Virus record (IMG/VR): IMGVR_UViG_3300013233_000593 | Coordinates: 1 to 42,838 of that record | Direction: 5' to 3' (one strand) | From: a virus | DNA length: 42,838 bases | Shown: in pieces, positions 1 through 42,838 of the stretch | Position numbering within the stretch: the stretch's first letter is position 1 | Layout: every line of letters begins with the position of its first letter | Translations under genes and position numbers: made by a program | Notes under the pieces: generated by a model | What the model was told of the DNA's origin: nothing | Seen by the model: the letters and a program-made list of their open reading frames with translations, nothing else | Database searches by the model: none

Positions 1-131
1 CCATCAGGCTGGGATATGTGACAGCATTGGACCTCATGCACCAAGGAACAATAGTATTCCTGCGCCTGAACTATCCTGCTCTCTATAACAAACTCCTCCA
101 GGCATTCCCCGAGGCGTCTCAATATGCATAG
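1..131 (+). CDS. 3' end of cysH-like PP-loop gene (partial; duplicate of the right end)
   Basis: This is the last 43 codons and the TAG of the cysH-like gene that is complete at the right end of the window. It appears here only because the contig was cut inside the gene. On the circular map the gene is whole and is followed, with an 8-base overlap, by the ORF starting at 124. Confidence 0.95.
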   Translation, partial: IRLGYVTALDLMHQGTIVFLRLNYPALYNKLLQAFPEASQYA

Positions 132-209
132 AGACCTCACCCCCTTTCAACGCGGCATCGATTTTATCTGTCATTATCGCGGTAACAACCTTTACCCTCG
201 CCGACATTG
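1..209. repeat. Left copy of the 209-bp terminal direct repeat
   Basis: Identical over its whole length to the last 209 bases of the window. It shows that the contig closes to a 42,629-bp circle. The repeat contains the 3' end of the cysH-like gene and the beginning of the next ORF, which argues for an assembly overlap rather than a natural virion terminus. Confidence 0.97.
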
Positions 210-430
210 CCAGTCGTTACGGCCTGTCATACAAACAGGCCACCCGCCTCCGGGATCAACTTGAAATCCTCGTATGGATTGAGCGTGTGGGAAAAAGTGG
301 GAAGGGCCACTGCGATGCAAATATCAAAAACATAAAAAATGCCACTATCGCTCAAAAAAACAACGTTATTGCAATGTTGTTTTTTCCCTTGACAAACCGC
401 AACCATTATGTTATTCTATACCCACAATAA
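124..430 (+). pseudogene. Frameshifted winged-helix/HTH regulator gene downstream of cysH
   Basis: An ATG overlapping the cysH stop opens a frame that begins MHRDLTPFQRGIDFICHYRG and runs to a TGA at 268-270. From about base 190 the next frame instead reads FTLADIASRYGLSYKQATRL, followed by an LEILVWIERVG-like segment, a clear helix-turn-helix/wing pattern; it is open to TAA at 428-430 but has no ATG, GTG or TTG start. Removing one C in the run near 190-191 joins the two into a single protein of about 100 aa. It could be a genuine decayed gene, a recoding site or an assembly error; the shift lies inside the terminal overlap. Probable role, if intact, is DNA binding and regulation of the csf or late operon. 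Confidence 0.5.
389..417 (+). promoter_or_regulatory. Sigma70-type promoter upstream of the late region
   Basis: TTGACA at 389-394 and TATTCT at 412-417 are separated by 17 bases. The -35 box is consensus and the -10 box matches four of six positions. It lies within the end of the frameshifted HTH frame and would start transcription near 424, ahead of the leader ORF and terminator at 489-572. Confidence 0.65.
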
Positions 431-488
431 CCGTTCACTCATCGACCCCGCATAGGGCGTGGCAGATGGAGACAGAAAGGAGAAAAAC

Positions 489-572
489 TTGAAAAAAGAG
501 GCGACCGATAATCAGACTGATCTGACTATCGGTTTTTTGCGTCTGGGGCAATCCGGCCCAACAACCGACTAA
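489..572 (+). CDS. Putative 27-aa leader peptide overlapping a terminator
   Basis: A TTG start is preceded by AAAGGAG (476-482) with a 6-base gap and opens a 27-codon ORF beginning MKKEATDNQTDLTIGFLRLG. An intrinsic terminator hairpin lies inside the ORF. The combination of a good promoter, strong ribosome site, short ORF and internal terminator is the architecture of a translation-sensitive attenuator. The peptide itself is not recognised; the ORF may exist only to control termination. Confidence 0.4.
   Translation: MKKEATDNQTDLTIGFLRLGQSGPTTD
504..538 (+). terminator. Intrinsic terminator inside the leader ORF
   Basis: A 7-bp stem ACCGATA (504-510) / TATCGGT (527-533) is followed by a run of T to 538. 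It lies about 80-110 bases after the predicted start of transcription from the promoter at 389. A second small inverted repeat, CCGACT (565-570) / AGTCGG (583-588), follows it. Confidence 0.65.
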
Positions 573-640
573 CTGCCGAGACAGTCGGCCCCGCATCAGG
601 CGGCGGCAGGCGAGACACCAGGCGAGAAAAGGAGACCAAC

Positions 641-1501
641 ATGACTATCATCAACGTACATCAAAAACTGTCTGAGACAGCCCGGAAGTCCCTGGCCATT
701 GCAGGAAAAAACGCCGAAGAAGAACAGGAAATAGAAATAGAGGTCAGTAGCGACCTTCTCGCGCTCCCTTGCGTGAAGTGCGATAATACTGGAAGACTTT
801 ATCTACGCACAGGAAATCTCAAACGGCCGGTCATAATGGATGGCGGCTGGAAAGACGGATACCGCACCAAGAAAGTCGGCACGGAATACGTCATTCGCCT
901 TGAAAGCCTGATCGAGGACGAGGCCGCACTAAAGGCCCTCCTGGACGAGTGTTATAATCCTCTGAAGCTTGATGCTTTGGAGGTAGAGGTAGGGCGGCTC
1001 AACGATGATGCCCAGGCCGCGGATCAAATCGCCAAGGCGAACAAGGAACGTGAGAAGAAGGAGATAAAGGTAGAGGCTGAAAGAAAAAGGATTGAGAGTG
1101 CCGCCGCGCGCAAAATAAAGGAAGAGGCCCGCCGCGCCGCTTTTGCCCCCTACTCCGAGTTGGATGGCGTAGACCTCTGCCTCCAATACGGTAGGGACGA
1201 TCAGGCAAAGGATATTATCCTCGATTTTCTTGTCTCTCGGTTTGACGCAAAAATCGGCGGGCTCGGAGTTGAGATCGTTGACACGGCAGGGATGGAATAC
1301 TCCTCTATCGCAGGCTACCCCGAACGCATTCCCGTGGAGGCGTTAGCAAAACTTAAAGAACTCCAGCAGGCTGGAATTATCGGTAAAGCATATGTCTATT
1401 ATGAGGCAGACGATGATGATCCCATACTTGGCCTAGACGTGAGGCTCTTGTTTCTGGATGCGAGCCGTCTTGTTGTTGTCAATGTACACCAGTGGGATTA
1501 A
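641..1501 (+). CDS. Hypothetical protein with central coiled coil (286 aa)
   Basis: I do not recognise the family. The protein has an acidic N-terminus with a CVKC pair near residue 45, then a long highly charged Lys/Glu/Arg/Ala-rich helix (about residues 115-170, probable coiled coil) and a mixed C-terminal domain. The start has a good AAAGGAG ribosome site. It is the first sizeable gene after the promoter at 389 and is closed by a strong terminator, so it may form its own transcription unit in front of the packaging genes. Confidence 0.8.
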   Translation: MTIINVHQKLSETARKSLAIAGKNAEEEQEIEIEVSSDLLALPCVKCDNTGRLYLRTGNLKRPVIMDGGWKDGYRTKKVGTEYVIRLESLIEDEAALKALLDECYNPLKLDALEVEVGRLNDDAQAADQIAKANKEREKKEIKVEAERKRIESAAARKIKEEARRAAFAPYSELDGVDLCLQYGRDDQAKDIILDFLVSRFDAKIGGLGVEIVDTAGMEYSSIAGYPERIPVEALAKLKELQQAGIIGKAYVYYEADDDDPILGLDVRLLFLDASRLVVVNVHQWD

Positions 1502-1514
1502 TCCCGCGCAACCG

Positions 1515-1549
1515 GAGAGGGGGGGAACAATCCCCCCTCTCTTTTTTTT
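1515..1549 (+). terminator. Strong intrinsic terminator after the 286-aa gene
   Basis: A GC-rich stem, GAGAGGGGGG paired with CCCCCCTCTC (1532-1541), with a short AACAAT loop is followed by eight T residues. It separates the 286-aa gene from the next gene, whose ribosome site GAAAGGAG lies directly after the T run. Confidence 0.85.
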
Positions 1550-1563
1550 AGAAAGGAGACCAC

Positions 1564-2049
1564 ATGACCGAAAAAATCCACGACATAATCAGCAAACTCG
1601 AATCCACGAAGGGCGCGTTCAAATCCCGCGCCGTCATGGAGGCGCGGGAGGAACTATCCGACCTCCTCACTGACCCCGACTACAACCCCGCCGAAATCGC
1701 CGCCGCCGTGGACGCCATCGGCGCAGAGATGACCGACGTCCTCACCGTTGAGGAGGCGCACCTCATGTGCGACCTCCTCAACGGCACATTTATGGACCCC
1801 CGACAGGTAAGGACGTGGCCTTGCTCCCTTGAGCTGTCTGTCGTTGACGGTTGCAAAATCGACGGACTCGACGAAAAGTGGAGCGTAGACGGCAAGGCCC
1901 TAGCCGTGAAGGTTGCCACCATGCCCCCTTATCAGGCATGGTGGCTCGTCCATCAGGTGCGCGTCTGGTGGAGAGACGGCAACGGTAAACCGATAGATGA
2001 GGATGTGACCCGCCGGATATTCAGAATACCCGCCGGAAAAAAACAATGA
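1564..2049 (+). CDS. Hypothetical protein (161 aa)
   Basis: Not recognised. An acidic helical N-terminal half is followed by a Trp-rich C-terminal segment (a WWLVHQVRVWW motif near residue 125). The start is preceded by GAAAGGAG. The stop overlaps the next start in an ATGA arrangement, so the two are probably translated together. It lies between two terminators upstream of the packaging operon. Confidence 0.75.
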   Translation: MTEKIHDIISKLESTKGAFKSRAVMEAREELSDLLTDPDYNPAEIAAAVDAIGAEMTDVLTVEEAHLMCDLLNGTFMDPRQVRTWPCSLELSVVDGCKIDGLDEKWSVDGKALAVKVATMPPYQAWWLVHQVRVWWRDGNGKPIDEDVTRRIFRIPAGKKQ

Positions 2050-2201
2050 CCACCATCCCCGTCTCTGACGGAGACACCCTTGATGGATATCTCCTCCTCG
2101 ACGCCGATCTTGGCGGTTTCGCCTACATCCCCCTCGACTCGTTGACATTCTGCGAGACCGAGGCCGAGGCGATAGAGGAGTGCCGCTTCCCCAAAAAATA
2201 G
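2046..2201 (+). CDS. Small hypothetical acidic protein (51 aa)
   Basis: The ATG overlaps the stop of the 161-aa gene (ATGA), and the ORF runs 51 codons to a TAG. The product is acidic with a TLDGYLLLDADLGGF core. No family recognised. The overlapping start and base composition like the neighbours support it as a real gene. Confidence 0.55.
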   Translation: MTTIPVSDGDTLDGYLLLDADLGGFAYIPLDSLTFCETEAEAIEECRFPKK

Positions 2202-2226
2202 TGACATTCTCCCCCTAGAAATGTCA
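2202..2226. promoter_or_regulatory. Inverted repeat, possible operator before the packaging operon
   Basis: TGACATT (2202-2208) is repeated in inverted orientation as AATGTCA (2220-2226), and a further TGTCAC follows at 2232-2237. It sits in the only gap between the small upstream genes and the packaging genes, a plausible binding site for a late regulator. No factor can be assigned from sequence alone. Confidence 0.3.
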
Positions 2227-2246
2227 CAACCTGTCACGTAGACTAA

Positions 2247-2277
2247 ATACCAGAGGGAAATTCCCCCTGGTATTTTT
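2247..2277 (+). terminator. Hairpin with T run flush against the start of the TerS-like gene
   Basis: ATACCAG (2247-2253) pairs with CTGGTAT (2267-2273), extended by AGGG/CCCC, followed by TTTT. The next base is the A of the ATG at 2278. It looks like an intrinsic terminator, but its position leaves no room for a ribosome site. Confidence 0.6.
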
Positions 2278-3213
2278 ATGTCTGAAACCGAAAACCCTAC
2301 ATACCCGTTTAGGCGTGGTCAATTCGCCTGCAAGGATTGCCAGGCCCTTTTCTATGCCCAGCCGTCCGCCGCCACATTCGAAGACGATCACTGGTGGGCC
2401 TCCTGTCCCGGTTGCGGGGCAAACGCCCTCGAAACCCCCTCCATGCGGAACCTCCACAAGTCCCTTGGTACCGCCAAGGGCGCCAACATGAGCGAGGCGG
2501 GCAGGGCAAAGACTAGGATGAACGGCTTTACCACCGGCTCCACCTACCTCCATCCGTGGAACAAAGCCGCAATCCCAATGGCCCCGGCAAAGCCCGGCAA
2601 ATACCCCGAGTGCGACAACTGCCAGGACCTCAACGAATGCGAGGGCAACGTAAAAGAAAAATACGGCACCTGCATCCCCGTCTACTGCCATCGCAAAGTC
2701 GAAGTCACATGGAAGTACGCCGCCGCCTATCTTGCCGGAGATCCCGACATGCTCAAGCTCGTCGCCGCCGACAACGCCGCAAAAATCCAGATGGTTCTCA
2801 ACGCCTCCTTCAAAAAGATATTTGAGCGCGGCGTCGAATGCGTCGAAGAGATCGTCAAGCAGGATAAAGACGGCGACATCGTCCACACCACCCAGCGCAT
2901 CTACGCCCACCCGCTCATAAAGCAGTGCACCAACATCATGCAGACAATGGGCTTTGCCCTCACCGACTGGACCATGACGCCCCGATCTAAAGAGGCCAAA
3001 GAGCAGGTTTCCGGCTTCCTTGCCGGCGTCGGTGCTGGCATGTCGGCTGGCAGTCGAAAGAGCGTCGAGGAAGTAAGCAGCGACATCAGGGGTAGCATCG
3101 ATAATTTCGTTGCCTCCCTCGACAAGGCAAAAAACATGCGTGCCCAGGACGACACCCTAAATGCCTTTAACCAGGAGAGCGGCAAAAGCAACGGACAGGA
3201 GGAAGATGCTTGA
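2278..3213 (+). CDS. Zinc-finger protein, putative terminase small subunit (311 aa)
   Basis: The gene immediately precedes TerL, where the small terminase subunit normally sits. Two CxxC pairs near residues 18-21 and 43-46 form a zinc ribbon, and a second Cys-rich stretch (CDNCQDLNEC) lies near residue 115. The C-terminal half is helical and could support oligomerisation. No known TerS family is certain, so the role rests on position. No Shine-Dalgarno is visible before the ATG because a hairpin ends right at it; the next in-frame Met is about 56 residues later and would remove the zinc ribbon. The stop overlaps the TerL start. Confidence 0.6.
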   Translation: MSETENPTYPFRRGQFACKDCQALFYAQPSAATFEDDHWWASCPGCGANALETPSMRNLHKSLGTAKGANMSEAGRAKTRMNGFTTGSTYLHPWNKAAIPMAPAKPGKYPECDNCQDLNECEGNVKEKYGTCIPVYCHRKVEVTWKYAAAYLAGDPDMLKLVAADNAAKIQMVLNASFKKIFERGVECVEEIVKQDKDGDIVHTTQRIYAHPLIKQCTNIMQTMGFALTDWTMTPRSKEAKEQVSGFLAGVGAGMSAGSRKSVEEVSSDIRGSIDNFVASLDKAKNMRAQDDTLNAFNQESGKSNGQEEDA

Positions 3214-4790
3214 AGCGCCTCCTCACAATAATTCTCACGATCCTCATGGTGGTGGCAATGGCCCGCGTTGAAATCTCTATAGCCGCCGAGCGTGAAATAC
3301 AGAGATACAAGACCGACAACCTCCTCTGGTGCAAGCACAACTGCAACATAGACCTCTACCCGCACCAGGTCATGTGGATGGACCAGATGGACCGCTTTCC
3401 CATGACCTCCACCGTCGCCTCGCCCCGCGTCGGCAAAACCTTTGCCGTCGAGATGCACGGCCTCAAATCGTGTGCCGTCAACGCCTGGGAGGACTACCGC
3501 CTCTTCGCCCCCGCCGAGCACCAGGCCGCAGTATCCCTCAAATACCAGATAGACGCCATCCTCGCCTCGCCCGTCCTTGCCGCCTACATCGAGACACGTC
3601 TGGGCCGCAAGCAGCTCCGCACAACAGGCTACACATTTCAAAACGGCTCCAACGCCGAATACTTCGGCCAGAATGCAAAACTCGACGGCGTAAACGCCAC
3701 AATAATCCGTGGCGAAGAGTTTGACGACCTCGATATGGACACCTGGCGAGATCGCATTCTTGCGCGAGGCATGGCCAAGAACCGCAACGGCCTCCCCACC
3801 CGCATCCGCGTCACCGGCGTCATCCAGGGCAAAGAGAACCTCTACAACCTCGAAAACGACCCCAGCTTCCACGTACAGGAGAAGATCGACATATACGACG
3901 GCATAGCCCTCGGCGTTCTTGATTCCGACTATTTCACCCTCCTCCGCGACAGCTACACCGATGACCAGTGGCTCCGCATCTGCTGCGTCAAATATGTCGA
4001 ATCGCGAAATTTCTTCTGGTCCGTCCATATCCGCAAGATGCAGAAAAACGGCGCCCACGCCGGACTCGAACCCGTCACACCCCTCCCCGGCAGCCGTTAC
4101 GAATCAGTCGGCCCCGTCTCCTTCGCCCTCGACATGGGCGCCCAGGGCGGAAGCGCCACAAGCTCAAAGTACAGCCTCCAGGTGCTTGAGCAGGTCGGCC
4201 TCTACAAAAGATGGCTCTACGGCGAAGAGTTCGACCCCACCGTCAATCCCAAGATATTGCGTCAAAAGATCGTAGCCCTATGGGATTATTTCCGGCCAAT
4301 CGGCGGTTTTGGCGACGCCTTTGACGCCAACCTCATCGCCCAGATAAACGACGACCTCTACGCCGAAGGATTAATCTCCTACAACCGGACAAAGGAGCAC
4401 GCCGAGAACAAGCCCGAAAACTGGAAGCACTGGACCCTCCAGCCCGTCCGATTTACCGGCTCCACCAAACACCTCATGTTCAAGGGGCTCCAGGACTCCA
4501 TCCACCAGGGCCTCCTCTACACCCCCCTCGTCATCGCCGGTGACACCCGTTACGACAACCTGGCAAAACTCACACGACAACTCGAAAACATCCGGGCAAA
4601 GCAGGCCAGTGCGACCTACCTCATTTACGAAATGATAAAAAAGAGCGTCGGCGACGACAACGTAGACGCCCTCGCAATGGCCGACGCCTACCTCGGCGCA
4701 GGCAGAGACAACAGGATATTCGTCGAAGGATTCGGCAGCGGCCAAAAGCTCTCCGGCCTCACCGCCGACAACGGAGTATTTCTGACGTGA
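3210..4790 (+). CDS. terL: Terminase large subunit (TerL)
   Basis: This ATP-driven DNA-packaging motor and nuclease has a Walker A-like ASPRVGKT (about residues 70-77) and an acidic Walker B-like IIRGEEFDDL. The C-terminal nuclease carries expected acidic residues in FALDMGAQGG, GDAFDAN and DDNVDALAMADA. Length is normal. The TTG start overlaps the TerS stop and is 7 bases after AGGAGG. It gives an unusually hydrophobic N-terminus (KRLLTIILTILMVVAMA), odd for a cytosolic motor; the in-frame ATG at 3258 (MARVEISIAAE) is an alternative start. An ATG at 3206, in another frame, sits 3 bases after the same AGGAGG. Confidence 0.92.
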   Translation: MKRLLTIILTILMVVAMARVEISIAAEREIQRYKTDNLLWCKHNCNIDLYPHQVMWMDQMDRFPMTSTVASPRVGKTFAVEMHGLKSCAVNAWEDYRLFAPAEHQAAVSLKYQIDAILASPVLAAYIETRLGRKQLRTTGYTFQNGSNAEYFGQNAKLDGVNATIIRGEEFDDLDMDTWRDRILARGMAKNRNGLPTRIRVTGVIQGKENLYNLENDPSFHVQEKIDIYDGIALGVLDSDYFTLLRDSYTDDQWLRICCVKYVESRNFFWSVHIRKMQKNGAHAGLEPVTPLPGSRYESVGPVSFALDMGAQGGSATSSKYSLQVLEQVGLYKRWLYGEEFDPTVNPKILRQKIVALWDYFRPIGGFGDAFDANLIAQINDDLYAEGLISYNRTKEHAENKPENWKHWTLQPVRFTGSTKHLMFKGLQDSIHQGLLYTPLVIAGDTRYDNLAKLTRQLENIRAKQASATYLIYEMIKKSVGDDNVDALAMADAYLGAGRDNRIFVEGFGSGQKLSGLTADNGVFLT

Positions 4791-7036
4791 CGCAAGACAA
4801 ACTTATGAGCGCAACAGAAAACACAGCCCAGCAAATAGTTCGCCACGCCGAAGCACCGCCCAAGGGCGAAGTCGGCGCCGCGTCCAACCTCCTCGGCGGC
4901 TTTACCAGGCTCTTTCCCTACAACCCCGATGATCTTGTCCGGAGCAAAGGCAGCGGCCTCAAAATCTATCAGGAGATGCTCCGCGAGCCCTACATCAAAG
5001 CCGCATTGATGCAGAAAAAGACAAAACTCCTCAAGATCGGCTGGGACATCATCCCCGCATCGAAAGAGCCGCAGGACATAGAGATAGCCGCATTCGTCAA
5101 ATGGAACCTCAGCACCAACCTTGCCGGGGCCTTCACACGCGACATTTACGAAATGCTCGACGCCCTCGACAACGGCTTTTCCATCTCCGAAAAGATATGG
5201 GACACCGTAGCCACCGGCAGATGGAAAAGCAAGACCGCCCTTGCAAACATAAAGAGCAAAGACCCCTGGTACTTCGACTTTGCCACAGACAAATACGGCA
5301 ACCTCGGCCCCAACGGCCTCATCCTCAAAAACTCCGCAATCGGCGGCACGAAGAAACGCCTCCCCGTCAACAAGTTTGTCATCTTTAGTTACCTCATGCG
5401 CTACGAAAACCATTACGGCAGCTCCGACCTCCGCGCCGCCTACCGGGCATTTTGGCTCAAAGACACCGCATGGAAACTCCGCGCCATCTACATGGAGCGC
5501 TATTCCGGCAACAATCTCAAGGGCACCTACCCCAAGAACGACGCCGACGCAAAAAAAGCCCTCCTCGAAATATTCAGCACCTGGCAGCAGGAGACCGGTA
5601 TAGCCCTGCCCGAAGGCGTAGACGTTGAAGTCCTCAACCTCGCCACCTCCAGCAAAAGCGAATACGAGGCCACAATCAACGACTGCAACCGCGAGATACA
5701 GATAGGCATCCTCGGTCAGACCCTCACGATGGACGTGGGGGCGAAAGGCACCGGATCACGCGCCCTCGGCCAGGTACACGACGGAGTGCGCGACGACTTT
5801 GTGACCTTTCTCGACGAAATAATAGCCACCGAAGTAAACCTCCAGATCGTCCGCCCCATAGTCGATTACAACTACGACACCGACAGCTACCCCTCGTGGG
5901 GATTCAAATCCCGCGAAGGATTTGACGGCGAAGCCTTTTCCCGCACCCTCCAGAACCTCGCCGGAGTCGGCGACATGGACATCCCCGTCAAATGGGTCAA
6001 AGAGCGTTACCGCATCCCTGAGCCGGAAAAGGGGCAGTCGGTCTTGAGAATTGACAATTCACCGGCCCCGATCCCCGCCAAACTGGCCGAACCCCGCCCC
6101 CCGACCCCCGACGCCCGGGATCCCCGTCCCTTCACCGCCCTTGAAAAAAAGGCCGGACTGCCCCGCATCGCCCGCGAGACCGCCGCCCTCATCGAAAAGG
6201 CCAAAGACGCATCGACGCCCCTTTACGGTGCCATCTTTGCCAATATTTTAAAGCAGGTCGAAAAAAAGGCCATCCTCGAATCCGGCGACTATGAAATGAT
6301 CGAAAAGGTCGCCGCCAACGTCGGCGAGATAAAAGCCCTCCTCACGTCGACCCTCATCGAAGCCCGGCTCACCGGCCACGCCGACATACGGGCCCTCCCC
6401 GCAGTCAAGGCCCCCGTAAAGCTGGCCGAAGAGTTCACGCCCGATGCCGCACTGCGTGTCCTGGCAAAGAAAGCCGGGCTGACAAAGAGCCAGTTCGCCG
6501 CCCTCGCAAACGAAATGAAAGGACAGGCCATCACCGTAGCGGGCCTCGAAAAGGCCACCATCGAAAAAGAGATAAAGGCGCTCCTCTTCCAGGCCATCAA
6601 AAACGGCGACGACATAAAAGCGTTCAAGCACAACCTGAATGAGGCCGCCATAAAATATTCCCAGCCCGTCTATGCCGCCGTCGGCGCCGTGGGCGACACC
6701 ATCCTTGACTTCCACGCCGAGACCATCTTCCGCACAAACATCATGGACGCCTACAACGCCGGACGCAAAGATGCCCTCCTCGACCCCGACGTAAAAGAGT
6801 CCTTCCCCGCGTGGCAGATATCCGAAGTCCTCGACGGCAGAACCCGACAGAACCACGCCTCGGCCACCGGTCTGACCTTCATGGCCGACGACCCGGTATG
6901 GTCACGACTCACCCCGCCCAACGGATACAACTGTAGAGCCGTGCTCATCCCCATAAACCTCTTCGATTTCGAGCGCGACCAGCTAAGCAGTGCCGGCGAT
7001 ATCCCGGCAGATTATCCAGACCCCGGATTTGGCTAA
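4787..7036 (+). CDS. Portal protein fused to MuF-type head morphogenesis domain (749 aa)
   Basis: The N-terminal ~410 residues match the Mu gp29 (DUF935) portal family: the dodecameric ring through which DNA enters the head. The C-terminal third carries the MuF/SPP1 gp7 signature (FHAETIFRTNIMDAYNAGRK, then RTRQNHASATG and PPNGYNCRA). In Mu these are separate proteins. The Pro-rich linker (about residues 420-450) is encoded by DNA resembling the genome's dispersed intergenic repeats. The GTG start overlaps the TerL stop; an ATG at 4805 is possible. Confidence 0.9.
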   Translation: MTQDKLMSATENTAQQIVRHAEAPPKGEVGAASNLLGGFTRLFPYNPDDLVRSKGSGLKIYQEMLREPYIKAALMQKKTKLLKIGWDIIPASKEPQDIEIAAFVKWNLSTNLAGAFTRDIYEMLDALDNGFSISEKIWDTVATGRWKSKTALANIKSKDPWYFDFATDKYGNLGPNGLILKNSAIGGTKKRLPVNKFVIFSYLMRYENHYGSSDLRAAYRAFWLKDTAWKLRAIYMERYSGNNLKGTYPKNDADAKKALLEIFSTWQQETGIALPEGVDVEVLNLATSSKSEYEATINDCNREIQIGILGQTLTMDVGAKGTGSRALGQVHDGVRDDFVTFLDEIIATEVNLQIVRPIVDYNYDTDSYPSWGFKSREGFDGEAFSRTLQNLAGVGDMDIPVKWVKERYRIPEPEKGQSVLRIDNSPAPIPAKLAEPRPPTPDARDPRPFTALEKKAGLPRIARETAALIEKAKDASTPLYGAIFANILKQVEKKAILESGDYEMIEKVAANVGEIKALLTSTLIEARLTGHADIRALPAVKAPVKLAEEFTPDAALRVLAKKAGLTKSQFAALANEMKGQAITVAGLEKATIEKEIKALLFQAIKNGDDIKAFKHNLNEAAIKYSQPVYAAVGAVGDTILDFHAETIFRTNIMDAYNAGRKDALLDPDVKESFPAWQISEVLDGRTRQNHASATGLTFMADDPVWSRLTPPNGYNCRAVLIPINLFDFERDQLSSAGDIPADYPDPGFG
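6046..6130 (+). repeat. Intergenic-type repeats inside the portal-MuF linker
   Basis: GAGAATTGACAATTC (6046-6060) belongs to the AATTGACAATT family found between genes elsewhere. The following CCCCGATCCCCG and CCCCCCGACCCCCGA stretches match the C-rich arms of the repeats near 9.9, 10.7 and 18.0 kb. Here both are read in frame as the linker of the fusion protein. Confidence 0.5.
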
Positions 7037-7041
7037 CCCCT

Positions 7042-7087
7042 CCTCTCCCCTGGGGGGGGAGAGGACAGACCTGCCTGCCGCAGGCAG
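7042..7087. repeat. Two palindromes between portal-MuF and protease genes
   Basis: CCTCTCCCC / GGGGAGAGG (7042-7064) forms a hairpin without a T run. It is followed by CCTGCCTGCCGCAGGCAG (7070-7087), a self-complementary element that recurs near 15.9 and 33.6 kb and, in related form, near 21.4 kb. Confidence 0.7.
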
Positions 7088-7133
7088 TGGTGAGGGGGGA
7101 ATTAGGAATTGAGAAATTACACAGGAGGAAATT

Positions 7134-8342
7134 ATGACCGACAAACTACAGGAACTCAGTTACGAAAATAAACGTGCCCTCTTAATGTCCGCCCTCGACC
7201 CGAACAACGATTATCGCGTCTGGATACGCGACATCTACAGCGACCACGCTGTTATCGAAGAGGGCGAAGGCAAACTCTTCGAGATCCCCTACACCATCAT
7301 GGACGGCGCCGTCACCCTGGGCGAGCGTAAAGCCGTTCGCGTTGCCTACGAAGCCTTTGCCGAATTGAAGGACGTAGAAGTCCTCCGCGCAGGCACCTTC
7401 ACCTCTATGTCCGGCGAGGCCGTCACGTACACCACCGCCGACCTGACCGAGATAGCGAAGAACGCCGGCGACATGGAAGAGATACTAAAGCCGCCCCTTG
7501 TCGCCACCCACGACGAAGGCGACGACGCCAGCATCACCGTTTTTGGCGCCGTCCACGGCGGGATATTCCACAACATCCGGCAGGACGGAGAAAAACTCAT
7601 GGCCGACATAAAAGGAATGCCGAAGAAGGCCGAAGAGCTTCTCGGCGAAGTCGAAGAGTTCCGCCTCTCCCCGGAAATCTATAAAAATTTTAGTCACGAG
7701 GGCAACTCCTATGGAAAAGCCCTCAGAAGGGTCGCATGGGTAGCAATCCCCGCGATCAAAACAATGGCAGGAGTCACCGGCGCCAACCTCTTTGAGGAAG
7801 AGCCCGACCAGCCATCCACATGGGTAAAGCTCCATGAGCGCAACCAGAGTCCAACAAAGGAGGAACACAAAATGCCAGAAGACGTAACCAAGTTTCAGGA
7901 GCAACTTGATAAACTCTCCGAAAAGATAGCAACCCTCACCGAGTCAAACGCCGCCCTCACCACCGAGCGCGACGCCCTCAAGTCCGACAACGAGGCGAAG
8001 GCGATCAAACTCTCCGACCTGGCCACCTCAGAAAAGGCCCTACGCATTGCTGGGATGATAAAGCCCTTCCGCGCCGCCGGGCTTGCCCCCGTCGTAGCCG
8101 ACAGGCTTGAAAAGCTTGCCGAAACCATCGATGCCTCGACAGTCGCCAAGTTCGGCGAGAAGGAACACACCCCGCTCGACGAGTTCGGCGAAATCCTCGA
8201 CTCCATGCTCAACCGCGAAAAGGAAGGCACCCTCGTCGTAGAGTTTGGCGAAAAGGCCCCCGGCAGCGAAGGCTTTGCCGAGAGTAAGGTCGAGCAAGAG
8301 ACCGTCGCCGCGATAGCCAGCGCCTCTCCGAAAAAGGAGTAA
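7134..8342 (+). CDS. Capsid maturation protease with C-terminal scaffold (Mu gpI-like)
   Basis: The N-terminal ~235 residues match the Mu gpI-type prohead protease, with ATHDEG, a GAVHGGIF strand and EEFRLSPEIY as family features. This serine protease would remove the scaffold during head maturation. The C-terminal ~155 residues are charged coiled coil, as expected of a scaffold. An in-frame ATG at 7872 with a near-perfect ribosome site would give the scaffold alone, as gpZ arises within Mu gpI. AGGAGG precedes the start. It lies between portal-MuF and the decoration protein. Confidence 0.85.
   Translation: MTDKLQELSYENKRALLMSALDPNNDYRVWIRDIYSDHAVIEEGEGKLFEIPYTIMDGAVTLGERKAVRVAYEAFAELKDVEVLRAGTFTSMSGEAVTYTTADLTEIAKNAGDMEEILKPPLVATHDEGDDASITVFGAVHGGIFHNIRQDGEKLMADIKGMPKKAEELLGEVEEFRLSPEIYKNFSHEGNSYGKALRRVAWVAIPAIKTMAGVTGANLFEEEPDQPSTWVKLHERNQSPTKEEHKMPEDVTKFQEQLDKLSEKIATLTESNAALTTERDALKSDNEAKAIKLSDLATSEKALRIAGMIKPFRAAGLAPVVADRLEKLAETIDASTVAKFGEKEHTPLDEFGEILDSMLNREKEGTLVVEFGEKAPGSEGFAESKVEQETVAAIASASPKKE
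7872..8342 (+). CDS. Nested scaffold protein from internal start (156 aa)
   Basis: The internal in-frame ATG is preceded by AAAGGAGG (7856-7863) with an 8-base gap, as good as any ribosome site in the window. The product starts MPEDVTKFQEQLDKLSEKIA and is mostly predicted coiled coil. It would assemble with the capsid protein to shape the prohead and then be degraded by the longer protease product. Nested scaffolds are established for Mu (I/Z) and lambda (C/Nu3); expression here is inferred from the ribosome site. Confidence 0.7.
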   Translation: MPEDVTKFQEQLDKLSEKIATLTESNAALTTERDALKSDNEAKAIKLSDLATSEKALRIAGMIKPFRAAGLAPVVADRLEKLAETIDASTVAKFGEKEHTPLDEFGEILDSMLNREKEGTLVVEFGEKAPGSEGFAESKVEQETVAAIASASPKKE

Positions 8343-8367
8343 CGGCCTTAAAGGAGTAACGGCTTTA
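8334..8367 (+). repeat. 17-bp tandem duplication after the protease gene
   Basis: AAGGAGTAACGGCCTTA (8334-8350) is followed immediately by a copy with one difference (8351-8367). The first copy includes the end of the protease gene and its TAA. The second contains a ribosome-site-like AAGGAG with no ORF behind it. Confidence 0.8.
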
Positions 8368-8404
8368 CCTGAACATTAAAAGTTAAATAAGGAGGGAAAA
8401 CATA

Positions 8405-8779
8405 ATGGTTGAAAGCCTAGGAGTATCCCAGGAAATCCACACTCCCGACAGCCTCATCGCCGGTCACTACCCGCTCATCTCGAAAGAGGTAACACTCATA
8501 GCCGGGCAGAACCTCACCAGAGGCGCCCTGCTCGGCAAGATCACCGCCAGCGGCAAGTACAACCTCAGCCTCTCCGCAGCCGTAGACGGGTCTGAGGTTC
8601 CCACCGCCGTCCTTGCCAAGGACACCGACGCGACCGCCGCCGACGTTGTGACCGTCGCTTACGAGTCCGGCGAGTTCAACGACAACAAGATCATCTTCGG
8701 CGCTGCCCACACCGCAGCAACCGTAGAGGCAGGGCTGAGGGATCAGAATATCTACCTCAAAACCCCGGTTAAAGGATAG
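8405..8779 (+). CDS. Head decoration protein (lambda gpD-like)
   Basis: At 124 aa, this is the normal size for the lambda gpD/HDPD family, trimers of which bind the outside of the expanded head. Typical features are the SLIAGHYPLISKEVTLIAGQ start, the GQNLTRGALLGKI turn and a VLAKDTDAT segment. It lies between the scaffold and a lambda E-type capsid protein. AAGGAGGG precedes the ATG. Confidence 0.88.
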   Translation: MVESLGVSQEIHTPDSLIAGHYPLISKEVTLIAGQNLTRGALLGKITASGKYNLSLSAAVDGSEVPTAVLAKDTDATAADVVTVAYESGEFNDNKIIFGAAHTAATVEAGLRDQNIYLKTPVKG

Positions 8780-8784
8780 GGGAC

Positions 8785-8809
8785 AATTTTCAATTAACAA
8801 TTGAAAATT
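8785..8809. repeat. Perfect AT-rich inverted repeat (AATTGACAATT family)
   Basis: AATTTTCAATT and AATTGAAAATT form 11-bp perfect arms around a 3-base loop. Related elements lie at 11806, 13121, 29470 and 33100, and inside the portal gene. No gene lies here. Confidence 0.75.
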
Positions 8810-8866
8810 AATAATTAAAAAAAATGTAGTCGAGGGCGTTAGCCCTCGTAAGAGAGGAGCAACAAA

Positions 8867-9883
8867 ATGATAGACATGTTCAAAACCAGAACAATGCTCG
8901 CAGCGCTGGAGATAATGTTCATACCAAAAACATTCTTGCTTAACCTGTTTTTCGGTGGTGCGCCAGAGGTGTCCAACACCAAGTATGTAGACATCGACAT
9001 CTACAAAGGCAAGAGGCGTCTTGCCCCATTTGTCCAGCCCACGGCCCAGGGCAAGATCATAGAGCGCACAGGATTCACCACCCAGTCCTTCCAGCCGCCC
9101 TACGTCAAGCCCAAGATGGCGACCACTGCCGCCGACATCTTGAACAGGGACGCTGGCAACACCATCTACCAGGGCAACTCATCGCCCGCGCAGAGAGCGT
9201 CTGTACAGCTCGGCAAGGACCTCCTCGAACTCACGCAGATGATTATCAGGCGCGAGGAGTGGATGGCCGCGCAGGCCCTCAATACCGGCAAGATCACCGT
9301 CGTTGGCGAAGGGGTAGACGCTGAGATCGACTTCCTTATGGCCGCCAGCCACAAGATAACCCTCACCGGCGTCGCCCTCTGGACAGACCCCGCCAGCACG
9401 CCCCTCGCCAACCTCCGGGCATGGAAGCAGGCAGTGGCCAAGGATTCCGGCCTCGTCCCGGACGTAGCCGTCTTCGGCTCCGACGTAGTCAACGCCTTCC
9501 TTGCCCACGCCGACGTACAGAAGCAGCTCGACAACCGGCGTATCGTCCTCGGGCAGATTAACCCCACCACCCTGCCGAACGGCGCAAGCTACATCGGCAG
9601 GATAGAGGAGCTCGACATCTACACCTACGACGAGTGGTACCTCGACGCCGCAGACGTACTCCAGCCGATGGTTCCCGTGGACAAGATCTTACTTGGTTCC
9701 ACAAACGCGAGAGCCACAAGGCACTACGGCGCCATCCAGGACCTCAAGGCGACAGCCGCCGTCCCCTTCTTCCCAAAATCTTGGGAAGAGCAGGACCCGT
9801 CCGTCCAGTGGTTAATGGTACAGAGCGCACCCCTGGTGTGCCCGCACCAGATCGACGCCTTCCTGAGCGCGAAGGCAGTATAA
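8867..9883 (+). CDS. Major capsid protein (lambda gpE-like)
   Basis: 338 aa, the size of lambda E-family capsid proteins (HK97 fold). It has a hydrophobic FIPKTFLLNLFFGG N-terminal segment, a SNTKYVDIDI strand and a QRASVQLGKDLLELTQMIIR helix, all typical of the family. It follows the gpD-like protein, so this phage has a lambda D/E shell on a Mu-type portal and protease. GAGGAGC precedes the ATG. Confidence 0.92.
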   Translation: MIDMFKTRTMLAALEIMFIPKTFLLNLFFGGAPEVSNTKYVDIDIYKGKRRLAPFVQPTAQGKIIERTGFTTQSFQPPYVKPKMATTAADILNRDAGNTIYQGNSSPAQRASVQLGKDLLELTQMIIRREEWMAAQALNTGKITVVGEGVDAEIDFLMAASHKITLTGVALWTDPASTPLANLRAWKQAVAKDSGLVPDVAVFGSDVVNAFLAHADVQKQLDNRRIVLGQINPTTLPNGASYIGRIEELDIYTYDEWYLDAADVLQPMVPVDKILLGSTNARATRHYGAIQDLKATAAVPFFPKSWEEQDPSVQWLMVQSAPLVCPHQIDAFLSAKAV

Positions 9884-9891
9884 ACAACGGG

Positions 9892-9950
9892 TATCAGGTG
9901 TCGGGGGTCGGGTATTTTTTTTACCGAACCCCGATCCCCTGCCCCACAAC
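9892..9950. repeat. Dispersed G/C-rich imperfect inverted repeat, copy 1
   Basis: A G-rich arm (GGGTATCAGGTGTCGGGGGT) and a C-rich arm (ACCGAACCCCGATCCCC) flank a run of eight T. The same design recurs at 10674-10746 and 18000-18064. The T run could make it act as a weak terminator. Confidence 0.7.
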
Positions 9951-9965
9951 ACAAGGAGCAACCCA

Positions 9966-10193
9966 ATGAAAGTCAAAGTCAATCCCGGGCACACCGTCCA
10001 CGACGGCAAGAAAGGCTACACCGAAGGCGACAGCCTCACCATCGCCAACGACAAAGAGGCGAAGTCTCTCATAAAGGCCGGAATCGTCAGCAAGGCCGGA
10101 AAGAAAGCCGCCCCGGCACCCGATCCCGAGCCCGACCCCGACCCCGAGCCCGGAACCTCGGCCCACGATCCTGGTACTGAGGGAGCCAACTAA
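9966..10193 (+). CDS. Small head protein with acidic Pro-rich tail (75 aa)
   Basis: The first ~50 residues (KVKVNPGHTVHDGKKGYTEG, then EAKSLIKAGIVS) match a small SH3-like family often found between the capsid and head-completion genes. The tail is a Pro/Asp/Glu run (PDPEPDPDPEPG). Likely a minor head component; exact role unknown. ACAAGGAG precedes the start. Confidence 0.75.
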   Translation: MKVKVNPGHTVHDGKKGYTEGDSLTIANDKEAKSLIKAGIVSKAGKKAAPAPDPEPDPDPEPGTSAHDPGTEGAN

Positions 10194-10196
10194 CCA

Positions 10197-10667
10197 ATGG
10201 CCTACTGCGCCCACACCGATATCCTCGCCCTGGAGATCATCCTTGAGGAGCTTATCGCCCTCACCGATGACGGCAAGACCGGCGCCCCCGACATCACCAT
10301 CGTCAACGCCAACATCGCTAGGGCCGATGCCGAGATAGACGGCTACATCAAGTCCCACTACAGCGTGCCGTTGACCCTCCCCGTGCCGGAAGAGATAAAA
10401 AACCTCTCCGCCACCATCACCGCCTATTGGCTCTTTCGGCGGAGAAACGAAGTCAACGAGTCAATCTTCGACGCCTACATAAAAGCCCTGGCAAAGCTAA
10501 AGGCAATCTCCCAGGGCAACTATGCCATCAACGGCATCACAAAAAAGACCGACCCGTCCGGCGTAGCATCAACCATAGCCTCAACCGTGACGCACGAATT
10601 CACCAGAACAAAAAAAGACAGTAGCGGCACCGTCATCGGCAATGAAGGAACAATGGAAAAATGGTAG
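10197..10667 (+). CDS. Mu gp36-like head completion protein (DUF1320)
   Basis: 156 aa with the family N-terminus (MAYCAHTDILALEIILEELI), an acidic IARADAEIDGYIKSHYSVPL helix and a helical core. It is expected at the head-tail connector. It sits three bases after the previous gene, followed by gpG- and gp37-type genes in the Mu order. Confidence 0.85.
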   Translation: MAYCAHTDILALEIILEELIALTDDGKTGAPDITIVNANIARADAEIDGYIKSHYSVPLTLPVPEEIKNLSATITAYWLFRRRNEVNESIFDAYIKALAKLKAISQGNYAINGITKKTDPSGVASTIASTVTHEFTRTKKDSSGTVIGNEGTMEKW

Positions 10668-10673
10668 ATAAGA

Positions 10674-10746
10674 GGCAGGGAACGGGGATCAGGGGTCTGG
10701 TGTCGGAAAGTCCAAATACCCGACCCCCGAAACCCGACCCCCAAAA
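10674..10746. repeat. Dispersed G/C-rich imperfect inverted repeat, copy 2
   Basis: A G-rich arm (GGGAACGGGGATCAGGGGTC) and C-rich arm (CCCGACCCCCGAAACCCGAC) flank a centre GGAAAGTCC, which appears in reverse-complement form (GGACTTTCC) in copy 3. It fills the gap between the gp36-like and gpG-like genes. Confidence 0.75.
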
Positions 10747-10753
10747 TTAACAG

Positions 10754-11317
10754 ATGATTGCCATCGACATAAACATAACCGGCCTCGACGCCGAACTTGC
10801 CCGCCTCGACAGGATAGGAATCGGCCTCACCAACCTCTCGCCCTTTTTCAAAGTCGCCGGGACAGAGATGATGAAGAGTTCACAAAAGAACTTCCTCTCC
10901 GGAGGCCGCCCCGCATGGCCGTCGCTCTCGCAGGTGACGCTACTTCTCCGGGCGCAGAAGAAAAAGAGCTTCCGCACCCATAAACGGGGAAAGAACAAGG
11001 GTCGGCTCACAAAGAAAACCTTCAACGTCTTGATCGCCGGAGCCAACCCGCTCAGAGACACCGGCCACCTCATGGCGTCGATAGGCAACCCGGCAAAGGG
11101 CGGCATCTTCCGCATCGAGGCCGACTCCATCACCATCGGCACGGCGGTCAAATACGCCGAAGCGCACCAGCAAGGCGTCGCAAAAACAAAAGGCTTTATC
11201 AAGGGCAAGAAGATACCGAAGAGAGAATTCCTGAAAGTCCAGCCCGAAGACGAGACAAACATCCTCCGCCATGCCAGAGAATTCGTGGACAGAGTAATTA
11301 GGAGGAACAAAAACTAA
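10754..11317 (+). CDS. Mu gpG-like virion morphogenesis / tail completion protein
   Basis: 187 aa matching the phage virion-morphogenesis family, which acts at head-tail joining. It has an ITGLDAELARLDRIG start, a basic middle (KKKSFRTHKRGKNKGRLTKK) and a conserved LRDTGHLMASI followed by IGTAVKYAEAHQQG. The stop overlaps the next gene's ATG by one base. Confidence 0.87.
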   Translation: MIAIDINITGLDAELARLDRIGIGLTNLSPFFKVAGTEMMKSSQKNFLSGGRPAWPSLSQVTLLLRAQKKKSFRTHKRGKNKGRLTKKTFNVLIAGANPLRDTGHLMASIGNPAKGGIFRIEADSITIGTAVKYAEAHQQGVAKTKGFIKGKKIPKREFLKVQPEDETNILRHAREFVDRVIRRNKN

Positions 11318-11796
11318 TGTCTCTCACAAACAGCTTCACCGCCATAATCGACAACATCGTCACCACCCTCGCCGGCGATGCGCCCCTGAACGACTTTTGC
11401 AAACAGGCATTCAGCAGGCGTCTCAAAGTGGTGAAGCAATTAACTCCGCGAGAGGACGTAACCATAGACAACTACCCCCTCATAATGATCACACGGCCCG
11501 AAGTGGATAACGACAATCATAGCGCCTCTGCCCGCGCCGACATAATCCACACCGTAAAACTCTACTGCGGATTCCGTGTAGGCGACAGCGTGGCCAGTAC
11601 AAAGCCGCACCTCGATGAGCTTATCCAGTTCGACGAGTACATCGACCAGGCCCTCCTTCAGTCCCCCCTCCGTGGCGGCCTCGGCCTGATGACAAAGATA
11701 GGCAAATCCGTCAACGACCAGGGCGCACAGCCGCCCGAATACTTTACGGAGAAACTGATTTACGTGACACAGAGGATACAACCAACGCAGAGATAA
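11317..11796 (+). CDS. Mu gp37-like protein (DUF1834), tail terminator candidate
   Basis: 159 aa. Position directly after gpG and the mixed alpha/beta pattern fit Mu gp37-type proteins, which function at the tail-head interface. GGAGGAAC precedes the start. Assignment rests partly on gene order. Confidence 0.75.
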   Translation: MSLTNSFTAIIDNIVTTLAGDAPLNDFCKQAFSRRLKVVKQLTPREDVTIDNYPLIMITRPEVDNDNHSASARADIIHTVKLYCGFRVGDSVASTKPHLDELIQFDEYIDQALLQSPLRGGLGLMTKIGKSVNDQGAQPPEYFTEKLIYVTQRIQPTQR

Positions 11797-11805
11797 AATG
11801 GCACA

Positions 11806-11820
11806 TTGACAATTGACAAC
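11806..11820. repeat. Short AATTGACAATT-family repeat
   Basis: TTGACAATTGACAA lies just after the gp37-like gene, before the ribosome site (ACAGGAGGT) of the tail tube gene. Confidence 0.5.
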
Positions 11821-11861
11821 AAATAAAACTCGAACCTAACAAAACACAGGAGGTAAAAAAC

Positions 11862-12602
11862 ATGCCATCACCAGCAGACCTGCTCCTCGGCGGAGCAAAG
11901 TTATTTTTCAACGACGGTAGCGGTTACCGCACTTTCGGCAACATCCCGGAGATATCCCTCTCCCGGGCCATCACCGAGCTGGAACATTTCACCCCGAAGA
12001 CCGGCAAGCGGCTCCTCGACAAGACCCTTATCACCGAGACAAAACTGGGGATCAACTTCAAGATCGACGAATTCGACGACCTCAACCTCAATGCCATCGT
12101 CTTCGGCAACGGTGTAACAGACGCATCGTATGCCTCCGGCTCCGTAGTTGACGAAGCCCACACAGCCAAACTGGATCGATTCCTCTTCATGGCCAAAGAT
12201 AAAATCTCAGCGGTCGTAGTCACCGACTCCACCGGCGCTACCACTTATGTCCTCGATACCGATTACACCATCGAAGACGCAGCGCTTGGGATAATCAAAA
12301 TTCTCTCCACCGGCTCCATCACCGCCGATGAAGCCCTGCTCATCGACTACAGCTACGCCGCAGGCACCCGCAACAGGATCGTCCCCGGCAAGACCTTCAC
12401 CGTCGAAGGATCTGCCCGCCTCGAATTCCTGACCGAGAGCGGCTCACCCCTCACATGGGTAATTCACAAGGCCGCCCTCAAAGCGGAAGGCGACACAACC
12501 CTCTCCAGCGAAATCTGGAGCGAGGCCGACATGAAACTCGACATCCTCTCCGACGACGCAAACAACCCGAACGAGCCCTACGGGTACCTGCTGGCAGGAT
12601 AG
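11862..12602 (+). CDS. Major tail tube protein
   Basis: 246 aa. It starts with the tube-protein pattern GGAKLFFNDGSGYRTFGNIP, followed by ELEHFTPKTGKRLLDKT. A beta insert (TTYVLDTDYTIED...GIIKILSTGSI...ALLIDYSY) resembles segments in the 189- and 671-aa tail proteins. There is no sheath gene beside it, so the tail should be non-contractile. The next gene is the assembly chaperone. Confidence 0.88.
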   Translation: MPSPADLLLGGAKLFFNDGSGYRTFGNIPEISLSRAITELEHFTPKTGKRLLDKTLITETKLGINFKIDEFDDLNLNAIVFGNGVTDASYASGSVVDEAHTAKLDRFLFMAKDKISAVVVTDSTGATTYVLDTDYTIEDAALGIIKILSTGSITADEALLIDYSYAAGTRNRIVPGKTFTVEGSARLEFLTESGSPLTWVIHKAALKAEGDTTLSSEIWSEADMKLDILSDDANNPNEPYGYLLAG

Positions 12603-12615
12603 GAGAAAGGCAGCA

Positions 12616-13119
12616 ATGGAACATTATTTTTCTGAGACAACCATACGAATAGCCCCGGAGTCTGGAGAGGAGATCACCCTCATCATGCGGCCCCTCAAGG
12701 TCAAGGAACTTCCCGACCTCCTTCGCCTTGAGGCCCGCGCGGCCAGCGGTGACGGAGAGGCCACTATTGCAGGCTTTGCCGACTTTATCGACCTCGTAGA
12801 CGGCACGGTAGATGGCGACATCAAGGCCCTCCCCACCGAAGCCCTCGACGGCATCATCAAAGCCTTCGACGGTCTCAACTTTCCAGCGGGAGCAAAAAAG
12901 GGCAAGGCCAGCAAAAAGCCCTTTGATGAAAAAGAGTTTGCCCGGTCAATAGAGTTCCTCATCTCCCAGGGCCACGCATTCAGCGAGATCGAAGAGTACA
13001 CCCTCCCCCGGTTCCGCCTTTTTGTGGACCTGGCCATAGAGCGATTGACCGCAAAGCCAAAGAAAAAGGTTGACCCCATGGAGGCCCTGGCCGGGCTTGG
13101 GATACCAATGAGGCAGTGA
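12616..13119 (+). CDS. Tail assembly chaperone (gpG/gpGT-type)
   Basis: 167 aa, between tube and tape measure as in other siphophages. The N-terminal ~95 residues are a helical G-like domain; the C-terminal ~70 (ARSIEFLISQGHAFSEIEEY onward) resemble the T part. Both are in one frame here, joined by a Lys-rich linker (AKKGKASKKPF) containing a canonical slippery heptamer. A slip there would shorten the protein rather than extend it. Confidence 0.8.
   Translation: MEHYFSETTIRIAPESGEEITLIMRPLKVKELPDLLRLEARAASGDGEATIAGFADFIDLVDGTVDGDIKALPTEALDGIIKAFDGLNFPAGAKKGKASKKPFDEKEFARSIEFLISQGHAFSEIEEYTLPRFRLFVDLAIERLTAKPKKKVDPMEALAGLGIPMRQ
12894..12900 (+). other. A AAA AAG slippery heptamer in the chaperone gene
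   Basis: The heptamer is in the right phase (gcA AAA AAG) for a -1 slip. A slip gives nine further codons (GQGQQKAL then stop at 12924-12926), so the full-length reading would be the long form and the slipped product the short one, as in bacterial dnaX. No pseudoknot was established. Confidence 0.3.
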
Positions 13120-13120
13120 T

Positions 13121-13138
13121 AATTGACAATGGTCAATT
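13121..13138. repeat. AATTGACAATT-family inverted repeat before the tape measure gene
   Basis: AATTGAC (13121-13127) and GTCAATT (13132-13138) form a perfect short palindrome, followed by more AATT-rich sequence to 13155. It fills the whole gap, so the tape measure gene has no obvious ribosome site. Confidence 0.6.
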
Positions 13139-13158
13139 GAGAATTATCAATTAAAACA

Positions 13159-15264
13159 ATGAGCGAAGTAACAATAAAAATAAAAGCCGACGCGAAGGGC
13201 GCAAAGAACACCATCGGCGGACTGGCCGACGATACCAGGCGCGGCTTCCGCGATATGGAGAAGTCCGGCACCCGCCTCCAGCGGTCGTGGAAGGCCCTCA
13301 AGAAGAACTGGCTTGCCGTCACTGCCGGTATCACCGGCTCCCTCTTCGCCCTCAAAAAGGCGTGGGATACCGCCTTCGACGCGGCCCGCTTCCAGCAGAT
13401 GCGCCAGTCCTTCCACACCTTCGCCGCCTCTCACGGTGTCGACTCAAATGTAATCCTTGCCAACCTCAAGCGCGTTTCCGCCGGGACGATAGACACTGCG
13501 CAACTCATGGAGGCAGCAGGGAACGCCATGCTCCTCGGCATTCCCGCAGACAAGCTGACACGAATGATGGAGATCGCCCGCGCCTCGTCACGGATCACCG
13601 GCAGAACCATAGCCGAATCGTTCAACGACATTGCCCTCGGCATGGGCCGCCAGTCAAAGCTGATACTCGATAACCTTGGAATAATAATCAGAGTAGAGAA
13701 AGCAAACAAGGATTATGCCGAATCTATAGGCAAAGTGGCTTCTCAACTCACCGACGCCGAAAAGAAGCAGGCATTTTTAAACGCAGTAATGGAGGCCGGA
13801 GAGGACACCATGCGCCGCGTCAATGTACAGGCATTGACACAGGCAGAGAGAATGCAGCGGATTGAGGCCAGGTGGAAAGACGCTGGTAAAACTATTGGCG
13901 GTGTGCTTGTAAGAACCGGCATCGCAATCACCCTGATTTTTCAGTCTACCGCCTCCCTCGGTCTCCGTCTCTTCGGCGTATTCTCGCGTCTCGTACAGGG
14001 CGCGGCATTCTTGACCGATGCAATCCATATCACAAGTGGCGCTTACGACACATGGGGCAACAATGCCGAGACCGCAGCCGGTGCTGCCGATGAACTCCAT
14101 ATCGCCGCCCTCGAATCTTTCGATGCCATAGCCAACTACGGCAAACTCGAAGAACCAATAAAGACCGTAAAAACCGGCATAGACGAAATCACCAAAGCCA
14201 TCACCGAGCAGATAAAAACCACTACAGAAGCGCAGTCCGCCCAGCAGCAAACCCTCGACGCAATGAAGGCCAAGTATCAGAGCTATAGCGACGCGATCAT
14301 TGCCATTGATCAGAGGATAAAGAAAGAGCGCCTTTCCACCGAGGAGATTATCCGCGACCTACAGAGGACTCTCCTCGCTCCCGGTGAACTCCGGGATGAC
14401 AAACGGCTTGAAGCCGAACAGAACCTCTCCAAGGCCCGCAAGGCATTTGCAGAGGGCGACGCCGCAGCCGCAGCAGAGTTCGCCCGCAAGTCAAAGGAGA
14501 TATTCGCCTCCCTGGGCGACGCCGTAAAGGACGGCGACAGAATAATCGAGACCCAATCCGAGTCCGTAAGCCGTGCCATCGCTGGCGTGACGGAAGCGCA
14601 GAAGTTGCTTGATAACATTATGAACGGCGAGAAAAAGGATCAGCAGGGCTTGAAAGAACAGCTTGAGCTTCCCATAGCCGAAGCAGAGGCAAAACTGGCA
14701 GAATTCGCGTCGCAACTCAAAGAACTCAACGATCTGGCCACAACCCACAAGGTTGAGATCGATGACACCGCCGCACTGTCGGCGATAGAGGCCCTTAAGC
14801 AGGACACCTCCTCCACCCACACCGTGTTTGTCAAGGAGGTGCAGACCAAGCAGACCGGCGGCCCCATCCATGCCCGTACCGGTCGTCACCTCAGCGGCTA
14901 CGGCGGCGGCGACCGCATACCGCTTCTGGCCGAGGCGGGGGAGTACATCGTCCGCAAAGAGGCCGTCCGTCACTATGGCCGGGCCGTATTTGACAGCCTC
15001 AACCGCATGAGCGCCGACGGCATATTGAGCCGCATGTCCGTCCCCGCATTTGCCAACGGCGGCATCGTCCCGACCGGCGCGTCCGGCGGCGCCCCTGGGA
15101 CTAGCGGCGGAACGCTGGAGTTTGGCACAGTTAACCTCAACCTCGACGGCAAGACATACCCCCTCAAGGCCGATCGCGACGTATTCAAGGGCCTGACCGA
15201 TAAGATAGGCAACATAAAAGCGTCCAGGGGCCACTTTCGGCCACCCTGGGAGAAATCAACCTAA
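13159..15264 (+). CDS. Tail tape measure protein (701 aa)
   Basis: Long helical protein starting SEVTIKIKADAKGAKNTIGG, typical of tape measures, with a hydrophobic stretch near residues 50-65 and another near 250-275, long coiled coil (about 340-545) and a Gly-rich C-terminal region (HLSGYGGGDRIPLLAEAGEY), common near tape-measure ends. At about 0.15 nm per residue it predicts a tail near 100 nm. Its last codons run into the 20-bp tandem repeats. Confidence 0.9.
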   Translation: MSEVTIKIKADAKGAKNTIGGLADDTRRGFRDMEKSGTRLQRSWKALKKNWLAVTAGITGSLFALKKAWDTAFDAARFQQMRQSFHTFAASHGVDSNVILANLKRVSAGTIDTAQLMEAAGNAMLLGIPADKLTRMMEIARASSRITGRTIAESFNDIALGMGRQSKLILDNLGIIIRVEKANKDYAESIGKVASQLTDAEKKQAFLNAVMEAGEDTMRRVNVQALTQAERMQRIEARWKDAGKTIGGVLVRTGIAITLIFQSTASLGLRLFGVFSRLVQGAAFLTDAIHITSGAYDTWGNNAETAAGAADELHIAALESFDAIANYGKLEEPIKTVKTGIDEITKAITEQIKTTTEAQSAQQQTLDAMKAKYQSYSDAIIAIDQRIKKERLSTEEIIRDLQRTLLAPGELRDDKRLEAEQNLSKARKAFAEGDAAAAAEFARKSKEIFASLGDAVKDGDRIIETQSESVSRAIAGVTEAQKLLDNIMNGEKKDQQGLKEQLELPIAEAEAKLAEFASQLKELNDLATTHKVEIDDTAALSAIEALKQDTSSTHTVFVKEVQTKQTGGPIHARTGRHLSGYGGGDRIPLLAEAGEYIVRKEAVRHYGRAVFDSLNRMSADGILSRMSVPAFANGGIVPTGASGGAPGTSGGTLEFGTVNLNLDGKTYPLKADRDVFKGLTDKIGNIKASRGHFRPPWEKST

Positions 15265-15312
15265 ACCATGCTAAATCAACCTAAACCATGCTAAATCATG
15301 CAAAACCATGCT
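15253..15312 (+). repeat. Three tandem 20-bp direct repeats at the end of the tape measure gene
   Basis: Unit AAATCAACCTAAACCATGCT occurs at 15253-15272 and 15273-15292 exactly and at 15293-15312 with two differences; a fourth partial unit follows. The first copy supplies the last residues (KST) and TAA of the tape measure gene. The array fills the gap before the next gene. Confidence 0.9.
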
Positions 15313-15317
15313 AAACA

Positions 15318-15887
15318 ATGATTAAACTTTTCAAATTAGGCGACATAACCGTTCAGGAAGCGCAGATGCTTCCGTCGTTCTCCTACGTCGAGACGGCGCG
15401 GAAAGTGGCCCATGCCCGGCGGAGCGCAAACGGCACCCTGCGGACGCAGCGCCTCTACCAGAAGTACCAGACCATAATCAACGGCGTCTCCATCGACCAC
15501 TTCCCCGGTTTGGAGCGGGAGTACGAAAAGGACGCAAACGTTGATCTCTCCTCCATAAAGCGAAGGATGGAACTGTTCGCCGGTGACGCGGCAACCTTAA
15601 TCTTTTACATCACCCGTCAGACCCGCGTTGACACTAACTACAAGGCCGTCGTCGAGTACCCGATAGGAACCGTCCTCACCGAAGGCGTAGACTACACCGT
15701 GGCAAACGTCACAAACGGCGGAGTCCTCAAGGGGGAGATAACATTTACCAACCCCCCCGCAACCGGCACAGACAACATCGCCATAAGCTACTATCCCATC
15801 CTCTCCGTCTATGTCACTCAGTGCAACCTGACATGGAACGAATGGGAAGGACAAACCGGCTGGCAGATAGTGTGTGAGGAAGCGTAA
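15318..15887 (+). CDS. Minor tail / distal tail-like protein (189 aa)
   Basis: Follows the tape measure, where distal tail proteins lie. Residues ~105-170 hold a beta segment (VVEYPIGTVLTEGVDYTVAN ... TGTDNIAISYYP) like that in the tube protein. The rest is not firmly recognised. The start comes right after the tandem repeats and lacks a clear ribosome site. Distal tail protein is the best guess. Confidence 0.6.
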   Translation: MIKLFKLGDITVQEAQMLPSFSYVETARKVAHARRSANGTLRTQRLYQKYQTIINGVSIDHFPGLEREYEKDANVDLSSIKRRMELFAGDAATLIFYITRQTRVDTNYKAVVEYPIGTVLTEGVDYTVANVTNGGVLKGEITFTNPPATGTDNIAISYYPILSVYVTQCNLTWNEWEGQTGWQIVCEEA

Positions 15888-15910
15888 GGCGCGAAGCGCG
15901 TAGCAAAAGA

Positions 15911-15965
15911 TAGCCTGCCTGCCGCAGGCAGGACTGAAGGCTGAAGGCAGGCCTGCTAAACAACC
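15911..15965. repeat. Palindromic GCCTGCCTGCCGCAGGCAGG repeat and CTGAAGGC tandem
   Basis: The palindrome is the same as at 7070. It is followed by ACTGAAGGCTGAAGGC and GCTAAACAACCT; the last also follows the related palindrome at 33600. It fills the gap between the two tail genes. Confidence 0.75.
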
Positions 15966-15974
15966 TATAAAATT

Positions 15975-17990
15975 ATGAATTATAACTCAGTCATCACCCC
16001 ATACCGCGAGGCCGTCGACAATTACGACGGGATACCTGTCTCCATTGCCGGGACCATCGACGTTGCCGAGACCGCCCTGCTTCTGGCCGCCACTCTCGAC
16101 GTTAACAATGCCGCCGAGAACTTCATAGCCGCCACGCTCGCCACCGCTACCGACTTCATCGACCTCATCTATGCGAAGAACGCCCAGCCCAGGGTGCGCG
16201 TCTTCCTCGATGGCGCAGAGGTCACGTCCGGACTCGAAGGGTCTCTTGAGATAACCTTTCCCGAAGACAGCGCGGCCAGCTTCGCCTTTTCCCTGGGCGG
16301 AGTGGCCTACAACCCCTTTGCAAATGCCTCAGTCGATACCGACAAGGCCATAGACATCCGCAGCGTCTACACCGACGCCACCGGCACCGATTACGAGACG
16401 CAACTCTTTACCGGCCTCTCCGCCCGTATCGACCTCAATGTTGACGCAATAGACATAACCATCACCGGCCTCGACCTCACGAGGCTGGTCTCGCGGGATA
16501 GTGACAGGCTCAACCGCGAACTTTACGCCGTGGATGCCTTCGAGGAGGTCAAGCTTGCCGACACAACCAGCCAGGTCACGACCACTTATGTTATCGCCAC
16601 CGATATGGACCAGCCCATCCAGGGCGTCTGGCTTGAGAGCGATCCAACGCGAGCGATAAACTACTACATCGGCGGCAGTTTCAACGGCAACGTCATCACC
16701 CTGGGCTCACCCCTCCCCACAGTTGAGAACGTTGTAGTCAAATACTTTGAGGGCGACACAAACGTAGTCACCACCACGCGGCTGAAAAAGAGCGAGATCG
16801 TTGAAAAGATATGCACACTGGCCGGGATAACCAGCGTGGAGTTCCCCGCACAGGCCGACGAGGACATCCAGAGTTTCTCTTACATCTTCGCCAACCGCGA
16901 ATTGCCCCTCGATATCATCCGCAAAATCACCGTGCCCCAGACATGGCGGTCGGAGTTCGCCGAAAACGGCACCCTCGAATGCCGCCGCACAGAGATAAAG
17001 GCGACTCCCGACTGGACCTTCGACGAGTCCCTCTACGATGCCGATAGCTTCCGGGCAATCAAAGACACTGCCGGTGTCATCAACGTACAGACTGTGCTCG
17101 GGGGGATCAAGCAACAAAACGTTCTCGTTAAAGCCGGCCAGTCGGAGGTATTCCACCCGTATCAGGAGACCCTCGGCGAACGGCAGCAGATCGGCTCCGC
17201 CAGTCTGTCAAAGCCAGCATTGCCCAACTTTCATTTTGACGCTCGATGGTTTTGGCCTTGGCTAGATAGTGGCTCAGGCGCCGCCGGTCTGCTCGTTGAG
17301 AAGCTTGACGTGCCTCTTGCCGGTAACTATAAAAACATCACCGTGGAGCCAATAAAAACGGTAGGCTTGTGGGCCGACAGTACACAGGTGGCAGTCACCA
17401 CTCCTTTTGAACACATCAGATGGGTAAGCTCACGTATCCACCACAACATTAACTCTGCGGGGACAATACTCACAATTACCATTTCGAGGCTTTACCAGAT
17501 AGTCGGCACATCGTTCGGCACCAGCTACAATATGCCCGCCCTCGACGTATCGTTCAACGTCTTTGGCAGAGAGGTACAGACGGCAGCCGCCTACACCGAC
17601 GAAGCCGTGCCCCCCGAGTTCGCCACCACCTACCTCCAAATCGGCAAAGAGGTTTCCGATTTGACTTCTCAGGACAAGTACGGCGTCCGCAAAGCCGGGA
17701 TATTCACATCACCCTTTATCGAGACACAGACCCAGTGCGTCCGTGTAGCCGAGGAGATAATCAGGGAGAGCAACAAAGTCTGGGACGTGTCGTTCTCAAT
17801 CCCCATGAACCCCATGCTCAAACGCGGCCAGACAGTAAAGATAACCAATACCGCCCTTGCCATAGACCTGACCGACACAGTAAAAAACGTCCGCCACTTC
17901 TTCGACATGACAACCGGTGAAGCTACAACGGAAGTGTTTATTAAAGCAGCAGAGTATGCGTTTGTGAGTTCATTAAATGAAAATGCGTAG
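15975..17990 (+). CDS. Tail hub / baseplate hub-like protein (671 aa)
   Basis: Large, mostly beta protein in the tail-tip position. The middle (KSEIVEKICTLAGI, LPLDIIRKITVPQTWRSEFA) resembles hub proteins of the gp27/gp44 type that close the tail and anchor the receptor-binding parts. Near residues 200-255 it has a third copy of the beta insert (TYVIATDMDQPIQG ... NVVVKYFEG). The C-terminal ~90 residues (RVAEEIIRESNKVWDVSFSI, MLKRGQTVKI) also fit the hub class. Confidence 0.72.
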   Translation: MNYNSVITPYREAVDNYDGIPVSIAGTIDVAETALLLAATLDVNNAAENFIAATLATATDFIDLIYAKNAQPRVRVFLDGAEVTSGLEGSLEITFPEDSAASFAFSLGGVAYNPFANASVDTDKAIDIRSVYTDATGTDYETQLFTGLSARIDLNVDAIDITITGLDLTRLVSRDSDRLNRELYAVDAFEEVKLADTTSQVTTTYVIATDMDQPIQGVWLESDPTRAINYYIGGSFNGNVITLGSPLPTVENVVVKYFEGDTNVVTTTRLKKSEIVEKICTLAGITSVEFPAQADEDIQSFSYIFANRELPLDIIRKITVPQTWRSEFAENGTLECRRTEIKATPDWTFDESLYDADSFRAIKDTAGVINVQTVLGGIKQQNVLVKAGQSEVFHPYQETLGERQQIGSASLSKPALPNFHFDARWFWPWLDSGSGAAGLLVEKLDVPLAGNYKNITVEPIKTVGLWADSTQVAVTTPFEHIRWVSSRIHHNINSAGTILTITISRLYQIVGTSFGTSYNMPALDVSFNVFGREVQTAAAYTDEAVPPEFATTYLQIGKEVSDLTSQDKYGVRKAGIFTSPFIETQTQCVRVAEEIIRESNKVWDVSFSIPMNPMLKRGQTVKITNTALAIDLTDTVKNVRHFFDMTTGEATTEVFIKAAEYAFVSSLNENA

Positions 17991-17999
17991 AAAAGGCGG

Positions 18000-18064
18000 G
18001 ATAGGAGATCAGGGATCGGGTATCGGGACTTTCCGACCTCCGACCCCCGATCCCCGACCCCGGT
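18000..18064. repeat. Dispersed G/C-rich imperfect inverted repeat, copy 3
   Basis: A G-rich arm (GATCAGGGATCGGGTATCGG) and C-rich arm (CCGACCCCCGATCCCCGACC) surround GGACTTTCC. Same design as the copies at 9892 and 10674. It fills the gap between the hub and spike genes. Confidence 0.78.
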
Positions 18065-18073
18065 ATTAAAAAC

Positions 18074-19267
18074 ATGACCTTTGAAGACACATGGAATGAC
18101 TTTGTAGGCGGCAAGATCGACTACCAGAACTTTTCCGACCACGGATGGGTAATGGCCGTCAATGCCGCCGCCGAGACATACGACGTAGTGATCGGAGAGA
18201 AGGAACTCCTCGACAACGGAGAGGTTGACCCCGCGAAAATATACCGTGGTATTAAATCCACCGTCCCCTTCTCCGTCGTCCAGTACGGCGTCGGCTCTGC
18301 CGTACTCGTTGGCTACCTGAATGGCGACCGTAATCATCCGCTGGTTATCGGCGCGAGTGATAATATTGTCATGGACGTGACGAAGGTGACGGTGAACCCG
18401 GTGGTTAATTCCAATCTTTGGATTACTGATCAGTTTAATTATAGATTTAAGAAGCATTCTGGTGATAGTTTACAATTTTTAGATGAAGCGGGGTCTATAG
18501 GTACTGGCAACGGACAATTTAATAGTCCAGCAGGAATTGCATCAGACGGCACTCATGTATTTGTTGTAGACTCAATCAATAAAAATATCTCTAAATTTCT
18601 TGCCGGCGATCTTTCGTTCGTCAGTAATGCTACCCGTACCCCTGCTGACGATCCCTCCAGTTACCTTGTAGTACCATTAGGGGTCTGTGTTGACGATACT
18701 TATTTGTACATATGCAATGCTAACAGGCATACAATCCAAAAATGGTTAAAAACTGACCTGACATATATTGGACAGACTGGAATTTTTAACTCCCCAGGTT
18801 CTAGCCCTACTCGGTTTGATTACCCGTCCGGAATAGCGACCGACGGAACATATCTTTATGTCGCCAACGGCGGCTTAATGGTGGGGAATCATGACATCGT
18901 AAAATTGTTAGCGTCCGATCTCTCATATGTAACGAACGCTTCTTTTTCAGGCCTGAACGGAATTGCGATAGACACCAATAATATTTATGGCCTCTCAAGT
19001 CAATCCGTCCAAGTGTACAACCACGACTTAGTTCAAATCTCAGCGTGGACCACTTTAACGCCTGGAGGAATAACTTCAAACCTTAGTCATGGTATTAGTT
19101 CCGACGGGACGCACGTGTATCTTGGTGAAAATATAGAAGGAGTTTTGAAAAAATTTACAGCAGATGGAATTTACGTGGCTCAATTTGGTTCATTAGGCTC
19201 AGGCGTTAATGAATTTAATGGAATAAACTTTATACATGCATCCGGCAACTACAACCTCTTTTTCTAA
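18074..19267 (+). CDS. Tail-tip protein: OB-fold N-terminus plus NHL-type beta-propeller
   Basis: Residues ~1-105 look like a gpV/gp45-type baseplate OB fold (GWVMAVNAAAETYDVVIG, VPFSVVQYGVGSAVLVGYLN). From ~110 to the end there are about six NHL-like blades, each with an NSPAGIASDGTHVFVVDS-type motif (also VPLGVCVDDTYLYICNAN and YPSGIATDGTYLYVANGG), which should close a six-bladed propeller, probably for receptor binding. The DNA becomes sharply AT-rich at about 18,400, exactly at the domain boundary, pointing to acquisition of the propeller. Confidence 0.75.
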   Translation: MTFEDTWNDFVGGKIDYQNFSDHGWVMAVNAAAETYDVVIGEKELLDNGEVDPAKIYRGIKSTVPFSVVQYGVGSAVLVGYLNGDRNHPLVIGASDNIVMDVTKVTVNPVVNSNLWITDQFNYRFKKHSGDSLQFLDEAGSIGTGNGQFNSPAGIASDGTHVFVVDSINKNISKFLAGDLSFVSNATRTPADDPSSYLVVPLGVCVDDTYLYICNANRHTIQKWLKTDLTYIGQTGIFNSPGSSPTRFDYPSGIATDGTYLYVANGGLMVGNHDIVKLLASDLSYVTNASFSGLNGIAIDTNNIYGLSSQSVQVYNHDLVQISAWTTLTPGGITSNLSHGISSDGTHVYLGENIEGVLKKFTADGIYVAQFGSLGSGVNEFNGINFIHASGNYNLFF

Positions 19268-19276
19268 GGAGCAAGC

Positions 19277-20764
19277 ATGGCACTACCAAACATGGCATTT
19301 TACGACTCCGGCGACACAACCATAGTCACCTCCTGGCCCGTTGGAACTGTACAGGCAGGGCAGGCGTCGGCTTTGCTCGTAGTCAACCTCTGGAACAACA
19401 AGGGCGGCACCCTGGCCGATACCGCGATAAACCTCACTGTCAATGTCCGGGACAGCAACGGCGTCTTTATCGAGCAGGCAGTTTCCGAAAAGTGGGTGCA
19501 GGCGAAGTCAAACGGCATCAACAATCCCGACAGTGTGCCCGATTTTGCCGATGACCTGCAGGCGTCGTTCCAGGCCATCGGCGCCGGGGCCCCCCTCAAA
19601 ATAGGCCAGATCCCCAACAACTGTTCAAGAACCATCACCCTCAAAGTAGCCGTTCCCGCAGGCGCAGGGACACAAACTGGCCTCGTCTTTAATATCCGCG
19701 TCACACGAGACGACAACGTAAAGCCCCTGCCATACTTTTTTCAGAGGGCCTTTGGCGATGGCGTGGTTAACGAAATCCTCAAGCAGATATTCCCCGCCGT
19801 AGAAGCCACGAAGGTCGGCGCTTGGACAGGGGCCGCAGGTTCCGGCGGAGTCTACACAGGCACAGTGGCAAAAAAGTATTGGGTAAAAGTGACCACCGGC
19901 GGCGCCCTCGGCACAGCACAGTACGTCTGCTCCGCCGACGGCATAACCTACTCGGCCACAACCATTACCACCTCTGCAAGCGCCGCAACCCCCGTCACCG
20001 ACGAGTTAGATGTAGATCTCGGCGTCACCATCGGTTTCCAGGCCGTCACCGGCAACCTTGCCATCGGCGACATCTGGACCATCGATGCCGACGTGGCCCC
20101 CTTTGCTCTCAAGACCGGCTCCGGCCTTAACGGACACGTCGGCAGTGGCAATGCCCTCATCTCCAATAACCACGCCTGGCAGCACAACGCCACCGTCATC
20201 TCCGCGCTCCCCGCCTCCATCACGACCTACCTCTTCCTCGGCGTAGACGGCGCGTTTACCACCGACCCGTCCAGCGCCGCACAGAACGACAAGATACTCA
20301 TAGGCTCATTTACAACCGACGCGACAACCGTCATCGCCGTTGCGCTCCTCTACACCCTCACCGCCCTCACCCAGGACGTAGCCGTCGCCCGGAAGCAGAG
20401 CGTAACCGTCCCGCTCCCCGACCCCGGCGGAGCAGGTGTCGGCCTAACCAACTACGTTGTATGGCAGGCCCCCGTCGCCTGCACCGTCACAAAGATAAGC
20501 CTCATGCCCCACGCCGGCTACATTGCAGCCGCCAACCCCAACGATGCAGTGATCGACGTGAACAAAAACAACGGAGCGCCGCCCATAGCAACCCTCACCG
20601 TAATCACCGCCCTTGCCCAGGGCACAATCAACGACATGGGCACTCTGGACACTGCTGAGAAAATCCTTGCAGCAGGAGACAACATAACCATCGACCTCAC
20701 AGCCAACGGCACTGCCGACATCCCCGCCCAGGCCGTGCAGATCGACTACGAAGTAGCGACGTAA
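19277..20764 (+). CDS. Tail fibre-like structural protein (495 aa)
   Basis: All-beta, Ala/Thr/Asp-rich protein typical of fibre or tip components; no enzyme motif seen. The N-terminal ~130 residues look Ig-like (NLTVNVRDSNGVFIEQAV). The middle repeats short motifs (TGTVAKKYWVKVTTGG; GNLAIGDIWTIDADV). GC-rich composition returns to that of the head genes. AAGGAGC precedes the start. Confidence 0.6.
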   Translation: MALPNMAFYDSGDTTIVTSWPVGTVQAGQASALLVVNLWNNKGGTLADTAINLTVNVRDSNGVFIEQAVSEKWVQAKSNGINNPDSVPDFADDLQASFQAIGAGAPLKIGQIPNNCSRTITLKVAVPAGAGTQTGLVFNIRVTRDDNVKPLPYFFQRAFGDGVVNEILKQIFPAVEATKVGAWTGAAGSGGVYTGTVAKKYWVKVTTGGALGTAQYVCSADGITYSATTITTSASAATPVTDELDVDLGVTIGFQAVTGNLAIGDIWTIDADVAPFALKTGSGLNGHVGSGNALISNNHAWQHNATVISALPASITTYLFLGVDGAFTTDPSSAAQNDKILIGSFTTDATTVIAVALLYTLTALTQDVAVARKQSVTVPLPDPGGAGVGLTNYVVWQAPVACTVTKISLMPHAGYIAAANPNDAVIDVNKNNGAPPIATLTVITALAQGTINDMGTLDTAEKILAAGDNITIDLTANGTADIPAQAVQIDYEVAT

Positions 20765-20779
20765 AGGGAGTATCCACGG

Positions 20780-21070
20780 ATGGAAAGATATATTTGGGAA
20801 ATATTGATAATCGCAGTTTGTGCCATAGGCGTGTTGATCTGGTGGTTGATACGTGACGGACGGCACGATACGAGGGCCTGCTGGCTAATGTGGGAGCAAA
20901 AGTTGTTGGACTGCCAGAAGAACCATGTACCCCGCAAAGAATACGATGAGAAAGTAGGTACCCTAAAAACCGACATCAGCGAAATTAAAGGAACCCTGGG
21001 AAAAATCGGCGACAGGCTGAATGATTTGCCGACGATAATTAAGGCCCTTTTTGACTCGGATGGCAAATAA
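20780..21070 (+). CDS. Small membrane-anchored coiled-coil protein (96 aa), lysis region
   Basis: One N-terminal membrane segment (about residues 6-24, ILIIAVCAIGVLIWWLI), then a charged region and a coiled coil. The shape fits an inner-membrane spanin or holin-accessory protein, supported by position just before the endolysin. Not a certain family match. The TAA overlaps the next ATG. Confidence 0.6.
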   Translation: MERYIWEILIIAVCAIGVLIWWLIRDGRHDTRACWLMWEQKLLDCQKNHVPRKEYDEKVGTLKTDISEIKGTLGKIGDRLNDLPTIIKALFDSDGK

Positions 21071-21192
21071 TGTATCCGAGGCGTCCAGTGATGGAAAAGA
21101 TGTGTCAAAAGATGCGGGAAGATTGGTTGACGAAAGAAGCTGTGAGGTTGACAAAAAAGAGGGTTAAGGGGCGGCATGGATACACAGAATGA
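21070..21192 (+). CDS. Small basic hypothetical protein (40 aa)
   Basis: The ATG overlaps the previous TAA by one base, and the ORF runs 40 codons to TGA. The product is very basic (begins MYPRRPVMEKMCQKMREDWL; RLTKKRVKGRHG near the end). It overlaps the start of the next small ORF in another frame. Kept for its translational coupling; no family known. Confidence 0.4.
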   Translation: MYPRRPVMEKMCQKMREDWLTKEAVRLTKKRVKGRHGYTE

Positions 21193-21346
21193 ACAGACAG
21201 TAAGGAACATGGTTGAGACGATGAATGCACTACAGCAATCCCTGAAGTCGCTTGAGGTGCTGACTGGTTGCCTCAGCCGGGAGTTGGAGCTACGACTGGA
21301 ACTGTTCCAGGCAGAAGTTAAGCTTTGGAAGAAACATGATGGGTAG
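21176..21346 (+). CDS. Small coiled-coil protein (56 aa), lysis region
   Basis: The ATG lies inside the end of the 40-aa ORF, after AAGGGG. The product is one amphipathic helix (MDTQNEQTVRNMVETMNALQ, then SRELELRLELFQAEVKLW). No signal peptide or membrane segment. Could be an accessory to the membrane protein two genes upstream; unproven. Confidence 0.5.
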   Translation: MDTQNEQTVRNMVETMNALQQSLKSLEVLTGCLSRELELRLELFQAEVKLWKKHDG

Positions 21347-21361
21347 GGATCAGCACAAGAT

Positions 21362-21420
21362 ACCTGCCGGGAATGACAGGCAGGCCTGTCTGCCGGGAAT
21401 GACAGGCAGGCCTGCCGAAG
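21362..21420. repeat. Tandem GCCGGGAATGACAGGCAGGCCTG repeat
   Basis: Two direct copies of a ~29-base unit containing CTGCCGGGAATGACAGGCAG, each followed by GCCTG. It belongs to the CCTGCC/GGCAGG palindrome family seen at 7070, 15911 and 33600. It fills the gap before the endolysin gene. Confidence 0.7.
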
Positions 21421-21470
21421 TCAGTGGTGATGGGGGGATTTAAACCCCACGCCGCGAAAATGGAGGAGAC

Positions 21471-21941
21471 ATGAGATACCCATACAACACAACATCCCTC
21501 GTACGTCTCGACACCGTACACCCCGATCTGGTACGGCTCTTTATCGAGGTCGCCAACCACATCGACACCTCCATCCTCTGCGGCAGACGGGATGAGGCGG
21601 AGCAGGAAGAGGCGTTTGCCTCGGGCAAGAGTAAGGCCAAGTTTCCGTGGTCGATGCACAATATCAGTTTCCCCGACCGCCCCGTTGCGATAGCCGTGGA
21701 TGCCGGGCCCTACATCGCGTCGCTGAAAAACGTGCCGTGGACGGACGGCATCAACTCAGATATGACCTTCGACGAGATGCAGGTTGAGGTAAAAAGGCTC
21801 ACGTACTGGTACGAATTCGCCGGAGTCGTCAAGACCGTGGCCCGCAACCTCGACATCTCCGTCCGATGGGGCGGCGACTTCAAAAGCATCTTTGATCCGC
21901 CCCACTGGGAGCTTTACGGCGAGAAGTACAACAACACGTAA
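21471..21941 (+). CDS. Endolysin, M15 (VanY/L-Ala-D-Glu) peptidase type
   Basis: 156 aa, a bare catalytic domain. The zinc site has SMHN (His ~63), AIAVDAGP (Asp ~77) and the C-terminal PHWEL (His ~145), the M15 arrangement; the enzyme would cut peptide cross-links of the cell wall. No signal peptide, so it needs the holin, whose gene follows by 15 bases. GGAGGAGAC precedes the start. Confidence 0.88.
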   Translation: MRYPYNTTSLVRLDTVHPDLVRLFIEVANHIDTSILCGRRDEAEQEEAFASGKSKAKFPWSMHNISFPDRPVAIAVDAGPYIASLKNVPWTDGINSDMTFDEMQVEVKRLTYWYEFAGVVKTVARNLDISVRWGGDFKSIFDPPHWELYGEKYNNT

Positions 21942-21956
21942 GAAGGCAAAGTTATT

Positions 21957-22574
21957 ATGGATTGGAAAAAAGTAGGAAAGTTTTTGGCAAGTTCGGCGCC
22001 TCACATCTCCACGCTGCTTGCCAACCCCATAGGAGGGGCGGCCAGTCTTGCAATTGACCTCATCAGCGGAGAGCTAGGGACAGACCCGACACCCGACGCC
22101 GTAATGGCAGAGTTGCAGGGCAACCCCGACGCGATCGTCAGGATAAAAGAGTTGGAGATAACCCACAAGACCGAGCTGGAACGGCTGAGGATAAAAGGCG
22201 AAGAAAATGTCCTCGTGGCGGACACTGCGAGAATGGGAACCGTCAACACTACGATCCAATCAGAGCTTAACGCAAAATATTGGTGGTCCTCGATCTGGCG
22301 CCCCATATGGGGAGTCGCCTCGGCGATTGCTTTCGTGGTGCTGACAATTTTTATTTGCGTCCTGGCCTACAAGGCGATCGTGTCCGGCAACCCGGCAGCC
22401 ATAACGATGATCCCTCAGTTAATCATCTCATTCTCCGCCCTGTTTGCGATCCCCGGAACCATCCTTGGCGTATCTGCATGGCACAGAGGCAAGGAAAAGA
22501 GGATAAATGCAGGCGAGCAAAAGCCAGGCGTGGGGATCGTAGAGGCGGTGGCTCAAAGACTTTTACAAAAGTAA
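21957..22574 (+). CDS. Holin with three membrane segments (GTA-holin-like)
   Basis: 205 aa. The N-terminal ~100 residues are amphipathic and charged. Hydrophobic stretches follow at about 117-140 (WGVASAIAFVVLTIFICVLA) and 148-175 (ITMIPQLIISFSALFAIPGT), then a soluble basic tail. This matches the three-TM holins of phages and gene transfer agents. Directly follows the endolysin. Confidence 0.72.
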   Translation: MDWKKVGKFLASSAPHISTLLANPIGGAASLAIDLISGELGTDPTPDAVMAELQGNPDAIVRIKELEITHKTELERLRIKGEENVLVADTARMGTVNTTIQSELNAKYWWSSIWRPIWGVASAIAFVVLTIFICVLAYKAIVSGNPAAITMIPQLIISFSALFAIPGTILGVSAWHRGKEKRINAGEQKPGVGIVEAVAQRLLQK

Positions 22575-22631
22575 CAGACTGAAATACAATGAAACTCAAA
22601 AAATCGACAGAGGAATATAAAGGAAACTAAT

Positions 22632-22988
22632 ATGACAATTATTATCTTGCGTGGGACGGACGATCTAACTGACGGGTATCGACAGTACGACATAATTGAC
22701 ACTCTCCCCGACAGACAATCCCCTGGTTTGAGCGTTACACCGCCTCAATTCCTCCGCATCGATGTATATGGGTTGAGCTATGACCAGTCATTACGATTAG
22801 TCGAATCGCATGAGATTACAACCATTGACGGTAAACGTGAAATCGATACGTTAAGTGTCTATCAAATAGCCGTACCGGAGATGTCAACGACTCACAGATC
22901 ACAACTGACAGCCACGGGCACGATAACATTGGCATGGGCAGAGTTGCAGACATTTATCAACAATAAAATAACTGGGATGCGTGGGTAG
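22632..22988 (+). CDS. Hypothetical protein (118 aa), tail/receptor region
   Basis: Mostly beta with no recognised family. AAAGGAA precedes the ATG. The stop overlaps the next GTG by one base, so the two are coupled. Lower GC than the head genes, like its neighbour, consistent with a module exchanged between phages. Confidence 0.65.
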   Translation: MTIIILRGTDDLTDGYRQYDIIDTLPDRQSPGLSVTPPQFLRIDVYGLSYDQSLRLVESHEITTIDGKREIDTLSVYQIAVPEMSTTHRSQLTATGTITLAWAELQTFINNKITGMRG

Positions 22989-23956
22989 TGGCAACGCTGG
23001 TTATAAAATCTATCGGCGCCGCAGGGCGTGACTATGCCACAGTAAAACTGTGGTCTGCGGCTATACCCGCAGACATTACGGCAATTACCGGCACGAATGA
23101 GATATGGCGAGGAGAGTGTTACAACGACAGTGTTTTTTCCGAAGCAAAACTGACAATAGGCGGTCATGTAACGTCGGCGACCGAGTATATCGAGCTAACT
23201 GCCGCAGCAGGCGAGGAACATGACGGTACGGCAGGGACAGGGGTCAGGATACATGGCACACAGGGTAGCGGGTGGGCGGCTATCCGCATACTAGATGCGT
23301 ATGTGCGCATCAGTAAACTAGAGCTTACGGCAGTGCCATCGTCACATTGCATACTGGTTGACGGCGCTGCTCCGGGGAATATTCTGATTGATAAAATTGT
23401 TGGTCACGCGGCTGAGCGTGGTGTATTGGTCTTTCCAGGTGCACCGAACATACAGCTATCTCGCAGCTGTTTTTATGACATGTTAGCCGCGGCGGCGGTA
23501 CCCGTTGTTTATGGCCCCAGCGACGATTGGACTTTGCTGACATGCCTTAACGTGACCCTGATGAAGAAGGAGTTTGATACTGATGATGTGGGTGGCGGCT
23601 TCCGGTATTGTGTGGTTAAAAATTGTGCGGCGTTCCATTTTGGCGGAATTGGTGGCTGGGCTGACTATCTCAATACAGACGCAAGCTCCACAAATAACGT
23701 CTCATCTGATGGCTCTGCGCCTGGGCCTAATTCCCTAATCAATCAAATTGCCGTAGACCAATTTGTGAGTATTGTAACAGGGGCTGAGAATTTACACCTC
23801 AAGTCGGGCGCTAATATGATTGATGCAGGCGTGGATTTGTCCAGCTTGTTTACCGATGACATTGATGGTGATGTTATTGGTACGTGGCCTATAGGCGCTG
23901 ATTATATTCTCGTGGGCGGTGGCCCCGCCGTCGTCCAGTCAATGGCTGGGAGGTAG
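22988..23956 (+). CDS. Beta-helix-like structural protein (322 aa)
   Basis: The GTG start overlaps the previous TAG. Repeated short strands with Asn/Gly turns (RISKLELTAVPSSHCILVDG, NILIDKIVGHAAERGVLVFP, RYCVVKNCAAFHFGGIGGW) and a final SLINQIAVDQFV...LHLKSGANMIDAG motif are usual in right-handed beta-helix phage surface proteins. Probably a virion surface or tail part. No catalytic site assigned. Confidence 0.62.
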   Translation: MATLVIKSIGAAGRDYATVKLWSAAIPADITAITGTNEIWRGECYNDSVFSEAKLTIGGHVTSATEYIELTAAAGEEHDGTAGTGVRIHGTQGSGWAAIRILDAYVRISKLELTAVPSSHCILVDGAAPGNILIDKIVGHAAERGVLVFPGAPNIQLSRSCFYDMLAAAAVPVVYGPSDDWTLLTCLNVTLMKKEFDTDDVGGGFRYCVVKNCAAFHFGGIGGWADYLNTDASSTNNVSSDGSAPGPNSLINQIAVDQFVSIVTGAENLHLKSGANMIDAGVDLSSLFTDDIDGDVIGTWPIGADYILVGGGPAVVQSMAGR

Positions 23957-23957
23957 C

Positions 23958-24173
23958 ATGGGGCAGCTGATAATGATATGCCGGTGCGGCAACAGGGTGG
24001 AGATGGGGTGGCAGGTAAAGGCAATCCCAAAGATGGTCGTCTGCCCCCGATGTGCAGCGCTGGCAAACACAAAAATCAGGCGCGACGTAATCCGACGCAA
24101 CGGCAACAACGGCAACCTGTCCATAAGGGCAGGCGTAAACATATCAAAAATAGGAGGCAAAAGTGGAAAATGA
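23958..24173 (+). CDS. Small zinc-ribbon protein (71 aa)
   Basis: CRCG near residue 8 and CPRC near residue 29 form a four-Cys zinc ribbon, followed by a basic tail. ATG 23958 is used because it lies two bases after the preceding stop; an upstream in-frame Met would run into the previous gene. Function unknown. It overlaps the next GTG start by 11 bases. Confidence 0.6.
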   Translation: MGQLIMICRCGNRVEMGWQVKAIPKMVVCPRCAALANTKIRRDVIRRNGNNGNLSIRAGVNISKIGGKSGK

Positions 24174-24417
24174 AATAATTCCCTGGGAGAACATGAATCA
24201 GGTGCCAAAAGTCTTTCGCCAGCTACAGGGCGGCAGACTCAATCTCGACCAGTGTAATCTGATTTGCAAAACGCTTGCAATTAAGCACGCCCGACTGCGA
24301 CCCGACGGTCGTCTCGACCCTGACTATGCAAAAGCCCGCGCAGAGTTCATGAGCACCCACAATCTCGTACAAAAAGGCAACATCAAGATATGGATAAAGA
24401 ATGGAGGTAACGCATAA
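24163..24417 (+). CDS. Hypothetical protein (84 aa)
   Basis: GTG start inside the end of the zinc-ribbon gene, preceded by TAGGAGG. Begins MENEIIPWENMNQVPKVFRQ; helical, no recognised domain. Its TAA shares a base with the next ATG. Position suggests a tail-associated or accessory protein. Confidence 0.6.
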   Translation: MENEIIPWENMNQVPKVFRQLQGGRLNLDQCNLICKTLAIKHARLRPDGRLDPDYAKARAEFMSTHNLVQKGNIKIWIKNGGNA

Positions 24418-25307
24418 TGGCACTGATACTGTTAAACGGCGCAGGGACAAACGCAGCCGACCCCATACTGAAGGGCTTGGGCTTTGACTTTATTCTTGCC
24501 CCTTCCGGCATGGACGTAGCCGATGTAAACGATGCAGGGATAGACCCCGCAACAGGGTTCCCCATCTCCAACACCGTCCTCTCTACCCTCCACCCACTGG
24601 AGACAGTGATCGAGAAAGGCACTGGCGGCAGCTACGACGATACCCTCAAACAGCTTGCCGTTGGCGCCACAGCAGGGCTCGCAGCAGGGGATTTCATCTA
24701 CCTCAGCCACGCCAGTATCACCGACGGCGTCTACGAGATTGCCACGGTCGTTGACGGCACAAAAGTAACCCTCGCCATCGACCCCTTCAGCGGCGGCGGC
24801 AATCAGACTCTCATCTCCTATCAAGTCGCTTGGGCCTATGCCGGGGTAGCAGGAACCGCGCCGTCTGTAGTGGATGCGCTGAATTATTTCAAATCCGACC
24901 TTGACGACGGCATAACCAGCACCCAAACCGAGGACACCAGCTATATCGCCACCGCCCCAACAGGCGCCTCTTACATCGCAATTGATGGCAAGAGCTACAC
25001 CGGACAGATTACCAGCGACCCCTCTCCGACACTGGCTATCCTCCCCGGCTGGGCAAACAATGGCGGAGTCTCATACGTTGAGCTGTCCGGCGCCGGCGCT
25101 TTCTGGAACGCCGGCCTGACCGACCAGACAGAAAAGACCCTTGCATCCGCAGAGTCCGGCGGTCTGTTCCTCAGCGCAGGCGATGGCGCCAAGACATTCA
25201 ACGTCATACTCAAGTCGGCGTCCGGCGGCGTACAGCTAACCGTCGCGGCTGACATCACACTCGATACAACCGGCCCGACAGTCATCCACTCCGTTGTCGG
25301 CAGGTAG
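24417..25307 (+). CDS. Structural protein, probable tail/fibre component (296 aa)
   Basis: Ala/Gly/Thr-rich, beta-rich protein with no catalytic motif. It contains ATAGLAAGDFIYLSHAS and ...YEIATVVDGTKVTLAIDP, a pattern common in phage structural proteins. GGAGGTAAC precedes the ATG. Grouped with the next two genes by spacing. Confidence 0.58.
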   Translation: MALILLNGAGTNAADPILKGLGFDFILAPSGMDVADVNDAGIDPATGFPISNTVLSTLHPLETVIEKGTGGSYDDTLKQLAVGATAGLAAGDFIYLSHASITDGVYEIATVVDGTKVTLAIDPFSGGGNQTLISYQVAWAYAGVAGTAPSVVDALNYFKSDLDDGITSTQTEDTSYIATAPTGASYIAIDGKSYTGQITSDPSPTLAILPGWANNGGVSYVELSGAGAFWNAGLTDQTEKTLASAESGGLFLSAGDGAKTFNVILKSASGGVQLTVAADITLDTTGPTVIHSVVGR

Positions 25308-25316
25308 GGAGCAACA

Positions 25317-25778
25317 GTGGCAACACAGGCACAAAAGAGCACCTGGCTGGATCTAACAATTGACGCAAACGAGGAGTTAGGCGTCATCGACACCCTCTAT
25401 CTGGAGGATTATTACGGTGTGGACGGGCACCTGACTCTCGTGCATCAAACCACAAGCCAGGAGTTCGACATCGTAATGGCCGACGTGGTAGGCGGCGGAG
25501 CCTTCGCCCACGACCACTACGAAGGCACCCGCGACGCCACAACCATGCCCCTCGGCAGCTACGAAGTCAGGGGCCAGGTCCGGGACGTGATAGGCAACCG
25601 CACAATAATCACCGCGATACAGACCCCCGTCGGCGGCGAGAGAGTTATCAGCCTGATATTTGATTTGGTGGAGGTGTTGATCAGAAAATTGCTCACCCAA
25701 AAAGTCGCCATCGTCCGGGCTATCCGCGACACCAGCGCCGTGACCCGCAAGATAACCGACAAAGTAGACCTGGCCTGA
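25317..25778 (+). CDS. Hypothetical tail-associated protein (153 aa)
   Basis: GTG start after GGGAGCAAC. The N-terminal ~110 residues are beta-rich (TWLDLTIDANEELGVIDTLY; YEVRGQVRDVIGNRTIITAI); the C-terminus is a basic amphipathic helix. No family recognised. Ten bases separate it from the BppU-like gene. Confidence 0.58.
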   Translation: MATQAQKSTWLDLTIDANEELGVIDTLYLEDYYGVDGHLTLVHQTTSQEFDIVMADVVGGGAFAHDHYEGTRDATTMPLGSYEVRGQVRDVIGNRTIITAIQTPVGGERVISLIFDLVEVLIRKLLTQKVAIVRAIRDTSAVTRKITDKVDLA

Positions 25779-25788
25779 AGGAGGAACT

Positions 25789-26142
25789 ATGTCCAAAGAA
25801 AACATATTCGTAGGCGACGAAGGCGTAATGCTTGAGCTGGAATTCCGCGACTACGAGATCATCGACAACGTAAAGACCGACATAGGCCCCCTCGACATCT
25901 CAGCCGCCGCAGAGATAACCTTTCTCACCACCAAACCCGACGGCACAAAAGCCGCCGACAAAACCAAAACCGCCGCTCAGGTAGCCCTCACCACCGACGG
26001 CACCGACGGCAAAGCCAACTACCTCACCGAGGCCGCCTTCCTCGACCAGCCCGGAGCATGGAAACGCCAGGGCAAAGTCGCCATAGGCGCCGGAACCCAC
26101 CACAGCGAGATAGTCTCCTTCGTCGTAAAAAGCCCCCTGTAA
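25789..26142 (+). CDS. BppU N-domain-like Ig-fold baseplate protein (117 aa)
   Basis: Resembles the small Ig-like N-terminal domain of BppU-type upper baseplate proteins: FVGDEGVMLELEFRD, LDISAAAEITFLTTKPDG, TDGTDGKANYLTEA, then GAWKRQGKVAIGAGTHHSEI. Here the domain stands alone. GAAGGAGG precedes the ATG. It is the last rightward gene before attP. Confidence 0.65.
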   Translation: MSKENIFVGDEGVMLELEFRDYEIIDNVKTDIGPLDISAAAEITFLTTKPDGTKAADKTKTAAQVALTTDGTDGKANYLTEAAFLDQPGAWKRQGKVAIGAGTHHSEIVSFVVKSPL

Positions 26143-26215
26143 AAGGTGTAGTAAAACCGTAGTAAAAAAACACAAATAAAAAACCACGGTATTAGCCGTA
26201 ACCCTTTGATTTTAT

Positions 26216-26260
26216 TGGTGCCCCCGAGAGGACTCGAACCTCTGGCACACGGATTAGGAA
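26216..26260 (-). other. attP: Probable attP core: 3' half of a tRNA-Arg(CCT)
   Basis: Read on the minus strand this is the tRNA from the anticodon loop to CCA: ATTCCTAA (anticodon CCT), TCCGT stem, GTGCC variable loop, AGAGG-TTCGAGT-CCTCT T arm, CGGGGGC acceptor strand and ACCA. There is no 5' half, so it is not a tRNA gene. It lies 16 bases from the integrase stop codon, the standard place for attP of phages that integrate into a tRNA 3' end and restore it. Confidence 0.85.
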
Positions 26261-26275
26261 TTATATTGTCCTTTT

Positions 26276-27322
26276 TTATTTCTTTTTAGAATCAAGCGGT
26301 TGTGGGTCATTTAGTTTACCGATGTAGTGATCGAATTTCTGTCCCTCGGTTTTTAAATAGTCGCCCAGCAGGTGTGTGTAGATCTCGGTGGTCTTGCTTG
26401 AGCTGTGTCCCATGATGCCCTGCAGGGCTCTCAGGTTCATACCGGAGGCGAGGCCGTGGGTTCCGAAGCTGTGCCGCAGGAGGTGGTGGTTTATTTTCTG
26501 TTTTACTCCCGCCCGTGTTGCGGCGCGGAGCAGGGCCTTTCTGATGCTTCGCCACGGCCTACCGGTTTTTGGATTGATGTAGAGGTAGCCATCCTGTCGT
26601 TTCTGTAACGCCCGCGCCAGTTCGTCCCTTAGTCGCCCTGTCATTATCGGCACAAGCCGCTCTTTGCCGCCTTTGCCCCTAACGAGGATCATGCCGGTGT
26701 CGATAAAAACATTCTGCGCCTTCAGGTGGGTTGCCTCGGTCAGGCGGAGTCCGCCATCGTAAAGGAGCAGGAAGATGGGCAGGTAAATCGGCTCGATGTT
26801 GTCTATTAACTTTTTGATCATTGACGGATGAGGTATGACCGGTTGCGGTGCTTTAATTCGGGGGAATTTCTTTATTCTGAATGACAGGGGGTGGGCATAG
26901 TTGTTCTCGGCGGCCCACTTGCACAGGCCGGAGAAGTACGAGAGTTCCTTGTTGATGGTTCGCTTCGACACGCCGGTCTCCAGCCGGGCTGATTTGTATT
27001 GCTCGATGAGGGTGGGCGTAAGCATCGAAAACTTTGTGTGTCCGAAGAACGGGGTGAGGTGCTTGAGGCAACAGACGACGTCGATGTAGGTTGTCGGCCG
27101 GTGGTTGTTCTGATAGTCTTTTTTCCAGTCAGGGATAGCGTCGATGATCTTTGGACTGACTGGAATATCTATCGATGACCCGCGCCGAAGGCTGGTCTCG
27201 TAGGCGATGGCATCGGCCTGGTTGCCGTGGAAGTACTGCATGACTCTCTTTCCCTTGCGGCCCTGGGGATAGTAGTCAATCTGCCACTTTTTGCCTGCTT
27301 TGTCTTTTGGACGGACGGCCAT
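26276..27322 (-). CDS. int: Tyrosine integrase
   Basis: 348 aa. An N-terminal arm-binding region (KWQIDYYPQGRKGKRVMQYF), a core-binding SAM-like domain (~60-150) and a catalytic domain with Arg in LLYDGGLRLTEATHL, Lys in VRGKGGKERLVPI, HHLLRHSFGTH (HxxR) and GHSSSKTTEIYTHL with the Tyr nucleophile. It would catalyse integration at and excision from the tRNA-Arg gene. The stop is next to attP. The promoter is probably that of the repressor, far upstream in the same strand. Confidence 0.93.
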   Translation of the reverse strand: MAVRPKDKAGKKWQIDYYPQGRKGKRVMQYFHGNQADAIAYETSLRRGSSIDIPVSPKIIDAIPDWKKDYQNNHRPTTYIDVVCCLKHLTPFFGHTKFSMLTPTLIEQYKSARLETGVSKRTINKELSYFSGLCKWAAENNYAHPLSFRIKKFPRIKAPQPVIPHPSMIKKLIDNIEPIYLPIFLLLYDGGLRLTEATHLKAQNVFIDTGMILVRGKGGKERLVPIMTGRLRDELARALQKRQDGYLYINPKTGRPWRSIRKALLRAATRAGVKQKINHHLLRHSFGTHGLASGMNLRALQGIMGHSSSKTTEIYTHLLGDYLKTEGQKFDHYIGKLNDPQPLDSKKK

Positions 27323-27328
27323 GCTCCC

Positions 27329-27415
27329 CTACCCCTTCCCGCACAGATCCGGCTGGGGGTTGTAGATCTCGGCAAGGATGCGCCGGTAACGGTCGTGGAG
27401 GTAGTTGCTTTTCAT
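27329..27415 (-). CDS. Putative 28-aa ORF between DUF4124 gene and integrase
   Basis: The ATG overlaps the stop of the DUF4124 gene (ATGA), and the ORF ends six bases before the integrase ATG. It begins MKSNYLHDRYRRILAEIYNP. The tight coupling on both sides suggests it is translated, but it is short and matches nothing I know; it may only couple integrase translation. Confidence 0.4.
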   Translation of the reverse strand: MKSNYLHDRYRRILAEIYNPQPDLCGKG

Positions 27416-28080
27416 GGCGCGTAAACCAAAGTGAATAGACTGATTCGCCACTTGTCGTAATCGAAACTAAGCTGGTATGTTTCTGTTACGAATTCCGTCT
27501 GCGCCCCGAAACTCTTTTTTTTGTACCCTATTTTTGCACGAACATACACCAACGTGTCCAAATCGGATTTACTAGATATGATTTTGATGGTGTTCCCGCA
27601 GCAGTCGAGCTTCCACTGCTTTCTTTCCATCCTTGCAATAAAGGCTTCTTTTGAGTATGTAGATTGACTGCTTAATGTTCCATACTCATAAAGTTTTTTA
27701 AAGTTCTCGTTCTTCCACAGACGCATTATTGTTGTCAGTGTCTCTTCGGCGGCACGGATTGTTTGTTGCTTTGTTTCATCGTTATTCTTCAGGCTGTCTT
27801 GTAATGCCTGCGTTCTTCTTTCTAGCTCTTGCCTGCTCTCTGCCTTCTTTCTCTCCTGGTCCTCAATCTCTCTGTTTAGTCTTTCTGTCGCCAATTCTTT
27901 GGCGGTTTTCTTTCTCTCTTCTTCTATTTCTATTGTTCTGATTTTAGACCTACCTGGTGCAAGAAGAGGGTCGTCGGTGAAATGAATTACACCCTTGCCG
28001 TCGGTCCATTGGTAGAAGTCACCCGCCCAGGCAGACGTGGTTAAGGCACAGAAAACGAAAAGTGTGAAGAGTAGTCTCAT
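27412..28080 (-). CDS. Exported DUF4124-domain protein with coiled coil
   Basis: 222 aa from the ATG at 28080, chosen because it has GGAGGGAG in front and begins a signal peptide (MRLLFTLFVFCALTTSAWAG). The mature start, DFYQWTDGKGVIHFTDDP, is the DUF4124 motif of envelope proteins. A long charged coiled coil (about 45-115) and a C-terminal domain with Cys-Cys (KLDCCGNTIKI) follow. It lies in the lysogeny operon, so it is probably made by lysogens and acts in the periplasm or envelope. No known phage function. Confidence 0.8.
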   Translation of the reverse strand: MRLLFTLFVFCALTTSAWAGDFYQWTDGKGVIHFTDDPLLAPGRSKIRTIEIEEERKKTAKELATERLNREIEDQERKKAESRQELERRTQALQDSLKNNDETKQQTIRAAEETLTTIMRLWKNENFKKLYEYGTLSSQSTYSKEAFIARMERKQWKLDCCGNTIKIISSKSDLDTLVYVRAKIGYKKKSFGAQTEFVTETYQLSFDYDKWRISLFTLVYAP

Positions 28081-28096
28081 GGTAGCTCCCTCCAGC

Positions 28097-28256
28097 TCAA
28101 TCGTCTTGCAGTTTGTTGAGTATCTCCGCCAAATGCTCTTGGTGATGGCATCTGGCGTCGACACAGCATCCCTTCTTTATGCAGACAATGCAATGGAATT
28201 CAGCGCCGTCCCTGGCTACTGTCCCAAAGGGGTTGTCTGTCTCTCCGGTGGTTCAT
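28097..28256 (-). pseudogene. Frameshifted small Cys/His-rich ORF between repressor and DUF4124 genes
   Basis: One frame reads NPFGTVARDGAEFHCIVCIK, then GCCVDARCHHQ and a C-terminal helix to a TGA at 28097-28099, a convincing small zinc-type protein. It has no usable start: a TGA sits where an ATG would be, in ATGAACC at 28256-28250. Removing one base there gives a start reading MTTGETDNPFGTVARDGAEF, overlapping the repressor end. Decay, an assembly error or an unusual start are all possible. Confidence 0.45.
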
Positions 28257-28623
28257 CCTCCTCTTTCGCGACATCTATGTTTCGCGTGGCCCAAAAGGCG
28301 TCGAGGTTTGTCTTGATGGCCTTACTATTCACCAGGTTCTTCCCCCGGAGGATGTCGAGGAGTTTTCCGGTGTATTCCTGCTCCTCGGTTGTCTTGTAGA
28401 TTTCACTTTCGATGACTTTATCAGAGCCATCACCGATTTTAAAGGCAATTCCCAGCTTTTCAGCTATGTGAAATTGACGTTGTATGCCAATGCTTTCCCC
28501 ACCAGTCATGATGTTGCTCAAAACTTGCGGCGACCACTCTAACTTACGTGCAAGGGCCGCTTTACTTAACGCATGGGTGGCCATGTAACTTTTCAAAATT
28601 TCTATGATTTTCTCTCTGTCCAT
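28216..28623 (-). CDS. CI-like phage repressor with N-terminal HTH
   Basis: 135 aa. The first ~60 residues form an HTH (SKAALARKLEWSPQVLSNIM); the rest is helical and charged with no peptidase motif, so it is not a LexA-type self-cleaving repressor. It faces the rightward early promoter across repeated operators, as expected of the lysogeny repressor, and is the first gene of the leftward operon that includes the integrase. Confidence 0.8.
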   Translation of the reverse strand: MDREKIIEILKSYMATHALSKAALARKLEWSPQVLSNIMTGGESIGIQRQFHIAEKLGIAFKIGDGSDKVIESEIYKTTEEQEYTGKLLDILRGKNLVNSKAIKTNLDAFWATRNIDVAKEEDEPPERQTTPLGQ

Positions 28624-28635
28624 AAAAAAGATAAA

Positions 28636-28682
28636 GAAACTCTGTATTATTCTCTTGACAACATAAGGAAACTCTGTATAAT
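28636..28682 (+). promoter_or_regulatory. Two direct operator repeats in the divergent early promoter region
   Basis: GAAACTCTGTATTAT (28636-28650) and GAAACTCTGTATAAT (28668-28682) are direct repeats 32 bases apart, about three helical turns. The second contains the -10 box of the rightward promoter. Likely binding sites for the repressor or the CII-like protein. Confidence 0.7.
28655..28682 (+). promoter_or_regulatory. Consensus rightward early promoter
   Basis: TTGACA (28655-28660) and TATAAT (28677-28682) are both perfect and separated by 16 bases. Transcription would start near 28689 and run through the structured leader into the CII-like gene and early region. Confidence 0.88.
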
Positions 28683-28688
28683 CCTAAT

Positions 28689-28870
28689 CATCACACATCG
28701 AAAGGGCATGGCGATGAAAAAAATCAAACAAAAAAACAGCTTAAACGACTTGAGCCAACGGACCCAGACGCCATGCCCGGCTTTCTCTATGTCCGGTTCA
28801 AGACCTGAAAGGGTCGCGCTTTTCTCTTTCCGGGGGATAGCGCGGCCCTTTCCTGCTCGTAAAGTTGATT
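28689..28870 (+). ncRNA. Structured leader or small RNA downstream of the early promoter
   Basis: GGGCATGGCG (28704-28713) is complementary to CGCCATGCCC (28769-28778). CTTGAGCC (28749-28756) can pair with GGTTCAAG (28795-28802), interleaved with the first, so the two pairings are mutually exclusive or form a pseudoknot. A third hairpin, GAAAGGGTCGCGC (28807-28819) / GCGCGGCCCTTTC (28840-28852), follows. A 55-codon ORF (28708-28875, MAMKKIKQKNSLNDLSQRTQ) overlaps; its ATG is inside the first stem. The pairing suggests RNA-level control. Confidence 0.45.
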
Positions 28871-28970
28871 TGTAGCACGTAATTGATGGATTTTCAATAG
28901 GGATGACCATACGGGGGAGGGTAGGCTTTTTGGGGGAGGGAAGGAATTATTTTGTTGCGGGAGATTTGGA

Positions 28971-29456
28971 ATGCACGATCTTGTCAGATGGGAAAGCTGG
29001 ACGGCGCTCGATGAGTGCATAAGACGTGACTCGATACCTGTTGCGCAAAAACTGCACTGCTCATCCTCGTTGGTCAGTAAGTGGCGCGAGGCCCCTGTAG
29101 GCGAGGATGTCCTCAGTAGCGGCGCTCGTAATCCCCTCGACCGGCTGACAATAATCATCGAGACAATCGAATCTATCGACCCTAAGCGGGCGTACGTGCC
29201 AATCAAATGGCTCTGCGTCCGTTTTGGCTTTATGCCACCGGTGAAATTACCCGGGATCCTCCAGACAGACGGTGATCTCATTGAGGCGCTGCTCCAATGG
29301 AACAGGGAGATCGGCGAGACGAGCCAGGAAATTTCAAACGCGCTGTCAGATCGGCGTGTGACGACGGAAGAGTATCAGAAGGTAAGCCGCGAGGTGATGG
29401 AGGATGTGGCTGCGGCTATCGGTCTGCTGGCAAAGATGAAGGAGCGGGTGGTTTGA
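28971..29456 (+). CDS. CII-like phage regulatory protein
   Basis: 161 aa, similar in build to the phage CII-type regulator family: N-terminal HTH (ALDECIRRDSIPVAQKLHCS, SSLVSKWREAPVGED), then RNPLDRLTIIIETI and a helical C-terminal region. It would act in the lysis-lysogeny decision as the first protein gene on the early transcript. GGGAGATTTGGA precedes the ATG. Confidence 0.7.
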   Translation: MHDLVRWESWTALDECIRRDSIPVAQKLHCSSSLVSKWREAPVGEDVLSSGARNPLDRLTIIIETIESIDPKRAYVPIKWLCVRFGFMPPVKLPGILQTDGDLIEALLQWNREIGETSQEISNALSDRRVTTEEYQKVSREVMEDVAAAIGLLAKMKERVV

Positions 29457-29668
29457 GTTGTCAACTGGAAATTGTCAATTGTCAATTGAAAGCGAAGCTT
29501 GACGAGTTGACGGATAGACTGGCCCGCCTTGAGGCGTCTGTCTTTGACGATGCTATGACTGCCGAGCGGCGGATCAAAATCAGGGAGATCGCTGCGGCTA
29601 CGGCCCGAGGCGACAAGGGGCCGCTGAAGGAGTGGAACAGACAGAGGAAACTGGAGTATGGACTGTGA
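29453..29668 (+). CDS. Small coiled-coil protein (71 aa)
   Basis: TTG start, 8 bases after AAGGAG and overlapping the stop of the CII-like gene. The N-terminal SCQLEIVNCQLK is encoded by a copy of the AATTGTCAATT repeat, so the repeat supplies coding sequence. The rest is a charged helix (LDELTDRLARLEASVFDDA) and a basic tail. Function unknown. Confidence 0.6.
   Translation: MSCQLEIVNCQLKAKLDELTDRLARLEASVFDDAMTAERRIKIREIAAATARGDKGPLKEWNRQRKLEYGL
29470..29488. repeat. AATTGTCAATTGTCAATTG repeat inside the 71-aa gene
   Basis: Nineteen bases of the dispersed AATTGACAATT family, here read in frame near the N-terminus. Confidence 0.65.
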
Positions 29669-29698
29669 AAATACCCGGAGCTGACACCTCCTCAACAT

Positions 29699-29749
29699 CC
29701 CCGGCTAGCTCGACGGAGCGAAGAGGCGTTTCCCGCCGCCCTGCCGGGG
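29699..29749. other. Intergenic hairpin before the 77-aa gene
   Basis: CCCCGGC (29699-29705) and GCCGGGG (29743-29749) enclose a 37-base segment containing shorter self-complementary parts. No T run, so not a plain terminator. It fills the only gap above 100 bases in this part of the early region. Confidence 0.35.
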
Positions 29750-29780
29750 TCCCACAGCGGAATTTTTGGGAGGTAATGTG

Positions 29781-30014
29781 ATGTTTTCAGTCAGACAGAA
29801 GAGAAAAATAGCGGAAGAGATCCAGAATATACTTCGGGCAACCTGTCATCCCGAATTACCATGTGGCGAGATAACTTTTTCCCTGCACGTCGAGGGGGCA
29901 GAAACATGGTCATTCGCTTACATCCGAAACAATGGTGACATAAAGGTCCCAGCAGTCAACCCGCATAACGAAGCACAGGATGTGTCTGTAGAAAAGCCGG
30001 AGGTGACGTTATGA
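29781..30014 (+). CDS. Hypothetical early protein (77 aa)
   Basis: ATG 29781 chosen because GGAGGT lies 6 bases upstream. Alpha/beta pattern (VRQKRKIAEEIQNILRATCH; EITFSLHVEGAETWSFAYIR) with no known family. Its TGA overlaps the next ATG. Confidence 0.6.
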   Translation: MFSVRQKRKIAEEIQNILRATCHPELPCGEITFSLHVEGAETWSFAYIRNNGDIKVPAVNPHNEAQDVSVEKPEVTL

Positions 30015-30190
30015 TACTGACTGAAGAACGGGCCAAAAGAAAATCGTGCCCACAGCGAATGATCCACATGGAAGGGGAGACAGATGATGCTTGTTACGGA
30101 AAAGGTTGTATGGCGTGGAGATGGATCGCCACCGCAACTGAAAGAGTTGGCTTTTGTGGGCTGGCTGGTCGCCCGGAGGTAGCAAAATGA
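30011..30190 (+). CDS. Small Cys-rich phage protein (59 aa)
   Basis: Contains KSCPQRM, then ACYGKGCMAWRWIA and GFCGLAGRPE, the spaced Cys/Trp/Gly pattern of a small protein common in phage early regions; four Cys probably bind zinc. Overlaps both neighbours by ATGA-type junctions. Role unknown. Confidence 0.72.
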   Translation: MILTEERAKRKSCPQRMIHMEGETDDACYGKGCMAWRWIATATERVGFCGLAGRPEVAK

Positions 30191-30867
30191 AGGCAATCTG
30201 TTACATACGAGTCAGCACAAAAAAACAGGACGTGAGCCCGGAGATGCAGAAGAAGAAGCTGTTGGCCTATGCGGAGCTTCACGACATTGAGATCGTCGAT
30301 ATCCTCTCTGAAAAAAAGACGGCAAAGGATATGGATGGCCGACCGGTAGCTACGGCTATGGTCTGCACTGCGCTGGCCGGCGGGATTGACGCGATAATTG
30401 TCTATAAGCTGGATCGGCTCTTTCGCAACGCCGCCGATGCACTTGCGGTGACGAGCAAGCTGAACAGGGCTGGCGTGGCCCTCCACAGCGTGACGGAGAA
30501 GATCGATACGCAGTCGGCCATGGGAAAGTTTTTTTTCACGATGGCCGCCGCCTTTGCAGAGATGGAGCGGAATCTGATAGGAGAACGTACCCGCGATGCC
30601 CTGCAGCACCTGAAGTCGACCGGCCAGGTCTACGGCCCCATCCCTTACGGATACAAAAGAGGGGACGATGGGGCGCTGGTCCCCCATGACGCTGAGATGA
30701 GCGTGCTGAACACGATCCAACATCTCCGCAATGAGAAGAGGGCAACTCTTCAGGCCATAGCCGACGTGCTGAATTTCAAAGGGATCGCTGCAAAGAACGG
30801 CGGCGACTGGTATCCATCGACGGTAAAGAGCGTACTGGCGAACAATCTCCACGACGGGCAAGGCTGA
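30187..30867 (+). CDS. Serine recombinase (resolvase/invertase type)
   Basis: 226 aa from the ATG at 30187, which overlaps the preceding stop. The resolvase domain has YIRVSTKKQDVSPEMQ with the nucleophile Ser, YKLDRLFRNAADAL and EMERNLIGERTRDAL. A short C-terminal DNA-binding region (ATLQAIADVLNFKGI, WYPSTVKSVLANN) follows. Too short to be a large serine integrase, so inversion, resolution or a regulatory role is more likely. No inverted-repeat target was found. Confidence 0.88.
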   Translation: MKAICYIRVSTKKQDVSPEMQKKKLLAYAELHDIEIVDILSEKKTAKDMDGRPVATAMVCTALAGGIDAIIVYKLDRLFRNAADALAVTSKLNRAGVALHSVTEKIDTQSAMGKFFFTMAAAFAEMERNLIGERTRDALQHLKSTGQVYGPIPYGYKRGDDGALVPHDAEMSVLNTIQHLRNEKRATLQAIADVLNFKGIAAKNGGDWYPSTVKSVLANNLHDGQG

Positions 30868-30914
30868 CAAATATCGTGACCGTGCCCGGCGTCTCTTTAA
30901 CAGGGAGGTTTCAG

Positions 30915-31019
30915 GTGATCTATTTAATTATTTTTTCGCTTGGCAGTTGTGTTGGATTCGTGATCAACGGCCTGCTCGCAGGCAACGACTACAGAATGGT
31001 GGGAAGGAGAAGGCTATGA
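30915..31019 (+). CDS. Small membrane protein (34 aa)
   Basis: GTG start 6 bases after GGGAGG. One hydrophobic segment (MIYLIIFSLGSCVGFVINGL), then a short basic tail. Stop and next ATG overlap (ATGA). Confidence 0.5.
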   Translation: MIYLIIFSLGSCVGFVINGLLAGNDYRMVGRRRL

Positions 31020-31174
31020 CAATGCAACTTATCGTTTTTATCGCCGTTATCGGTTGGGTTGGCTATCTGGTCCTCGACGGTCTGCGCGACTATCGCAGAG
31101 GCAAACGGTCGGAAAGGCGCGACCTCTACCGGGCGTCGGTAAAGATCAGCGGAGAGCGGTGTGGCTGGCAGTAA
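31016..31174 (+). CDS. Small membrane protein (52 aa)
   Basis: One N-terminal membrane segment (LIVFIAVIGWVGYLVLDGL), then a strongly basic tail (RDYRRGKRSERRDLYR). Coupled with the 34-aa membrane ORF and overlapped by the next GTG. Possibly an early superinfection or membrane-acting protein; unproven. Confidence 0.55.
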   Translation: MTMQLIVFIAVIGWVGYLVLDGLRDYRRGKRSERRDLYRASVKISGERCGWQ

Positions 31175-31352
31175 CGACAAGGTAACGTGCGGCCACTACA
31201 AGGACGGCATGGAGGAGATCGCAGCAGGGGAGGCATTTGAGCACTTTTATTCGGCATACAGCCTCATGTGTAATGCCTGCCAGGCGTGTTTGCAGGGGGA
31301 AAAGGCAGGGGAAATACAGACTGAAGGGGAATATGAAAAGAACTCTCACTAA
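31161..31352 (+). CDS. Small Cys-containing protein (63 aa)
   Basis: GTG start overlapping the previous gene. VTCGHYKDGMEEIAAGEAFE and CNACQACLQG suggest a small metal site. Overlaps the following ORF by 20 bases. No known family. Confidence 0.5.
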   Translation: MAGSNDKVTCGHYKDGMEEIAAGEAFEHFYSAYSLMCNACQACLQGEKAGEIQTEGEYEKNSH

Positions 31353-31536
31353 AAAGATGATAGCCGCTAATGCGCAGAGGACAGCGGTTGCTATTAACAA
31401 GAAACTGTGCAACATGGCGTATAATTTTGAGGATGTCGATCAATATATTGTCAGCGAAATAGAGGAGACAATAAGTGCTATCAAAGAATTAGAAAAAACA
31501 CTGGAGGACTGCAAGACGGATGTATCAGATGGGTAG
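31333..31536 (+). CDS. Small helical protein (67 aa)
   Basis: ATG 31333 chosen because GAAGGGGA lies just upstream; upstream in-frame codons overlap the preceding gene. Basic N-terminus (MKRTLTKKMIAANAQRTAVA), then an acidic helix. The end overlaps the DUF1599 gene by 17 bases. Confidence 0.55.
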   Translation: MKRTLTKKMIAANAQRTAVAINKKLCNMAYNFEDVDQYIVSEIEETISAIKELEKTLEDCKTDVSDG

Positions 31537-31849
31537 TAGCACGCTACAGAAATTCATCGAGCTGCAACGAGAGGCGCTCGATATCTTCACGAAAAAAAAC
31601 GCCGACTATGGCGACAGTTTCAAGGAGGACGGCGTTCTCGGTGTTATGATCCGGCAGAAGGACAAGCTTAACCGGCTCATCACGCTGGCCCGCAAAGGTG
31701 GCGAGGGGCGGCTGAAAGAGGAGTCGCTCCGTGACACACTCATCGACTACAGCAATTACAGTCTCATGGCCATAATCGCCTTCGAGGAGAGCGGGCCGGT
31801 GGTGTTGACGGAGACAGAAAAAAGCCCTTTCAAAGGAGAAGCATCCTGA
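31520..31849 (+). CDS. DUF1599 / Nmad1-type protein
   Basis: 109 aa matching the DUF1599 family (nucleotide modification associated domain 1): KKNADYGDSFKEDGVLGVMI, RQKDKLNRLI and ESLRDTLIDYSNYSLMAII. These occur in phages and are linked by context to nucleotide metabolism or modified DNA; the reaction is not established. Either ATG 31520 or 31529 could be used. The TGA overlaps the next ATG. Confidence 0.78.
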   Translation: MYQMGSSTLQKFIELQREALDIFTKKNADYGDSFKEDGVLGVMIRQKDKLNRLITLARKGGEGRLKEESLRDTLIDYSNYSLMAIIAFEESGPVVLTETEKSPFKGEAS

Positions 31850-32457
31850 TGGCCAAGGATTACAATGGCGCCCACGTCTGGGGCAACATTCACAGCATAG
31901 AGACGAAGGCGACAGAGCCCGCAAAAAAACCTTACCTTGAGTTGCAGGTCAACTGCCCCTCAGCGAAGTACGGCAATATCCGCGCCTTTTGCCGGGTGTG
32001 GGGCGAAAAACGGGTGGAGCAGGTAATGGCCGCATTCAGCGCCGGCGACACGGTAAAGGCCCAAGGGATGATGTCCCAATACGTCGGGCGGCACGAAGTC
32101 GTCAAGACCAATTTCAACATTTTTACCGTCCTCCCCTGGGACCCCGACAACGACAAACACAGCGACGCCCGCGCCACGTTCATCCTCAGCGGCGAGTGTG
32201 AAGCCTTTGCAGATGGCAATATCACTATCCGCATTGTCCGCACCAACGAGGACGAGACGAAGGTCTTGAGCGAGGAGAGCTTTGTCATTGAGTTTCCCGC
32301 ACACATGGTAATCGACCTGGGCGGAGAGCCTGTCGTCGGCATGGAGTACAACGTGAAGGGTTGCCTTCAGCAGGAGGAAGATGAGTGGGGCGACCTGACT
32401 GTTGCGGCCAGACCGGTGGTTATGAGTATTCGGGAGGTGGCAAGTGGCAATTTATGA
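31849..32457 (+). CDS. OB-fold-like protein, possible single-strand DNA-binding protein
   Basis: 202 aa, beta-rich with two similar halves. The first (KPYLELQVNCPSAKYGNIRA, DTVKAQGMMSQYV) has the strand order and size of a phage OB-fold SSB. Position before the primase fits replication. Not a close match to Escherichia coli SSB; family uncertain. AAAGGAGAAGC precedes the ATG. Confidence 0.5.
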   Translation: MAKDYNGAHVWGNIHSIETKATEPAKKPYLELQVNCPSAKYGNIRAFCRVWGEKRVEQVMAAFSAGDTVKAQGMMSQYVGRHEVVKTNFNIFTVLPWDPDNDKHSDARATFILSGECEAFADGNITIRIVRTNEDETKVLSEESFVIEFPAHMVIDLGGEPVVGMEYNVKGCLQQEEDEWGDLTVAARPVVMSIREVASGNL

Positions 32458-32653
32458 GGTCTATTTGTTGGTTTGCGATGAGTGCGATGAGATTTACGAC
32501 AGAGACGATGTTGTAAACCACAATACTCGGGATACCCAAATCCATGATGCAACGGCAAATGGGTGGTTGGTAAGCGAGGATAAAGATGAGGCAACCTGTC
32601 CTGATTGTCAAACGAGGAGCGACAAACAGTGCGAAGCCAATGGGTTTGAATAG
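32444..32653 (+). CDS. Small zinc-finger protein (69 aa)
   Basis: GTG start within the end of the OB-fold gene. CDEC near residue 11 and CPDC near residue 52 form a probable zinc site. GGGAGGTGGCAA lies around the start. Function unknown. Confidence 0.6.
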   Translation: MAIYEVYLLVCDECDEIYDRDDVVNHNTRDTQIHDATANGWLVSEDKDEATCPDCQTRSDKQCEANGFE

Positions 32654-32664
32654 AGGTAAAAGTA

Positions 32665-32853
32665 ATGCGTAGAAGAACTTACACCAAAGAGATCTACGCG
32701 CTAAAGAAGGCCCGGGCTTTAGCACTTCTGGCAACAGACGAGACGTTGACCAGTAGGATCTTGGCGCAACGCCTCGGCGTATCCCGGTTTTTAATTGACA
32801 AATGGTGCAAAGAGGCGAAGGCGAATAGAGACAATGCCGGACGATCCATTTAA
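32665..32853 (+). CDS. Small HTH protein (62 aa)
   Basis: LTSRILAQRLGVSRFLIDKW is a clear helix-turn-helix; the rest is basic. Candidate early transcription regulator. AGAGGTAAAAGT lies before the ATG. Overlaps the next gene by 20 bases. Confidence 0.62.
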   Translation: MRRRTYTKEIYALKKARALALLATDETLTSRILAQRLGVSRFLIDKWCKEAKANRDNAGRSI

Positions 32854-33196
32854 AGAGTGTTTCACGGAGATCCATGACAAGCTTTACAGCATGGTTGTTG
32901 ATCTCTACCCCGCCGCAGTCAACGGTGAGGCATTCTCTTGGGCGAAGGAGAACCGGCGGCCCCTTTATGACGCATGGGCACAGGCCGCCGGGGAGATAGA
33001 CGATCTTTGGGAGAAGACATCTACCGAAGTTTTTAAGAAGGCAGTTTATGCCTGGGCAAAGGCAGTGCTGGCGATTTATAAGGCGTTCCATCAATTTAAA
33101 ATTGACAATTGTCGGTTGATAACAAGCCCCAACAATCCGCACAATCACCCCGGTTGGACAATGGCGGAGGAACCGAAGCAGGGGGGGTTATTTTGA
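32834..33196 (+). CDS. Hypothetical protein (120 aa)
   Basis: ATG 32834 lies inside the end of the HTH gene; earlier Mets in frame would overlap it further. Helical, Trp-rich (NRRPLYDAWAQAAGEIDDLW). Near the C-terminus HQFKIDNCRL is encoded by an AATTGACAATT-family repeat. No known family. Confidence 0.55.
   Translation: MPDDPFKECFTEIHDKLYSMVVDLYPAAVNGEAFSWAKENRRPLYDAWAQAAGEIDDLWEKTSTEVFKKAVYAWAKAVLAIYKAFHQFKIDNCRLITSPNNPHNHPGWTMAEEPKQGGLF
33100..33110. repeat. AATTGACAATT repeat inside the 120-aa gene
   Basis: Eleven bases of the dispersed family, in frame, flanked by related ATCAATTTAAA sequence. Confidence 0.5.
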
Positions 33197-33339
33197 TGTC
33201 TTGGCCGCGAGGAAGATATAACAACCAATTTTTCGTCCTTATCTGCCCCTGCATCACATTGAAAACGTGCGTCACAGGCGATCCTCGAAGGCCGGTTTTT
33301 AAGGGAAAGCAAAGGATTAGGCTGAGGGCTGAATACTGA
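33196..33339 (+). CDS. Small hypothetical protein (47 aa)
   Basis: The ATG shares a base with the preceding TGA. It begins MSWPRGRYNNQFFVLICPCI; the basic tail runs into a GGCTGAGGGCTGAA-type repeat. Support is the overlap and composition only. Confidence 0.4.
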   Translation: MSWPRGRYNNQFFVLICPCITLKTCVTGDPRRPVFKGKQRIRLRAEY

Positions 33340-33393
33340 AGGTTTTAAGGCAAATCAACATGGGATGGGGCAGAAACGGTGGGAGGTGCGGAG

Positions 33394-33636
33394 ATGAATT
33401 TGATTGGATCGCTAAGCGAGGGCGCAGCTATAAAAACACCAAAAGAGAAATACTCAAACGAGCCTCACTATAATTATCTTGTTACTATGCTCGCAACTTT
33501 TATTTGCGAAGAGCAGTACACAGCGGCTGAAGTAAAAGCTGCCGCCGAGATTGCATCTGTTATAGCCCAAGAGACAAACAACTTAAAAACCTTCAGCCCT
33601 GCCCGCGGCAGGCAGGCTAAACAACCTAATCCATGA
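33394..33636 (+). CDS. Small hypothetical protein (80 aa)
   Basis: ATG 33394 chosen (GGAGGTGCGGAG just upstream). Helical middle (YTAAEVKAAAEIASVIAQET). The last ~15 residues (FSPARGRQAKQPNP) are encoded by a CTTCAGCCCTGCC.GGCAGGC intergenic-type repeat, so the gene seems to have been extended into a repeat. The TGA overlaps the primase ATG. Confidence 0.55.
   Translation: MNLIGSLSEGAAIKTPKEKYSNEPHYNYLVTMLATFICEEQYTAAEVKAAAEIASVIAQETNNLKTFSPARGRQAKQPNP
33585..33632. repeat. CTTCAGCC / GCCCGCGGCAGGCAGG repeat at the primase start
   Basis: Same elements as at 15911-15965, including GGCTAAACAACCTA, here read in frame as the tail of the 80-aa gene. Confidence 0.6.
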
Positions 33637-34667
33637 CCGACTTCGACGACGTTAAACAGGCTCTCGACCCGGCGGAAGTAGCCAGGCATTACGGCGCAGC
33701 GATGAAAGGCCGCTTTGCCAACCCGTCGCCGTGTTGCGGTCATAATGATTGCTGCTCTATCAGCTCTGAAGATCGGGTGTGGAAGTGTCACTCTTGCGGG
33801 AAAGGCGGTTCCGTAATCGACCTGATTATGGAGGTCGATGGTGTGGAAAAGCGCGGCGCCCTGAGCAAGGCGGCGGAATTGGCCGGTATTGAGATTGCCG
33901 GGGGCCTGGGGTCTGGGACCAGAGCCCGGAAGGGCGAAGGGGCGCAGGAGCAGGTTTATCGGTTGACTGCTGAGTACTATCACGCTGCCATGCTCAATGG
34001 CTCCGGCAAGGCCGGGCGTGACTGGTTTCTTTCAATGCGGGGGCACAAAGAGAGCACCCTTAAAAAGATGCAGGTAGGGTTTGCAGACGGAAAGCTCCTT
34101 GACCATCTCGGAGAGCACGGCTACTCCCCGGCGGACGTTATAAAGTACGGCCTGGCGACGGACAGGGACCCCAAGGGGAAGGTCATCAAGCCCCGCGATT
34201 ATTTCTGGAAAGGGTTGGCAGTCTTCCCCATCGTCGATCACGACGGACGGGTGATCTCCTTCACGTCAAAAGACCCATCAAAAAAGTATCCCGGACTCCT
34301 TCTGAAAGGCGCCGGGAAAAAGTGGTTTATCAACTACGCCGCTCTCGGTCGCTATGACGAACTCTTCGTCGTCGAGGGAGAGAACGACGTGGCGAGCCTC
34401 ATGGACGTCGGCTGCGACAACGTCGTCGGCACGGCCGGCGGGCCCGGCAAAGAGCAGGTGACGCTCTTGCAAAACTTCTGCGCCGGAAAGACCGTCTACC
34501 TCTGGGAGGAGAAGGACAAACAGACCGACTGGCGCAAACCCACCGGCGGTCAACGCTTCGTCCGCTTTTTCTACGAGGCCCTTAAAGAGAGCAGTGTCAA
34601 CGTGCGGATCATCGTCCATCCCGGCGACGCAAAAGACCCGGACGACTACGTGAGGGGGTTGGGGTGA
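33633..34667 (+). CDS. DNA primase (zinc-binding plus Toprim)
   Basis: 344 aa. The N-terminal zinc-binding domain (SPCCGHNDCC ... WKCHSCGKGGSVIDL, about residues 32-70) is of the CHC2 type. The Toprim domain has LFVVEGENDVASLMDVGCDN (catalytic Glu near 249) and an acidic KTVYLWEEKDKQ. It would make RNA primers, with helicase activity from the 671-aa ATPase two genes downstream. The GTG of the methyltransferase overlaps its stop. Confidence 0.9.
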   Translation: MTDFDDVKQALDPAEVARHYGAAMKGRFANPSPCCGHNDCCSISSEDRVWKCHSCGKGGSVIDLIMEVDGVEKRGALSKAAELAGIEIAGGLGSGTRARKGEGAQEQVYRLTAEYYHAAMLNGSGKAGRDWFLSMRGHKESTLKKMQVGFADGKLLDHLGEHGYSPADVIKYGLATDRDPKGKVIKPRDYFWKGLAVFPIVDHDGRVISFTSKDPSKKYPGLLLKGAGKKWFINYAALGRYDELFVVEGENDVASLMDVGCDNVVGTAGGPGKEQVTLLQNFCAGKTVYLWEEKDKQTDWRKPTGGQRFVRFFYEALKESSVNVRIIVHPGDAKDPDDYVRGLG

Positions 34668-35329
34668 ATGAACTATCTCTCTTCTCCGGCGGTGGCGGTG
34701 GTCTTCTCGGAACAAAATTGCTCCGATGGAAAAACATAGGATATGTCGAAAATAACGACTACTGTCAGAGAATCATTACTCAACGAATACGGGACGGAAT
34801 CCTCGATGAGGCCCCCATATTCGGCGATATCAGGGCATTCCTCAGTGACGGGTACGCCGAGGCATATCAGGGCTTGGTTGATGTCGTTACGGCTGGCTTC
34901 CCCTGCCAGCCTTTCTCTGTTGCCGGGAGACAGGCCGGAGAAGACGACCCGTGCAATATGTGGCCTGAAACGTGGGAGTCTATTCGCATCATACGACCGC
35001 GATACGTCTTCCTGGAGAACGTCCCAGGTCTCCTTGCTCACAAATATATTCAGCGAATATTCGGAGACCTGGCCGAAGGCGGGTACTGTATGCGGTGGCG
35101 TTGCCTGTCGGCAGCCGAAGTGGGAGCGCCTCATAAGCGCAATCGAATACGGGGGGCCGAGTCAATGGAAGAGGAACACGCCGCCTCTGAATGTGGTGGC
35201 TGGTGGGAGACTGAACCCGATGTGGATCGAGTGGCTCATGGGGTGGCCTCTAGGGTGGACAGAATTGAAGCCCTTGGAAATGGACAAGTACCGGCAGTGG
35301 TTGCGGCAGTTTGGGGGTTGTTGGTATGA
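34664..35329 (+). CDS. Cytosine-C5 DNA methyltransferase (Dcm type)
   Basis: 221 aa, short for the family. Motif I is LFSGGGGGLLGTK (SAM binding), motif IV TAGFPCQPFS with catalytic Cys ~81, motif VI PRYVFLENVPGLL, motif VIII APHKRNRI, and the C-terminal motif IX/X region RVDRIEALGNGQVPAVVAAV. The target-recognition region between VIII and IX is almost absent (about 35 residues). The phage may use it to protect its DNA. Another long, family-like frame overlaps nearly all of it. Confidence 0.85.
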   Translation: MNELSLFSGGGGGLLGTKLLRWKNIGYVENNDYCQRIITQRIRDGILDEAPIFGDIRAFLSDGYAEAYQGLVDVVTAGFPCQPFSVAGRQAGEDDPCNMWPETWESIRIIRPRYVFLENVPGLLAHKYIQRIFGDLAEGGYCMRWRCLSAAEVGAPHKRNRIRGAESMEEEHAASECGGWWETEPDVDRVAHGVASRVDRIEALGNGQVPAVVAAVWGLLV

Positions 35330-35357
35330 CCATAACAACCTTCAGCCTTCAGCTTAA
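34743..35357 (+). CDS. Overlapping frame within the methyltransferase gene (204 aa), possibly coding
   Basis: This frame, +1 to the methyltransferase, is open for 204 codons. It carries motifs I associate with a distinct phage protein family: SLFASYDRDTSSWRTSQVSL, EYSETWPKAGTV, QPKWERLI and LNPMWIEWLMGWPLGWTELK. In such proteins these form the C-terminal, specificity-type part of phage methyltransferases. The ATG has only a weak ribosome site. Either both frames are used or one is a relic of a frameshifted ancestor. Confidence 0.45.
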   Translation: MSKITTTVRESLLNEYGTESSMRPPYSAISGHSSVTGTPRHIRAWLMSLRLASPASLSLLPGDRPEKTTRAICGLKRGSLFASYDRDTSSWRTSQVSLLTNIFSEYSETWPKAGTVCGGVACRQPKWERLISAIEYGGPSQWKRNTPPLNVVAGGRLNPMWIEWLMGWPLGWTELKPLEMDKYRQWLRQFGGCWYDHNNLQPSA

Positions 35358-35375
35358 CAGCCTGGCATTGCCAAT

Positions 35376-37391
35376 ATGACCCCACGGCAAGCCATAAAAC
35401 GCCTCACTGAGGCCAGCCTGACGCCTCTGGCGTGGGAAATTGACAAGGTAGCCGCCATTGCCGAGGCCGGAGATCGTTTGTCGGCGCTCAGGCTCCGCAA
35501 AATACCAGCGATGATCAACGCCCTGACGGTCAGGGCGGAGCGGGAGGTCTACACCGACCGGGTGACCAAGGCGTGCGGATTCTCGGCCAAGGCGGTCGAG
35601 GACCTGCTGGAGATGTCCGTTGACCTTCGTAGGGGGCTCGGTGAGCGGTGGGCTGACCTACGGAAGGCCGATGCTCACGAGTTAAGCTGTCATATCTTTC
35701 ATTGGTTCGAGAACGGCGCTGGCGGTAAGTTTTTTAAAACCTCGGACGGCAAGGCCCGGCTCTTCTATCACGGCAAACATTATGAGATAAGTCCCAGTGA
35801 TGACAGTTTTAACGGCCTGATGTACCGCATGACGCGCCTGGCAGCTATCGAAAAGCCGGGGCCGCTCCTCTGGTACTATCTGAAGATGAAGTGCCTTGAA
35901 GAAGGCGAACCTATCGACATGGTGTCATGGCTCTTCACGGACAGGGAGAGGGATGTTGTCTACCTCAACCTGAACTCACCCCACAATAAGATTTTACGCA
36001 TTGCTCCCGGCGAAGAGCCGACTCTGATGGAGAACGGTACGAACGAACACTCGGTACTCCTCTCCAGCTCCCCGCAGATGCGGGAATTCCAGTACAATCC
36101 AAATGCGAGCGAAGCCGAAGGCTTTGCGGCGCTAAAATCCCTGTTAATGGATACAACCCCGTCTGAGGGGCCGCAGCGGTATTTTTATTTATGCTGGCTC
36201 TTAACAACGTTCCTCCTGGACTTCCAGGGCGACCGTGGGCTCTTGCAGGTTATCGCAAGCTCAAAAATCGGCAAGTCGAAAGTTGGAGAGAGGTCCAGCC
36301 AGCTCCTTTATGGCAGCAACTATGTCGGCAGCGGCACAGGCCCGGCAGATGTGAGGATTGCGACCAGTAACCCGATCTGTTTTCTCGACAATATCGAGAA
36401 CCGCAACCTCACACAGACGAGGGTTGACTTTATGTTGCTCCTTGCCAACTCAGCGGTGAAGCCTAAGAGCAAGGCTGGATCTGATACGGAGGTGCTCTAT
36501 CAACGCCTGCAATCAATGGGATTCATCACGAGTATCGAGGCTTTCCCCGGCAAATATCCCGAGTTGCTCAACCGGACGTTTCCGTTGATGCTGGAAAAAC
36601 GGTACATGCTGCACGGCTACATGCACAATGAGATTATGAGGGCGATACTGAAAAAGAGGAACATCATCCTTTCGGCGATATTGAAGATGTTTAGCCGGGT
36701 GGTGTTGCCGCGCCTGGAGGAAAGGTCCGACTGGTCTAAACATCTGGCGACCGTACACGCCGGGCACAATAAGGACCGGATGAACGAACACCTGTCTATG
36801 ATCCTGCTGGTGTTGGAGGGAATCCTCGAACACATCCCCTGGCGACCCGATACGCCTATCAAAAAACAGTCATCGGAGCTGCTCGCAAAATGGATCAGCT
36901 ATCAGGAAGAGCAGGCACACCAGACGGCAATCACCTCAAACGATCTCGTTACCATCATGGACGGGCTGGCCAAAGAAGTGATGATCAAGATCAGGGGACA
37001 CGAAAACCTCAATTATCAGCCTAAAAAAGGTTTTGATTGTAATGTCCTCATCTTTAACGACCCCGAGTACAGAGAGACGTTCTATCTCACAGAAGAAATA
37101 GAAGAGGATAGCGACGACCCGGCCCTCGGTTTCAAAATTACCGTGCAGCGCCTCAATTTCATAATGTCCGCCGCCGACCTATGGCGCCTCTTCAACAAGT
37201 ATTGCGCCCACGAGCACACAAGAAACCCTTTCGAAAATCCCACCGCTCTTGGGAGCCGTCTGGCAAACGACAAGGACACCATGGAAGCCGGTGAATGGAA
37301 GTATCACACCGGCAAGGATCGCCTTCAGTACAAGAAGGTGATGGGTCACTGGCATTGGAGGCTGTCTATGCGCTTCCCCATAAATGACTAA
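35376..37391 (+). CDS. Replication ATPase/helicase-like protein (671 aa)
   Basis: A P-loop ATPase with IASSKIGKSKVGERSSQLLY (Walker A, about residues 291-300) and PICFLDNIENRN (Walker B-like). The N-terminal ~250 residues are a separate mixed domain and the C-terminal ~180 are helical. Next to the primase and just before the iterons, it is most likely the replicative helicase or initiator. Not a DnaB family member by eye; a family name is uncertain. Confidence 0.68.
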   Translation: MTPRQAIKRLTEASLTPLAWEIDKVAAIAEAGDRLSALRLRKIPAMINALTVRAEREVYTDRVTKACGFSAKAVEDLLEMSVDLRRGLGERWADLRKADAHELSCHIFHWFENGAGGKFFKTSDGKARLFYHGKHYEISPSDDSFNGLMYRMTRLAAIEKPGPLLWYYLKMKCLEEGEPIDMVSWLFTDRERDVVYLNLNSPHNKILRIAPGEEPTLMENGTNEHSVLLSSSPQMREFQYNPNASEAEGFAALKSLLMDTTPSEGPQRYFYLCWLLTTFLLDFQGDRGLLQVIASSKIGKSKVGERSSQLLYGSNYVGSGTGPADVRIATSNPICFLDNIENRNLTQTRVDFMLLLANSAVKPKSKAGSDTEVLYQRLQSMGFITSIEAFPGKYPELLNRTFPLMLEKRYMLHGYMHNEIMRAILKKRNIILSAILKMFSRVVLPRLEERSDWSKHLATVHAGHNKDRMNEHLSMILLVLEGILEHIPWRPDTPIKKQSSELLAKWISYQEEQAHQTAITSNDLVTIMDGLAKEVMIKIRGHENLNYQPKKGFDCNVLIFNDPEYRETFYLTEEIEEDSDDPALGFKITVQRLNFIMSAADLWRLFNKYCAHEHTRNPFENPTALGSRLANDKDTMEAGEWKYHTGKDRLQYKKVMGHWHWRLSMRFPIND

Positions 37392-37457
37392 TGATTACAG
37401 CTATTTACACTTTTTTTTGTGTAAAGTCTCATTTCTGGAGGGTCACAACTTTTTGAA

Positions 37458-37672
37458 ATGGTTCCCCTAAACTATAACTATACTTCTAAGTATATGATAA
37501 TAATAAGGAAATTTAGGGGAACCATTAGGGGAACCATAGGGGAACCATAGGGGAACCTAGGGGAACCATAGGGGAACCATTTTTATTGTCTCAAATGGTT
37601 CCCCTAAACTTAACTATTCAATATATAAGGTGAATTAGGTGTTTAGGGGAAGCAGGGAAGTAGGGGAACCAT
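37458..37672. repeat. 11-bp iteron array, candidate replication origin
   Basis: AGGGGAACCAT occurs in direct tandem at 37515, 37527, 37538, 37549 (AGGGGAACCT), 37559 and 37570, at close to 11-base spacing, and again at 37662. Inverted copies (ATGGTTCCCCT) lie at 37458-37468 and 37595-37605, and AGGGGAAGCAG is at 37645. An AT-rich stretch (37470-37512) lies beside the array. The phasing puts every copy on one face of the helix. An initiator or the adjacent recombinase could bind here. Confidence 0.88.
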
Positions 37673-37677
37673 TATTT

Positions 37678-38700
37678 ATGCTCTCAAAAACTGAAAACCT
37701 ACTAAAAGGCTTTGAAAAGTGGCTTCTCGGATGCGAAAAATCACCCTTCACTGTGAGGTCTTACCTCGAAAAAGTGGTACCTTTTTGCCAATGGCTGGAT
37801 GCCAGGGCGGTCGATATCCTCGAAGTGGACCCGCAAGAGGCCGGGTATTTTTTCCAGTATCTGTTGCTGAAGAAAAAACATGCGGCCAACACCCGGAACC
37901 TGGCTTACACGGCGATCCGCCAATTCTATAACTATCTGGTTGCCCAGCAATTGATGGCGGCCAACCCACTGGACGATGTGACAGCGCCGAAGAAAGAGTA
38001 TCGGAAGATGGGTGCGTTGACGAACGATGAAGTGCAACTATTGATACACGCGCCTGGCATGGACACGGAGCGCGGCCTCAGAGATACCGCCATGATTGCG
38101 CTGTTGACGGCTGTTGGATCAAGGGTGTCTGCGTTGACCCGACTGAGGCTTGGTGACATAAGGGCCGAAGAGGTCACACTTCCGCCCCGGTGTGGATACT
38201 GCAATCAGGTCGATTACTCCGGAGCGTCAAGGATGAGGCCGAAAAAAAAGACCATGGCGATTTTGACTTTGCGTGAGAAGGGGAACAAACAGTGGGACAT
38301 CCCGCTGAATGACAAGGGCGCGTTCTACCTCAATCAATACCTGGTACAGCGGGAGTTTGGCAGTGATAGCGATATCGTCTTCCCGGCGTTGAAGCGGCGC
38401 CCTGTCCGGCCTATCTCCAGAGCCGGGATATTGAGCGTTATCAAGCGGTATGCTCGGGAGGCAAAGATCAAGGGCTCCGTGTCACCCCACAGCTTCCGCC
38501 GTGCTGCGATAACCTGGCTCCTCGATTGTGGTGTGGATGAGATGGTGGTTAAGAATTACTTCGGTCACGCTGCCCTCTCCACAACAGAGAGGTACCGCAA
38601 CGTGACGCATCGTTCTTTCATGTTCGCCGGTGTCGCAGCAGAAAAGAATCTACTGGAAGCTATTGAAACTCCTATGGATAAGATCATAGAGAAAGGTTGA
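37678..38700 (+). CDS. Tyrosine recombinase, Xer-like
   Basis: 340 aa from ATG 37678; the GTG at 37639 is in frame but would run through an iteron. Core-binding domain (~5-100) then catalytic domain with Arg in TAVGSRVSALTRLRL, Lys in TLREKGNKQWDIP, HSFRRAA (HxxR) and FGHAALSTTERYRN with the nucleophile Tyr. An insert with CGYCNQVDYSGASRMRPKKK between strands is unusual. It is a second tyrosine recombinase besides the integrase and may resolve multimers or act at the iterons. Confidence 0.88.
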   Translation: MLSKTENLLKGFEKWLLGCEKSPFTVRSYLEKVVPFCQWLDARAVDILEVDPQEAGYFFQYLLLKKKHAANTRNLAYTAIRQFYNYLVAQQLMAANPLDDVTAPKKEYRKMGALTNDEVQLLIHAPGMDTERGLRDTAMIALLTAVGSRVSALTRLRLGDIRAEEVTLPPRCGYCNQVDYSGASRMRPKKKTMAILTLREKGNKQWDIPLNDKGAFYLNQYLVQREFGSDSDIVFPALKRRPVRPISRAGILSVIKRYAREAKIKGSVSPHSFRRAAITWLLDCGVDEMVVKNYFGHAALSTTERYRNVTHRSFMFAGVAAEKNLLEAIETPMDKIIEKG

Positions 38701-39082
38701 TGTCTGTCTGTTGCTTCGTCAAGTGTCTAGTTCTGTGTGGTTGTTAATTTTAGATAACCATATAAATACTGGTACTTTTCTGGATGGAGAAATAGGGTTA
38801 TTAGAAAAGAACTTGCCTCCGTTACTACAGCTCTTGCCACGGTATCTAAACTGGTTAAATAGTGTAGTGATATCAACTTGTTGGGGTATACATTAATGGT
38901 CAGTAGTGTAAATACAGAGGCAGGGAGAGCAAAATCATTTATTTTTAGAAGGGGGTAGGGGTCTAATTAGGGGGCTACTGTCTTGGAAAAATATGAGGTA
39001 TTTTTGATTCCAGGTTTATTGGCGCGTAGGTGTTTGTTATTTTTTTTGTTTATCAGTGAAAATAAAGGGGGGCGCGGGGGGA
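38701..39082. other. 382-base AT-rich gap before the Mor-like gene
   Basis: No convincing gene: the one 61-codon ORF (38711-38896) lacks a ribosome site. It contains TATACAT and TTTTTTTTGTTTATCA stretches and a G-rich end (GGGGGGCGCGGGGGG) directly before the Mor-like ATG. I could not place a consensus promoter; the csf operon promoter should lie here. Confidence 0.5.
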
Positions 39083-39367
39083 ATGGCAGACTTTAAGCCC
39101 TCAGACGGGTCTCATGGGTTCCTGGCCGAGGTCGAGCAGCTCCTCAATGATGCCCTCGGCTCTCCGCACGGCACACTGGAGTTCAAGGGCATCCTTGACC
39201 GGCACGGCGGCGGCGACATCTACATCCCGACATCGACCGAGGTTTATAATTTATGGCGACAAAAGCAGATAAGGGCCCGTTTCACCGGCAGCAACTATCA
39301 GGAGTTGGCCGACGAGACCGGCCTCTCTGCTCGACACATCAGGAGGATAATTCATGACGACAAATAG
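39083..39367 (+). CDS. Mor-family transcription activator
   Basis: 94 aa from ATG 39083, preceded by GGGGGGAATGG (an upstream GTG at 39056 is less likely). The family pattern is clear: GGGDIYIPTSTEV, a basic RQKQIRARFTGSN and an HTH YQELADETGLSARHIRRIIH. Mu Mor and C activate middle and late promoters by binding DNA as dimers. Here the gene overlaps csf1 by 14 bases, so it is the first gene of the csf operon and may also turn on the late genes. Confidence 0.82.
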   Translation: MADFKPSDGSHGFLAEVEQLLNDALGSPHGTLEFKGILDRHGGGDIYIPTSTEVYNLWRQKQIRARFTGSNYQELADETGLSARHIRRIIHDDK

Positions 39368-40082
39368 AAGCAGCACAGCAAAAAAGACGAGAATGGACAT
39401 GCTCCCAACCCATATGATAGGGCAACACTTATCCGCCGCCCTCCCGGAACTAACCTCTTTTGACGAACATTGTGCTATCTGTGGATTAGGGGGAGGTGAA
39501 GGCTTACCTTTGGATCAGGTTATCACTTCTACCTTTGCCGACATAGATTGGCTTCTGGACGGTGGCCGCCACATCTGTATCTATTGTCTGCGTTGTCTCG
39601 GCCAGGGTCAGCCTCGGAACGAATGGATAAAAAACGTGAGTTGTATTGCAACTCCGGAGAAACTTCTCCGCCTCAAAAGAGACGATCTCTGGCTGCACCT
39701 GCTCGCTCCCCCCACAATCCCCTTTATATTCAACATCACCTTTAGTCACAAAAAGCACATGAGTTTTAAGGGCCGCGTCAACTGTGGAGGACGCCGTTAT
39801 TACGTCACAACCGACATAGACACAGCTGAGATAGACCTATCCCGCATGGCGTCGGCCATAGAGGCAATGCGGTCATGGTATTCCGTCTGTAAAGATACCG
39901 CAGTCAAACCCACATGGTTCACAAAGAACGACATATTGAGAGGTGTTACAAACTATAAAAAAATTGAAAATTATGGGACAGAGCAATTTTTAAAAGAGGA
40001 TGCCGTGTTGTCCAAGTGGCGCGGCAATCATGCCCTCGAAATACTAACCTACGCACTCAACAAAAAGGAGGCAGTAAAATGA
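39354..40082 (+). CDS. csf1: Type IV CRISPR-associated Csf1 (large-subunit-like zinc protein)
   Basis: 242 aa. Zinc finger CAIC (Cys 40, 43) and CIYCLRC (Cys 75, 78), separated by GLPLDQVITSTFADIDWLLD, is the Csf1 arrangement. The remainder is beta then helical. In type IV complexes Csf1 is the Cas8-like large subunit at the foot of the backbone. AGGAGG (39341) lies 7 bases before the ATG, within the Mor-like gene. Its TGA overlaps the csf2 ATG. Assignment rests on zinc pattern plus neighbours. Confidence 0.8.
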   Translation: MTTNRSSTAKKTRMDMLPTHMIGQHLSAALPELTSFDEHCAICGLGGGEGLPLDQVITSTFADIDWLLDGGRHICIYCLRCLGQGQPRNEWIKNVSCIATPEKLLRLKRDDLWLHLLAPPTIPFIFNITFSHKKHMSFKGRVNCGGRRYYVTTDIDTAEIDLSRMASAIEAMRSWYSVCKDTAVKPTWFTKNDILRGVTNYKKIENYGTEQFLKEDAVLSKWRGNHALEILTYALNKKEAVK

Positions 40083-41320
40083 TCAAATTCAACTACATAT
40101 TCAAAGCCGTTGGACCGCTCCACACAGGCAGCGATATCAGTGAAGGTATATTCAAATCCCTTCGGCGCCAGAAGCACGTCCTGCCCGAATCACTATCCTA
40201 CAGCTCCGTCCTTACCGACGAAGCTCGCCGAGACGCAGTAGTCAACCTCTGCATGGGTGTCTGGAACTCCATAGACTTCGATGCCATGAGAAAAAGCCGC
40301 CTCCTCAGAGTGTGGGACGAATTTGCCGCAAAGCTTACCGCCGCCGGGCGATGCAGAGACAAATACAAATTTCTCGACCGCCTTTGCCGTTCCTGGGGAA
40401 TCAGATCGTGCACACATGACCTCGTAAACCAAGCACTAGATGCTCTCACCGACACAGAACTGCTCGACATAGTACGCAACGAGACCATCTATATCGTCCT
40501 TAAAATGCGGGTGATAAAAGACGACATGCAACAGCAGTGGGAAAATAACAAAGTCAGGAGTAAAGACTACAAATATCCTGCGATCAAAAAGCTTGAATCG
40601 CCCATAGTCGTCAGCCGGTACGATGAAGAGCTGCCTTGCATCTCAGGCAACAGCATTCGCGGGAAAATGCGGCGCATAGCCATGTACGACTACTGTCGCC
40701 GCGCCGGGCTGACCTCCCTCTCCAAACGTGTTTACCACACATTCTTTAGTGGCGGCTTTCTCGATTCCTCATCCACCTACGAAGATTTTGGCCGGCTGGA
40801 CGACGTATGCAGCCACCACCCCATGCTTGCCGTCTTCGGTTGTGCCTTTGGCGACATGATGATCGAGGGCGATATGAAAATAGGCTGGGCCTACCCCCTC
40901 TGTAGCGAGCGTGAGACCGCAGGCGAATCTATCTGGGAGAAGCTGGATACCGTATTCCAGACCCGTAAAGACAGCTCTAAAAGCGAGGACATCATAGACA
41001 TAGAAACCGTAATTGACGGTGAAATACAAGACGCCCCCCCCCAGCAAATGAAATACGAATATGAAGTCTTTGCACCTGGCACAATCTTCGAGCATCGCAT
41101 AGCCCTCTGTACCGAAGACACCCTCCACATAAGCGCCTTCTGGCACATGATTACCTTATTTACAGAGCAGCCGTACATCGGCGGCATGGGCGCCGTTGGC
41201 AACGGAGAGATAGACATCGACGGCATCACAATCCCCGAGAATGCCAATGCAGAGTACCTCAATTATATCGAAGGCAAAAAAAACCAGATAAAGGAGTTTT
41301 GGGCCAATGTCAAAGTCTAA
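40079..41320 (+). CDS. csf2: Type IV CRISPR-associated Csf2 (Cas7-like backbone)
   Basis: 413 aa from the ATG at 40079 (AAAGGAGG upstream; ATGA overlap with csf1). RAMP/Cas7 features: first strand NYIFKAVGPLHTGSD, PCISGNSIRGKMRRIAMYDY (about 186-205) and the glycine-rich YIGGMGAVGNGEI near the C-terminus. It would coat the guide RNA. Residues ~44-165 form an extra, apparently helical region not part of the usual Csf2, in an operon without a separate cas11. Overlaps csf3 by 14 bases. Confidence 0.88.
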   Translation: MIKFNYIFKAVGPLHTGSDISEGIFKSLRRQKHVLPESLSYSSVLTDEARRDAVVNLCMGVWNSIDFDAMRKSRLLRVWDEFAAKLTAAGRCRDKYKFLDRLCRSWGIRSCTHDLVNQALDALTDTELLDIVRNETIYIVLKMRVIKDDMQQQWENNKVRSKDYKYPAIKKLESPIVVSRYDEELPCISGNSIRGKMRRIAMYDYCRRAGLTSLSKRVYHTFFSGGFLDSSSTYEDFGRLDDVCSHHPMLAVFGCAFGDMMIEGDMKIGWAYPLCSERETAGESIWEKLDTVFQTRKDSSKSEDIIDIETVIDGEIQDAPPQQMKYEYEVFAPGTIFEHRIALCTEDTLHISAFWHMITLFTEQPYIGGMGAVGNGEIDIDGITIPENANAEYLNYIEGKKNQIKEFWANVKV

Positions 41321-41999
41321 ACACCTCCACTTCAGTCCCCAATCGCAGGCATGGCGGCTCACCGTAACCTTCTACTCGCCGTGCATCTACTACACTCCCG
41401 TCATGCTCGACGGCCTGGTAGCCTACGGCCTTAACCGTCGCGCCACCGCCGCCGAGGGGCGGCCCTCCTACACCGGTCCAGGCTGGAAACGCACCGGCAT
41501 CTTCGACGACCTGAAAAGATACCTCTTTCAGGATTCCAACTGCTCCGTTTGCACCCAGATGATTCCCGACATAGACATCCCCATAATCGAGAGCATCAAA
41601 AAACGGTTTGATCTCCGCCACTATAAACTAATAGACTTCGGCAAACACCGGCCCCGGATAAACAGCTCCGCGGCTCCATACCGTAACTATAACAAGCGCA
41701 TGCCAGGTCGCCTTGTCCGGCAGGGACATTGGGACTTTATCGGCGACGGCCCGGCCATAGCAGCACTCATATCGAGCGAGATCGTCGGCATAGGCAAAGA
41801 CATCAACGCCGGATACGGCTGGATCGCCCGCGCAAACCTCTTGGCCGTCACAGCGACACGCGAAGAAATCCTTGCCCAACGTCCCATCCCCCTCCATCTT
41901 GCCGAGCGATACGGCATAGAAGGCCGTCATGAGATACGGGCGTGGAAACCCCCCTATTGGCGCCGTGGCAACCAGACCGAGTGCGTGGTCCCCGAATGA
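41307..41999 (+). CDS. csf3: Type IV CRISPR-associated Csf3 (Cas5-like)
   Basis: 230 aa, a RAMP protein: first strand RLTVTFYSPCIYYTPVMLDG, a long middle region with RPRINSSAAPYRNYNKRMPG, and the glycine-rich IVGIGKDINAGYGWI near residue 165. In type IV complexes it caps the 5' end of the guide RNA. AAGGAG lies 12 bases before the ATG inside csf2. The stop overlaps the cysH-like ATG (ATGA). Confidence 0.82.
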   Translation: MSKSKHLHFSPQSQAWRLTVTFYSPCIYYTPVMLDGLVAYGLNRRATAAEGRPSYTGPGWKRTGIFDDLKRYLFQDSNCSVCTQMIPDIDIPIIESIKKRFDLRHYKLIDFGKHRPRINSSAAPYRNYNKRMPGRLVRQGHWDFIGDGPAIAALISSEIVGIGKDINAGYGWIARANLLAVTATREEILAQRPIPLHLAERYGIEGRHEIRAWKPPYWRRGNQTECVVPE

Positions 42000-42760
42000 A
42001 ATACGAAAAAAACATAGAACTCCTCCGCGCCGGAGAACTATGGAAAAACACCCGGATGTTCAAGGCCAAACGCGAAAAAGCCATAACAGTCTGCATAAAA
42101 GCCTTCGAGACAAACATCCCAGCCTACCTTGCCATTAGTGGAGGGAAAGACTCAGTGGCCATGTCGGGAATAGTAGACGAAGCCGCCCGCCGTTGCGGGC
42201 AAGACTTTGTTCTTTGGGGCCACCTCAGCGACGCCAGCTTCCCAGGTACAGAAGAGACCATCCTTGAAACCGCAAACAGACTTGGCCGCGACGTTGTAAT
42301 AGACCGCTCTCCCGTCTCCGCCTTCGACGTAGTTGGCCAGCAGAGCCGCGCCGCCTTTGGAAAAAAAGGGTACTTTTTCGACGCCATAAAAGCCTGGGTA
42401 GAAAAGAGTAACCGCCGTCTCACCTTCGTCGGCGTCCGGGCCGACGAAAGCAAGCGTCGCCGCAACGCCTGCCGCGCCCAGGGGCAGATATTCCAGAGCA
42501 ACACCCCTTGCCACCACACAAAGTGCTTCCCCGTCGCATGGTTTACGCTGAACGACGTAGCAGCCGCCCTGTCACAGTACAATCTCCCCGTCCATCCCAT
42601 CTACAACAAGCTCCCCATAGACCAGAAAACCATCAGGCTGGGATATGTGACAGCATTGGACCTCATGCACCAAGGAACAATAGTATTCCTGCGCCTGAAC
42701 TATCCTGCTCTCTATAACAAACTCCTCCAGGCATTCCCCGAGGCGTCTCAATATGCATAG
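41996..42760 (+). CDS. cysH: CysH-like PP-loop protein of the type IV-B locus
   Basis: 254 aa from the ATG at 41996, overlapping the csf3 stop; an upstream in-frame ATG at 41942 would overlap csf3 further. The PP-loop SGGKDS (residues 48-53) binds ATP. ...TKCFPVAWFTLNDVAAALSQ is the conserved C-terminal part of PAPS reductase-type proteins, with several Cys (CRAQGQ, CHHTKC). Its constant association with csf1-3 and the lack of dinG or cas6 mark subtype IV-B. Its reaction in these loci is not known. The next ORF overlaps its TAG by 8 bases. Confidence 0.88.
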   Translation: MKYEKNIELLRAGELWKNTRMFKAKREKAITVCIKAFETNIPAYLAISGGKDSVAMSGIVDEAARRCGQDFVLWGHLSDASFPGTEETILETANRLGRDVVIDRSPVSAFDVVGQQSRAAFGKKGYFFDAIKAWVEKSNRRLTFVGVRADESKRRRNACRAQGQIFQSNTPCHHTKCFPVAWFTLNDVAAALSQYNLPVHPIYNKLPIDQKTIRLGYVTALDLMHQGTIVFLRLNYPALYNKLLQAFPEASQYA

Positions 42761-42838
42761 AGACCTCACCCCCTTTCAACGCGGCATCGATTTTATCTGT
42801 CATTATCGCGGTAACAACCTTTACCCTCGCCGACATTG
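42630..42838. repeat. Right copy of the 209-bp terminal direct repeat
   Basis: Exact duplicate of the window's first 209 bases; includes the 3' end of the cysH-like gene. Confidence 0.97.
42753..42838 (+). CDS. 5' part of the frameshifted HTH ORF (partial; continues at 124)
   Basis: ATG overlapping the cysH TAG, then MHRDLTPFQRGIDFICHYRG to the end of the window. On the circle it continues into the left end, where the frame breaks near base 190; that base is also present in this copy. Confidence 0.5.
   Translation, partial: MHRDLTPFQRGIDFICHYRGNNLYPRRH

Follow-up and report, generated by a model that had tools for sequence, protein, structure and literature searches.

Virus-borne type IV-B CRISPR-Cas operons with a predicted Cas11 domain nested in Csf2

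Type IV-B is a CRISPR subtype for which we know of no function, and its loci usually, though not absolutely, have a separate cas11 gene beside csf2. The solved complex reportedly shows no density for Csf1 and Csf3. In the cryo-EM structure, Csf2 polymerises on short RNA and Cas11 lines the resulting filament (PMC7937560). Plasmid-borne examples (Mycobacterium sp. JS623, PDB 7JHY; Thermococcus nautili, here L016) encode csf1, Cas11, csf2 and csf3 (with cysH in L016) and have no array, cas6 or dinG, a composition that recurs in the phage studied here. The original prediction for this phage regarded IV-B as known mainly from plasmids, a view that is dated: IV-B has been published from archaeal viruses (PMC10848311), and a single scan of IMG/VR returned 38 viral IV-B loci in which csf2 is unfused.

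The operon and its phage genome

The window analysed is the whole of record IMGVR_UViG_3300013233_000593 (42,838 bases), which represents a complete temperate phage genome. Its ends are a 209-base direct terminal repeat (42630..42838, 100% identical to positions 1-209), as in a complete/circularly permuted genome with a unit of 42,629 bp. Together with this repeat, genes for a Mu-type portal fused to Mu F, a major capsid protein E, a tape measure, an endolysin and two integrases bear out the phage context that had been proposed, and a repressor-like HTH gene adds to the lysogeny-type genes. The second integrase, a tyrosine recombinase (37639..38700, plus strand; PF00589, 1.9e-26; phrog_1), lies upstream of the operon and outside the effector. 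The nearest capsids are those of phages of very different bacteria, at less than 48% identity.

The order csf1-csf2-csf3-cysH on a single strand, with overlaps of 4, 14 and 4 bases, agrees with the original prediction, and the profile searches and the cysH-like gene uphold its assignment to type IV-B. Specifically, csf1 (39354..40082, plus strand, as are all genes that follow) encodes a Cas8-like large subunit of 242 aa (PADLOC Csf1_0_IV, 1.9e-23; TIGR03114, 2.6e-12), with zinc-finger cysteines in the pattern C-x2-C ... C-x2-C-x2-C that can be seen by eye also in Csf1 of two relatives (L003 and L004). The csf2 (Cas7) gene (40079..41320, 413 aa) starts with the ATG at 40079, and matches to Csf2_0_IV (2.3e-46) and to Cas11_1_IV (1.5e-12) fall in this one ORF, which also has an NCBIfam csf2 match at 1.2e-8. 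It is followed by csf3 (41307..41999), Cas5-like, of 230 aa (PADLOC Csf3_0_IV, 9.9e-29; TIGR03116, 6.8e-11), and by the cysH-like PP-loop gene (41996..42760, 254 aa), which matches PF01507 (PAPS_reduct) at 1.1e-8, above the cut-off, and extends through the terminal repeat. The NCBIfam scores of csf1, csf2 and csf3 are all under the curated equivalog cut-offs, and these three proteins are therefore divergent.

The interval 39083-42760 had been put forward as the operon, which holds from 39354 onwards, while its first 285 bases (39083-39367) form a non-cas gene. This gene (39083..39367, plus strand, 94 aa) belongs to the Mor family of late transcription activators (PF08765, E 1.9e-11; phrog_836/532, late transcriptional activator, 4e-11), shares 14 bases at its 3′ end with csf1, and is probably a regulator of the operon or the late activator of the phage. 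The operon may be expressed in the lytic phase, through the Mor activator with which it is translationally coupled.

A Cas11 domain in the hairpin turn of Csf2

The gene had been recognised correctly as csf2, but the Cas11 inside it, the cause of its length of 413 aa, was overlooked. The domain (40217..40588, plus strand) covers residues about 47-170, and its insertion site is a beta hairpin turn of Csf2 between LRRQK and ISGNSIRG. In the predicted model of Csf2 (pLDDT 82) six helices form a bundle at residues 47-155, between strands at 30-45 and 171-186, and when the insert is taken out the alignment of the remaining protein with plasmid Csf2 extends over the full length (E 8e-61).

Several lines of evidence speak to the identity of the insert. 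Type IV Cas11 profiles of PADLOC match 8/8 inserts tested. An independent HMM, built solely from 40 separate cas11 genes, matches residues 50-162 of the study phage Csf2 with E 1.6e-17 and every other fused Csf2 as well (E 3e-19 to 1e-8, including those of L107 and L110), while the best non-Csf2 ORF in the relatives reaches E 2.1. The AlphaFold model of the insert, compared with the PDB by Foldseek, has a sole confident match, the IV-B Cas11 chain 7jhy_g (probability 1.00, TM 0.61), although the E value is only 0.03 for this short helical domain. Chance matches are common among such domains, and profile-profile comparison of the insert with four plasmid Cas11 alone gives only 68% probability, so that an unrelated helical domain mistaken for Cas11 has to be weighed. 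This is very improbable given the agreement of the PADLOC, HMM and Foldseek results, of which the separate-gene profile by itself already contradicts it, and given that the insert and a separate cas11 gene are wholly mutually exclusive across the loci. Indeed, no separate cas11 gene was found in the study phage, where the Cas11 profile matches fall inside Csf2. Judged by sequence profiles and modelled structure, the insert amounts to a complete small subunit, Cas11 of type IV.

This fusion is shared by 12 further distinct contigs of uncultivated viruses and by one metagenome-assembled bacterial contig; the identical position of the insert in these 13 loci rules out an assembly artefact. The unfused comparison set contains 42 loci, and a cas11 ORF stands beside csf2 in 41 of them, the remaining one beginning at a contig end. 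Across the alignment columns of the insert, fused Csf2 has 135-175 residues, and unfused Csf2 has a turn of 6-12. The tree splits fused from unfused Csf2 with full support (99.2/100), and therefore the fusion probably had a single origin, as far as the sequences tell. Among the loci the gene order is shuffled and the gene set is retained, fused Csf2 being linked with csf1, csf3 and usually cysH. GenBank phages contained no match to Csf2, and no description of a Csf2-Cas11 fusion was found in the literature searched, which did not extend to two papers on type IV diversity (PMC7038947, PMC8658065).

Guide sources, CysH and possible functions

From sequence and modelling, the operon very likely encodes a virus-borne IV-B effector that belongs to a clade of its own, whose backbone subunit, Csf2 (Cas7), contains an inserted Cas11. 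By analogy with the cryo-EM structure (PMC7937560), fused Csf2 would polymerise on short RNA with each subunit carrying its own Cas11, and the two filaments would then be held at a fixed 1:1 stoichiometry, unless some inserts are left undocked or free Cas11 arises from internal initiation, either of which could be the case. More tentatively, the complex might be loaded with short host-made RNAs, including host crRNAs if present, the PP-loop protein CysH, an ATP-binding enzyme, might act on the nucleic acid held by the complex or close to it, and the phage might benefit because rival elements are kept in check or because RNA-guided defence of the host is blunted. The original prediction had likewise suggested a putative role in the binding of small RNAs and in competition between mobile elements. 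The sources of guide RNA and the enzyme in the operon bear on these possible functions of IV-B in different ways.

The original prediction had described the locus as free of a CRISPR array, cas6 and dinG. This holds for the study phage, where no source of guides was found: the whole 42,838-base genome contains no CRISPR-like array, hidden or mini, and no Cas6, and the record contains no DinG C-terminal domain (PF13307). Short repeats, namely an iteron-like cluster at 37492-37618 and tandem repeats, were examined and rejected as an array. The description does not extend to the whole fused clade, as L003 has an array of 11 repeats that lies 0.95 kb downstream of cysH (at a contig end, so that it could be host flank), the L004 contig has a 4-repeat mini-array, and the operon of L009 includes a Cas6 gene that overlaps csf1.

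These exceptions, along with the mini-array of Fuxivirus IV-B (PMC10848311), favour a role in which guides direct the silencing of mobile elements that are rivals of the phage, the crRNAs being supplied by the host or by small phage arrays, in the manner of IV-A with CysH in place of DinG. Such a role is possible but tentative: most fused viral records, that of the study phage included, have no array near the operon, the operon is without nuclease or helicase, and the spacers lack targets both among GenBank phages (8/11 spacers of L003 and the 3 of the mini-array) and among the collected loci (all spacers of both arrays). A somewhat less probable reading takes the absence of array and cas6 from the study phage at face value, and assumes a coating of short host RNAs of any kind, crRNAs included, by which the complex disarms host RNA-guided defence without ever recognising a target, much as the Mycobacterium complex formed on heterogeneous 55-60-nt RNA and not on the co-expressed crRNA (PMC7937560). 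However, this leaves CysH and its replacement gene unexplained, and the Cas6 and arrays of some relatives suggest specific guides there.

The SGGKDS PP-loop motif and the residues R148/E151/R155 (R-x2-E-x3-R) are invariant in 11 operon CysH proteins, whereas the C-terminal reductase cysteine motif of PAPS reductase, ECGxH, is absent from their alignment. Two viruses of the fused clade, L011 and L110, have no cysH in the whole record, and carry instead one homologous gene family between csf2 and csf3. This family may resemble TGT/DpdA-type enzymes (ILDSGA[FY]GL), a tentative lead. Two genes are additional in L010, one for a PP-loop protein of DUF3440 and one for ParB_N. The lack of ECGxH is in line with PMC8175902. 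Retained PP-loop (SxGKDS) and arginine/glutamate residues, the swap in L011 and L110 and the added genes of L010 all point towards a ribonucleoprotein that brings an exchangeable modification enzyme to bound RNA or to a target. This is rather unlikely, with a replacement family for which Pfam, NCBIfam and PHROG gave no match and the PDB none that was meaningful, and with no CysH substrate known. Fainter still is the prospect of its most specific form, in which crRNAs of the host or of the phage would guide the filament of Cas7 and Cas11 of a separate viral variant, and this would deliver CysH or the L011/L110 protein, as a nucleic-acid-modifying enzyme, to rival or host nucleic acid, for RNA-guided modification and not cleavage.

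The fused version offers a testable handle on IV-B. A Csf2 with its own Cas11 would fix the stoichiometry and bring the complex down to three cas proteins and CysH, a reduced set that would simplify reconstitution, RNA sequencing and structure work. The exceptions within the clade (the operon Cas6, the arrays in two contigs and the gene that replaces CysH) permit comparative tests of guide-RNA origin and of the role of CysH.

Comparison with described systems

The plasmid locus of T. nautili (csf1-cas11-csf2-csf3-cysH) has the gene order of the study phage except for the fusion; the plasmid systems have a separate cas11 gene in contrast to the nested domain of the phage, and in the Csf2 core the identity is about 32%. 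The closest solved protein to this core by sequence profile is Cas7c (PDB 11fs, named so by its depositors), which we take to be of type IV-C. That subtype has a Cas10-like HD large subunit, whereas the operon proteins gave no Pfam match to Cas10 or HD domains and the phage has Csf1 and cysH instead. IV-A differs in its DinG helicase, lacking here. Cas7-11 of types III-E/III-I (PMC12669027) likewise joins Cas7 and Cas11 in one polypeptide, but as a tandem multi-Cas7 single effector, in contrast to the single Cas7 core of the phage, with one Cas11 nested in a turn of a repeating subunit and with csf1 and csf3 separate. The IV-B of the Bathyarchaeia-virus family Fuxiviridae is similarly virus-borne and has cysH, but its Cas11 is apparently a gene of its own (it was aligned separately in the paper), and it differs in its mini-array and archaeal host (PMC10848311). 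IV-B in viruses as such had already been published there.

A csf operon in a complete phage genome

The original prediction of a one-strand csf1-csf2-csf3-cysH operon in a phage was confirmed, because PADLOC and NCBIfam profiles identify Csf1 (39354-40082), Csf2 (40079-41320) and Csf3 (41307-41999), Pfam identifies the CysH-like PP-loop protein (41996-42760), and no CRISPR array, Cas6 or DinG domain was found in the window, as had been claimed. All four genes lie on the plus strand behind a Mor-family late activator (39083-39367, also plus), with successive overlaps of 14, 4, 14 and 4 bases and with ribosome-binding-like sequences preceding csf1, csf2 and csf3. Being coupled to a Mor-type activator, the operon may be expressed in the lytic phase.

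This IMG/VR virus record carries a direct terminal repeat of 209 bases, into which the 3′ part of cysH extends, and therefore holds one genome in full, with a unit length of 42,629 bp, as the original prediction had claimed. Among its phage genes are those for a Mu-type portal with a Mu F domain fused to it, major capsid protein E, a tape measure protein, an endolysin, a C5 methyltransferase and a repressor-like HTH protein, along with pieces of a DNA primase and two tyrosine integrases. The two integrases (26276-27322 and 37639-38700) are different, and the second lies directly upstream of the Mor-csf operon. Between a primase-like gene and this second integrase, short AGGGGAACCAT repeats are clustered and partly inverted (37492-37618), an iteron-like arrangement and a possible replication origin. 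A match to the int-alpA RNA (RF02996) scores above gathering at 29698-29761. Downstream of cysH, at 124-430, an HTH-like protein seems to be spread over two reading frames, one giving MHRDLTPFQRGIDFICHYRGNN and the other FTLADIASRYGLSYKQATRLRDQLE; a frameshifted gene, an assembly error or a programmed shift may lie behind this.

Cas11 nested within Csf2

What the original prediction overlooked is a Cas11 domain within csf2. Type IV Cas11 profiles match the Csf2 reading frame in the stretch that separates the first strand from the ISGNSIRG motif, and do so in all eight inserts, namely those of the window and of seven relatives. A profile made solely from 40 separate cas11 genes, all of unfused loci (those with cas11 as its own gene beside csf2), matches Csf2 in each of the fused loci that were tested (E 3e-19 to 1e-8; 6e-13 for L107 and 3e-10 for L110, two of the relatives), and the best other reading frame that it found in the fused loci has an E-value of 2.1. 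A Csf2 profile from which the insert was removed can be aligned with plasmid Csf2 over the full length (E 8e-61), and the insertion site is therefore a hairpin turn, which reads 'QPDGSVE' in typical unfused Csf2. In the AlphaFold2 model (pLDDT 82) a six-helix bundle, residues 47-155, stands between two long strands; the full-length model has matches among type IV Csf2 chains and Csm3 chains, and the insert modelled alone has as its sole confident PDB match the Cas11 of the IV-B complex 7jhy (prob 1.00, TM 0.61, E 0.03). Cas11 is thus almost certainly fused into Csf2.

Scans of IMG/VR and GTDB contigs found the fused protein also in 12 distinct viral contigs and one bacterial MAG contig, L007 being a near-identical copy of L006 and not counted as distinct. 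None of the relatives showed similarity to the window in nucleotide sequence, and what is conserved among these divergent viruses is therefore the protein sequence. All fused viral relatives have csf1 and csf3 (the MAG contig begins inside csf2), in shuffled orders that include csf1-csf2-csf3-cysH, csf1-csf2-cysH-csf3, csf1-csf3-cysH-csf2 and csf2-cysH-x-csf3-csf1, among others. Scanning with plasmid Csf2 gave unfused Csf2 in 38 viral contigs, which with four plasmid loci form a set of 42; a cas11 reading frame lies beside csf2 in 41 of these, and the remaining locus starts at a contig edge. The insert columns of the alignment hold 135-175 residues in 14 fused proteins vs 6-12 in the 42 unfused, with none intermediate, and in a tree built without these columns one branch parts fused from unfused (support 99.2/100). 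A single insertion event is the simplest reading of this tree, which is unrooted.

CysH substitutes, and possible guide sources and roles

The gene content, the fusion, its position and its conservation are shown by the data above. The system is probably a fused IV-B effector assembling on RNA, an estimate that covers the effector and not its biological role. By analogy with the IV-B structure (PMC7937560), Csf2 would form a filament on RNA lined by Cas11, and the fusion would fix a 1:1 ratio and spare the docking of a separate Cas11.

The operon CysH proteins retain the PP-loop and lack the reductase cysteine motif, as noted before for IV-B CysH (PMC8175902). The whole records of two viral relatives, L011 and L110, have no PAPS_reduct gene; where cysH would stand, csf2 and csf3 flank genes for a pair of proteins (L011:10299-10958 and L110:7256-7963) with 38% mutual identity and a common ILDSGA[FY]GL motif, which match nothing among family libraries or solved structures and have no further members in the viral-contig scan. 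Other genes also accompany the core: an IbrA/IbrB-like pair, a DUF3440 PP-loop gene with a ParB_N gene, is inserted between cysH and csf3 in a further relative (L010:10999-12836), and on the Halomontanus plasmid L017 a DUF3440 gene stands shortly after csf3, with a ParB-family gene behind it. CysH or its substitute might act on bound or targeted nucleic acid; that the whole is a nucleic-acid-modifying machine is rather unlikely as its role, a prediction which overlaps the two that follow.

Guides in the window phage may be host-derived, and in some relatives a phage-borne array or Cas6 might provide them. One viral contig of 153.5 kb with a fused operon (L009) has a Cas6 gene at 7683-8375 that overlaps csf1 by 4 bases (PF01881, 1e-17), and no array was found in the parts of it that were read. 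At L003:10416-11106, 0.95 kb downstream of cysH, an array with 11 copies of a 32-base repeat (GTTTCAATCCACGCCCCCGCGCGGGGGGCGAC), which we take to be I-C-like, sits at the contig end and could be phage-borne or host flank. A mini-array on the viral contig of the fused locus L004 (L058:3348-3570) has four repeats (GTCCAAGAYGAACTATAGTGTGATGGTAAC), the last copy degenerate, with spacers of 36-38 bases, and a search of IMG/VR gave no other occurrence of its repeat. Guided action against rival elements is a possible role that we propose tentatively; a sponge for guide RNAs is only slightly less likely, and each overlaps the other as well as the modification reading.

Comparison with known systems

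With the core genes, Cas11 and cysH present and an array absent, the window system has the defining features of type IV-B and is therefore a member, as originally assigned, but its Cas11 is nested in Csf2, unlike that of described members. Virus-borne IV-B systems are already known (PMC10848311). No description of a Csf2-Cas11 fusion was found in the literature searched, and since coverage of central type IV work was incomplete its novelty is probable rather than certain. The III-E and III-I effectors also carry Cas7 and Cas11 in a single chain, but theirs are tandem multi-Cas7 proteins (PMC12669027).
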